NCBI GenBank assembly: GCA_026394015.1
Contig: JAPKZA010000208.1
Location: 11,564 to 51,295 of the forward strand
Source of the DNA: Acidobacteriota bacterium
GTDB lineage: Bacteria; Acidobacteriota; Terriglobia; Bryobacterales; Bryobacteraceae
Reading direction: 5' to 3'
Length of the DNA stretch: 39,732 nt
A program made the translations under genes and the position numbers. A model generated the notes under the pieces. That model worked only from the letters and a program-made list of their open reading frames with translations, ran no database searches and was not told the origin of the DNA. Position 1 is the first letter of the stretch. Each line of letters opens with the position of its first letter. Below are positions 1 through 39,732 of the stretch, piece by piece.

Positions 1-663
1 CTGGCGCAGCCCTTCCGCCACTAGGTGCATTTCGATCTTCCCGGATTCGTGCCGTAGATAGAATCGCCCTGAACCGTCCAGCTCAACTTTGCCACCCATC
101 GCCTCTTCCAATGGATGCAATAGCTTCTTGATCGTTGCTTCTCTTGGCCCTCTCGCCAGCGGTGCGCCCAGTAGAATACAGGTGTCTCGCCAAGTCTCTT
201 CAAAGGGCAAGTAGGTTGTCTCGTAGAGCGATATGAAACCCGGAAAGATCGTCAGCAACTCTCGCGTCGGCAAGTACGCCGGAGCCTTCTCGAGGCTCGC
301 CGTCGGCGATTGCTTGATCGTCACCTCAGACTCCGCCAAAGTCGAGAACGAATATTCCAAATTCAGTCCTGGATCGTCGAATCGATAGGCGGCCGAGCAC
401 TTACTGCGCCCCCTCGTTCGATGCACCAAACGCCCAAGACTATCCGGTCGAAACACGCCCAATAGCTTAGCTGCAAGCGCCTGTTGCAAGTGCGCTTTAC
501 TCCCGGGCCCCCGGCTGTTTCCGGCCAGCCCGGCGTAGATCGCCTTCAATAAATGCGTCTTCCCCGAACCGTTCTCGCCCACGAATACGTTCAGGTTCCG
601 CCCGAACCGAAACTCGACGTCCGAAAACACCGTGAAGTTAACCAGGTGCAACGACTTCAACAT
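1..663 (-). CDS. AAA family ATPase, RecF/SMC-like (partial, 3' end outside window)
   Basis: The first 221 residues of an ATP-binding protein run off the left edge. The N terminus (MLKSLHLVNF) is the usual first strand of RecF/AAA_15-type ATPases, and a Walker A motif GENGSGKT lies at about residues 29-36. The visible C-terminal part reads MHLVAEGLRQ, which resembles the signature region before Walker B in this ATPase group. Walker B and any effector or nuclease domain lie beyond the window. The ATG at 663-661 is only 11 bp from the stop of the upstream serine hydrolase gene, so the two are probably cotranscribed. The substrate or partner cannot be told. The family call is firm, the biological role unknown. 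Confidence 0.85.
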   Translation of the reverse strand, partial: MLKSLHLVNFTVFSDVEFRFGRNLNVFVGENGSGKTHLLKAIYAGLAGNSRGPGSKAHLQQALAAKLLGVFRPDSLGRLVHRTRGRSKCSAAYRFDDPGLNLEYSFSTLAESEVTIKQSPTASLEKAPAYLPTRELLTIFPGFISLYETTYLPFEETWRDTCILLGAPLARGPREATIKKLLHPLEEAMGGKVELDGSGRFYLRHESGKIEMHLVAEGLRQ

Positions 664-673
664 AATGGTCTTC

Positions 674-1672
674 CTACTCTAGCCCAAACGCCTTCCGCAC
701 CGCCCGCGACGCCGGGTCCAGCACCGTCTTCTGCGACTCACTCGCCGGCAAGCCCGTCAGCAGCACAAACGTCACGTCCTTCGCCGCGTTCGCCCAACAC
801 AGCGTCCCCGTCGATCCGCCATGCCCAAACGGCTCTGGCTTCACTGACCACCCCAATCCGTACTCCGCGTTCTGCGGCGTCACCATCAACTGCGCCGTAG
901 CCGGCCGCAAAGGCCCCTTCCCGGGCTTCAGGAAGTACCGCAGCAGCTTGGTGATGTCCGCCGCTGTCGCATGCGCCCCGCCCCACGGCACCCCCAACTC
1001 CCGCCACCACGGGCTGTTCCAATCCCACCCCGTATCTCCCGGCGGGTCGGCATGCTCCGTCTGGCTTCTCACGACGTCAGCCAACTTGTACCGGCCCAAC
1101 CCCAACGCCGTATCGCCCATCCCCAACGGCCCATAAACCCGCTCCGCCAGCAACTGCGGCATCGCCTGCCCGGCCACCTTCTCCGCCATCGTCGCCGCCA
1201 GCAGAATCCCCATACTCTGGTAGCTCACCTTGGTCCCCGGCGCAAACAGCAGCGGGGTCTTCACGGCCAGCGCCGCCCACTCCGGCAGCGGAGCATGACG
1301 CTGCCGCAGCGCCGTATTCTCCGGCAACATATCCGGCAACCCCGAGCTATGCGTCAACAAGTGCCGCAACGTAATCCGCCCATCCAACCCCGGCAACACC
1401 TTCGCCGCCGGAGCGTCCAGCGCCAACTTCCCCGCGTCCACCAGCGTCATCACCGCCGTCGCCGTCATCGGCTTCGTAATCGACGCGACCAGGAACGGCG
1501 AACTCCCCTTCGCCGTCCCAAACGCCTTCTCGAATACGCCGTCCCCCTGCGTCACCCGCAGCACCGCCGCCTTCAGCTTGCCGCTCGCCACAGCCTGTTC
1601 TATCGGCTTCACCGCCTCAGCCATCTGAGCCGGGGCCAAGGCCGCAGCGAACAACGCACGTCGGGTCATCAT
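674..1672 (-). CDS. Serine hydrolase, beta-lactamase / class C PBP-like family
   Basis: A 332-residue exported serine hydrolase of the beta-lactamase superfamily (PF00144 type). The N terminus MMTRRALFAAAL is a signal peptide with paired arginines. The nucleophile motif SITK (SxxK) is at about residues 64-67, the fold's LRHLLTHSSGLPD stretch follows, YQS stands in the YxN/YxS position, and HGGSTG near the C terminus fits the third (H/K)xG motif. Members hydrolyse beta-lactams, esters or D-amino-acid peptides; the substrate here is unknown. ATG at 1672 was chosen over the TTG at 1678 and over ATG 1669 because it gives a normal signal peptide. The upstream dehydratase gene ends 10 bp away, so they likely share a transcript. 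Confidence 0.88.
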   Translation of the reverse strand: MMTRRALFAAALAPAQMAEAVKPIEQAVASGKLKAAVLRVTQGDGVFEKAFGTAKGSSPFLVASITKPMTATAVMTLVDAGKLALDAPAAKVLPGLDGRITLRHLLTHSSGLPDMLPENTALRQRHAPLPEWAALAVKTPLLFAPGTKVSYQSMGILLAATMAEKVAGQAMPQLLAERVYGPLGMGDTALGLGRYKLADVVRSQTEHADPPGDTGWDWNSPWWRELGVPWGGAHATAADITKLLRYFLKPGKGPLRPATAQLMVTPQNAEYGLGWSVKPEPFGHGGSTGTLCWANAAKDVTFVLLTGLPASESQKTVLDPASRAVRKAFGLE

Positions 1673-1682
1673 GGGCAATATC

Positions 1683-2897
1683 TTACCAGTGCGTCAGCGA
1701 TCCGTCCGGCCGATAGTAAACGTTCTTCTTGCCCGGCTCGGTCACCTCGCCAATCAACTTGCACTTGGTCAGATCCACCGTCGTCCCCAGCCCCGGCCGA
1801 TCGTTGCGATACGCCTTGCCGTCCTTGAAGTCCAAACACTCCGGCAAGTACGGAATCGGCCGCCCGCCGTAGTTGTATTCCATAATCACCGGCCCCGGAA
1901 ACGCTGACAAACAGTTCACGAGCGCCGCCGTCGCCACCGGCCCCGTGAAGTGCGGAATGATCCCCACCGCATGCGTCTCGCAGATCGCCGCAATCTTCAT
2001 CATCTCCGTGATCCCGCCCACATTCGGCAACGTCGCCCGAATGTAGTCGATGTCGTGGTTCTCCACAATCCGATTGAAGTCCCACCGCTGGCCCCACTCT
2101 TCCCCATGCGTCAGAGGCACCGTCGTCATCTGCCGCAGCTTCGGCAAGTCCTGATGGGCATGCTCATCGCGAACCGGGTCTTCGACAAAATACGGCTCAA
2201 ACTCCTCGATCAGCTTGCACGCCCGCAACGCGTCGGCATAGTCAAACCGCTGGTGAAAATCGATGCACCAGTCGCCGTCCGTCCCCACGCCCTCGCGCAC
2301 GGCCTTGCAGTCCTGCGCCACCTTCCTTACCCGCTCGTGGGTGTTGTAAACGCCGCCCGACGGCGTATCGCCCGCCCCCATCCGAAACGCTCGATAGCCC
2401 GCGTCGATCGTCGCCCGCGCCCGATCCCGCAGCGTCAGCGGCGGTGACCCCGCCGGCCGCGGCGCTCCGCCCGTCGCGTAGCATTCCAAGTGGTTCCGCA
2501 CCGCCCCGCCCAGCAGATCATGCACCGGCAACCCCAGCGCCTTGCCCTTCAAATCCCACAGCGCCAAGTCCATCGCGCCCTGCGCATGAATCTTCTCTCG
2601 CCCCGGCGGATAGAACCAGGCGATATACATCTCCTGCCACAACGCCTCAATCCGAAACGGGTTCTGGCCAATCAGCGTTCCGGCGCACTGCTCGAGCGTA
2701 TCTTTCTTGCCGCCCTCGCCAATGCCCACCAATCCGTTGTCCGTCTCCACCGTCACCAGCATGTTGCTCTGGGCGAAGGTCTGGTTCACGTTCGGCGGCT
2801 CATAGATCCGCACCCGCTTCACTTTGATCTTGGGCAGCGCGGCCTCTGCCGCACCCGCTCCGGCCACTGCCGACAAAAACATCCGTCTCGATATCAT
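1683..2897 (-). CDS. Mandelate racemase / muconate lactonizing enzyme family dehydratase, Tat-exported
   Basis: A 404-residue enolase-superfamily enzyme with a twin-arginine signal (SRRMFLSAVAGAGAA). The N-terminal capping domain (about 25-140) is followed by a TIM barrel. Metal-ligand candidates are the Asp of CIDFH, the Glu of VEDP and the Glu of THGEEWG; a catalytic-type His lies in IIPHFTGP. This set resembles the D-galactonate/sugar-acid dehydratase branch, which removes water from an aldonate after abstracting the alpha proton. The exact sugar acid cannot be assigned. A Tat signal on this usually cytoplasmic fold is unusual but, from memory, recurs in Acidobacteriota and Planctomycetes. 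Together with the SDR two genes upstream it may serve oxidation and dehydration of a sugar or sugar acid (inference). Confidence 0.88.
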   Translation of the reverse strand: MISRRMFLSAVAGAGAAEAALPKIKVKRVRIYEPPNVNQTFAQSNMLVTVETDNGLVGIGEGGKKDTLEQCAGTLIGQNPFRIEALWQEMYIAWFYPPGREKIHAQGAMDLALWDLKGKALGLPVHDLLGGAVRNHLECYATGGAPRPAGSPPLTLRDRARATIDAGYRAFRMGAGDTPSGGVYNTHERVRKVAQDCKAVREGVGTDGDWCIDFHQRFDYADALRACKLIEEFEPYFVEDPVRDEHAHQDLPKLRQMTTVPLTHGEEWGQRWDFNRIVENHDIDYIRATLPNVGGITEMMKIAAICETHAVGIIPHFTGPVATAALVNCLSAFPGPVIMEYNYGGRPIPYLPECLDFKDGKAYRNDRPGLGTTVDLTKCKLIGEVTEPGKKNVYYRPDGSLTHW

Positions 2898-2906
2898 CGG
2901 GCCAGT

Positions 2907-3728
2907 CTATAGGCCGCGCACCGCCACGTCAAACCATCGGGTGTTCACAATCCCCTTCCGCTGCATCTGTACCCACAGCCGATACCGCCCCGGCCGCGGA
3001 AAGATCACGTTGAACTGCACCGTCGGCGCGATCTCCGGCTGATACTCCCATTGCGGATGCACATGCACCATATCCAGCAAATCCTCGCTCGCGACGAGCA
3101 AATGCCCCCATGCCCCCAACCACGGCTCCAACCCTTCCGCCGGGTCCACGTCGAAGAACAGCATCGTCTTCTGCCCCGCGATCGGCTGCGCTGGCTCCGG
3201 CCGCAACTTCACGCCCATGTTGCCCTTCGCCTCAGGGATCGTCACCTTCGGCCCCGCCGCCACCAGCACCGTCTTCGCAATCAACTGCGGCGTCCCCCCC
3301 GCCGGATAGAAGTCCGCCAACACCCGATACATCCCACCCTGCGGCAGCAGTATCGCCAACCGAAACGACCCGTCCGCCAACCGTTCCGGATGCTCATGCG
3401 CGTAGAACGTCAGGTCCTCGCTGACCACGAACAGGTGGAACAACTTCTCGTGAATCTCGTTGAACATCACGACCGGCTTGCCCGACTTCGGGTCCATCAC
3501 CCGGAACGTCAGCAGCACCGTCCGCCCCGCCGCCGGCCGCTCCGGCACCGTGCTCATCGCCACTCGATATTCCACCGGGTCCGGCAGTCCGGCCTCTAAC
3601 TTCATCCCGCAGCGCGGGCATTTCCCGGGACCCTTCGACCGAACCTCCGGGTCCATCGGGCACAAGAAATCCACCTCTTGTGCCCAAGCGCACAACGCCA
3701 TGCCGAGCAGGAGAATCGCCCGGATCAC
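2907..3728 (-). CDS. Exported protein with N-terminal heavy-metal-binding domain
   Basis: A 273-residue protein with a signal peptide (MIRAILLLGMALCAWA) followed at once by a small metal-binding module: C23, M25, C37, C40 and M42 in the arrangement CPM...CPRCGM. This is the heavy-metal-binding domain (YHS-like, PF19335 type) found at the N terminus of copper/silver CusB-like adaptors and CopB-type ATPases. The remaining ~220 residues look like beta-sandwich repeats (FHLFVVSEDLTFYAHEHPE and a later DMVHVHPQWEY stretch, both His-rich), which may add metal ligands. It starts with GTG at 3728, and its GTGA overlaps the stop of the SDR gene by 4 bp, indicating translational coupling. A role in periplasmic copper or other metal binding is likely but unproven. 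Confidence 0.8.
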   Translation of the reverse strand: MIRAILLLGMALCAWAQEVDFLCPMDPEVRSKGPGKCPRCGMKLEAGLPDPVEYRVAMSTVPERPAAGRTVLLTFRVMDPKSGKPVVMFNEIHEKLFHLFVVSEDLTFYAHEHPERLADGSFRLAILLPQGGMYRVLADFYPAGGTPQLIAKTVLVAAGPKVTIPEAKGNMGVKLRPEPAQPIAGQKTMLFFDVDPAEGLEPWLGAWGHLLVASEDLLDMVHVHPQWEYQPEIAPTVQFNVIFPRPGRYRLWVQMQRKGIVNTRWFDVAVRGL

Positions 3729-4510
3729 ACCGGCTCAAACGGCCAACGAGCCGTCGTCGTGAAGCCGCCATCGGAAGCAATACACTGCCCCGTTACATAG
3801 TTCGATGCCGGTGCCGAGAGGAATACGGCCAACCCCGCGATGTCCTCGGGCGTTCCCGCTTGCGGAATCGATTGCACCCCTTGCAGCCAGCCGTGCATCA
3901 CCGGCGCCTTCCACATCTCCCGGTTGATGTCCGTGATGATGAACCCCGGCGCAATGCAGTTCACCTGAATATTATGCACGCCCCACTCCGCCGCCAACAC
4001 CCGCGTCAGCCCCGCAATGCCGGCCTTCGAGATCGCATAGACGCTCAGATACGGCACCCCGTGCGTCGACATCAAGCTGCCGATGTTGATGATCTTGCCC
4101 CCGGTCCCGCGCTGTACCATCCCTTTGCCGACAAGCTGCGTCAGCTCGAAAATGCTGTGCAGGTTGGTCTGCAAGATCAGGTCATACTCTTCCCGCGAGT
4201 AGTCTTCCATGTGCCGCCGCGCGTTCCGCCCCGCGACGTTGATCAGAATGTCCGCCTTGTCCGCGAACGCCTTGCCCACTGCCTGAATCGACTCGCGGCT
4301 CTCCATGTCGAGCGCCACCGCCTCAGCCGAATAGCCAGCCGCGTTCAACGCATCGGCCTCCGCTTGCAGCTTTTCAATCGACCGCGAAGCCAACACGGTA
4401 TGCGCTCCGGCGGCCGCGATCTCTTTCGCAATCGCCAAGCCAATGCCGCGGCTCGCGCCAGCAATCAGGGCCGTCTTGCCCTTCAGGGAGAATAAGGATT
4501 CGAGTGACAT
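3725..4510 (-). CDS. SDR family oxidoreductase, gluconate 5-dehydrogenase-like
   Basis: A 261-residue classical short-chain dehydrogenase. The NAD(P)-binding glycine motif AGASRGIGLA is near residues 17-26, NVAGRN occupies the NNAG position, and the catalytic Ser/Tyr/Lys are seen in IGSLMSTHG and YAISKAG. The C terminus carries the usual cofactor-pocket PGFIITDIN segment and SDGG. Overall it resembles gluconate 5-dehydrogenase and KduD-type sugar or sugar-acid dehydrogenases. Its ATG directly abuts the TAA of the upstream spermidine-synthase-like gene, and its stop overlaps the next gene by 4 bp, so it sits in the middle of an operon. Substrate assignment is inference; the family is certain. 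Confidence 0.9.
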   Translation of the reverse strand: MSLESLFSLKGKTALIAGASRGIGLAIAKEIAAAGAHTVLASRSIEKLQAEADALNAAGYSAEAVALDMESRESIQAVGKAFADKADILINVAGRNARRHMEDYSREEYDLILQTNLHSIFELTQLVGKGMVQRGTGGKIINIGSLMSTHGVPYLSVYAISKAGIAGLTRVLAAEWGVHNIQVNCIAPGFIITDINREMWKAPVMHGWLQGVQSIPQAGTPEDIAGLAVFLSAPASNYVTGQCIASDGGFTTTARWPFEPV

Positions 4511-6874
4511 TTAGGTCGTCCGAAGATATCGCGAAGTCCGCTGCAGCACAACCAGCGCTCCCAGGTACAGCAACCCGCCCACCAGCAGCGTCTCCCGCAA
4601 TCCCAGGTAGATCGCCAGGAAAATCGCCCCTGCCGAACCCAGCACGCTCGACGCCGCGTTCAAGCTCCAAGCCCAACGCACCGATGGCTTATGGAACTGC
4701 TCCAACCGCGATAGCCCCTGCGGAAACGGCATGCCCATGAAGAAGGCAGCCGGCGCAATCATCAGCGTCGTAATGGCCATCTTCGCCGCCAGCGGCAAAC
4801 CCACCAGCGCCGAAGTCACCGGCGCGGCGGACAGCGCCAGCAGCAGCACGAACAGGCTCACGAGCCCCAGCACCCCGCACAACTTCCGATCGTTCTCGCC
4901 CACCAGCTTCCGGCTCAGAAAGCTTCCCAACCCACTGAAGACCAGCATCGAGAAGATGATCACCGTCAGCGCGTACGTCGGGTGCCCCAGGAACAAAACG
5001 AACTTCTGAATGAGAGCCACCTGGATCAGAATGTACCCGACACCGATGCACAGAAAGTAGAGCAGGAACTGCAGCACGCCCTTCTCCCGCGGCAGCTTCG
5101 TGCCCAGCACGAGCGGCGGCATCGCCAGAATCACGAACGTCGCCAGCAGGCTGATGCCCACGAGCGAGAACAGCAACGGCACCGCCTTGTTGATCTTGTA
5201 GTCCGCGCTCTTGCCCTCGGGGCTCGTCAGAAAGCTCCACAGGTCCCGCGGTTGCACCGTGTAAAAGAAGAACGGCCGGTTGTCGTCGACGGTCGAGATA
5301 TCGAACGGATAAGCCGAAATGTAGTCTTTCAAATCGGGCAGCGTCAGCACCTTCACGAACGGGTTGTCCTTCGTCGTGCCCGGCAGGTAAACCACTTCAA
5401 GCTTGGCTTCGGCCACGATGAGCTTCGCCCGCTCCACGTCGATCTCCGAGAACGGCTTCCGCGCAATCAACACCGTGTCGCGAGCGCCCCAACCCTGCGT
5501 CGATCCTTCGCGGACCACCATCACATGCTTGGCGTAATCTTTCTCCCCGAGCCGACCCAGCGCGTCCCGCGCCAACGTCAACAGCCGAACCGATTCCCGC
5601 GGCGGCTCAAAGCCCCAGCGCGTGATGGCCAGCACCCCATCGTCGGTCAAATGGCTCAAGTAATCATAGAAAGCATCGGTCGTATACAGGTTGTTCTCGG
5701 ACAGCGCGAACGCCCCGGCCGCCGTCGAAGCCCACGTGTCGACCAGCGTCGCCTGCAGCACCTGATACTTCTCTGGGGACCGCCGAATAAACGCCCGTCC
5801 ATCCTCTTCCACAATCCGGATCTCCGGCCGCTTATACAAGCCCCGCGAGAAATCCAGGAACTTCTCCCGCATCACCGTCGTCGCGATGATCGGGTTGATC
5901 TCTACACCCGTAATGTCCTTGCTGCCCGTCGCCAGCGCGCGCGATACGTCCCACCCGCCGCCCGGCCCAATAATCAGCGTCTTCGCGCCGGGGCGCATCT
6001 TGTACGGGAACGCTGGCCCCTGCAGCGTCAGGTCTTTCTTCTCGCCCTCGGATAGGTTCGCAAAGTCGAAGTTCGCAATCCCGGTCGAAGCGTCCGCGTC
6101 GATCACCACCTGCAACTGCCCGCTCTCCCGCTCCTTAGCCACCGCGATCCGCGAGAAGCTGTTCCACTTCACGAACACTTCGTTATCGAGCGTCTGTCCC
6201 TTGGCGTACTTCACGTCGATGATCGGCGACTTCGCATTCGCCACGATGAGCACCACCAGAAGCAAAGCCATCGCGACCGCCGCCGCCCGCATCTGCCTCG
6301 CCCCCGCCAGGTTGTACCAAACTGCCGAGCCGACCGCGAACAGGATCGCCGCGGCGATCACCGTGTTCGGTCCGCCGAACGTGTTCAGCAGCGGGATCAG
6401 CAACAGGCAGCCACCGGCCGCGCCGAGCAGGTCGAAGAAGTAGACCTTGTCGATGCGCTCAATCGTCTCCGAGATCGCCAGCGACACGATGGCTCCCGCG
6501 ATGAAGAAGGGCAGGGCACTGAGGAAGTAGACCGCCGCCAGCGTCGAGTTCGAAAGCTCCGTCCCCCGCGTCAAAATGAAGATCAGCGTGATCAGCGGCA
6601 CCACCGCGTTCACCGCCGAAAGAAAGCCCAGCTTCTGAAACATCGTCCCCGGCCGGGCCGCGACGACGTAGGAAAAGACTCCTCCAGCGCCCAGGCCGAA
6701 CAGCGCGATGGAGATGGCCAGAAACGCGAAGTGGTAGTAGAAGACGACCGAAAAGATGCGGGTCATCGACAGTTCGAGCAGCAGGGTCGCCATCGTGGTG
6801 AAGGCAACGCCGAGATAAACCTGGGGCCAGCTCTTGGGTAGCCCAGACTCAACAGAGGAAGAGATGCGAGACAA
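4511..6874 (-). CDS. Membrane-embedded spermidine-synthase-like protein
   Basis: A 787-residue protein built as membrane segments / Rossmann domain / membrane segments. About six hydrophobic helices occupy residues 18-215. A soluble spermidine-synthase-like domain follows, with a dcSAM/SAM-binding motif GPGGGWDVSRAL near residue 303, VEINP as the acidic end of the next strand and EDGRAFI further on. Another ~6-7 helices fill 565-787. Soluble spermidine synthases are ~300 residues; this three-part form is found in many bacteria and its reaction is not established. The only in-frame start is TTG at 6874 (an upstream TAA closes the frame), preceded by AGAGGA with almost no spacer, so the start is odd. 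The gene leads the minus-strand run and is divergent from the gene at 6905 with 30 bp between starts. Confidence 0.82.
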   Translation of the reverse strand: MSRISSSVESGLPKSWPQVYLGVAFTTMATLLLELSMTRIFSVVFYYHFAFLAISIALFGLGAGGVFSYVVAARPGTMFQKLGFLSAVNAVVPLITLIFILTRGTELSNSTLAAVYFLSALPFFIAGAIVSLAISETIERIDKVYFFDLLGAAGGCLLLIPLLNTFGGPNTVIAAAILFAVGSAVWYNLAGARQMRAAAVAMALLLVVLIVANAKSPIIDVKYAKGQTLDNEVFVKWNSFSRIAVAKERESGQLQVVIDADASTGIANFDFANLSEGEKKDLTLQGPAFPYKMRPGAKTLIIGPGGGWDVSRALATGSKDITGVEINPIIATTVMREKFLDFSRGLYKRPEIRIVEEDGRAFIRRSPEKYQVLQATLVDTWASTAAGAFALSENNLYTTDAFYDYLSHLTDDGVLAITRWGFEPPRESVRLLTLARDALGRLGEKDYAKHVMVVREGSTQGWGARDTVLIARKPFSEIDVERAKLIVAEAKLEVVYLPGTTKDNPFVKVLTLPDLKDYISAYPFDISTVDDNRPFFFYTVQPRDLWSFLTSPEGKSADYKINKAVPLLFSLVGISLLATFVILAMPPLVLGTKLPREKGVLQFLLYFLCIGVGYILIQVALIQKFVLFLGHPTYALTVIIFSMLVFSGLGSFLSRKLVGENDRKLCGVLGLVSLFVLLLALSAAPVTSALVGLPLAAKMAITTLMIAPAAFFMGMPFPQGLSRLEQFHKPSVRWAWSLNAASSVLGSAGAIFLAIYLGLRETLLVGGLLYLGALVVLQRTSRYLRTT

Positions 6875-6892
6875 TCCTCTATGTTATCAGCC

Positions 6893-6898
6893 TATACT
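6893..6898 (+). promoter_or_regulatory. -10-like hexamer TATACT immediately before the start at 6905
   Basis: TATACT is followed by CACGGT and then ATG, so a transcript started 6-7 bases after the hexamer would begin at or next to the start codon. No ribosome-binding site is seen. The element lies inside the 30-bp gap between two divergent start codons. No clear -35 was identified. This is inference from motif position only. Confidence 0.4.
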
Positions 6899-6904
6899 CA
6901 CGGT

Positions 6905-7927
6905 ATGATGCGCTGGCCTTTCTGCCTCATCGCTTTCTCCGCCGCATTCGCCCTCGATCCGGACCGTTCGGTCCTCCGACTCCTCAACAAACAGAACACC
7001 GCCCGGATTTTGGATCGGACCCAGGTCAGTCCAGAACTCGATGTCGTCGTGGCCCTGAACGACCCCTACGGTTGGTGGAGCAAGAGCGCCCGGCTCGGCG
7101 TCTTCCTCCAGCGTCGTGACGAGCCGGGTCTGATCTACCAGCTCGCTGTGGCCAACGGCATCTACGACGAGGATTGCCTCCCACGCGTCGAGCGCGCCAC
7201 CAACACGGACGTGGTCATCTCGTGCCAAGCAGAGAAAGGCGGGCCCGGCGCCCATCGGAAGTTCGTCTACGACATTCGTGCCAAGGCGCTTGTGAAACGA
7301 GTTGACTACGGCTCCTCTCCAGCCGAACGCCGCGTAACGTTGAAGTATCAACCGGGGCAGGAGCCGCCCTTCCGTCTTCTCGCGGGTCGAGAGGAGCCAG
7401 CGCCCACTGCCAAGCCGGTATTCCGAAAGGCCGAAAACATTCTCGAAGAGATTGGCCCGACACAGGTCGTGGCAGGCACGCGCTGGTTCGGCAAGACCTT
7501 CTACAACGGGGAAGGCATGACCGGCGTCGGCGGCTTCGGCTATTTCGATCCGGCCACAAAGTCTCCCGTCATCTACTCGCCCAAAGAGATCCGAGGCTGG
7601 TCGGTCACCGCGCTCCTCGTCGAGCCGGACGCCGTCTGGCTCGGCATTGCCAAGCGTGGCGAGTGGGGAGACGGCGGCGGTGGTATCCTCCGTTTCGACC
7701 GGTCGACCCAGCAAGTAACCAAAATCGCCCTCCGGGAGATCGTCCAGAAGATCTCCCGCTCCGGCGCTACGCTCGTGCTCGATACCGAGTTCGGCGCGGC
7801 GCTCTACGATGGCTCCAATGTGATCCGCCGCTTCTTCGTCGACGAGACGACCGATGGCCGTCTCCGTGTTGTGGAAGCTAAACCATCGCCGACGGCGGCG
7901 CCGGATCTTCCGGTCGCCCAGCGTTGA
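6905..7927 (+). CDS. Exported hypothetical protein
   Basis: A 340-residue protein that I do not recognise. ATG 6905 (MMRWPFCLIAFSAAFALDP) gives a clean signal peptide; the upstream ATG at 6881 would add eight residues before it. The body is mixed alpha/beta, rich in short beta-strand stretches and Gly/Trp turns (for example GWSVTALLVEPDAVWLGIAKRG), suggesting a beta-propeller or beta-sandwich. C-terminal residues 325-340 are Pro/Ala-rich. A -10-like TATACT ends six bases before the ATG and no Shine-Dalgarno is visible, so the mRNA may be leaderless. Its last 50 bp overlap, tail to tail, the 3' end of the OPT transporter gene. Confidence 0.72.
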   Translation: MMRWPFCLIAFSAAFALDPDRSVLRLLNKQNTARILDRTQVSPELDVVVALNDPYGWWSKSARLGVFLQRRDEPGLIYQLAVANGIYDEDCLPRVERATNTDVVISCQAEKGGPGAHRKFVYDIRAKALVKRVDYGSSPAERRVTLKYQPGQEPPFRLLAGREEPAPTAKPVFRKAENILEEIGPTQVVAGTRWFGKTFYNGEGMTGVGGFGYFDPATKSPVIYSPKEIRGWSVTALLVEPDAVWLGIAKRGEWGDGGGGILRFDRSTQQVTKIALREIVQKISRSGATLVLDTEFGAALYDGSNVIRRFFVDETTDGRLRVVEAKPSPTAAPDLPVAQR

Positions 7928-9893
7928 CGAGCGGCGTCCGAATCATCACAAACGCCAGCACCGCCAGAATCACCAAGCCCACTGCATAGGTCGGCTCCTG
8001 GAAGAACTCGGGAATCGGAATGCCCCACAGCACCATCGCCGCGACGCCCAAGCCCATCAGCCCTTCTCCCGCGATCAGCCCGGAAGAAACCAGCACCCCG
8101 GTGTTCTCAATCCGCGCCTTCTGCGCTTCATTGTGCCCCGCCCGTTGGCTCAGGTAGTCCGTCACCGAACGCAGGCATCCGCCTACGAAGATCGCGAAGG
8201 TCGTCGCAAACGGCAGGTACATCCCGACGGCCACCAGCATCGGGCTCTTCACCTGCAGCATGATCATCCCGATCCCCATGAAGATGCCCATCACAACGAG
8301 CGGCCAAGCCATATCGCCGCCCACAATCCCCTGCGCGATCAGCGCCATCAGGCCCGCCTGCGGCGCCGGCAACTTCGCATCGCCGAACCCGATGCCGCCC
8401 TGCTTGATGTTCGCCTCATGCAGGTACATCACCGGGAAGAACATCACGAGCGACGACACAACCACCGATAGCAACTCCACCCATTGAATCGTCCGCGGCG
8501 TCCCGCCCAGAATGTAGCCCGCCTTGAAGTCCTGCAGCAGTTCGCCGCCCACCGCCGCCGCGACGCAGACCACCGCCGCCACCGCCAACACCGTCGCCAC
8601 GCCCTTCGGCCCGTTCACGCCCAACGAGACCATCAGCAACGCTGCAATCAACAGGGTCGAAAGCGTCAGCCCGGAGATCGGGTTGTTCGACGAACCAATA
8701 AAGCCAACCAGCGACCCCGAAACGGTCGTGAACAGAAACCCGGTGATCAGCATCACGACGGCCGCAACCACCGCGATCCAAACCTCGCCCGCGAAGTAGG
8801 TATACACCCCAACCATCGCCAGGAACGTCACCCCGATCAGCGCGAACACCACCTTGAAGCTCATGTACTGCTCGGTCCGCCCCACCGTGCCCGGCTCCGG
8901 TCCGCCGCTGCGCAACTCGCCAATCGCCTTGCTCAAGCCGCCGATCAAATTCTTCCGCATCCGGAACAGCGTGTACCCCGCGCCGACCAGCATCCCGCCC
9001 ACGGCGATCGGCCGAACGATGTAACGCCACACCGCATTCGCGGTCGCCGTCCATCCGCCCGTCAACTGGTCCGCCGGTACAAACTGCGCCAGATTCGGCC
9101 CCAGGAAGTACATCAGCAGCGGGATGAATAGGCCCCAGGCCAGCACGCCGCCCGCGAAGTTCAACGCCGCCAACCGCGGCCCGATGATGTAGCCGACCCC
9201 GATGTAGGCCGGGCTGATCGACGGCGCCGCGGCCACCGTGAATCCGCCCGTCGCCACGAACTTGTCCCCGCCCAGCTTCAGCGTGCTCTTGCCCAACTGC
9301 CCGATCGAAAAGAAGAGCGTATGGTCCGGATCGAACAGCTTCATCACCCCGGCCAGATAGATTCCCGCCCCGGTCAGCATGTTGTAGAAGAGGTACTTCG
9401 CCGCGCCCGACGCCGTCTGCCCAGCCTTATGAATCTCGGCCGCCGCCACCGACTCAGGGAAGGGAAGTTCGTCGTCTTCAACCAGCGCCCGTCGAACCAG
9501 CGAGACGAAAAGAACGCCCAGCACCCCGCCCACCAGCATCAACGCCGTCGACTTGAAGTACGCGTGCTCGAAGTCAAAGGCCGGCCAACTCTTCGAGATC
9601 ACGAACGCCGGCAAAGTGAAGATCGCTCCGGCGGCGATTGACTCGCCGATCGACCCGGCCGTCCGCGCGATGTTCTCTTCAAGAATCGTGCCCCGTTTGG
9701 CCCGCAGCAGCGCCATGCCGATCACGGCCGCCGGGTACGTCGCGGCAATCGTGATGCCTGCCTTTAAGCCCAGGTAAGCGTTCGCCGCCCCGAGCACCAC
9801 GCTCATCACCAGTCCGATCGCCACCGCGGCCACGGTGAACTCGGTCATCTTCATGTCTTCGGGAACGTAGGGCTTGTGCTTCTTTTGGCTCAT
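7878..9893 (-). CDS. OPT family oligopeptide transporter
   Basis: A 671-residue polytopic membrane protein of the OPT (oligopeptide/metal-chelate transporter) family, prokaryotic branch. It starts MSQKKHKPYVPEDMKMTEFT, then shows the family's first helix GAANAYLGLKAGITIAATYPAA and about 14-16 hydrophobic segments to the end. It is expected to import small peptides or metal chelates across the inner membrane using the proton gradient. ATG 9893 was chosen over the longer frame opening at 9977 because homology-type sequence begins there and the added N terminus looks non-coding. Its terminal 50 bp overlap the convergent hypothetical gene. No accessory gene is adjacent. Confidence 0.92.
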   Translation of the reverse strand: MSQKKHKPYVPEDMKMTEFTVAAVAIGLVMSVVLGAANAYLGLKAGITIAATYPAAVIGMALLRAKRGTILEENIARTAGSIGESIAAGAIFTLPAFVISKSWPAFDFEHAYFKSTALMLVGGVLGVLFVSLVRRALVEDDELPFPESVAAAEIHKAGQTASGAAKYLFYNMLTGAGIYLAGVMKLFDPDHTLFFSIGQLGKSTLKLGGDKFVATGGFTVAAAPSISPAYIGVGYIIGPRLAALNFAGGVLAWGLFIPLLMYFLGPNLAQFVPADQLTGGWTATANAVWRYIVRPIAVGGMLVGAGYTLFRMRKNLIGGLSKAIGELRSGGPEPGTVGRTEQYMSFKVVFALIGVTFLAMVGVYTYFAGEVWIAVVAAVVMLITGFLFTTVSGSLVGFIGSSNNPISGLTLSTLLIAALLMVSLGVNGPKGVATVLAVAAVVCVAAAVGGELLQDFKAGYILGGTPRTIQWVELLSVVVSSLVMFFPVMYLHEANIKQGGIGFGDAKLPAPQAGLMALIAQGIVGGDMAWPLVVMGIFMGIGMIMLQVKSPMLVAVGMYLPFATTFAIFVGGCLRSVTDYLSQRAGHNEAQKARIENTGVLVSSGLIAGEGLMGLGVAAMVLWGIPIPEFFQEPTYAVGLVILAVLAFVMIRTPLVNAGRPEDPAPPSAMV

Positions 9894-9967
9894 AAGCGAG
9901 GTCTCAATGGGGAAGATGATACCAACTACCCCAGACGTCTTGCTTCCGATAGTACAATCGCCAGAGC

Positions 9968-10714
9968 ATGAGTACACCCTTCCGATTAGATGGTCGCGTC
10001 GCTTTAGTCACTGGCGGCGCCAGTGGCATCGGTGAAGCCACCTGCCGCGTCCTGGCCAACGCCGGGGCAAAAGTCGTCGTCGCCGACATTGATCTGCCCA
10101 AGGCCGAAGCCCTCGCCGCCGAACTCTCGGGGTTGGCCGTTCACTGCGACGTCACGAGCGAATCCGCCGTCCAGGCGGTCTTCGCCAGCCTCCCCCAACT
10201 CGACATCCTCGTCAACAACGCGGGCATCGGGCTCGTCGGCAACGTCGAAGAGACCGGCCTCGCCGATTTCGAGCGCCTGATGAAGGTCAACGTCACCGGC
10301 CCCTTCCTGATTACGAAATATGCGATGCCCCTGCTCCTGGCTTCTGGCGGCAAGGTCGTCAATATCGGCTCCGTGGCCGGCTTGATCGGCGTAAAACGTC
10401 GTTATGCCTACTGCGCCACCAAGGGCGCCGTCATCGCCATGACCCGCCAACTCGCCGTCGACTACCCCACCCAGATTCGCGTCAACGCCATCTGCCCCGG
10501 AACCGTCGATTCTCCCTTCGTGGCCCAGTATTTACAGAAGTACCATTCCCATGAAATCGAGAAGACCCGCGCCGAACTCAATACCCGCCAGCCGATCGGC
10601 CGACTGGGCAAACCCGACGAAATCGCCCATTTAGCGCTCTATCTCGCCTCCGACGAGGCGGCGTTCGTCAACGGCAGCGTCATCACGATCGACGGCGGTT
10701 GGACCGCCGCTTAA
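9968..10714 (+). CDS. SDR family oxidoreductase (BDH2 / keto-deoxy-fuconate dehydrogenase-like)
   Basis: A 248-residue classical SDR. TGGASGIGEA at about 16-25 binds NAD, NNAGIG follows, the catalytic Ser lies in NIGSVAG and Tyr/Lys in YCATKGAV, and the end is IDGGWTAA. The segments RVNAICPGTVDSPF and the C terminus resemble human DHRS6/BDH2 and the bacterial 2-keto-3-deoxy-L-fuconate dehydrogenase group, so a hydroxy-acid or sugar-acid substrate with NAD+ is likely. The Asp after strand 2 (VVADID) favours NAD over NADP. It is divergent from the OPT gene, 74 bp apart. Substrate is inference. Confidence 0.9.
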   Translation: MSTPFRLDGRVALVTGGASGIGEATCRVLANAGAKVVVADIDLPKAEALAAELSGLAVHCDVTSESAVQAVFASLPQLDILVNNAGIGLVGNVEETGLADFERLMKVNVTGPFLITKYAMPLLLASGGKVVNIGSVAGLIGVKRRYAYCATKGAVIAMTRQLAVDYPTQIRVNAICPGTVDSPFVAQYLQKYHSHEIEKTRAELNTRQPIGRLGKPDEIAHLALYLASDEAAFVNGSVITIDGGWTAA

Positions 10715-10845
10715 CAAACAGATGCGGTTCGGTCGATAAGGACAGTACGTGCTGGGTTGACTTTTGCTAATCAAGTCCCGGATACTAGCAGAATCGTTGG
10801 CCCAGTACCAAATGTCCGATTTCACTGACGAGGGGCACAGTCAGA

Positions 10846-11976
10846 ATGCGTATCTTCCTGGTTTTCTTGATCTTTATTGGTCAATTTAACCTGTTATTAG
10901 CAGTACCGGCTTCCAGAGCCAAAAAAACCGGTCCCGTTCGGCCGGCCGCCAAGAGTATAGCGAAAAGCAAAGCCGTCGCGTCGAAGCGACCGGTTGCGGT
11001 TGCAAAGAAAAAAGCAGCTCCCAGTAATGTCGCGGGAGGTCCGTGGCTGGAGCCAACCTTCGCCGATTCCACGCTTGGTGACGTCATTGATGGCGAGGAC
11101 CTCATCGTCCGACGCGCCGCCGTCGATGCGCTGGGGCCGTACAACGGCAGCGTCGTGGTCGCTGATCCGCAAACCGGACGGCTGTTGACCATCGTCAATC
11201 AGAAGTTAGCCCTCGGCAGCGGCTTCCAGCCCTGCTCGACGGTGAAGATCGTCACCGCGATTGCCGGCCTCAAGGAAGGCATCATCGAGAAGAATACGCT
11301 GCTGCGGATCGGGCGTCGCTCGACGATGAACCTGACCGAGGCCCTGGCGCATTCCAACAACCCCTATTTCGCGCGGGTGGGCACCGATCTTGGGTTTGAT
11401 CGTGTCCACGCCTACGCCAAAATGCTCGGCTTGGGCGAACGAGCTGGCCTCAACATAGAGGGCGAGTTCCCTGGCGTCCTCGCCTCGGAGCCGCCCAAAT
11501 TCGGTGGCGTCGGCATGATGACGAGTTTCGGCGAGGGCATTCAACTGACGGCCCTGCAGTTGGCTTCGCTGCTGTCGGCGATCGCCAACGGCGGCACGCT
11601 TTACCATCTCCAATATCCCCGAACCAAGCAGCAGATCGAGAGCTTCGCGCCCAAGGTGAAGCGCCACTTGGCGATTCAGAATGAGATTCCGGACGTCAAG
11701 CCCGGCATGATGGCCGCAGTCGACCACGGGACCGCTCGACGCGCTCAGTATGACGCCAACGAGCCGATCCTTGGCAAAACCGGCACCTGCACTGATCGAG
11801 CCACCCCGACCCACCTCGGCTGGTTTGGCAGCTTCAACGAAGTTGGGCACAACAAGCTGGTCGTCGTTGTCTTGCTCACCGGCGGCAAGCCCGTCAACGG
11901 CCCGGTCGCTGCCGAAATAGCCGGCAGCGTCTATCGCAACTTATCGAGCCAACAGTTCTTCGCCGTCGCGAAGTAG
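10846..11976 (+). CDS. Penicillin-binding transpeptidase-like protein (catalytic domain only)
   Basis: A 376-residue exported or membrane-anchored protein with a hydrophobic N terminus (residues 1-20), then a ~45-residue Lys/Ala/Pro-rich linker, then a transpeptidase fold. All three active-site motifs are present: STVK at 131-134, SNN at 170-172 and KTGT at 311-314. The N-terminal dimerisation/pedestal domain of class B PBPs is absent, so it is smaller than ordinary PBPs (usually >550 residues) and closer to stand-alone PBP2-like or class D beta-lactamase-like proteins. Activity could be D,D-transpeptidase, carboxypeptidase or beta-lactam binding. A GAGGGG ribosome-binding site lies about ten bases before ATG 10846. 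It is convergent with obgE, 7 bp between stops. Confidence 0.87.
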   Translation: MRIFLVFLIFIGQFNLLLAVPASRAKKTGPVRPAAKSIAKSKAVASKRPVAVAKKKAAPSNVAGGPWLEPTFADSTLGDVIDGEDLIVRRAAVDALGPYNGSVVVADPQTGRLLTIVNQKLALGSGFQPCSTVKIVTAIAGLKEGIIEKNTLLRIGRRSTMNLTEALAHSNNPYFARVGTDLGFDRVHAYAKMLGLGERAGLNIEGEFPGVLASEPPKFGGVGMMTSFGEGIQLTALQLASLLSAIANGGTLYHLQYPRTKQQIESFAPKVKRHLAIQNEIPDVKPGMMAAVDHGTARRAQYDANEPILGKTGTCTDRATPTHLGWFGSFNEVGHNKLVVVVLLTGGKPVNGPVAAEIAGSVYRNLSSQQFFAVAK

Positions 11977-11995
11977 GACCGGCCTAGAGCCGGTC
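11977..11995. terminator. Hairpin between convergent transpeptidase-like gene and obgE
   Basis: GACCGGC (11977-11983) and GCCGGTC (11989-11995) form a perfect 7-bp stem with a 5-base loop that includes the obgE stop codon. No T-run follows on either strand, so this is not a classic intrinsic terminator. It may act as a bidirectional pause or mRNA 3'-end structure, or may be incidental. Confidence 0.35.
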
Positions 11996-13036
11996 GTACG
12001 GCATGTAAGCGATCCCGTCGTCCTTGGTTTCAATCACCTTGGGCGGGTGGACAATGGCGGCGAGGATGAACTTCAACTCCTCAAGCCCTTGTCCGGTTGC
12101 ACTCGAGATTTCGAGAAACTGCATGCCATGCTCGGACGCAATCTCCTTCACCGCGGCGATGCGGTCCGGGTCCTGCGCCGCGTCCACCTTGCTCGCCACG
12201 ACGATCATCGGCTTCTTCGGAAGCTCATCGCTGAAGCTGGCTAGCTCGTTCAGAATGATCTCAAAGTCGCTCCGCGGGTCGCGTCCGGTCACGTCGCTGA
12301 CGTCGACCATGTGCACCAGCACCCGAGTCCGTTCAATGTGCTTCAGGAACTGAATGCCGAGGCCGTGGCCTTCGTGGGCGCCTTCGATCAAGCCCGGGAT
12401 ATCCGCGACGACAAAGCTGCGCTCGTCGGGCATCGGAACCACGCCTAACTGCGGCTCCAGGGTCGTGAACGGGTAGTCGGCAATCTTTGGCCGGGCCGCC
12501 GAAACGCGCGAGATCAGGGTCGACTTGCCGGCATTCGGGAAGCCTACCAGGCCGACGTCGGCGAGAATCTTCAACTCCAGACGCAGCGTCTTCTCTTCGC
12601 CCGGGGTGCCGGGTTCGTGTTCGGTCGGTGCCTGGTGCGAAGCCGTGGCGAAATGCTGGTTGCCGCGTCCCCCCTTCCCGCCCTTGGCGATCACAAACTT
12701 TTCACCCGCCTTGGTGAAGTCGTACAGCAACTCGGCCGTCTTCCAGTCGTACACCATCGTACCGACCGGGACGTCCACCTGACGGTCATCTCCGTGCCGT
12801 CCGGAGCAGTTGGAGCCTTCCCCGTGCTTACCGCGTTCGGCTTTGTGCTCCGGATTGTAGCGAAGTTCGAGCAACGTGTTCCGATGCTCACTCGCGACGA
12901 TGATGACGCTACCGCCGCGTCCTCCATCGCCGCCGCTGGGGCCACCGCGGGGCACAAACTTCTCCCGCCGAAACGCCATACAGCCGTTTCCGCCGTCGCC
13001 GGCTTTCACATAGATCTTTACTTCATCAATAAACAT
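11984..13036 (-). CDS. obgE: GTPase Obg/CgtA
   Basis: A 350-residue Obg GTPase, involved in 50S ribosome assembly and stress control. The glycine-rich Obg domain fills about 1-158 ([19 protein letters not shown]; repeated GGxGG patches), followed by the G domain: P-loop GFPNAGKST at 165-173, switch II DIPG, and VASKVD as the NKxD-equivalent (here SKVD). The long C-terminal OCT domain of some Obg proteins is absent. ATG 13036 was chosen over an upstream in-frame start at 13063 because MFIDEV is the conserved beginning. It lies downstream of rplU-rpmA as in many bacteria, but an intrinsic terminator sits between, so it may also have its own promoter. Confidence 0.97.
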
Positions 13037-13062
13037 AAGACAAACGCCAATCACAAATAACA

Positions 13063-13086
13063 AAAGCCGCCCAAATGGGCGGCTTT
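13063..13086 (-). terminator. Intrinsic terminator after rplU-rpmA
   Basis: A perfect 10-bp inverted repeat, AAAGCCGCCC and GGGCGGCTTT, separated by four bases. Read on the minus strand it ends in a run of four T and then GTTATTTG. It begins 24 bp after the rpmA stop and ends 26 bp before the obgE start, so it should end or attenuate rplU-rpmA transcripts before obgE. Confidence 0.85.
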
Positions 13087-13110
13087 GGGTTCTAACTGAG
13101 AGACAACAAA

Positions 13111-13380
13111 CTAGTTTGCGTCAACCTTAACCGGGTTGATGTAGATGAACTTCCCCATCCGCCCTTTGTCACGAAACTCGACGACGCCAGTCACGCACGC
13201 AAAAAGCGTATCGTCTTTGCCGCGACCGACATTATCGCCAGCTTTGTAGGGTGTCCCGCGCTGCCGCACAAGAATGGATCCGCCCGGAACCAACTCGCCG
13301 CCGAAACGCTTGATACCCAGTCGCTGCGCATTTGAATCGCGACCGTTCTTACTTGAGCCTAGACCTTTTTTTGATGCCAT
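13111..13380 (-). CDS. rpmA: 50S ribosomal protein L27
   Basis: An 89-residue L27 of normal length. The start [20 protein letters not shown] leaves the N-terminal tail that reaches the peptidyl transferase centre, without the Firmicutes-type cleaved extension. The conserved [20 protein letters not shown] region is intact. It lies 17 bp after rplU on the same strand. Confidence 0.98.
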
Positions 13381-13397
13381 GGTTTACTCTGACTTCC

Positions 13398-13709
13398 TTA
13401 CGCCTGAATCGAATCGATCTTGACGGCGGAGTAGTTCTGCCGATGTCCGATCGTTCGCCGATACTGCTTCTTCCGCTTAAACTTGAACACGATCACTTTC
13501 GGACCGCGGTCATTTTCCACCAAGGTGCCGGTCACTTTCGCGCCCGCGACATCCTTGCCCGTTTTCACTTCGCCATCGTCGGACACCACGGCCAACACAC
13601 GACCCAGATCCACCGGTCCGTTCACCTCGCCGGGCATCGTCTCGAATCGGACGGTCTCCCCGAGCGACACACGATACTGCTTGCCACCGTTTTCTACTAC
13701 TGCGTACAT
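13398..13709 (-). CDS. rplU: 50S ribosomal protein L21
   Basis: A 103-residue L21, beginning MYAVVENGGKQYRVSLGE and ending with the RNA-binding FKRKKQYRRTIGHRQ stretch. ATG 13709 was chosen because GAGGAAAG sits just upstream and it matches the family N terminus; the frame continues 32 codons further upstream through leader RNA. First gene of the rplU-rpmA transcript. An appreciable 5' leader with a hairpin precedes it. Confidence 0.98.
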   Translation of the reverse strand: MYAVVENGGKQYRVSLGETVRFETMPGEVNGPVDLGRVLAVVSDDGEVKTGKDVAGAKVTGTLVENDRGPKVIVFKFKRKKQYRRTIGHRQNYSAVKIDSIQA

Positions 13710-13771
13710 GACTTTCCTCGTTCTTAATAGAATTACTTTGAAAGGCTGCGCGGCCGGATTAAGGGAGACAG

Positions 13772-13800
13772 GCGCATCCCGCGCAAGCGCACGGATGCGC
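13772..13800 (-). promoter_or_regulatory. Leader hairpin upstream of rplU
   Basis: In the untranslated leader of rplU, GCGCATCC and GGATGCGC form a perfect 8-bp stem around a 13-base loop containing two GCGC patches. L21 leaders in some bacteria bind ribosomal protein for feedback control; whether this hairpin does so is inference. Confidence 0.4.
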
Positions 13801-13811
13801 TGCAACTCCTC

Positions 13812-13840
13812 AGTCTACCTGCCTTCCGGCTGGATTGCAA
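13812..13840 (-). promoter_or_regulatory. Sigma-70-type promoter for rplU-rpmA
   Basis: On the minus strand TTGCAA (13840-13835) and TAGACT (13817-13812) are separated by exactly 17 bases, matching TTGACA/TATAAT at four of six positions each. It lies ~100 bp before rplU and just after the DUF1080 gene stop, where a ribosomal-protein promoter is expected. Confidence 0.55.
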
Positions 13841-13846
13841 CTTTTG

Positions 13847-14485
13847 CTACTTCGTGAACTTCACGCGGATGTTCTTGTACATCACGGTGGACTTCGGATC
13901 GTGACCCTGCAAAGCAAACGTACCCGTGCCGATTTTGCGGCCCTTGCCCTGCGGATATTCCCATCCGGCTGGCTGCGTCCACTCCGACGACAGCTTGCCG
14001 TCGACGTAGATTTTCACAGAATCGCCCTTGACGACAATGTGTTCGGTAAACCATTTGCCGTCTTCGGCCATCTTCGCTTTCTGGTCGGCAACGCCGTAGA
14101 GACCGCCGGTGCGGCGCCAGTCGGTGTGCGAGTTGTTCACCTGGACTTCAAAACCCTTGTCCGGCCAGTTCTTCTCCTGATAAGCGGTGTGGAAGTAGAT
14201 GCCACCGTTCGAATTCGGCAACGTCATGCAATCCACCTTGAGTTCAAAATCCTTGAAATCGTGGTTGCCGATCTTGCCGACATAGTACAGGTGCGCCCGC
14301 GGCCCGTTGGCCACAATCGCCCCGTCCTTAATCGAAAACGTGGCTTCGTTCTCGGTCGCTTTCTTCCAGTCGGTGAAGTCCTTGCCGTTCCAGAGCGACT
14401 TGAATCCCTTCTCCGCTTTGTCTTTGGCGGAAACGTTCATCGCCGCCACCAGCATCAGAGTGCAAATAAAAAATCTTCTCATCAT
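13847..14485 (-). CDS. DUF1080 domain protein (3-keto-disaccharide hydrolase-like), exported
   Basis: A 212-residue single-domain DUF1080 protein with a signal peptide (MMRRFFICTLMLVAAMNVSA). Typical DUF1080 features are present: SLWNGKDFTDWKK near 30-42, the SNGGIYFHT segment and the GFEVQVNN strand, all of a concanavalin-like beta-sandwich. Some members cleave 3-keto-glucosides; others are carbohydrate-binding. The gene starts within the stop of the upstream metallopeptidase (ATGATGA), so they are translationally coupled. ATG 14482 is an equally plausible start. Confidence 0.88.
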   Translation of the reverse strand: MMRRFFICTLMLVAAMNVSAKDKAEKGFKSLWNGKDFTDWKKATENEATFSIKDGAIVANGPRAHLYYVGKIGNHDFKDFELKVDCMTLPNSNGGIYFHTAYQEKNWPDKGFEVQVNNSHTDWRRTGGLYGVADQKAKMAEDGKWFTEHIVVKGDSVKIYVDGKLSSEWTQPAGWEYPQGKGRKIGTGTFALQGHDPKSTVMYKNIRVKFTK

Positions 14486-14883
14486 CGCCTCGTATTATAT
14501 GCCTTTGCGCGCCCCCGCAGGGCACGCAAACGCTGTCGCCGCGCTTCGACGCGGGCGATCTCAAACTCATTCAAACCGAAGTAGTGCCCGACTTCGTGCC
14601 AAACCGTGTCGGCCACGGTTTGCTCGAGCTCAGCGCGGCTGCGCGCCATCTCTTCGTGGGGCTTCTGGAAAATGCGAATCCGGTCTGGCGGGGCGAAACC
14701 GTCACTGACGCTGCGTTCGGTCAACGGTCGGCCCTCGTACAGCCCGAGCAGATCCCGCCCCGGTCCCCACGCCTCCACCGACACCGAGAGATTTTCCATG
14801 CGAACGCGGAAGCGGGCGGGGATTCCGGCAATCGCCCGCTCCACGATCTGTTCAAACTCTTCTCGGCTTACCGCAACGCCCAC
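14482..14883 (-). CDS. Small zincin metallopeptidase (PF06262/DUF1025 type)
   Basis: A 133-residue protein with HEVGH at 96-100 followed by YFGLNE, the minimal zincin motif HExxHxxGxxE-like of the short metallopeptidase family PF06262. No signal peptide is visible, so it is likely cytoplasmic. The start is GTG at 14883 with GGA just upstream. The metallophosphatase gene upstream stops 14 bp away, so a three-gene transcript (phosphatase, zincin, DUF1080) is likely. Natural substrates for this family are not established. Confidence 0.85.
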   Translation of the reverse strand: MGVAVSREEFEQIVERAIAGIPARFRVRMENLSVSVEAWGPGRDLLGLYEGRPLTERSVSDGFAPPDRIRIFQKPHEEMARSRAELEQTVADTVWHEVGHYFGLNEFEIARVEARRQRLRALRGRAKAYNTRR

Positions 14884-14897
14884 TCCGACAGCTTACG

Positions 14898-16229
14898 CTA
14901 CTGGTAGCGGACGGTCACGGCCGAGGTGCTGGTCGCGCCGGTCCGGTCGGTTACGGTGAGGGCCACTTGATAGGTGCCTCGCAACACAAACTGGAACGTC
15001 GGCGTCGCCGTGTCGCCCCGCGTGAGGCCGGCCACCGGGTAGCCCTGCGCCGAAGACCACGAGTAGCTCAGGTCTCCGCCGTTGGTGGTGTTCGACAGGC
15101 TGCCATCGAGCGTCAGCAAGCCGTTGGAGTCGACTGCGGTGACCGCCGTCGTACTGCCCGGTTGGGTGACAACGGCGCTGGGCCCGGCGGTTGCCGCCGC
15201 GGCCGGCATGATCATGAACTCGAACTGGAACAGATTCCGTTCGTTCGGCCGGATGTGGCAAAGCGCCCAATGCACGTCGGCCGAGCCGGGCACTTCGACG
15301 CGGGTGAAGTTCAGCACGCGAGCGCCCCGAGCGTCGAGCGCCGCTTCGAACGGCTTACAGGGTCCGGTGGCCGCGGTGCAAGCGGGGTAAAGATCGGTCA
15401 AGGGTTTGTCCACGCGCATGTAGTGGCTGTCTCCCGAGACCATTACCACTTCGCCCGCAAACGCCCTCGTTTCCGCGCGCAACACCGACACGAACTCCTC
15501 ATAGCCGCTGCGGGTGGAGCCGACCACCTCTTCCCAGAACGCCTCGAACACGTTGGCCTGGATGAAAATCATCAAGCCGAGCGACTTGGTATCTTTGGCG
15601 GTCTTGAAGGCCTGCCGCAGCCAAACGATGTTGGCCGCGTTCCGCGCCTGGAACTCTTTGTCCTGGTCATAGAAGGCGTTCGGCGCCCCCTGGTTCAGCT
15701 TGTATTCCAGATTGTTGTTGCTGCCGGGGACGTGAATCGTGGCAAAAACCACCGGTGCCTTCACGAGCATGGAGTTCTCTACGTAGAGCGCATACTTGGG
15801 ATCGGCGGACTGCTTGATCAAGGGGATCGGCCGTTGCCCCAGGCTCATGTTGGTCGCAAAGAGCGTCTTGCGGATCATCGCCAACCGGTCCAGCGGGTTG
15901 TAGGCACCGTTGTTGGTGCGCATGCAGTCGGTCCATTCGTTGTCGCCGACCGAATACAGCAGCGGCTTTTGAAAGCTGTTGAACCAGTTCAACACGCGCG
16001 TGTAGTGCGAGTCGTCGCAGCGGGTGGATCCGCTTTTGGTGTCGCCGATGTGGACGGTGAATTCGACGTTCTGACGGTTGATGTCAGCAATCACCCGTTC
16101 AAAGCGGGGTTCCGCCGCCACCCCGTAGGGCGTGTCGCCGATCAGGGCGATGTCAAAGGGCGCTTGGGCCAGCAGGCCGATCGGCAGGCAGAGCGCTGCA
16201 AGCGGCAGGGAGAGAGTATTCAGTTTCAT
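14898..16229 (-). CDS. Exported metallophosphatase with C-terminal PKD-like domain
   Basis: A 443-residue secreted protein. After a signal peptide (MKLNTLSLPLAALCLPIGLLAQ) a calcineurin-like phosphoesterase domain covers about 25-340, with GDTPYG, HIGDTKSG, GDNEW and SGDSHYMR as metal-binding segments. The last ~100 residues form a PKD/Ig-like sandwich (LTLDGSLSN, LSYSWSS, YQVALTVTDRTG). The substrate could be a phosphoester on the surface or in the medium. ATG 16229 was chosen over an upstream in-frame start at 16265 since it begins the signal peptide. Two cysteine pairs (DDSH/DCMR region and PACTAATGPC) could be disulfides. Confidence 0.87.
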   Translation of the reverse strand: MKLNTLSLPLAALCLPIGLLAQAPFDIALIGDTPYGVAAEPRFERVIADINRQNVEFTVHIGDTKSGSTRCDDSHYTRVLNWFNSFQKPLLYSVGDNEWTDCMRTNNGAYNPLDRLAMIRKTLFATNMSLGQRPIPLIKQSADPKYALYVENSMLVKAPVVFATIHVPGSNNNLEYKLNQGAPNAFYDQDKEFQARNAANIVWLRQAFKTAKDTKSLGLMIFIQANVFEAFWEEVVGSTRSGYEEFVSVLRAETRAFAGEVVMVSGDSHYMRVDKPLTDLYPACTAATGPCKPFEAALDARGARVLNFTRVEVPGSADVHWALCHIRPNERNLFQFEFMIMPAAAATAGPSAVVTQPGSTTAVTAVDSNGLLTLDGSLSNTTNGGDLSYSWSSAQGYPVAGLTRGDTATPTFQFVLRGTYQVALTVTDRTGATSTSAVTVRYQ

Positions 16230-16292
16230 AAAGTCCGTCGTAAGCCTATCGCGCTCACGTTGCAACTTCGTGAAGTGGGTGTTTCGCTCTGG

Positions 16293-17057
16293 TTACAGAG
16301 ATTTTGTGGCGCCGCCGTCCATGTCAATCAGCGCTCCGTGAAGGAATCGCCCTTCGGGCCCAACCAGAAACGCTACTAACCCGGCGATATCGGCGGGTTC
16401 CCCGACCCGCGTCACCCGTTGACTGGCGACGAACCACGCTTCCGCGGCCTCTCGCGTCAGCGCCCTTTCGGCGGCCAATCCGTCAAGCCGCTTCTCGAAT
16501 CGATCGGTCCGGACCGTGCCCGGGTTGATCGCGTTGACTTGGACGCCATCGCGAACTCCGACATCCGCCAGGGCCTTCGTGAACGAGAGCACGGCCGCAT
16601 TGACGCTTCCGCCGATCGTGAACTCGGCTCCGGGTGTTTTCCCCCCGACGCCGGCGATGTTGACAACCGACCCTCCGCGCCGGGCGAGTTCCGGCCAGGC
16701 GCATCGAGCCATGCGCACGGCCCCGTGCAGCTTCAGTGAGTAGCCGTCGATCCAGTCCTCGTCTGTCAGAGCGAGAAACTCTCCGCGCTTGGTTGCTCCC
16801 GCGTTGTTGACGAGGATATCCAGGCCCCCAAACTCCGCCATGCCGAGCGCGCAGACCTGTTGGGCCGCGCTGGTTTCTCGTAGGTCGACGGCGAGAACGC
16901 AGGCCTTGTCTCCCACCTCGGCGGCTACCTCGGCCAGCGCGGCACGGTCGCGCGCGCACAGCACCAAATTGGCTCCCTCACGGCCGAGGCGCAGGGCGAT
17001 TGCTCGTCCGATGCCGCGGCTGGCCCCCGTCACAATCGCTGTCTTTCCTCGCAACAT
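16293..17057 (-). CDS. SDR-fold protein lacking the catalytic Tyr-x-x-x-Lys
   Basis: A 254-residue short-chain dehydrogenase fold with an intact cofactor motif (TGASRGIGRA at about 9-18), NNAGAT, and the C-terminal DMDGG. The active-site helix reads FTIGGSVNAAVLSFTKAL, so Gly/Ser and Asn take the place of the catalytic Tyr and Lys, and the active Ser position reads NIAGVGG. From memory, a subgroup of SDRs carries this GxxNAA variant; their chemistry is unclear. It may bind NAD(P) and act as a non-canonical reductase or as a binding protein. It is 63 bp upstream of the metallophosphatase gene on the same strand. Confidence 0.85.
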   Translation of the reverse strand: MLRGKTAIVTGASRGIGRAIALRLGREGANLVLCARDRAALAEVAAEVGDKACVLAVDLRETSAAQQVCALGMAEFGGLDILVNNAGATKRGEFLALTDEDWIDGYSLKLHGAVRMARCAWPELARRGGSVVNIAGVGGKTPGAEFTIGGSVNAAVLSFTKALADVGVRDGVQVNAINPGTVRTDRFEKRLDGLAAERALTREAAEAWFVASQRVTRVGEPADIAGLVAFLVGPEGRFLHGALIDMDGGATKSL

Positions 17058-17226
17058 CCGGCGCTCCTAAAGGGAGGTTTTCCCCGTCTTCAGCGTACAA
17101 TGTTCTAGCGATCGGTCCGACGCATGTGATCCTCTCTTCGGCTTTTGGCTCCCCCGCCTTTGGCAAGGGCAACGCGTTCGGCGCGATGCTCTCTTTCCGG
17201 GACCGTCTCCGGGTTGCCGCCTGATT

Positions 17227-18837
17227 TCAAGATCCTGGCCGAAACTCTGGTTTGATGGCTTCCCGCAATCGACTCGCCACCGCTTGATGTCCGCGGCTCT
17301 CCGCCCACGCGAGTGGGGTAGCCCAATCCTCGTCGTCAGGGTGTGCCGCCAAGGCACCGTGCTGGAGGAGAAAATCGACCATATCGAGTCTCCCTTCGCG
17401 GGCGGCCCAACCTAATGGCCGGGAGCGCCACTCGTCGTCGCGGGCTTCGAGCTCGGCGCCGTGGCGGAGGTAGAGCGCCGCGTTGAGCAGGTCGCCCCGG
17501 CCGGCCTGCTCATGCAGCGGCGTTGTCCCTTGCCAGTCTCGATGGCTTGGGCTCATGCCGGCGTCAAACAGGTATTCGGTTAACTCTCGGGTCGCGGCTC
17601 CGGCGCAGTGAACCTGGATCGAGAGCGCCGGCCACCGTGCAATGACCATCCTGACGAACTCGTCGTGCCCGTTCTCGGCCGCGCTGGCCACCGCCTTGGG
17701 GTGCGCCGGAATCTCCGGCATCGCCGCAAGCGCGTCGGCATCGCCGTAGTAAGCGATCAGGTGAATCGGTCGTTTCGCGCCGTAACTTCGGAGTAACTCG
17801 ATCATACGCTCATCCTTGTTTTGGATGGCTCGGCTGAGGCAGTCCGCCGAACTTTCGACGGCCGCGTTCGGGTCGGCCCCGTGCCGCAGCAGCAGGCGAG
17901 CGATGTCGTGCCAGCCGGCGGCGGCGGCTTCGTAGAGCGCGGCTCCGCGAGGCGCGATCCCCTCTTCGCGCAGGTTCGGATCGGCCCCGGCCGCGAGCAA
18001 AATCTCGACGACCTCTTTGCGCCCCCGCGCGGCTGCATTGCGCAGCGGCGAGCCGGAGCCGAGGTAGTAGGTCACATAGTCCACGGTTCGATTCGCCCGG
18101 CCCGGATCTTCGGCCAGCAACTGCTTCACCCGTGCCGCGTCGCCCAGGTAGGAAGCGGTGCAGATGTCCATCTCCGCTCCCCGGACGAGCAGGTGGCGAA
18201 GCATCTCTTCCGGTGTCGCCGCCGAATCGGCGTCGACATCGCGCCACCCTCGAAAGTGGTAATCCCCATTCACCAGTTGAAGGGGCCGGGCTCCGTCCGG
18301 TCGCTGGGTTTCTAGTCCGGCCCCCAATTCGAGCAACGCATCGACCCAATCGATCCGCCGCAGCAGGACCGCCCAATGAATCGCGCGGTTCCCGCGTTGA
18401 TCGGCGACGGCCAGCAGACCCGGCACCTGAAGCGCTCGCGCAAAGTCCCCGGCGCGCATCGCGGCGGCCATCTCCGCGCCTTCGGGGCAGATGCCGAATT
18501 TGTCCAGCAAATGGGCCTCCAACAGCCGCACCAGCGCGTCATGGTGACGTTCCCGGGCCATTCGTAGGAATCCGTCTCCAACGACCATATTGACCGCGTC
18601 GGCACCCTGCCCGAGTAGATACGCGGCCACCTCGAGTCGACCTTCCCGCACGGCGAAATGGAGCGGCGTCCGATAGGCGAAGCTGCAGTTGACAAGGGCC
18701 GGCCTGCATTCGACTAACTCACGAACCGTCGCCAAATCGCCGACGTCCGCTCCCCGCAGCATGGCCCAGACCTCCGCTCCGGTTCCGGGCGACCACTCTA
18801 GCTCCGCCATCGTCTCTAACGCAGATGGTTGTGTCAT
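17227..18837 (-). CDS. Ankyrin-repeat protein
   Basis: A 536-residue protein composed almost entirely of ankyrin repeats. At least seven are clear, including TPLHFAVREGRLEVAAYLL, RAIHWAVLLRRIDWVDALL, PLRNAAARGRKEVVEILL, LYEAAAAGWHDIARLLL, TPLHEQAGRGDLLNAALYL and PLGWAAREGRLDMVDFLL. No signal peptide or enzymatic domain is evident, so a cytoplasmic protein-binding role is likely. ATG 18837 was preferred over an in-frame start at 18894. A -10-like TATTCT lies eight bases before this ATG without a ribosome-binding site. It is divergent from the DUF5990 gene, 31 bp apart. Confidence 0.88.
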   Translation of the reverse strand: MTQPSALETMAELEWSPGTGAEVWAMLRGADVGDLATVRELVECRPALVNCSFAYRTPLHFAVREGRLEVAAYLLGQGADAVNMVVGDGFLRMARERHHDALVRLLEAHLLDKFGICPEGAEMAAAMRAGDFARALQVPGLLAVADQRGNRAIHWAVLLRRIDWVDALLELGAGLETQRPDGARPLQLVNGDYHFRGWRDVDADSAATPEEMLRHLLVRGAEMDICTASYLGDAARVKQLLAEDPGRANRTVDYVTYYLGSGSPLRNAAARGRKEVVEILLAAGADPNLREEGIAPRGAALYEAAAAGWHDIARLLLRHGADPNAAVESSADCLSRAIQNKDERMIELLRSYGAKRPIHLIAYYGDADALAAMPEIPAHPKAVASAAENGHDEFVRMVIARWPALSIQVHCAGAATRELTEYLFDAGMSPSHRDWQGTTPLHEQAGRGDLLNAALYLRHGAELEARDDEWRSRPLGWAAREGRLDMVDFLLQHGALAAHPDDEDWATPLAWAESRGHQAVASRLREAIKPEFRPGS

Positions 18838-18868
18838 AAACTCGTAGAATATACGCAACCTACTCCGT

Positions 18869-19267
18869 ATGGAAGCCCTGCTCACTCTCCACATTTCGCT
18901 CGTCGCCCCCCCGCCTGGAGTCGACTTCGGCGTGCAAACAGGTCGCGGAAACCGCTACGAAGCCGTGCAACTCCAGCGCTCCACCGGTGCCGATCTTTGC
19001 TTCACCGTCACCCTCCCCGCCAACCTCTCGGGCCCTTTCGTGCAAGGCCCCCCCGGCGCCAGATTTCTTTACCTTGACATCGGCTCTTACGCCGTCCAAA
19101 TCGATGCTCCTTGGTCCCGCCGCCTGAAAGTTCCCTTGAGCGGAATCACCCCCTTACTCGTCGGACCGCCGCCCCACCAGGTGGCAACCTCCATCGCTGG
19201 CACGGCTAAAGACGGGGGGCCCACTTGTGCCACGCCCAAACCCTTTGCCGGTTGGCACAGCCTATAG
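18869..19267 (+). CDS. DUF5990 family protein
   Basis: A 132-residue protein matching, from memory, the DUF5990 family: an N-terminal PPPGVDFGVQTGRGNRYEAV stretch, then LSGPFVQGPPGARFLYLDIG and WSRRLKVPLSGIT. The family is a small cytoplasmic protein of unknown function, often shown alone. The C-terminal ~25 residues (from about 108) are poorly conserved-looking, and the 3' 40 bp lie beyond the family core. The PQQ dehydrogenase gene begins 25 bp later. Confidence 0.75.
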   Translation: MEALLTLHISLVAPPPGVDFGVQTGRGNRYEAVQLQRSTGADLCFTVTLPANLSGPFVQGPPGARFLYLDIGSYAVQIDAPWSRRLKVPLSGITPLLVGPPPHQVATSIAGTAKDGGPTCATPKPFAGWHSL

Positions 19268-19292
19268 CGGCTCGGCCTGGATACAATCGGTC

Positions 19293-21404
19293 GTGTCCTT
19301 TTTCCTCCGTTGGCTCTCCGCCCTCGCCCTCGTGGCGGTCACTTATGCCCAGCCGTACTCTACCTGGCGCGATTACGGCGGCTCGGCCGACTCTGCCCAA
19401 TACTCTTCCCTGACGCAGATCAATCGGACCAATGTCCACAAGCTCCAGCGCGCCTGGACCTTTCCGACGGGTGACAATGCCCGCTATTTCTTCAATCCGC
19501 TGGTGATCGACGGGACGATGTATGTGTTGGCCAAGAGCAACTCGCTGGTGGCGCTCGACGCTGCCACGGGGAAGGAACTGTGGAGTTCGGCACCGGATCC
19601 GGACATCAAAGTGATCACCAACCGGGGCTTCAACTATTGGGAAAGCAAAGACCGGTCGGACCGGCGGCTGCTGCTGTCGGTGAACCACACCCTGCGCGCT
19701 TACGATGCGCGCAACGGCAAGCTCATTTCCTCGTTCGGCACGAGCGGCCGCGTTGATCTGAAGCAAGGCCTGGGCCGCGATCCGCAGGCGCTGGCGCTGG
19801 TGCAATCGCTGACCCCGGGGCGGGTCTTCGAGAACCTGCTGATTCTCGGATCGGCCACCAACCAGGGCTACGGTTCGGCGCCGGGCGATCTGCGCGCTTT
19901 CGATGTGCTGAGCGGCAAGCTCGTCTGGACGTTCCACACGATCCCCCGGCCGGGGGAGTTCGGCTATGAGACTTGGCCGAAGGACGCCTGGAAGACCGTC
20001 GGCGGGGCCAACGTGTGGGGCGAGATGTCGGTCGACGAAAAGCGAGGCATTCTTTATGCGCCTACCGCCTCGGCCAAGTACAACTTTTATGGCGTCGACC
20101 GGGCGGGGGCCAATCTGTTTGCGGATAGTCTGCTGGCGCTCGACGCGCGGACCGGGAAACGGCTTTGGCACTTCCAAATGGTCCACCACGATATCTGGGA
20201 TTACGACGACGCGACCGCGCCGAAGTTGTTGACGCTCCGCCACGAAGGCAAGTCGGTCGATGCGGTCGCCCAGGTTAGCAAGCAGGGCTTTGTGTGGGTC
20301 TTCAACCGGGTCACCGGCCACCCGTTGTGGCCGATTGAAGAACGACCGGTTCCGAAGTCCGATATGCCGGGAGAGATCGTCTCGCCGACGCAGCCGTTTC
20401 CCGTCAAGCCGCCGCCGTTCGCGCGGCAGAAGTTTACCGTCGAGGACCTGAGCCCTTATCTGAGCCCAGCCGACCGCGCCAAGTTTCGGGATGAGATTTT
20501 GTCGGCTCGCAACGAAGGGCTCTTCACGCCGCCCGGCACCCGGCCGACGATCCAAATGCCCGGTAACAACGGCGGAGCGAACTGGGGCGGTGCCGCCATT
20601 GACCCGCCGAACGGCTCGCTTTTCGTTGTTTCGAAGGATCTGCCTTGCCTGCTGAAGCTTGAGTCCGAGGAGACCGTGAACTCCCGTACGGCGAATACGC
20701 CGGAGCAGAAGGGGCAACTGAGTTATGCCAAGCATTGCCAGACCTGCCATGGGGCCGATCGCACAAGCCAGCCTTCGATCGCCGACGCGCCGATTCGACT
20801 GACGCGGCGACAAATTGAGAACGCCATACGGCAGGGCCAAGGCCCGATGCCAGGCTTCCCGAAACTACCCGCCGAGGAGTTGAGCGACCTGATTGCCTAT
20901 CTTTACAACCCTGCCCGCGCCGCCGCCACCGTGCCGGCCGGGGACCGCAACCCGAACGCGATTGACCGTTACTACACCGGATTCGGTTTCATGATCGCCA
21001 GCGACGGACTGGCCCCGATTAAGCCGCCTTGGTCGACCTTGACGAAGTACGATCTGAACAAGGGCACGATTGAATGGCAGATACCGTTGGGCGACGTGCC
21101 GGATTTGGCGGCCAAAGGGATTACGAATACGGGATCGCATTATCCGAAGGTGGGGCCCGTGGTGACGGCGGGAGGAATCATCTTTACGGGCACCCGCGAC
21201 CGCCACATTCGCGCTCTCGACACCGCCACGGGTAAGCCGTTGTGGGAAGCAGAGGTAGACACGGCAGTCGAAGGCATTCCGGCAATATACCAGGTGAATG
21301 GCCGCCAGTATGTCGTGTTCTGCGCCGCTGCTCAGGTCGGGCTGACCCCGGGCACGCAGAAGAAGATTCAAGGCTCCTATGTTGCGTTCGCTCTACCGCA
21401 GTAA
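19293..21404 (+). CDS. PQQ-dependent dehydrogenase with inserted cytochrome c domain
   Basis: A ~703-residue periplasmic quinoprotein of the glucose/quinate dehydrogenase family. After a signal peptide (SFFLRWLSALALVAVTYAQ) come beta-propeller blades with the W-motif style repeats (AFDVLSGKLVWTFHT, ALDARTGKRLWHFQ). A c-type cytochrome domain with C482-x-x-C485-H486 is inserted late, and the final blades follow it (LDTATGKPLWEAEV). Electrons from alcohol or sugar oxidation would pass from PQQ to the heme. The frame opens at 19227; GTG 19293 was chosen because it starts the signal peptide, but no clear ribosome-binding site is seen, so the start is uncertain. Confidence 0.9.
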   Translation: MSFFLRWLSALALVAVTYAQPYSTWRDYGGSADSAQYSSLTQINRTNVHKLQRAWTFPTGDNARYFFNPLVIDGTMYVLAKSNSLVALDAATGKELWSSAPDPDIKVITNRGFNYWESKDRSDRRLLLSVNHTLRAYDARNGKLISSFGTSGRVDLKQGLGRDPQALALVQSLTPGRVFENLLILGSATNQGYGSAPGDLRAFDVLSGKLVWTFHTIPRPGEFGYETWPKDAWKTVGGANVWGEMSVDEKRGILYAPTASAKYNFYGVDRAGANLFADSLLALDARTGKRLWHFQMVHHDIWDYDDATAPKLLTLRHEGKSVDAVAQVSKQGFVWVFNRVTGHPLWPIEERPVPKSDMPGEIVSPTQPFPVKPPPFARQKFTVEDLSPYLSPADRAKFRDEILSARNEGLFTPPGTRPTIQMPGNNGGANWGGAAIDPPNGSLFVVSKDLPCLLKLESEETVNSRTANTPEQKGQLSYAKHCQTCHGADRTSQPSIADAPIRLTRRQIENAIRQGQGPMPGFPKLPAEELSDLIAYLYNPARAAATVPAGDRNPNAIDRYYTGFGFMIASDGLAPIKPPWSTLTKYDLNKGTIEWQIPLGDVPDLAAKGITNTGSHYPKVGPVVTAGGIIFTGTRDRHIRALDTATGKPLWEAEVDTAVEGIPAIYQVNGRQYVVFCAAAQVGLTPGTQKKIQGSYVAFALPQ

Positions 21405-21482
21405 GTGCGTGGATCGGAAAGCGTAATGCTGCTAAAATTTATTAATGTGCCCGCTGGTGTAACGTCAGGGGTTTCTATCCCT

Positions 21483-22706
21483 ATGTCTCATCTGTCGTTG
21501 ATTTCGTGCGCCGATCTGTTGGGCACGCTCGCCCTTTCTTCTTGTGCGCGCGAAGCGGCTTCTGCTTCGGCCAACGGGGCTGCGCCGCCCGCCCAGGCGG
21601 TTCGTGCGGTGCAGGCAACCTCCGCCAATGTCCCGCTCGAGATCGCCGCCATCGGTAATGTCGAAGCCAGCTCCACGGTCGAAGTGAAAGCGCGAGTCAC
21701 CGCCCCCGTCGTGCGGGTGCATTTCGTCGAAGGTCAGGACGTGCGCCAAGGGCAACTGCTGTTTGAACTCGACGCCGAACCGTTTCAGCGCCAACTGGCC
21801 GAGATCGAAGCCAACATCGCTCGCGACATCGCCAACGCGAAGCAGGCCGAGGCCAACATCGCCCGCGACAGCGCCAACTGGAAGAACCTGGACGCCATCG
21901 CCAGGCGCAGTCTGCAATTGAAAAAAGAAGGGATCTTTTCGAGCGAACAGGCCGACCAGGCGGCGACCAATGCCGACGCGGCCAAGGCCGCCGTCGATGC
22001 GGGTCGGGCCGCGGTGGAGAGCGCCAAGGCCGGCGAGCGGGCCAATCGGGCCCGGCTGCAGGAGACGCGCCTAGTCCTCGACTACACCAAAATCTATGCG
22101 CCCATCTCGGGGCGAGCCGGGGTGATTTCGGCCCAATTGGGCAGCCTCGCCAAACAGCACGACAACACGCTGGTCACGCTGCTACAGTCGGCCCCGGTCC
22201 ACGTTTCGTTCTCGGTTCCGGAGAATCTTCTCCCGCAAGTCCGCCAGTATCAAAGCCAAAAGCCGATGACGATTGTCGCGATCGCCGATGGCAATCGGCC
22301 GAGCACCGGCGTCTTAAACTTCATCGATAGCGCCGTCGATGTGACCACCGGTGCCATCAAACTGAAGGCTCTGTTTACGAACGCGGATCGGGTGCTTTGG
22401 CCGGGCCAATTCGTTAACGTCCGGGCCCGCCTGAACGTGGAGCAGGACCGGGTTCTGGTCGCCTCGCAGGCGGTGCAAACGGGTCCTAAGGGGAAGTATG
22501 TTTGGGTCCTGAACGCTGCCAATAGCAGTGTTTCGATGCGCGACGTTACCGTCCTCCGGCTCTATACTCCGCCCGGAATGGTCGAACAATCGGTGATCGG
22601 CTCTGGTCTCAGCGCTGGGGAGAGCGTGATCTCGGAGGGGCAGAAGCGGCTGGGCCCGAACGCGAAAGTCCGTCTTCTGCCGCCCGGCCCTACGGCCGCC
22701 AACTAA
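21483..22706 (+). CDS. RND efflux periplasmic adaptor (HlyD/AcrA family), lipoprotein
   Basis: A 407-residue membrane fusion protein. ATG 21483 gives a lipoprotein signal with a lipobox LSSC (Cys 21). Lipoyl half-motifs flank an alpha-helical hairpin: VRVHFVEGQDVRQGQLLFELD, then a long Ala/Asn/Glu coiled-coil of about 120 residues, then TKIYAPISGRAGVI. Beta-barrel and membrane-proximal domains complete it (WPGQFVNVRARL). It links the inner-membrane pump to an outer-membrane channel. The pump gene follows after 5 bp. The frame also opens at GTG 21405, directly after the PQQ dehydrogenase stop, which would destroy the lipoprotein signal. Confidence 0.92.
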   Translation: MSHLSLISCADLLGTLALSSCAREAASASANGAAPPAQAVRAVQATSANVPLEIAAIGNVEASSTVEVKARVTAPVVRVHFVEGQDVRQGQLLFELDAEPFQRQLAEIEANIARDIANAKQAEANIARDSANWKNLDAIARRSLQLKKEGIFSSEQADQAATNADAAKAAVDAGRAAVESAKAGERANRARLQETRLVLDYTKIYAPISGRAGVISAQLGSLAKQHDNTLVTLLQSAPVHVSFSVPENLLPQVRQYQSQKPMTIVAIADGNRPSTGVLNFIDSAVDVTTGAIKLKALFTNADRVLWPGQFVNVRARLNVEQDRVLVASQAVQTGPKGKYVWVLNAANSSVSMRDVTVLRLYTPPGMVEQSVIGSGLSAGESVISEGQKRLGPNAKVRLLPPGPTAAN

Positions 22707-22711
22707 CGCCT

Positions 22712-25700
22712 ATGGCCATCACAGATATCTTCATCACGCGCCCGGTGGCCACGACCTTGCTGATGGCCGGCGTGTTGGGCTTCGGCCTGATCAGCTACTT
22801 CTCGCTGCCGGTCAGCGACCTTCCGCCGGTGGAATACCCCACCATCCAAGTGACGGCCAGCCTGCCCGGGGCCAACCCCGATATCATGGCGTCGTCGGTC
22901 GCCACGCCCCTCGAAAAGGCGTTTTCGAACATCGCCGGGGTGGACAGCATGTCGTCGGCCAGCACGAACGGTTCGACCACCATTACGCTCCAATTCGACT
23001 TCAGTCGTACGATCGATTCCGCCGCCCAGGACGTGCAATCGGCTATATCTCGAGCCACCGGCGAACTCCCTCGCAATATGCTCGCGCCGCCTTCGTTCAA
23101 GAAGGTGAACCCGGCTTCTCGACCGGTTCTTTATCTGGCGCTGACCTCGGAGACGATGACCTTGGCGGCCCTCAACGAGTTTGCCGAAAACCTGATCGGT
23201 CGACGCGTTTCGATGGTGAACGGGGTCGCGCAGACCTCCGTTTTTGGGGGCCAAAAATACGCCGTCCGCGTGGAGGCCGACCCGGACCGTCTGGCCGCGC
23301 GCCAAGTGGGTTTGGAAGATATTCGAAGTGCCCTCGCGCAGCAGAACGTCAATCTGCCGGCCGGTTCCATGCACGGGATCACCAAAGCCTATACGGTGCA
23401 GTCGAACAGCCAACTCACGGCCGCCGACCAGTTTCGTCCCATGATCGTGGCCTTTCGCAACGGCAATCCGGTGCGTCTGGAAGACGTCGCCGTCGTCCGT
23501 GATAGCGTGAATTTCGAACGGAGTGTCTTCTGGGTGAATGGGAAGCCCGGCATGATTGTCGCGGTGCAAAAGCAGCCCGACGCGAACACGGTGGCGGTCG
23601 TGGACGCGGTGAAGGAGTTGCTGCCGAACCTGCGTCAGAACATGCCGGCCGGCATCTCGCTGCTCGTGGAATTCGATGCCTCCCGGAACATCCGCGAATC
23701 CATTGAAGACGTGAAGTTCACTCTGCTGCTGACCATCGCGCTCGTGATCCTGGTCATCTTCGTGTTCCTGCGCAACCTCCCGGCCACCCTCATTGCCAGC
23801 CTCGCGGTGCCGCTCTCGCTGCTCGGCACCTTCGGCGTCATGAAGCTGCTCAACTTCACGATCGACTCGCTTTCCATGATGGCGATGACGCTATCGGTCG
23901 GCTTCGTCGTCGACGACGCGATCGTAATGATGGAGAACATCGTTCGCCACATGGAGATGGGAAAGCCGCGGCTGCAAGCGGCCTATGAAGGGGCTCGCGA
24001 AGTTGGATTCACCATTGTCTCGATGACCATTTCGTTGGTCGCCGTGTTCATCCCGGTGCTGTTTCTCGATGGCATCATCGGGCGCCTGCTGCGCGAGTTC
24101 GCCGTCACGATCGCCGTGGCCGTGCTGATCTCCGGGCTCATCTCGCTTTCGTTGACGCCGATGCTCTGCAGCCGGTTCCTGAGTCATCACCAAACCCATG
24201 GGCGGGTCTTCAATCTGTTCGAACAGTTTTTCGACGGCATGAACCGCCTCTACCAGACGACGCTGCGCTTCACGTTGCGCCACCGTTTTGCCACCTTGCT
24301 CCTCACGCTCGTCACCACCGTCATCACCGGCTGGCTCTTCGTCGTGATGCCGAAAAGCTTCGTTCCCGTCGTGGATAGCGGCATGGTGTTCGGCGGCACC
24401 GAAGCCGCGCAGGATACGTCCTTCGACGAAACGGTCCGCCTGCAAAAGCAGGTGATGAGCATCGTCCAAAAGAACAAATGGGTGAGCCAGTTCGGCACCG
24501 GAGCCAACACCCAGAACAATGGGTTTCTCTTCATCCACTTCACTCACGACCCCGTTCGTCCGCACGCCACCGCTATCGTCGCCGACCTGCAAAAGCAGTT
24601 CGCGCAGATCCCCGGCTTCTCGGTCTTCCTGCAGCCACCCCCGATGCTGAGCCTGGGGCAGAACGAGTCTCGCTACCAATACTCGGTGGCGCTGCAGGAC
24701 GCCGACACGGCCGCGCTCTACCAGTGGGCTCCCAAGCTGGAAGCCAAGCTCCGAACCGTGCCGGCGCTGGCGGACGTCTATAGCGACCTGCAACTGAATA
24801 ACCCCCGGGTCAATGTCGACATTGATCGCGACCGCGCCCTCGCCCTGGGCGTCACCCCGGAGCAGATTGCGAACACGCTCTACGACGCTTACGGCAACCG
24901 CCGCGTCTCTACCATCAGCGCTCCCGCCAATGAGTACGACGTCATTCTGGAAGTGCTGCCGGAGTTCCGCCAGGACCCGGCCGGGCTATCGAAGCTCTTC
25001 ATCCGATCGACGAACAACAAGCTGGTACCGCTGTCGGCGGTGACCCGCGAACGGCAAGGAGTGGCCCCGCTGAGCGTCAATCACATCGGCCAGCTTCCCG
25101 CCGTCAATTTGCAGTTCAACGCCAAGCCCGGCTATTCGCTGAGCCAGGTGACCGAGCAGGTGGATGAGGCGGCTAAAGAGATCGGCTTGCCGGACACCAT
25201 GTCGTTCTCCTATCAAGGCACGGCTTCGGCGTTTCAAAAGTCCGTCGGTGGTCTGGCGATCTTGCTCGCCATCGCGATTCTGGTCATTTATCTCGTGCTG
25301 GGCGTGTTGTACGAGAGCTTCATTCACCCGATCACGATTCTTTCGGGCCTGCCGTCGGCGGGCCTGGGCGCGGTCATCACGTTGCTGCTGTTTAAGGACG
25401 ATCTCAACCTGTTTTCGTTTGTCGGGATCATCTTGCTGATTGGCATCGTGAAGAAGAACGCGATCATGATGGTGGACTTTGCGATCATGGCGCGGCGCGA
25501 GGGAAGCCCGGCCGAAGCCGCGATTTTCGAAGGATGCGTACAGCGTTTTCGACCCATCATGATGACCACGATGTGCGCGCTGCTCGGGACGTTGCCGATT
25601 GCGGTTGGCTACGGGGCCGGGGCGGAATCCCGTCGCCCGCTGGGGTTGGCGGTGGTGGGCGGTCTACTGGTTTCGCAGTTGCTGACCCTGTACATCACGC

Positions 25701-25906
25701 CCGTGATCTACCTCTATTTGGAAAAGCTCACCGGAGCAGGGCCGACGCCGCGGAGCAGAATGGCCGAACCCACCAGACCCGCGGCCAGCGACCCGGCCAA
25801 GATCCCCAGCTTCGCCCGGGCGAGCAACTCGGCATCGGAGAACGCGAGTGCGCCGATGAACAGCGACATCGTAAACCCGATCCCGCCCAGCCACCCGGCC
25901 CCGTGA
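22712..25906 (+). CDS. RND efflux pump permease (AcrB/HAE1 family)
   Basis: A 1064-residue resistance-nodulation-division transporter, proton-driven. It begins MAITDIFITRPVATTLLMAG, has two large periplasmic loops, and carries the proton-relay motifs: paired Asp in VGFVVDDAIVMMENI and Lys in GIVKKNAIMMVDFA. Last helix and the typical TPVIYLYLEKL end near residue 1005. The final ~59 residues are a Pro/Ser/Ala-rich tail encoded antisense to nhaA. No outer-membrane factor (TolC/OprM) gene is in the window, so the channel must come from elsewhere. Substrates cannot be predicted. Confidence 0.95.
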   Translation: MAITDIFITRPVATTLLMAGVLGFGLISYFSLPVSDLPPVEYPTIQVTASLPGANPDIMASSVATPLEKAFSNIAGVDSMSSASTNGSTTITLQFDFSRTIDSAAQDVQSAISRATGELPRNMLAPPSFKKVNPASRPVLYLALTSETMTLAALNEFAENLIGRRVSMVNGVAQTSVFGGQKYAVRVEADPDRLAARQVGLEDIRSALAQQNVNLPAGSMHGITKAYTVQSNSQLTAADQFRPMIVAFRNGNPVRLEDVAVVRDSVNFERSVFWVNGKPGMIVAVQKQPDANTVAVVDAVKELLPNLRQNMPAGISLLVEFDASRNIRESIEDVKFTLLLTIALVILVIFVFLRNLPATLIASLAVPLSLLGTFGVMKLLNFTIDSLSMMAMTLSVGFVVDDAIVMMENIVRHMEMGKPRLQAAYEGAREVGFTIVSMTISLVAVFIPVLFLDGIIGRLLREFAVTIAVAVLISGLISLSLTPMLCSRFLSHHQTHGRVFNLFEQFFDGMNRLYQTTLRFTLRHRFATLLLTLVTTVITGWLFVVMPKSFVPVVDSGMVFGGTEAAQDTSFDETVRLQKQVMSIVQKNKWVSQFGTGANTQNNGFLFIHFTHDPVRPHATAIVADLQKQFAQIPGFSVFLQPPPMLSLGQNESRYQYSVALQDADTAALYQWAPKLEAKLRTVPALADVYSDLQLNNPRVNVDIDRDRALALGVTPEQIANTLYDAYGNRRVSTISAPANEYDVILEVLPEFRQDPAGLSKLFIRSTNNKLVPLSAVTRERQGVAPLSVNHIGQLPAVNLQFNAKPGYSLSQVTEQVDEAAKEIGLPDTMSFSYQGTASAFQKSVGGLAILLAIAILVIYLVLGVLYESFIHPITILSGLPSAGLGAVITLLLFKDDLNLFSFVGIILLIGIVKKNAIMMVDFAIMARREGSPAEAAIFEGCVQRFRPIMMTTMCALLGTLPIAVGYGAGAESRRPLGLAVVGGLLVSQLLTLYITPVIYLYLEKLTGAGPTPRSRMAEPTRPAASDPAKIPSFARASNSASENASAPMNSDIVNPIPPSHPAP

Positions 25907-27072
25907 ACGCTCGTCCACGATACGCCGTCGGGCAGACTCGCCCATCCAGACTTCACCGCTAACCACGAAAGCAGGGTGATGCCGATTGGCTTGCCGAGTA
26001 AGAGTCCAATGGCGACGCCGAGGGTGACCGGTTCGGCTGCGCGACTCGCAAGGTCCCCGCCGAGCTCCACGCCCGCGTTCGCGAAGGCAAAGGCCGGCAT
26101 GATCAGGAAGGTTACCCAAGGGTGCAGCGCTTCGTTGAAGCGGAACAGGGGCGGTTGCGCTTGCTCACAGGCGCCCTCCAAGGCCTCGATGGCCACCTGC
26201 TGCTCTTCGTCGTTCAGTGGGCCTTTCTCGCGATCGGCGCAGTGGTCCAGGCGCTGGATAATGGTTCGAATCTGGTGGAGAAACGCGGGGACGTCGAGAT
26301 AGGTTCGCGACGGAATCGTCAGCGCCAGGATGACTCCGGCGATGGTGGCATGGACGCCCGAGTGCAGCACCGCCAACCAGAGCGCGATGCCAAGCAGCGC
26401 ATACGGCAGCGGGTGGCGGACGCCCAGGCGGTTCGCCGCCAGAAGCGAAACCACGCAGACGCCGGCCGCGGCAATCCCTAGCCAGGCGATGTTCGCGGTG
26501 TAGAAGACCGCGATTACCAACACGGCCGCGATGTCGTCCACAATGGCGAGGGCCGTTAGAAACACCTTGAGCCCCAGCGGCACGCGGTCGCCGAGGAGCG
26601 CCATGATGCCGATGACGAAGGCGATATCGGTGGCCATCGGGATGCCCCATCCATCGGCGCCGGGCCTTCCCCAATTGAACGCCGTGTAGAGCAAGGCGGG
26701 GACAAGCACGCCCCCCAGCGCCCCGAAGATGGGTAAGGCGGCCTGTCGCGGAGACGCGAGTTCACCGACCAGCAACTCTCGTTTGATCTCGAGCCCGACG
26801 ACGAGAAAGAAGAGCGCCATCAGCCCATCGTTCACCCAGAAATGAAGGTCGTGATCCATGGCCTGGCCCGCGAAGCTCACGGCGAGTTTGGTGTGCCAAA
26901 GGCTCGCGTAGCTAGCAGCCCAGGGCGAGTTCACCCAGATCAAGGCGATCGCGGTACACAGCAGCAGCAGGATACCGCCGGAGGTCTCCCGAGCGGCAAA
27001 CTCTTGGAACGGGCGGAGCAAGGGGCGGATGGGGGTGTCCGCGACTGTCTTTAGGGTATTGGGTTTGCTCAT
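25714..27072 (-). CDS. nhaA: Na+/H+ antiporter NhaA
   Basis: A 452-residue NhaA with about 12 membrane segments. Signature segments are MALFFLVVGLEIKRELL, the ion-binding Asp pair in LAIVDDIAAVLVIAVFYT, and MATDIAF before it. It exports Na+ or Li+ in exchange for protons for pH and sodium balance. GGAGGTGG gives a strong ribosome-binding site for ATG 27072. Its last 193 bp overlap the RND pump gene on the other strand, including its final membrane helix (KLGILAGSLAAGLVGSAILL). It lies 41 bp downstream of the redoxin gene. Confidence 0.95.
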   Translation of the reverse strand: MSKPNTLKTVADTPIRPLLRPFQEFAARETSGGILLLLCTAIALIWVNSPWAASYASLWHTKLAVSFAGQAMDHDLHFWVNDGLMALFFLVVGLEIKRELLVGELASPRQAALPIFGALGGVLVPALLYTAFNWGRPGADGWGIPMATDIAFVIGIMALLGDRVPLGLKVFLTALAIVDDIAAVLVIAVFYTANIAWLGIAAAGVCVVSLLAANRLGVRHPLPYALLGIALWLAVLHSGVHATIAGVILALTIPSRTYLDVPAFLHQIRTIIQRLDHCADREKGPLNDEEQQVAIEALEGACEQAQPPLFRFNEALHPWVTFLIMPAFAFANAGVELGGDLASRAAEPVTLGVAIGLLLGKPIGITLLSWLAVKSGWASLPDGVSWTSVHGAGWLGGIGFTMSLFIGALAFSDAELLARAKLGILAGSLAAGLVGSAILLRGVGPAPVSFSK

Positions 27073-27084
27073 CCACCTCCCATT

Positions 27085-27099
27085 ATCCCGCCTCGGGAT
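27085..27099 (-). terminator. Small hairpin between the redoxin stop and nhaA
   Basis: ATCCCG and CGGGAT form a 6-bp stem with a 3-base loop, 14 bases after the redoxin stop (TGA at 27116-27114). No T-run follows; the nhaA ribosome-binding site comes next. It may be a weak pause, or may influence nhaA translation. It also mimics a SECIS position after the final UGA (see findings). Confidence 0.35.
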
Positions 27100-27113
27100 T
27101 TACGACGAACTCG

Positions 27114-28232
27114 TCATTTCTTTGGCGAGAGCCGCGGTGGACTCAGTTCGAGTGCGGGGTAGTAATCGGTGGTCGACTTCTGGAACTTCTCCATCCAACG
27201 TTTGCCCGCATCCGACGAAAAGCTCCAATCCTGCCGGTGATAGTTCCAGCTTTCCGGATTGAGCTGTTGGGCGTGTTCAAACCACTTTTGGGCGAGGTCG
27301 GGCTGGCCTTTCTGGCGGAGGGCGACGGCGAGTTTGAACGACGCTTCGGCCTCTGTCTCGGCCGGGCTGCGCTCCTTAACGCGACGTTGGTAGTCTTCGT
27401 CGGAGACGACGAATTCGCTCTTGGGGCCTTTGGCGACCCAATCGCGGAGCGCGGCTACATAAGCATCGCCCTGGGTCCGGATGACCTTGCCCCCGATCTT
27501 GAGTTCCTGGTTCTTCGGGGACGCGGTCTCGGCGGGACGCACGATGCGGCCTTGTTCGTCGATCCAAATCCCGGCGGGGACGTTCGTGAGTTGATAGGCG
27601 GAGCTGATCGTATGCGCGGTATCGACGAGCGTGGTGTAGGTGGCTTTGGCGGCGTCGTACCACTTGCCGGCGGCCGCTTCCCCGCCCGTGTCCTGCGCGG
27701 CGGCGACGAGTTCAAAGCCTTGGGGCTTCAGTTCCTGATAAATGGTCTGCCAGCCTGGCAGATCGAGGCGGCACCCTCACCAGGAGGCCCAACTGAGCAG
27801 GAGGATTTTGCGGCCGCGGAAGTCCGTAAGGCGGACGGGCTGGCCCTTGCGGTCGGCCACGGCGAAGTCTGGAGCGACGCGGGATTGCAGAAAGCTCGAG
27901 CGGAGGACGGGCATTTCGCCTAAGCTCCAGAGGCTCCCTTCGTGGACGAAGGCTTGGCGTACCTTGCGGGCGAAGCCGGTGAGATTGAGCCAGTTTCCGT
28001 GTTTGAGCTGCTTGGGTAGCGGGATGCAGAGGTCGGCGCGACAGGCCCCTTGGGGCTTGACCTCGAAACCGTTGATGGCCGGGAGCGCGGAGGTGGGGAC
28101 CCAGAGGTCGCCGTTTTCGAGCCGGCTATTAGGGAGGGCGGTCTCGCGATCGTCGTAGAGGACGGTGGCGGTTGCCGCCGGCGCACCCCAAAGGGTCGTG
28201 GTGGCCCAAAACAATGCGCGGCGGGTGATCAT
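27114..28232 (-). CDS. Redoxin with in-frame UGA, probable selenoprotein (UGC active site)
   Basis: A 372-residue TlpA/AhpC-like redoxin if the UGA at 27779-27777 is read as selenocysteine (residue 152). The frame is open on both sides. MITRRALFWATTTLWGAPAATA is a signal peptide with paired Arg; an N-terminal domain with C64 and C69 follows; then a thioredoxin-type domain (APDFAVADRKGQPVRLTDFRG, ILLLSWASW-U152-G-C154-RLDLPGWQ, later LTNVPAGIWIDEQGR) and a TPR-like C-terminal helix region. Homologues I recall have Cys at this place (WASWCGCR). Alternative readings are a TGC-to-TGA nonsense mutation or sequencing error, giving two fragments. The hairpin after the UGA and the conserved, intact downstream frame favour Sec. 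Likely periplasmic thiol/peroxide reductase. Confidence 0.8.
27746..27762 (-). promoter_or_regulatory. Candidate bacterial SECIS hairpin
   Basis: On the minus strand TCTGCCA-GGC-TGGCAGA is a perfect 7-bp stem with a three-base loop containing two G. The stem begins 14 bases after the UGA and the loop lies 21 bases after it, inside the 16-37 base range typical of bacterial SECIS elements, which carry a G in the apical loop for SelB. It overlaps the codons for LPGWQ, so part of the pairing could be a by-product of coding. Confidence 0.7.
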
Positions 28233-28281
28233 GCTGCCATTGTAGTAGCTTCGGGCCGTGGGCTGTGATAGCGTGCAGCCT

Positions 28282-29079
28282 ATGTTGCGGATTCTTATTG
28301 TTGGTTCGTTACTGGCCGCGAGCGCATGGGGGCAGGGCGCGCCTCCCCTTTCCGCGGAGGCGAAGGCAGCCTTCTTGCTGAACGCGAGCGTTAAGGAAAA
28401 GCACCCGGCCAAGAAAGGCGTAACCGGCACCATGCGCGTGACGATGACCGACGGGAAAATCACTCACGACGCCAGTGTCCAGACGATCGATGAGTTTAAG
28501 AATCGATTCGAGACTCCGAACGGGGTCGAGATGAATTTTCAGGACTCCTACAAGCTCAACATCGCGGCCTATCGGCTTGGAAAAATGTTGGGGATGGATT
28601 CGATGACTCCGGTATCGGTGGAGCGGATGTATGAAGGCAAAGTGGCTTCGTACACGTGGTGGGTGGAAGACATCCAAATGGACGAAGTCGACCGGATGAA
28701 GAAGAAGATTGAAGCGCCGGACAAGGACCGATGGTCGAGGCAGTATCTGATCATGAAGGTGTTCGATCAACTGATCTACAACATGGACCGGAACGCCCAG
28801 AACATGATGTACGACAAGGAATGGGGCATGTGGCTGATTGACCATTCCCGGTCGTTCCGTCGCCATGCGAAGCTGCTCGACCCGAAGATTCTCACGAAGT
28901 GCGACCGGGTGCTGCTTGAGAATCTGAAGTCGCTGCAGGAAGACGACGTGCGGAAGCAGATGGGCCGATGGGTGGACAACATGCAAATCAAGGGCTTGAT
29001 GGCTCGTCGCAAACTGCTGGTGGACCACTTTGAAGCCAAGGGCGAAGCCGCGCTATACGATTTCCTGCCGAAGCTATAG
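28282..29079 (+). CDS. Exported Fam20C/HipA-like kinase-fold protein
   Basis: A 265-residue protein with a signal peptide (MLRILIVGSLLAASAWG). Residues 88-118 (SYKLNIAAYRLGKMLGMDSM... and VSVERMYEG) resemble the helix and following strand of Fam20C-like kinases. FDQLIYNMDRNAQN (161-174) matches the catalytic loop pattern NMDR(H/N)xx, with Asp 169, and WLIDHSRSF (184-192) fits the metal-binding Asp segment (Asp 187). The usual glutamate of the helix appears as Asn 93, so ATP handling may differ or it could be a pseudokinase. ATG 28282 was chosen over 28258 for the signal peptide. It is divergent from the redoxin gene and tail-to-tail with a phosphatase gene. Confidence 0.65.
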   Translation: MLRILIVGSLLAASAWGQGAPPLSAEAKAAFLLNASVKEKHPAKKGVTGTMRVTMTDGKITHDASVQTIDEFKNRFETPNGVEMNFQDSYKLNIAAYRLGKMLGMDSMTPVSVERMYEGKVASYTWWVEDIQMDEVDRMKKKIEAPDKDRWSRQYLIMKVFDQLIYNMDRNAQNMMYDKEWGMWLIDHSRSFRRHAKLLDPKILTKCDRVLLENLKSLQEDDVRKQMGRWVDNMQIKGLMARRKLLVDHFEAKGEAALYDFLPKL

Positions 29080-30051
29080 CGGGGCTTTTTCGCCTTGCAG
29101 GAGGACGTAGGGCGTGCCGCCTTCGATGACGAGGCAGGCCCGGTGACTGCCGTAGTAAGCGGACAGGCCGACGTCAATCACGACGACGCGGCCGTCGAGT
29201 CGGGAAACGACGGTGCCCTTGGTCGGGGTGTGGCCGATGACGATGCGCTTGACGCCGTGCTTGTCGAGGAGGCGCTGGGTGAGCGCGAGGGCTTCCGGCC
29301 CGTCGTCCTGGGCGAGGCCGCGGTACCACAGCGGGCCGTCGGGGACGGTGACCAGAGCCGAGTCGGAACGGAGTTGGGAGACGTCCTTGATTTCAGCCCG
29401 GATGGCGGAGTTGATCTCGGCCACCGAGAGCGAGGCGTATTTTGTGCTGAGGCCGCCATGGAGGAAGATGCTGTCGTTGATTTTGACGATGGCGTTCTTG
29501 GCCCGAATCCATTTGCCGTAGGCGCCTTCGGTGCCGAACTGCATGCGGTGTTCCACCCAGCCTAAGGGGTGGGCGGTATCCCATTTCTTCCGGTCTTCCC
29601 TAGAGATCGGTTTCGGCATCACCTGGCTCTCCTGCTCCCAAAGTGCTTCGCGAAGACGCTCGGAGTCGGCGGATTGGAAGGCGGCGAACTCGCCGGGAGA
29701 GACGTAGCGGAGGTCTCCGTAGAGGTTCATTACTTCGTGGTTGCCAATCAGTGAGTGGACACGGCCTCCGGCTTTGTTCGCCTGCTTTTCGAGGGTAACG
29801 AGCAGGTCGAGGACCTTGCGGGATTCGGGTCCGCGGTCGAGCAGGTCCCCGGTTTGCACGAGGTGAGTCTTGCCGCCGATCCAGCGGGACCTTTGGTCGA
29901 TGATGGCGGCGTCGCGGAGGATCCCGAGGAAAGCTTGGTAGTCGCCGTGGACATCGCCGATGGCGACGATGCGATCGACACCGGAGAAGGTATCCTGCGC
30001 GAGGGCGAGCGGCACGGCGAGCAGGAGCGGCAGGAGGTGACGGAGATGCAT
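29074..30051 (-). CDS. Exported PPP-family (Shewanella-like) metallophosphatase
   Basis: A 325-residue phosphoprotein-phosphatase-type enzyme with a signal peptide (MHLRHLLPLLLAVPLALAQ). The classical motifs are all present: GDVHG at 32-36, GDLLDRG at 68-74 and GNHE at 103-106, plus HGG and GHTPT further on, giving a two-metal active site. Bacterial members of this group (SLP/SHLP) hydrolyse protein or small phosphoesters, including phosphotyrosine in some. The last 6 bp overlap the stop end of the kinase-fold gene. It is divergent from the YjbR-like gene, 31 bp apart. Confidence 0.9.
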   Translation of the reverse strand: MHLRHLLPLLLAVPLALAQDTFSGVDRIVAIGDVHGDYQAFLGILRDAAIIDQRSRWIGGKTHLVQTGDLLDRGPESRKVLDLLVTLEKQANKAGGRVHSLIGNHEVMNLYGDLRYVSPGEFAAFQSADSERLREALWEQESQVMPKPISREDRKKWDTAHPLGWVEHRMQFGTEGAYGKWIRAKNAIVKINDSIFLHGGLSTKYASLSVAEINSAIRAEIKDVSQLRSDSALVTVPDGPLWYRGLAQDDGPEALALTQRLLDKHGVKRIVIGHTPTKGTVVSRLDGRVVVIDVGLSAYYGSHRACLVIEGGTPYVLLQGEKAPL

Positions 30052-30082
30052 GACGGAATAGCCTCGCTGTATTCATCATAAA

Positions 30083-30433
30083 ATGAGCGGGATGGACGCA
30101 GGCGATTTTCGACGATTGGCATTGAGTTTGGAGGGGGCCGAAGAGGGCGCGCACATGGGTGCGGCGGATTTCCGCGTCGGGGGACGGATCTTTGCGACGT
30201 TGGCTTCCGAGAAGGAGGGCTACGGGAACCTGCTGTTGACGCCGGACCAACAGCGCGAGTTCGTCGGGGAAGCGCCGGAACTGTTCAAGCCGGTGTTCGG
30301 TGGCTGGGGCCGGATGGGGGCGACGCATATCGCGCTAGCGGCCGCGAGTGAGGACGTTTTGGCGGGGGCGCTGCGGGTGGCTTGGAAGCTGCGGGTAGAC
30401 CGCAATGCGGCAGCGAAGAAGAAGGTGAAGTAG
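30083..30433 (+). CDS. MmcQ/YjbR family protein
   Basis: A 116-residue protein of the MmcQ/YjbR family: a small CyaY-like fold. Features are LSLEGAEEGAHMGAADFRVGG, IFATLASEK, LLLTPDQQREFV and HIALAAASEDVLAGALRVAWKL. Members are often annotated as DNA-binding, without firm proof. Preceded by TATTCA seven bases before the ATG and no clear ribosome-binding site. The SGNH hydrolase gene follows after 12 bp. Confidence 0.85.
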   Translation: MSGMDAGDFRRLALSLEGAEEGAHMGAADFRVGGRIFATLASEKEGYGNLLLTPDQQREFVGEAPELFKPVFGGWGRMGATHIALAAASEDVLAGALRVAWKLRVDRNAAAKKKVK

Positions 30434-30445
30434 GATGAACGGGAT

Positions 30446-31201
30446 ATGTATCGTCATGCGGTTTTCTCTCTTTTCTTGATGGGCGCGGCGCCCGTATGGG
30501 GCCAGGTGGTCGAGCAGGTGCCGCCGATTAAGGCCAACTGTTGCCTGGCGACGGCGGCCCAGACGTTGGCGGACCAGTTGCAGGATTGGAACCAACTGGG
30601 CCGGTATGCGGCAGACAATGAGGCGGTGGCGGCGCGGGGAGCGGAGGCCGGCCGGGTTGTCTTCCTGGGCGATTCGATTACCGACGGATGGAAGCTGGCG
30701 GGGTCGTTTCCTGGCAAGCCGTACGTGAACCGCGGGATCGGCGGCCAGACTACGCCCCAGATGCTGGTGCGGATGATGCCGGACGTGCTTCGGCACAAAG
30801 CGGCGGCCATGGTGTTGCTGGCCGGGACGAACGACATCGCGCGGAACACCGGGCCGGTGACGATGCGGATGATCACCGATAACATTGAGGCGATGACGGA
30901 ACTGGCGCAGGGGCACGGGATGAAAGTGGTGCTGTGTTCGGTGACGCCGGTGAGCGACTATACGGCTCGGAAGCAGACCGAACGGCGTCCGCCGGCCCAG
31001 GTGCTGGCGTTGAACGCGTGGCTGAAGGCTTATGCGGCCAAAGTGGGGGCGGTTTACGCCGATTACTTCACGGCGCTGGCCGACGAGAAGGGCATGCTGC
31101 GGGATGGGCTATCCGCCGACGGCCTACACCCGAACGCGAAGGGATACGAGTTGATGGTGCCGGTGGTGGAGGCGGCGATCGGCAAGGCGCTGGGCCGGTA
31201 G
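30446..31201 (+). CDS. SGNH/GDSL hydrolase, exported
   Basis: A 251-residue secreted esterase of the SGNH superfamily. After the signal peptide (MYRHAVFSLFLMGAAPVWGQ) the four blocks are seen: GDSITDG with Ser 77, the oxyanion Gly in NRGIGGQT, AGTND with Asn 129, and DGLHPN with Asp 225 and His 228. It resembles the rhamnogalacturonan/acetylesterase and platelet-activating-factor acetylhydrolase-like branch, probably de-esterifying carbohydrate or lipid. No ribosome-binding site beyond GGGAT is clear. Probably cotranscribed with the upstream YjbR-like gene. Confidence 0.9.
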   Translation: MYRHAVFSLFLMGAAPVWGQVVEQVPPIKANCCLATAAQTLADQLQDWNQLGRYAADNEAVAARGAEAGRVVFLGDSITDGWKLAGSFPGKPYVNRGIGGQTTPQMLVRMMPDVLRHKAAAMVLLAGTNDIARNTGPVTMRMITDNIEAMTELAQGHGMKVVLCSVTPVSDYTARKQTERRPPAQVLALNAWLKAYAAKVGAVYADYFTALADEKGMLRDGLSADGLHPNAKGYELMVPVVEAAIGKALGR

Positions 31202-31395
31202 TGGTGGATGGTACTATAACCAGCGAACAGGACGTAAGCCTTTCCGGTACCAAAGTTTGGCGTAAGGTATGCCGCCTAAGGTGAATTCCCGCGCAGAATA
31301 GCTCAAGTGGCCTGTTTCTGGCGACGTGTCTTGTGATAACTTCTAAGCAGTAACTAGGTGCCGAAACACTAAGTTGCTTGGAGTAAAGTGATCTC
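31202..31395. other. Non-coding gap before the Flp pilin gene
   Basis: This 194-bp stretch between the SGNH hydrolase stop and the pilin start has lower GC than its surroundings. I see no gene or clear hairpin, only the weak sigma-28-like match at 31251-31280 and a run of AT-rich short motifs near 31330-31390 where a promoter could lie. Confidence 0.4.
31251..31280 (+). promoter_or_regulatory. Possible sigma-28-like promoter upstream of flp
   Basis: CAAAGTTT, 12 bases, then GCCGCCTAAG resembles TAAAGTTT-N11-GCCGATAA with a one-base longer spacer and a poor -10. It lies 116 bp before the pilin start in the otherwise featureless gap 31202-31395. Weak evidence. Confidence 0.25.
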
Positions 31396-31593
31396 ATGAA
31401 ATGTATTCGGGATTTAGCCCTTAGAATGCAGATGTTTAAAGATACGAAGGGTCAGGACCTGATCGAATACGCCTTGATGGCTGGCTTTGTGGCCGTCGCG
31501 GCGGGATCCATCATGCCTGGCGTATCGACGTCAATTAGCACGATTTTCTCGAAGGTCGCCAGTTCGATGTCTCGCGCAGCCGCGGCGTCTTAA
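31396..31593 (+). CDS. Flp/Fap-type pilin (class IVb)
   Basis: A 65-residue Flp-type pilin. The processing-site region reads GQDLIEYALMAGFVAVAAGS, with the conserved Glu five residues into the mature chain, followed by a hydrophobic helix and a Ser/Ala-rich tail. The leader before the cleavage Gly is about 18 residues. Such pilins build Tad pili, but no tad/cpa/rcp gene is in the window, so this is an orphan copy here. GGAG lies about 12 bases before the ATG. A 194-bp non-coding stretch precedes it. Confidence 0.9.
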   Translation: MKCIRDLALRMQMFKDTKGQDLIEYALMAGFVAVAAGSIMPGVSTSISTIFSKVASSMSRAAAAS

Positions 31594-31630
31594 GCGATGT
31601 GAAGACCGCCGCCGGGCCTTCGCCGACTTG

Positions 31631-31945
31631 CTATGGCAACTCGGTGAAGGCTTGGCGCAGCGGGGATAGAGTGGCGCGGACGGAGTGCAGGGCTTCGGGC
31701 GACGGGTCGGCGAGGCGGAAGAGGCAGTATTCGTAAAGGCGCAACAGGTTGGTGGCGGTATCCTTGGCCCCGGGGTTGACCATGGTTGCGAGGGCGCAGA
31801 TGGCCTGCTGGGCTTCTGCCAAGCGTTCGGGGGAGGCTGGTGGTTGGAGGCGGATGAGCGCGGCGTCGCAGAGTTCGACGGCGAGTTCGGCCGGAGTTGC
31901 CGTTTCCAGGGGGAGGCGGTAGGCGTTCAGCCAGGAGGCGGTCAT
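31631..31945 (-). CDS. fliS: Flagellar export chaperone FliS
   Basis: A 104-residue FliS-like protein: LNAYRLPLETATPAELAVELCDAALIRL matches the conserved Y..-V-TA-P-ELV-LYD opening (here altered at several places), and NLLRLYEYCLFRL the later LYDY helix. It binds flagellin in the cytoplasm and prevents early polymerisation. The gene starts 4 bp after the stop of the flagellin-like gene, consistent with chaperone and client in one transcript. The sequence is more divergent than usual, e.g. VELCDAALI for vxMLYDGAI. Confidence 0.82.
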   Translation of the reverse strand: MTASWLNAYRLPLETATPAELAVELCDAALIRLQPPASPERLAEAQQAICALATMVNPGAKDTATNLLRLYEYCLFRLADPSPEALHSVRATLSPLRQAFTELP

Positions 31946-31949
31946 GGGG

Positions 31950-32540
31950 TTATCCGCGTAGCAGCGAGGCGACGAGTGCCGCGGTTTGGTTGGAGTTTCC
32001 GAGCACGGAGCTGGTGATTTGCTGGCTGGTTGCGTTCGCCAGTTCGGCGACCGAGGTGGGATCGCGCAAGAGCGTCGTGGGCGGAATCGAGTCCTCCAGC
32101 GATCGGAGAGGCGGCGAGACCACGACGACGTCGGCGTCGGGAGGAGAGGGCGGCCTCGGCGCAGGGGGACGAGCGGCGAGGATCGACTGGGTGTTGACCT
32201 CGGCGACGCTAGGGGTGATAGAGAGAGCCATGAGCGACCTCGCAGGGCGGACGGTTAAATTGGACTGTAATCGGCTTATCGGCAGGTCGAAGGGAAGTGA
32301 GAGGGGTTTTGGGGGGCGGAGTTGGGCTAGGTCGCGGAGGCTGAGGAGGGCTCGCTGCATCTGGTTTTGGTTGGACGCTAGTGCGGCGGGGTCGCCGGCG
32401 GCGATGTTAAGCGAATCGAGGGCGAGTCCTTGCACTTGGGCGAGGAGAACGGAGATGGGGCCAACGGTGGCGTTGGTGACGCCGGTGAAGGCTTGGCTTG
32501 AACGCAGGATGGAGGATTGGAGGCCGGTGAGGGAGGGCAT
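31950..32540 (-). CDS. Reduced flagellin-like protein
   Basis: A 196-residue frame with flagellin traits. Residues ~25-80 (ISVLLAQVQGLALDSLN... LSLRDLAQL) resemble flagellin/FlgL D1 helices. A second ATG at 32231 starts MALSITPSVAEVNTQSIL, like a flagellin N terminus, and the end AELANATSQQITSSVLGNSN... ALVASLLRG is like a flagellin C terminus. Between these lies a Pro-rich stretch (RPPAPRPPSPP). ATG 32231 has GAGG six bases before it and GCCGATAA upstream, so a separate 93-residue product is likely, alone or with the long form. FliS follows directly. The product may be a mini-flagellin or filament-cap/regulatory protein; which start is used is not settled. Confidence 0.6.
   Translation of the reverse strand: MPSLTGLQSSILRSSQAFTGVTNATVGPISVLLAQVQGLALDSLNIAAGDPAALASNQNQMQRALLSLRDLAQLRPPKPLSLPFDLPISRLQSNLTVRPARSLMALSITPSVAEVNTQSILAARPPAPRPPSPPDADVVVVSPPLRSLEDSIPPTTLLRDPTSVAELANATSQQITSSVLGNSNQTAALVASLLRG
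32276..32302 (-). promoter_or_regulatory. Internal sigma-28-type promoter before ATG 32231
   Basis: The exact octamer GCCGATAA (32283-32276) is followed by 44 bases and ATG 32231. The -35 position eleven bases upstream reads TCTCACTT, a weak match to TAAAGTTT. The promoter lies within the longer flagellin-like frame. Confidence 0.5.
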
Positions 32541-32550
32541 TTCGTAGTAC

Positions 32551-32577
32551 TTATTGGCTAGAGTTAGAGTTTCTTTA
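32551..32577 (-). promoter_or_regulatory. Sigma-28-type promoter for flagellin-like gene
   Basis: On the minus strand TAAAGAAA (32577-32570), 11 bases, GCCAATAA (32558-32551). This matches TAAAGTTT-N11-GCCGATAA at five of eight and seven of eight positions with the right spacing. It lies just before ATG 32540, ten bases from the -10, so a transcript from it would start near the ATG. It is also the inter-gene region to the divergent gene at 32589. Confidence 0.6.
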
Positions 32578-32588
32578 GGAGAATTCTG

Positions 32589-33659
32589 ATGATCTTTGCC
32601 TTGCTGCTGTTTTGGGGAGTGAGCGCCGAGCCGGTGCTGCGGGTGGACGTGCCGTCGCCGACGGCGGATAAGCCGCAATCGAAGCTCTGGTTTGCGCAGG
32701 GCAGTTGGTGGGCCTGGTTGCCGGTAAAAGGGGGTAGCAGCGTTTGGCGGCGCGGGGCGACGGGCTGGAGTCGGGAAGCGGAGTTGGACGGGGCGCTACG
32801 CGGGCTGCCTGGGCAAGCGGATGTGTGGGCGGATGCGGCGTCGGCCTGTGCCGTGCTCGTGGAGGAGCGACGGTTGGCGGTGGCGTGTTTGGAATGGGCG
32901 GGGACGGGCTATCGGCCGCGGGGGAAGCCGGTGGAGATCGGGATGACCGGAGAGGGGAAGTTGGAGACGGCGACGATTACGCGGGATGCGAAGGGGGAGT
33001 GGTGGATCGGCTACGGCTGGGGGCGGGAGATGTTCGTGCGGCGGTCCGGGGATGGATGGGCGGTGGCGGTGAAGGTGAGCGAGACGTTGGCGTCGGCCGA
33101 CGACATCTGCGCGGTGGTGGCAGTGAGCGGCGGGGTGGGGATGATCTGGTCGGACCAGGCGGTGGATGTGGTTTGGTTCCGGTGGCACGGCAAGGAGTGG
33201 GGGAAGGTGGAGGCGATCGAGCGCGGGGGGAAGACGGCGGACGATCATATCCGGGCGGCGGTGGGGGCGGACGGACGGTTGCACGTGGTGATGAAGAACT
33301 CGCGGGATGCGGTGGGGGAGCCGCAGTTGGTGATGCGGGTACGCGACAAGGCGGGGCGCTGGAGGAATCGTCATTTTGCGCCGCGGACGAAGGAGTATGA
33401 GCCGAGTCGGCCGCTCGTGTTGCTGGGGGGAAGGCCGGAGCGGGAGTTCGTTGTCCACAGCCGGTATGCGCGGACGGGACCAGCGCCGCGAGGGAGCCAG
33501 ATTGTCAGCGGCGAAGGGGTGTTACTGGAGGCGGCGCGACCCTTGAACGATGTGACGGGGACGAAGGCGCTGTTGCCGCCGGGGCAGCCTTGGATTGTGC
33601 TGGCGTCGGACAAGGACGGCAACGTCTATGAAGGAAGGTTAGATGCCGGCGTACCATGA
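32589..33659 (+). CDS. Exported hypothetical protein (possible beta-propeller)
   Basis: A 356-residue protein with a signal peptide (MIFALLLFWGVSAEP) that I do not recognise. It is very rich in Trp and Gly with regularly spaced strands (SKLWFAQGSWWAWLPV, GEWWIGYGWG, GVGMIWSDQAVDVVWFRW, GRLHVVMKNSRD), suggesting a secreted six- or seven-bladed propeller like BNR/sialidase-type folds. AGGAG eight bases upstream of the ATG is a good ribosome-binding site. Its final 21 bp overlap the convergent molybdoenzyme gene. Function unknown. Confidence 0.75.
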   Translation: MIFALLLFWGVSAEPVLRVDVPSPTADKPQSKLWFAQGSWWAWLPVKGGSSVWRRGATGWSREAELDGALRGLPGQADVWADAASACAVLVEERRLAVACLEWAGTGYRPRGKPVEIGMTGEGKLETATITRDAKGEWWIGYGWGREMFVRRSGDGWAVAVKVSETLASADDICAVVAVSGGVGMIWSDQAVDVVWFRWHGKEWGKVEAIERGGKTADDHIRAAVGADGRLHVVMKNSRDAVGEPQLVMRVRDKAGRWRNRHFAPRTKEYEPSRPLVLLGGRPEREFVVHSRYARTGPAPRGSQIVSGEGVLLEAARPLNDVTGTKALLPPGQPWIVLASDKDGNVYEGRLDAGVP

Positions 33660-34373
33660 GTAGGCACCGTCGGCGGCGGAGGAGCCTCTGCCTTTGAGCT
33701 TGTCGGTGACGCTGACGGTGGTCAGGAACTTGTGGCTCTTGTAGCCGAGTTGACGGGGGACGCGGAGGCGGAGCGGGCCGCCATGGCCGACGGGGAGATC
33801 GCCGCCGTTCATGCCGTAGGTGATGAGGGTTTGGGGATGCATGGCTTCGGCGAGGTCGAGGCTATCCCAGCGGCGGGATTTAAGGGCACTGGAGCTGTAG
33901 ACGAGGTACTTGGCTTGAGGCAGGATTCCGGCCACGGTGAGGACGTGCGAGAGCGGCACGCCGATCCATTCGGCGATGTAGGACCAGCCTTCCTCGCAGG
34001 CCAACTGGGTGATCTGGGTTTTGGCGGGGAGGGCGCGGAGTTCGGCGAGCGAGTAGGTGGCCGGGCGGGCGACCATGCCTTCGACGGAGAGCTTCCAATC
34101 GGCGAAGCCGTTGGCTTGGAGGCTTTTGAAGAGTTCGTCGGCGGGTGGCTTGCCGTTGGGGTAGGGCGATTTCGAGATCTTGCTTGTGGGGAACTCGCGC
34201 GCCAGGGAGTTGCCAGTGAGCAGGCGCTGGGCGGCGTAAGTGAGGGTTTCGCCGGGGCCGTAGATGCCGCCGCTATCGGGGGGTACGAGGCCGTATTGCT
34301 CGGCGAGGCGGGCGGCGGTGGCGGCGGCGGCGGTGGCGGCGACGCCGGTGACGAGGAGGTTTCGGCGGGTCAT
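33639..34373 (-). CDS. Molybdopterin-dependent oxidoreductase, MsrP/YedY-like
   Basis: A 244-residue sulfite-oxidase-fold molybdoenzyme. A Tat signal (TRRNLLVTGVAATAAAA) shows folded export with cofactor. The molybdenum-ligating Cys is C126 in QLACEEGWSYIAEWIG, and GHGGPLRLRVPRQLGYK is the family's cofactor-binding stretch. E. coli YedY/MsrP reduces methionine sulfoxide in periplasmic proteins, using electrons from a membrane cytochrome; here a b-type cytochrome gene overlaps the start by 4 bp, supporting a similar pair. The substrate for this branch is inferred. Confidence 0.88.
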   Translation of the reverse strand: MTRRNLLVTGVAATAAAATAARLAEQYGLVPPDSGGIYGPGETLTYAAQRLLTGNSLAREFPTSKISKSPYPNGKPPADELFKSLQANGFADWKLSVEGMVARPATYSLAELRALPAKTQITQLACEEGWSYIAEWIGVPLSHVLTVAGILPQAKYLVYSSSALKSRRWDSLDLAEAMHPQTLITYGMNGGDLPVGHGGPLRLRVPRQLGYKSHKFLTTVSVTDKLKGRGSSAADGAYSWYAGI

Positions 34374-34963
34374 GGTTGCTCCTTTCCAGTGATCATGGCT
34401 TGCACGCGGTTTCGAAAGCCGGCCCGGTAGACCATGACTACGTGGCCGATGACGAAGAGGACGAGCGCGAGGGTGGTGAAGAAGTGAAGGGTGCGGGCGG
34501 ATTGGAAGCCGCCAAGCCCATCGACGAGGAAGGGGAACGCGCCGGTGAAGGCGGGGGACATGGCGAGGCCGGTCCAGATCATGGAGGGGAAGAGGGCGAA
34601 GATCACCAGGAGATAGGTGGCGCGTTGGAGGGGGTTATAGAAGTTCATGCGGAAGTGGCGGGAGCGCCAGCCGTAGCCAACGTAGAGCAGGCCGGTGGCG
34701 ACCATGATCCAGCCGGTTTGGAAATGAAGATAGCGGCTCCAGCCGTTCTGGTCTTTGAGGACGTAGTTATAGCCGGTTTGGACGGCGCCGCGGGAGGCCG
34801 GGATGGGGAGGCTGAAGAGGGCGGGCATGAGAACGTTGCCGTCCTCGCCCCAGTAGAAACGGGGGTGTGAGATGACGATCTCGCCGCCGCTCAGGAGGAG
34901 GGCGAAGAAGCAGAGTGTCGTGATCCAATGGGTCGTCCGAACCAGTCCGGCGTGGCGTGGCAT
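34370..34963 (-). CDS. Cytochrome b561-type membrane subunit for the molybdoenzyme
   Basis: A 197-residue four-to-five-helix membrane protein with heme-ligand-type histidines H12 (RTTHWITT), H80 (YLHFQTGW), H160 and H174 (LHFF, VIGHVVMV). It resembles the cytochrome b/b6 or Ni-Fe hydrogenase cytochrome b561 domain. It should pass electrons from the quinone pool to the YedY-like enzyme and is not the usual YedZ/MsrQ form. ATG 34963 has a -10-like TACCAT six bases before it. The molybdoenzyme gene overlaps its end (ATGA). Confidence 0.85.
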   Translation of the reverse strand: MPRHAGLVRTTHWITTLCFFALLLSGGEIVISHPRFYWGEDGNVLMPALFSLPIPASRGAVQTGYNYVLKDQNGWSRYLHFQTGWIMVATGLLYVGYGWRSRHFRMNFYNPLQRATYLLVIFALFPSMIWTGLAMSPAFTGAFPFLVDGLGGFQSARTLHFFTTLALVLFVIGHVVMVYRAGFRNRVQAMITGKEQP

Positions 34964-34969
34964 TCGCGT

Positions 34970-34975
34970 ATGGTA
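34970..34975 (-). promoter_or_regulatory. -10-like hexamer TACCAT before the cytochrome b gene
   Basis: TACCAT on the minus strand is followed by ACGCGA and ATG at 34963, so the mRNA would start at or near the ATG. No ribosome-binding site is visible. The overlapping stop codon of the duplicated hydrolase fragment begins here. Confidence 0.35.
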
Positions 34976-35180
34976 TCACCGCTGTCCCATGGGGTCGACC
35001 GAGCGGACGATGGCTTTGACGACGTCGGCGATGTCGAAGTGGCGGAGGACGCTGGGGAGGACGTGTTCGAAGGCGCGGCGGTGGAGAGGCGCTTCGACGA
35101 CGGATTGGTACGACTGGAGGAGACCGTCGAGTTCGACGGTGGCGATGCCGGGGTCGAGGGCTGTAGCGAAGAGGCAGGTG
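34975..35180 (-). pseudogene. Truncated duplicate of the hydrolase 3' end
   Basis: About 65 codons matching the C terminus of the hydrolase at 35253-37208, in the same orientation and with the same stop and 3' flank. It runs from LFATALDPG through HFDIADVVKAI to RSVDPMGQR. Compared with the parent it has an in-frame 21-bp deletion that removed seven codons (APRPVTI) between two copies of CGATGG, a slippage-type event, plus scattered substitutions. It has no start codon and no catalytic residues. It is separated from the parent stop by a 72-bp spacer and is a decayed tandem copy. Confidence 0.85.
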
Positions 35181-35181
35181 G

Positions 35182-35202
35182 CTAAAGTTGGGGTTTCTTT
35201 AG
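35182..35202 (-). repeat. Second copy of the dyad CTAAAG-N9-CTTTAG element
   Basis: On the minus strand, CTAAAG and CTTTAG form perfect 6-bp arms around AAACCCCAA. Together with the following bases, 20 of 23 positions match the sigma-28-type element at 32551-32577. Here the -10 part is GCCACCTG, so it is unlikely to be an active sigma-28 promoter. It lies between the two copies of the hydrolase 3' end. Confidence 0.45.
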
Positions 35203-35252
35203 GCGGAGGGGCGATGTTCGATGGGAATCTTTGGGGGGACTCGCGTCGCGGA

Positions 35253-37208
35253 TCACCGCTGTCCCATGGGGTCGACCGAGCGGACGATGGTGACCGGCCG
35301 GGGGGCGATGGCTTTGACGACGTCGGCGATGTCGAAGTGGCGGAGGACTCCGGGGAGGACGTGTTCAAAGGCGCGGCGGTGGAGGGGCGTTTCGACGACG
35401 GACTGGTAAGACTGGAGGAGGCCGTCGAGTTCGACGGCGGCGATGCGGGGGTCTAGAGCCGTCGCGAAGAGGACGGGCAGGCTGGCATGGCCGATGCCGA
35501 CGGCGGTGACCTGCGGGGCGGCGAGGAGGTCGAGGCCGGCGGTGAGGTCGCGCATTCGCATGCCAAGCATGGTGCGGCCGAGGAGGAGGGCGGCGGCGAT
35601 GTTGCGGCTATCGCCGAGCCAGGGGTCGATGCCGCGGGGACCTTTGGGCGCGAGTTCGCCGCAGCCGCGGAGGTCGATGGAGAGAACGCGGGTGCCGGCG
35701 CGGGCGAGTTGGTCGAGACGGGCGGCGGAGGCGGACTTGCCGTCGCAGTCGGCGAGGAGGACTGTGGGGCCGCCGGGCTTGAAGGCGTTAGGGACGGCGA
35801 GGACGGCGGGGATCTGGATGCCGGGCTCGCTTTCGTAGGTTAGCTTTTCGACGCGGTAAGTGGGGCGGGAGAGGACTCCGTAGGGAGTGACTTTCGGCGG
35901 GTTGACGGCGGGGGTGTAGGCAGTGAGTTCGCGCGCTTTGGCGAGGACTTGGGCGGCGGTGAGAGCGGGCCGGGGGATGAGGCGGGCGCGGTTGAGGGAG
36001 AAGACGGTTTCGCCGGCCAGGGAGGTTTGGAGCTGGCCCGTGGTGGTGCATTGGAGCTCTTCTTCGGTCGCGAGTTGGATGTCGGGTTCGATGCCGTCGT
36101 CTTCGCGCTTCGCGAGCCAGCGGGAGAACCAGGCGTAGGCAGCGAGGCGACGGGGCTTCGTGTATCCGTGGCCGTCGTCAGCTTCGACCATGCTGAGCCT
36201 GTTGGCTTGGCCGAGTTGGTCGTAGACGCGGAGGGCTTCGGCGTAAGTGGCGCGGGCTCCGCCGATGGGGAAGAAGTCGCGGATGGCGGAGAGGATGAGA
36301 TAAGGCTTGCCGTTGAAGGCGTAGAGGAAGTCGGGGAAGTCGAAGCCGGCGCTGAACCAGGGGGGGAGGTTTTGTTCGGCGTCCTGGGGGCCGAGTTGGG
36401 TGAGCAGGCTCTTGGCAGAGGTGATGTAGCAGCTAGGGGCGGCGACTTTGAGGCGGTCGTCGACGGCGGCGAGATAGGCGGTGAGGGTGCCGCCGCCGGA
36501 GTTGCCGGTGACGCCGATGCGGCTGGGGTCGACTTCGGGGCGGGCGGCGAGATAGTCGAGGGCGCGGATGCCGTCGTGGATCATGTAGCGGGCGATATTG
36601 TCGCCGGTGAGGAGGGTTTGGGCACCGAGCATTGAGTGCTCGGTAGTGGAGCGGACGAGCTTGGAGGTCCGGGTGTCGGGGTCGAAGAACTGGGAGCGTT
36701 CGCCGTGGCCGACGGGGTCCCAGGCGAGGGCGACGAAGCCTTTGGAAGCGAAGGAGCCGAGGGCGATTTGCCAGGCGTCGTGGGCTTTGCCGCCGGCTTC
36801 GTGACCGAGGGGAAAGAGGATGGCGGGCGCGGGGCCGGAGAGCTGGTTTGGGATGTAGAGATTGGCGGTGACGTAGAAGCGGGGCTGGCTTTCGAAGATG
36901 ATCTTTTCGATGCGGTACTTGCCGCGTTGGAGGGTGGCGACGGTGCGGGCGTTGAGGGGCGTTTTGGCGGGGAGGCCGCCGATGTTCTGGAGGATCTGGC
37001 GGCGGACTTGGGCGGCGCGGGCTTGGAGATCGGCGGGGGAGTTGATGACGGGGCGGACGGCGAGGTGGCGGTTGGCGTCGGCGATGAGGAGTTGAGTTAA
37101 GGCTTGGGGGAGATCGCGGAGGTCGCCGATGGGGCCCGCGAAATCGAGGTCGGCGGCGGGTTGGGCGGAGAGGAGGAGCGGGAAGAGGAGCACGAGCAGG
37201 CGGGGCAT
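35253..37208 (-). CDS. Exported two-domain alpha/beta hydrolase (acetyl-xylan-esterase-like)
   Basis: A 651-residue secreted protein (signal MPRLLVLLFPLLLSAQ). The first half is an alpha/beta hydrolase with HEAGG near 136-140, WDPVGHGER, nucleophile GNSGGG with Ser 237, and ADDGHGY near residue 360 as likely acid/His region. The second half (from ~430) has a similar but catalytically poorer fold (YRVEKLTYESEPG, VLLADCDGKS, LSIDLRGCGE). Such proteins are common in Acidobacteriota and Planctomycetes as putative carbohydrate esterases. It is divergent from the sulfatase, 29 bp apart, suggesting a common substrate (e.g. sulfated, acylated polysaccharide; inference). Confidence 0.85.
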   Translation of the reverse strand: MPRLLVLLFPLLLSAQPAADLDFAGPIGDLRDLPQALTQLLIADANRHLAVRPVINSPADLQARAAQVRRQILQNIGGLPAKTPLNARTVATLQRGKYRIEKIIFESQPRFYVTANLYIPNQLSGPAPAILFPLGHEAGGKAHDAWQIALGSFASKGFVALAWDPVGHGERSQFFDPDTRTSKLVRSTTEHSMLGAQTLLTGDNIARYMIHDGIRALDYLAARPEVDPSRIGVTGNSGGGTLTAYLAAVDDRLKVAAPSCYITSAKSLLTQLGPQDAEQNLPPWFSAGFDFPDFLYAFNGKPYLILSAIRDFFPIGGARATYAEALRVYDQLGQANRLSMVEADDGHGYTKPRRLAAYAWFSRWLAKREDDGIEPDIQLATEEELQCTTTGQLQTSLAGETVFSLNRARLIPRPALTAAQVLAKARELTAYTPAVNPPKVTPYGVLSRPTYRVEKLTYESEPGIQIPAVLAVPNAFKPGGPTVLLADCDGKSASAARLDQLARAGTRVLSIDLRGCGELAPKGPRGIDPWLGDSRNIAAALLLGRTMLGMRMRDLTAGLDLLAAPQVTAVGIGHASLPVLFATALDPRIAAVELDGLLQSYQSVVETPLHRRAFEHVLPGVLRHFDIADVVKAIAPRPVTIVRSVDPMGQR

Positions 37209-37237
37209 GATTAGGGATATGGTATCGAAGAGTAGCT

Positions 37238-38959
37238 ATGGACACGAAGACGACGCGTAGGCAGTTGATGGGGATGATGTTGCTGGCGAGGATGGGCTCG
37301 GCGCAGGAGGCTTGCGGTTCGCTGCCGCCGATTCAGACGCCGAAGGCGCGGGCGGGGAGCCCGAACATCGTTTACATCCTGCTGGACGATACGGGGTTTT
37401 CGGACCTGCATTGCTATGGGTCCGAGGTGGCGACGCCGCATATGGACGCGCTGGCGGCGGGCGGGTTGCAGTACAACAACTTCCACTGCAAGGCGATCTG
37501 CTCGCCGACGCGGGCGGCGCTGTTGACGGGGCGGAATAGCCATGCGGTGGGGATGAAAGAGTTGGCGGGGGAGGACCAGGGCTATGCGCATTCGCGGGGG
37601 CGGGTGACCCCGGCGGCGGCGACGGCGGCGCAGATCCTGGGGGCGAATGGCTACAGCACGTACGGGGTAGGGAAGTGGCATCTGGTGCCGGGGGCGGACA
37701 TGAAGGCTTCCGGGGCGCGGACGCATTGGCCGCTGCAGAAGGGGTTCGACCGGTGGTACGGATTCTTGTCGGGATGGACGGACCAGTATCGGCCGGACTT
37801 GTTTGAGGACAATCATGTGGTGGCGCGGCCGAGTAGGTCGGAGTATCACTTCTCCGAGGACATTGTGGATAAGTCAATCGCGATGATGGGGGAGCACTTG
37901 GCGGCGGACCGGGCGAAGCCGTTCTTCCTCTATGTGGCGTTTGGGGCGACCCATGCGCCGGTGCAGGTGCCGAGGCGGTATACGGACAAGTACGTGGCTA
38001 CGTTCGCGAAAGGCTGGGACCAGATCCGGCAGGAGCGGTACGAACGGCAGTTGGCGTTGGGGGTGATTCCGGCCGGGACGAAGCTGCCCGGGCGCAACGC
38101 GGGGGACCCGGCGTGGAGCGCGCTGAGCGACGAGGAGCGGGCGGTGAATACCCGATTTATGGCCGCTTATGCCGGCTTTTTGGAGCATACGGACGAGCAG
38201 ATTGGGCGGGTGGTGAGTTACTTGAAGGAGCAGAAGCTGTTTGAGAACACGGCTATCTTCCTGATGTCGGACAACGGCGGGGCGCCGGAGGCGGGGACGA
38301 AGGGGGGCTTTTTGAAGCCTTATGGGGACCAGACGCCGATGAAGGTGATGTATGAGCGGCGGGAGGAGATGGGGACGCCGACGACGCAGCCGCTGTATCC
38401 GCGGCCTTGGGCGGCGGTATCGAATACTCCGTTCCAGATGTATAAGCTGTGGCCGTACGCGGGCGGGGTGCAGACTCCGTTTGTATTCTCCTGGCCGGCC
38501 GGGGTGAAGAAGCCGGGGCTGCGGCGGCAGTTTGTAGACGTGATCGACATGACGCCGACGGTGCTGGACATTGCGGGGGTGGCGGCGCCGACGGTGTTTG
38601 GAGGGGTGTGCCAGATGCCGATGCAGGGGAAGAGCATTCGGGCGACGTTCGACGATGCGGGGGCGAGGGACCCGCGGGATCGGCAGTATTACGAGCTATG
38701 GGGGAGCCGGGGGATTTGGCATGACGGATGGAAGGCGGTGGGGATCCATACGCCGGGGACGGACTTTGGGAAGGACCGATGGGAGCTGTATCACGTAGCG
38801 GAGGACTTCTCGGAGGCCAAGGACGTGGCGGCAGCGTATCCGGAGAAGTTGGAGGAGCTGAAGAAGCTATGGTGGGCGGAGGCGGAGAAGAACGGGGCGT
38901 TGCCGTTGCGGGAGGCTCCGGCGGGGCGGCAGAGGACTTACGACCAGGCGATTCGCTAG
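37238..38959 (+). CDS. Arylsulfatase-type sulfatase, exported
   Basis: A 573-residue type I sulfatase. A twin-Arg leader (MDTKTTRRQLMGMMLL) is followed by NIVYILLDDTG with metal Asp 50/51 and the formylglycine site CSPTR at 88-92 in KAICSPTRAALLTGRN. GKWHLVP and SDNGGAPEAG are the conserved later metal/sulfate blocks, and a C-terminal subdomain with WELYHVAEDFSEAKDV is typical of arylsulfatases. It should cleave sulfate esters in the periplasm or outside; a formylglycine-generating enzyme must come from elsewhere. It is convergent with the Uma2 gene; the two stops share the palindrome CTAG. Confidence 0.94.
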   Translation: MDTKTTRRQLMGMMLLARMGSAQEACGSLPPIQTPKARAGSPNIVYILLDDTGFSDLHCYGSEVATPHMDALAAGGLQYNNFHCKAICSPTRAALLTGRNSHAVGMKELAGEDQGYAHSRGRVTPAAATAAQILGANGYSTYGVGKWHLVPGADMKASGARTHWPLQKGFDRWYGFLSGWTDQYRPDLFEDNHVVARPSRSEYHFSEDIVDKSIAMMGEHLAADRAKPFFLYVAFGATHAPVQVPRRYTDKYVATFAKGWDQIRQERYERQLALGVIPAGTKLPGRNAGDPAWSALSDEERAVNTRFMAAYAGFLEHTDEQIGRVVSYLKEQKLFENTAIFLMSDNGGAPEAGTKGGFLKPYGDQTPMKVMYERREEMGTPTTQPLYPRPWAAVSNTPFQMYKLWPYAGGVQTPFVFSWPAGVKKPGLRRQFVDVIDMTPTVLDIAGVAAPTVFGGVCQMPMQGKSIRATFDDAGARDPRDRQYYELWGSRGIWHDGWKAVGIHTPGTDFGKDRWELYHVAEDFSEAKDVAAAYPEKLEELKKLWWAEAEKNGALPLREAPAGRQRTYDQAIR

Positions 38960-39564
38960 GGTTTGGCGAAGGGGTCCCAGACGCGCCGGAGGTTGAGGTG
39001 GAAGCCTTCGACGGGGGCCTCCGCCGTGATGGAATCGATGTCGGTACGGAGTTCGGGGGGGAGGCCCGGGCGGTAGATTTCGATGCTACGGGTATCGGGG
39101 TCGATGAGCCAGGCGAGTTGGGCTCCGTTGTCGATCCATTCCCGCATCTTGAGGCGGAGTTTACGAAGGCGGTCAGTTTCGGACTTGAGCTCAATGATGA
39201 AATCGGGACAGAGGTGCCAGTAGCCGCCAAGTGCGTTCTGATCCAGTGGACCTAACCGGTCGTGTGAGACCCAGGCCGCGTCGGGCGAACGACGGGCACC
39301 GTTAGGTAGTACAAAGCCACTGGAAGACTCAGTAGCGGTGCCCCGCCCGTCTGCTTCGGACCAAACGTCTAATTGGCTCAGCACCTTGAGATTCCGGGCA
39401 CCAGTCAGTGAGTAGGTGGGAGGCGACACGATGATTTCTCCTTCGCTGGTCATTTCGAAGAACAGGTCCGGGTGCTCGGAGCAGAACTCGGCGAACTGTT
39501 CATCGGACATGGGAGGGGCGGACAGGGTGGCGGGGAGGAATGCTTCGTCGATGGTGAACGCCAT
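38956..39564 (-). CDS. Uma2 family (PD-(D/E)XK nuclease-fold) protein
   Basis: A 202-residue Uma2/DUF820 protein. The restriction-endonuclease-like core has PDAAWVS (Asp), PDFIIELKSETD (Glu and Lys), LRLKMREWIDNGAQLAWLIDP and a closing IEIYRPG strand. Such proteins are abundant in Cyanobacteria and Acidobacteriota and their cell role is unknown. ATG 39564 (MAFTIDEAFLP) was chosen over the in-frame 39612 because the extra 16 codons overlap the upstream gene and look non-coding. It is 26 bp downstream of the beta-propeller gene on the same strand. Confidence 0.85.
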   Translation of the reverse strand: MAFTIDEAFLPATLSAPPMSDEQFAEFCSEHPDLFFEMTSEGEIIVSPPTYSLTGARNLKVLSQLDVWSEADGRGTATESSSGFVLPNGARRSPDAAWVSHDRLGPLDQNALGGYWHLCPDFIIELKSETDRLRKLRLKMREWIDNGAQLAWLIDPDTRSIEIYRPGLPPELRTDIDSITAEAPVEGFHLNLRRVWDPFAKP

Positions 39565-39590
39565 GTTCTGAGTGTAGCTCCAGAGTAGGT

Positions 39591-39732
39591 TTAGTGCAGA
39601 TCGAGGGACCATATCTGTTGAGTCTCTCGGCCGGCGGTGAGGGCGATGGTTTTGCCGTCGGGGCTGACAGAGGCTCCGGGTTGGCGGTTGCCGGGGAGGG
39701 GGTACTCCTTCGTGCCTTCGGCGTCGAAGCGG
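39591..39732 (-). CDS. C-terminal end of a WD40/TolB-like beta-propeller protein (partial)
   Basis: The last ~46 residues of a gene that enters from the right edge. The visible stretch SVSPDGKTIALTAGR and the ending IWSLDLH are the classical last blade of a WD40-like (TolB/PD40) propeller. In Acidobacteriota these often follow a Ser/Thr kinase or winged-helix domain, which would be outside the window. The stop TAA is at 39593-39591. Confidence 0.7.
   Translation of the reverse strand, partial: RFDAEGTKEYPLPGNRQPGASVSPDGKTIALTAGRETQQIWSLDLH

Follow-up and report, generated by a model that had tools for sequence, protein, structure and literature searches.

The stretch of DNA analysed here (39,732 nucleotides; hereafter the window) contains what we consider, with a probability of about 0.96, to be an intact bacterial selenoprotein gene, in which a UGA is read as selenocysteine (Sec) and whose product is a ResA/TlpA-like redox protein. 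The internal stop almost certainly specifies a Sec that forms part of the active site of this thioredoxin-fold protein. Over the coordinates given in Table 1 the frame translates as 151 codons, a single TGA, 220 codons and a TGA stop, exactly as the original prediction had it, and the candidate comprises 372 residues when the internal UGA is counted as Sec. The surroundings of this UGA read SWASW-UGA-GCRLDLPGWQ. In the program-made list of open reading frames the gene is divided into two, at 27777..28463 and 27114..27542, both on the minus strand. The original prediction had also placed the UGA in the thioredoxin active site of a redoxin and proposed Sec at residue 152. The Pfam family AhpC-TSA, the NCBIfam model NF041054 and an alignment to the structure 2yp6 agree on the redoxin and its active site; a conserved UGA, the presence of Sec machinery genes and a SECIS-like hairpin are in favour of Sec. 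From the machinery genes, the conservation and the covariation in the hairpin we infer that Sec is actually inserted at codon 152. The host genome amounts to 7.9 Mb in 574 contigs and is estimated to be 97% complete.

Table 1. Features of the candidate selenoprotein gene, in window coordinates
Feature	Position	Strand	Evidence
Selenoprotein gene, NF041054-like (ResA-like WAxxUGC motif-containing protein)	27114..28232	-	frame, orthologues, NCBIfam match
Predicted export signal, twin Arg (residues 4-5) and hydrophobic stretch, Tat-like	28167..28232	-	by eye, inference
N-terminal small alpha/beta region, residues about 22-105, no Pfam match	27918..28169	-	model, Pfam, alignment
Cys64..Cys69 codons (CX4C), invariant in 16 aligned proteins, Sec and Cys forms	28026..28043	-	alignment
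Redoxin / AhpC-TSA domain, residues 119-231, ResA/TlpA-like	27540..27878	-	Pfam, alignment, model, fold search
In-frame UGA, codon 152, predicted Sec at the first Cys of a ResA-type CxxC	27777..27779	-	frame, homologues, structure alignment
Cys154 codon, predicted resolving residue; motif Sec-Gly-Cys, Pro of CGPC missing	27771..27773	-	conservation, 2yp6 alignment
SECIS-like hairpin: 6-bp stem UCUGCC/GGCAGA, loop AGGCU, starting 14 bases 3' of the UGA	27746..27762	-	compensatory exchanges among Sec genes; pairing in part dictated by coding
TPR-like helical hairpin, residues 295-327	27252..27350	-	Pfam below gathering score, model

The conservation of the UGA was analysed at several taxonomic depths. 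A full-length orthologue was found in only 3 of the 61 genomes of the family (the host itself and two others, at 69% and 52% identity); in each of them a TGA is the only internal stop. A profile built from these three sequences and searched at E <= 1e-25 identified orthologues in 20 of the 257 genomes of the order, the host included. All 20 contain exactly one internal stop, which is again TGA, and W-UGA-GC lies at the same place in every one of them. Genomes assembled independently of one another share this UGA at identities as low as about 50%, and both halves of the protein are conserved.

To these were added more distant relatives, obtained from a scan of named genome contigs. It returned 16 loci, one of which (L073) was spurious and was discarded. 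In the 15 real relatives the position of the UGA is always occupied by UGA or Cys: it is TGA in seven (four Acidobacteriota and the three Gammaproteobacteria L067, L068 and L072) and TGC in eight (three Planctomycetota, two Actinomycetota, one Cellvibrionales and two further bacteria), a proportion skewed towards Cys because one of the two peptide patterns required Cys there. The motif WASWCGCR, which the original prediction gave for homologues, is found exactly in L069 and L070. The search with NF041054 at E <= 1e-25 gave matches in 25 of 396 Acidobacteriota genomes and in none of 14 control genomes. Of the 25 matches, 24 had a readable active site, with UGA in 23 genomes (25 sites) and TGC in one; no readable active site was present in the remaining match (L121, genome G399). 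The 25 sites result from G419 and G344, two Acidobacteriota genomes in which the family is represented twice, each copy with a UGA (L109, L122; L113, L123). The counts of the contig scan, the order-level search and the NF041054 search overlap, since they share genomes (for example L059/L015, L061/L016 and L111/window). A tree of 47 Sec and 9 Cys rows was constructed, from which the duplicates or near-duplicates L015, L016, L058, L074, L076 and L111, the fragment L090 and the spurious L073 had been omitted. It requires four changes of label, three of them forced by starred branches, so Sec and Cys were exchanged more than once, in a direction that the root and the long branches L120 and L071 leave unfixed.

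The machinery for Sec insertion is complete in the host genome. A tRNA-Sec(UCA) was detected with a score of 74.0 bits (tRNA-SeC(tca) according to ARAGORN), together with selB (354 bits), selA (454 bits) and selD (353 bits), all above their curated cut-offs; selB, selA and selD exceed these cut-offs in 2, 1 and 2 of 14 control genomes, respectively. The selD of the same genome (L093, contig C154, 5110-6018, plus strand) appears to be a selenoprotein gene as well: it has a single in-frame UGA, in the context GUASK, near the N-terminus of its TIGR00476 match (353 bits). As the tRNA-Sec model also responds to tRNA-Ser, at scores reaching about 53 bits, and gives some match in all 14 control genomes (five above cut-off), only clear matches were counted. 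By this measure tRNA-Sec is present in 17 of the 20 Sec genomes of the order, namely the three of the family search and 14 of the 17 further genomes, the latter at 64.9 bits or more. Among the other three, G208 (94% complete) has a borderline match of 54.6 bits with no ARAGORN gene, and tRNA-Sec was not found in G106 and G107 (88% and 79% complete). A clear tRNA-Sec is also present in all three gammaproteobacterial Sec genomes (60.1 to 76.7 bits), compared to one of eight Cys genomes (that of L063, 66.5 bits, called SeC by ARAGORN); the three Cys genomes that rank after it have tRNA-Ser as their best matches. Presence of tRNA-Sec alone is not specific for the gene, since 47 of the 61 family genomes have a tRNA-Sec above 63 bits and only three have the gene.

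To characterize the hairpin downstream of the UGA, we examined synonymous positions and covariation, because the pairing is partly dictated by the coding of LPxWQ. We compared 29 distinct Sec 21-mers, drawn from 50 rows, with nine Cys genes; the spurious L073 and the duplicates L001, L016, L074, L076 and L111 were omitted, L001 being re-entered as the window. The outermost pair is U-A in 14 Sec sequences, C-G in 6 and U-G in 1 (21/29 paired), which was equalled in 1.25% of 2000 column shuffles. The second pair is C-G in 23 and U-A in 2 (25/29 paired), a value reached by no shuffle; three gammaproteobacterial genes are among those unpaired at this position. All 29 Sec sequences have G at the wobble position of the Leu/Val codon, versus 3 of the 9 Cys genes, and the pair of this base forms in 4 of these 9. 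As the sequences are related, such changes are not independent events. The hairpin of the window is equalled in 1.7% of synonymous recodings; over all genes this frequency ranges from 0.8% to 44% for Sec genes and from 9% to 85% for Cys genes, two sets which overlap. When the 42 or 60 bases that follow the UGA were folded as a whole, the result was uninformative (over the 42 bases, 51% of recodings are as stable as the window), and Rfam gave no match on the window at gathering scores. Judged from these comparisons, the assignment of the hairpin as a SECIS element is well supported though not proved.

One Cys form deserves separate mention. The Pirellulales gene L063 (5908-7086, plus strand) belongs to a genome with tRNA-Sec and retains a six-pair SECIS-like hairpin. 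SECIS-type remnants of Sec ancestors are described in PMC1794560, and the L063 hairpin and tRNA-Sec may be such a remnant. This reading is weak, because the Cys genes L069 and L070 can also form five of the six pairs in genomes without a clear tRNA-Sec.

The protein itself was examined for domains, fold and invariant residues. Pfam identifies AhpC-TSA (E 1e-15) and Redoxin (E 4e-12). The nearest solved structures by sequence are the thioredoxin-family proteins 2yp6 (6.9e-14), 4hqz and 3kcm, and ResA was matched at 2.8e-12; in the alignment to 2yp6, CGPC stands opposite U-G-C, the Pro being absent. An AlphaFold2 model obtained with 16 sequences has a pLDDT of 89, residues 1-18 being of low confidence. 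In this model Sec152 immediately precedes the helix 154-171, and Cys64 and Cys69 are located on neighbouring predicted strands. ResA-type proteins make up most of the ten best Foldseek matches; the TM-scores are 0.74-0.81 when normalised by target length and about 0.3 by query length, the latter low because the redoxin part alone is matched. The predicted fold is that of a ResA-type thioredoxin, and the active-site spacing is not that of CxxC (or UxxC), UGC being one residue shorter. Across the 16 aligned proteins (the window and 15 relatives) the invariant residues include Cys64, Cys69, residue 152 (Sec or Cys), Cys154 and Pro219; the invariant NVP with Pro219 lies at the place expected for a cis-Pro loop and may correspond to it. 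The window protein and its close orthologues begin with a twin-Arg hydrophobic segment, starts of this kind having been favoured in the choice of start codon. The segment resembles a Tat signal. No signal was evident at the N-terminus of the gammaproteobacterial forms. The product is most likely an exported ResA/TlpA-like oxidoreductase.

Other explanations of the UGA and of the protein were considered. The host is a draft genome of 574 contigs, in which a TGA could arise by sequencing or assembly error, or could be a true stop within a pseudogene. The same single UGA is found in 20 of 20 orthologues with both halves conserved, and again in the gammaproteobacterial L067, L068 and L072, so that the comparative data leave practically no room for error, pseudogene or plain stop. 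Some bacteria have a tRNA-Cys with a UCA anticodon, and decoding of the UGA as Cys would agree with the Cys occupying this place in homologues. Against it, every component of the Sec system is present, selD itself contains a UGA and the gene has a SECIS-like hairpin, and we regard Cys decoding as very improbable. A further possibility keeps the Sec and changes the enzyme: the protein would be a peroxiredoxin (AhpC/TSA-type peroxidase) with Sec as its peroxidatic residue. Peroxiredoxins have T or S three residues before that residue, whereas A149 stands three residues before Sec152 and the WASWxxC context is that of ResA/TlpA. The top NCBIfam models are WAxxUGC and ResA, and ResA-type proteins lead the fold matches, although peroxiredoxins do occur lower in the Foldseek list. 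With these observations set against the two Pfam matches and the name 'Prx-like (UGC-containing)' given to the motif class in the GOS paper (PMC2398784), a peroxiredoxin seems to us unlikely.

For the preferred reading, a selenoprotein of the ResA/TlpA type, the following mechanism can be proposed. SelB with Sec-tRNA(Sec) would decode the UGA as selenocysteine, aided by the hairpin downstream of it. The predicted product consists of a signal-like start, a small N-terminal region with CX4C, a redoxin domain with WASW-Sec-Gly-Cys and a C-terminal TPR-like part. Sec152, at the place of the attacking first Cys of the thioredoxin CxxC before helix 1, would attack its substrate, and Cys154 would resolve the intermediate into a Sec-Gly-Cys selenenylsulfide. 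Given these two positions, cycling between selenolate/thiol and Sec-Cys selenenylsulfide appears the most likely chemistry. Such a cycle could serve to reduce disulfides or to isomerise them, or else to reduce small oxidants, outside the cytoplasm, where the protein is probably located; fold and motif together suggest the thiol-disulfide oxidoreductase class. A bolder version, possible if rather doubtful, would combine a strained CxC selenenylsulfide with an electron relay through the N-terminal CX4C, making the protein an exported, self-contained, selenium-dependent disulfide isomerase/reductase of undescribed mechanism, in which lineages swap Sec and Cys.

We also compared the gene neighbourhoods, by clustering rough ORF predictions for part of the window with those of 17 other loci, orthologues known only with short flanks being omitted. 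No neighbour was conserved across these loci. Apart from the gene's own frames (on both strands), no cluster linked more than two loci, and the pairs were mostly close relatives; none of the 17 loci has a counterpart of the downstream nhaA. With no conserved neighbour, a more specific function has no support from the neighbourhood. Several features of the surrounding DNA were recorded. An AcrB-type transporter frame (22712-25906, plus strand) and the nhaA frame (25714-27072, minus strand) overlap tail to tail by 193 bases. The product of the divergent neighbour (28276-29076, plus strand) opens with a signal-like segment and shows weak similarity to Fam20C kinases (E 8e-4, below the Pfam cut-off). 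An ankyrin-repeat protein of 555 residues is encoded at 17230-18894 on the minus strand.

The kind of selenoprotein described here is already known, both from an NCBIfam model and from tables published since 2008. The match to NF041054 (WAxxUGC_long) has an E value of 1.3e-85 and scores 287.8 bits when Cys is written for U, while the genome search gives 276.2 bits, the curated cut-off being 300; the next NCBIfam matches are ResA and TlpA. All 16 aligned proteins match NF041054 at E <= 1e-5, and the WAxxUGC motif is present in the window as WASW-UGA-GC. Homology to NF041054 is certain, and formal membership falls just short of 300 bits, for which reason the window member may go unnamed or split in automatic annotation. 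In the literature, the GOS paper of 2008 (PMC2398784) tabulates 'Prx-like (UGC-containing)' with 46 selenoproteins and 855 Cys homologues, commoner in non-marine samples, and a Sargasso Sea table of 2005 (PMC1088965) has one 'UXC' Prx-like sequence. A 'UGC-containing Prx-like protein' is included in a 2022 review (PMC9312934) and a 'UGC-containing TlpA disulfide reductase family protein' in a 2026 review (PMC13188914). The entries for this class in PMC2398784, PMC9312934 and PMC13188914 give no tested function. Our literature search found nothing on WAxxUGC, on ResA-like selenoproteins or on acidobacterial redoxin selenoproteins. What the present analysis adds is a branch just below the NF041054 cut-off, the covariation in the hairpin, the contrast in tRNA-Sec between Sec and Cys genomes, and the Cys form L063. 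The gene adds a well-supported selenoprotein to the Bryobacteraceae branch of the Acidobacteriota. With a UGC motif, a further pair of Cys and naturally occurring Sec and Cys variants, it is a neat system for asking what Sec buys a ResA-like oxidoreductase.

Compared to NF041054, the window protein is alike over 304 residues (positions 8-323 of the 354 of the profile) and shares the W-A-x-x-Sec-Gly-Cys site. It differs in its score (287.8 bits, versus up to 492 bits in other Acidobacteriota members) and in having WASW where the best-scoring group has WAPY. With the UGC-containing Prx-like (PMC2398784) and TlpA (PMC13188914) classes, as these papers present them, it shares the redoxin/TlpA domain, the UGC motif and the existence of Cys homologues; motif and domain, rather than member sequences, suggest that the classes are the same family. 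The thiol-disulfide oxidoreductases ResA, TlpA and StoA have the fold and the WASW context in common with the window protein. Their active site is CxxC, whereas that of the window protein is UGC, one residue fewer and with Sec first, and the window protein has additional N-terminal and TPR-like parts.
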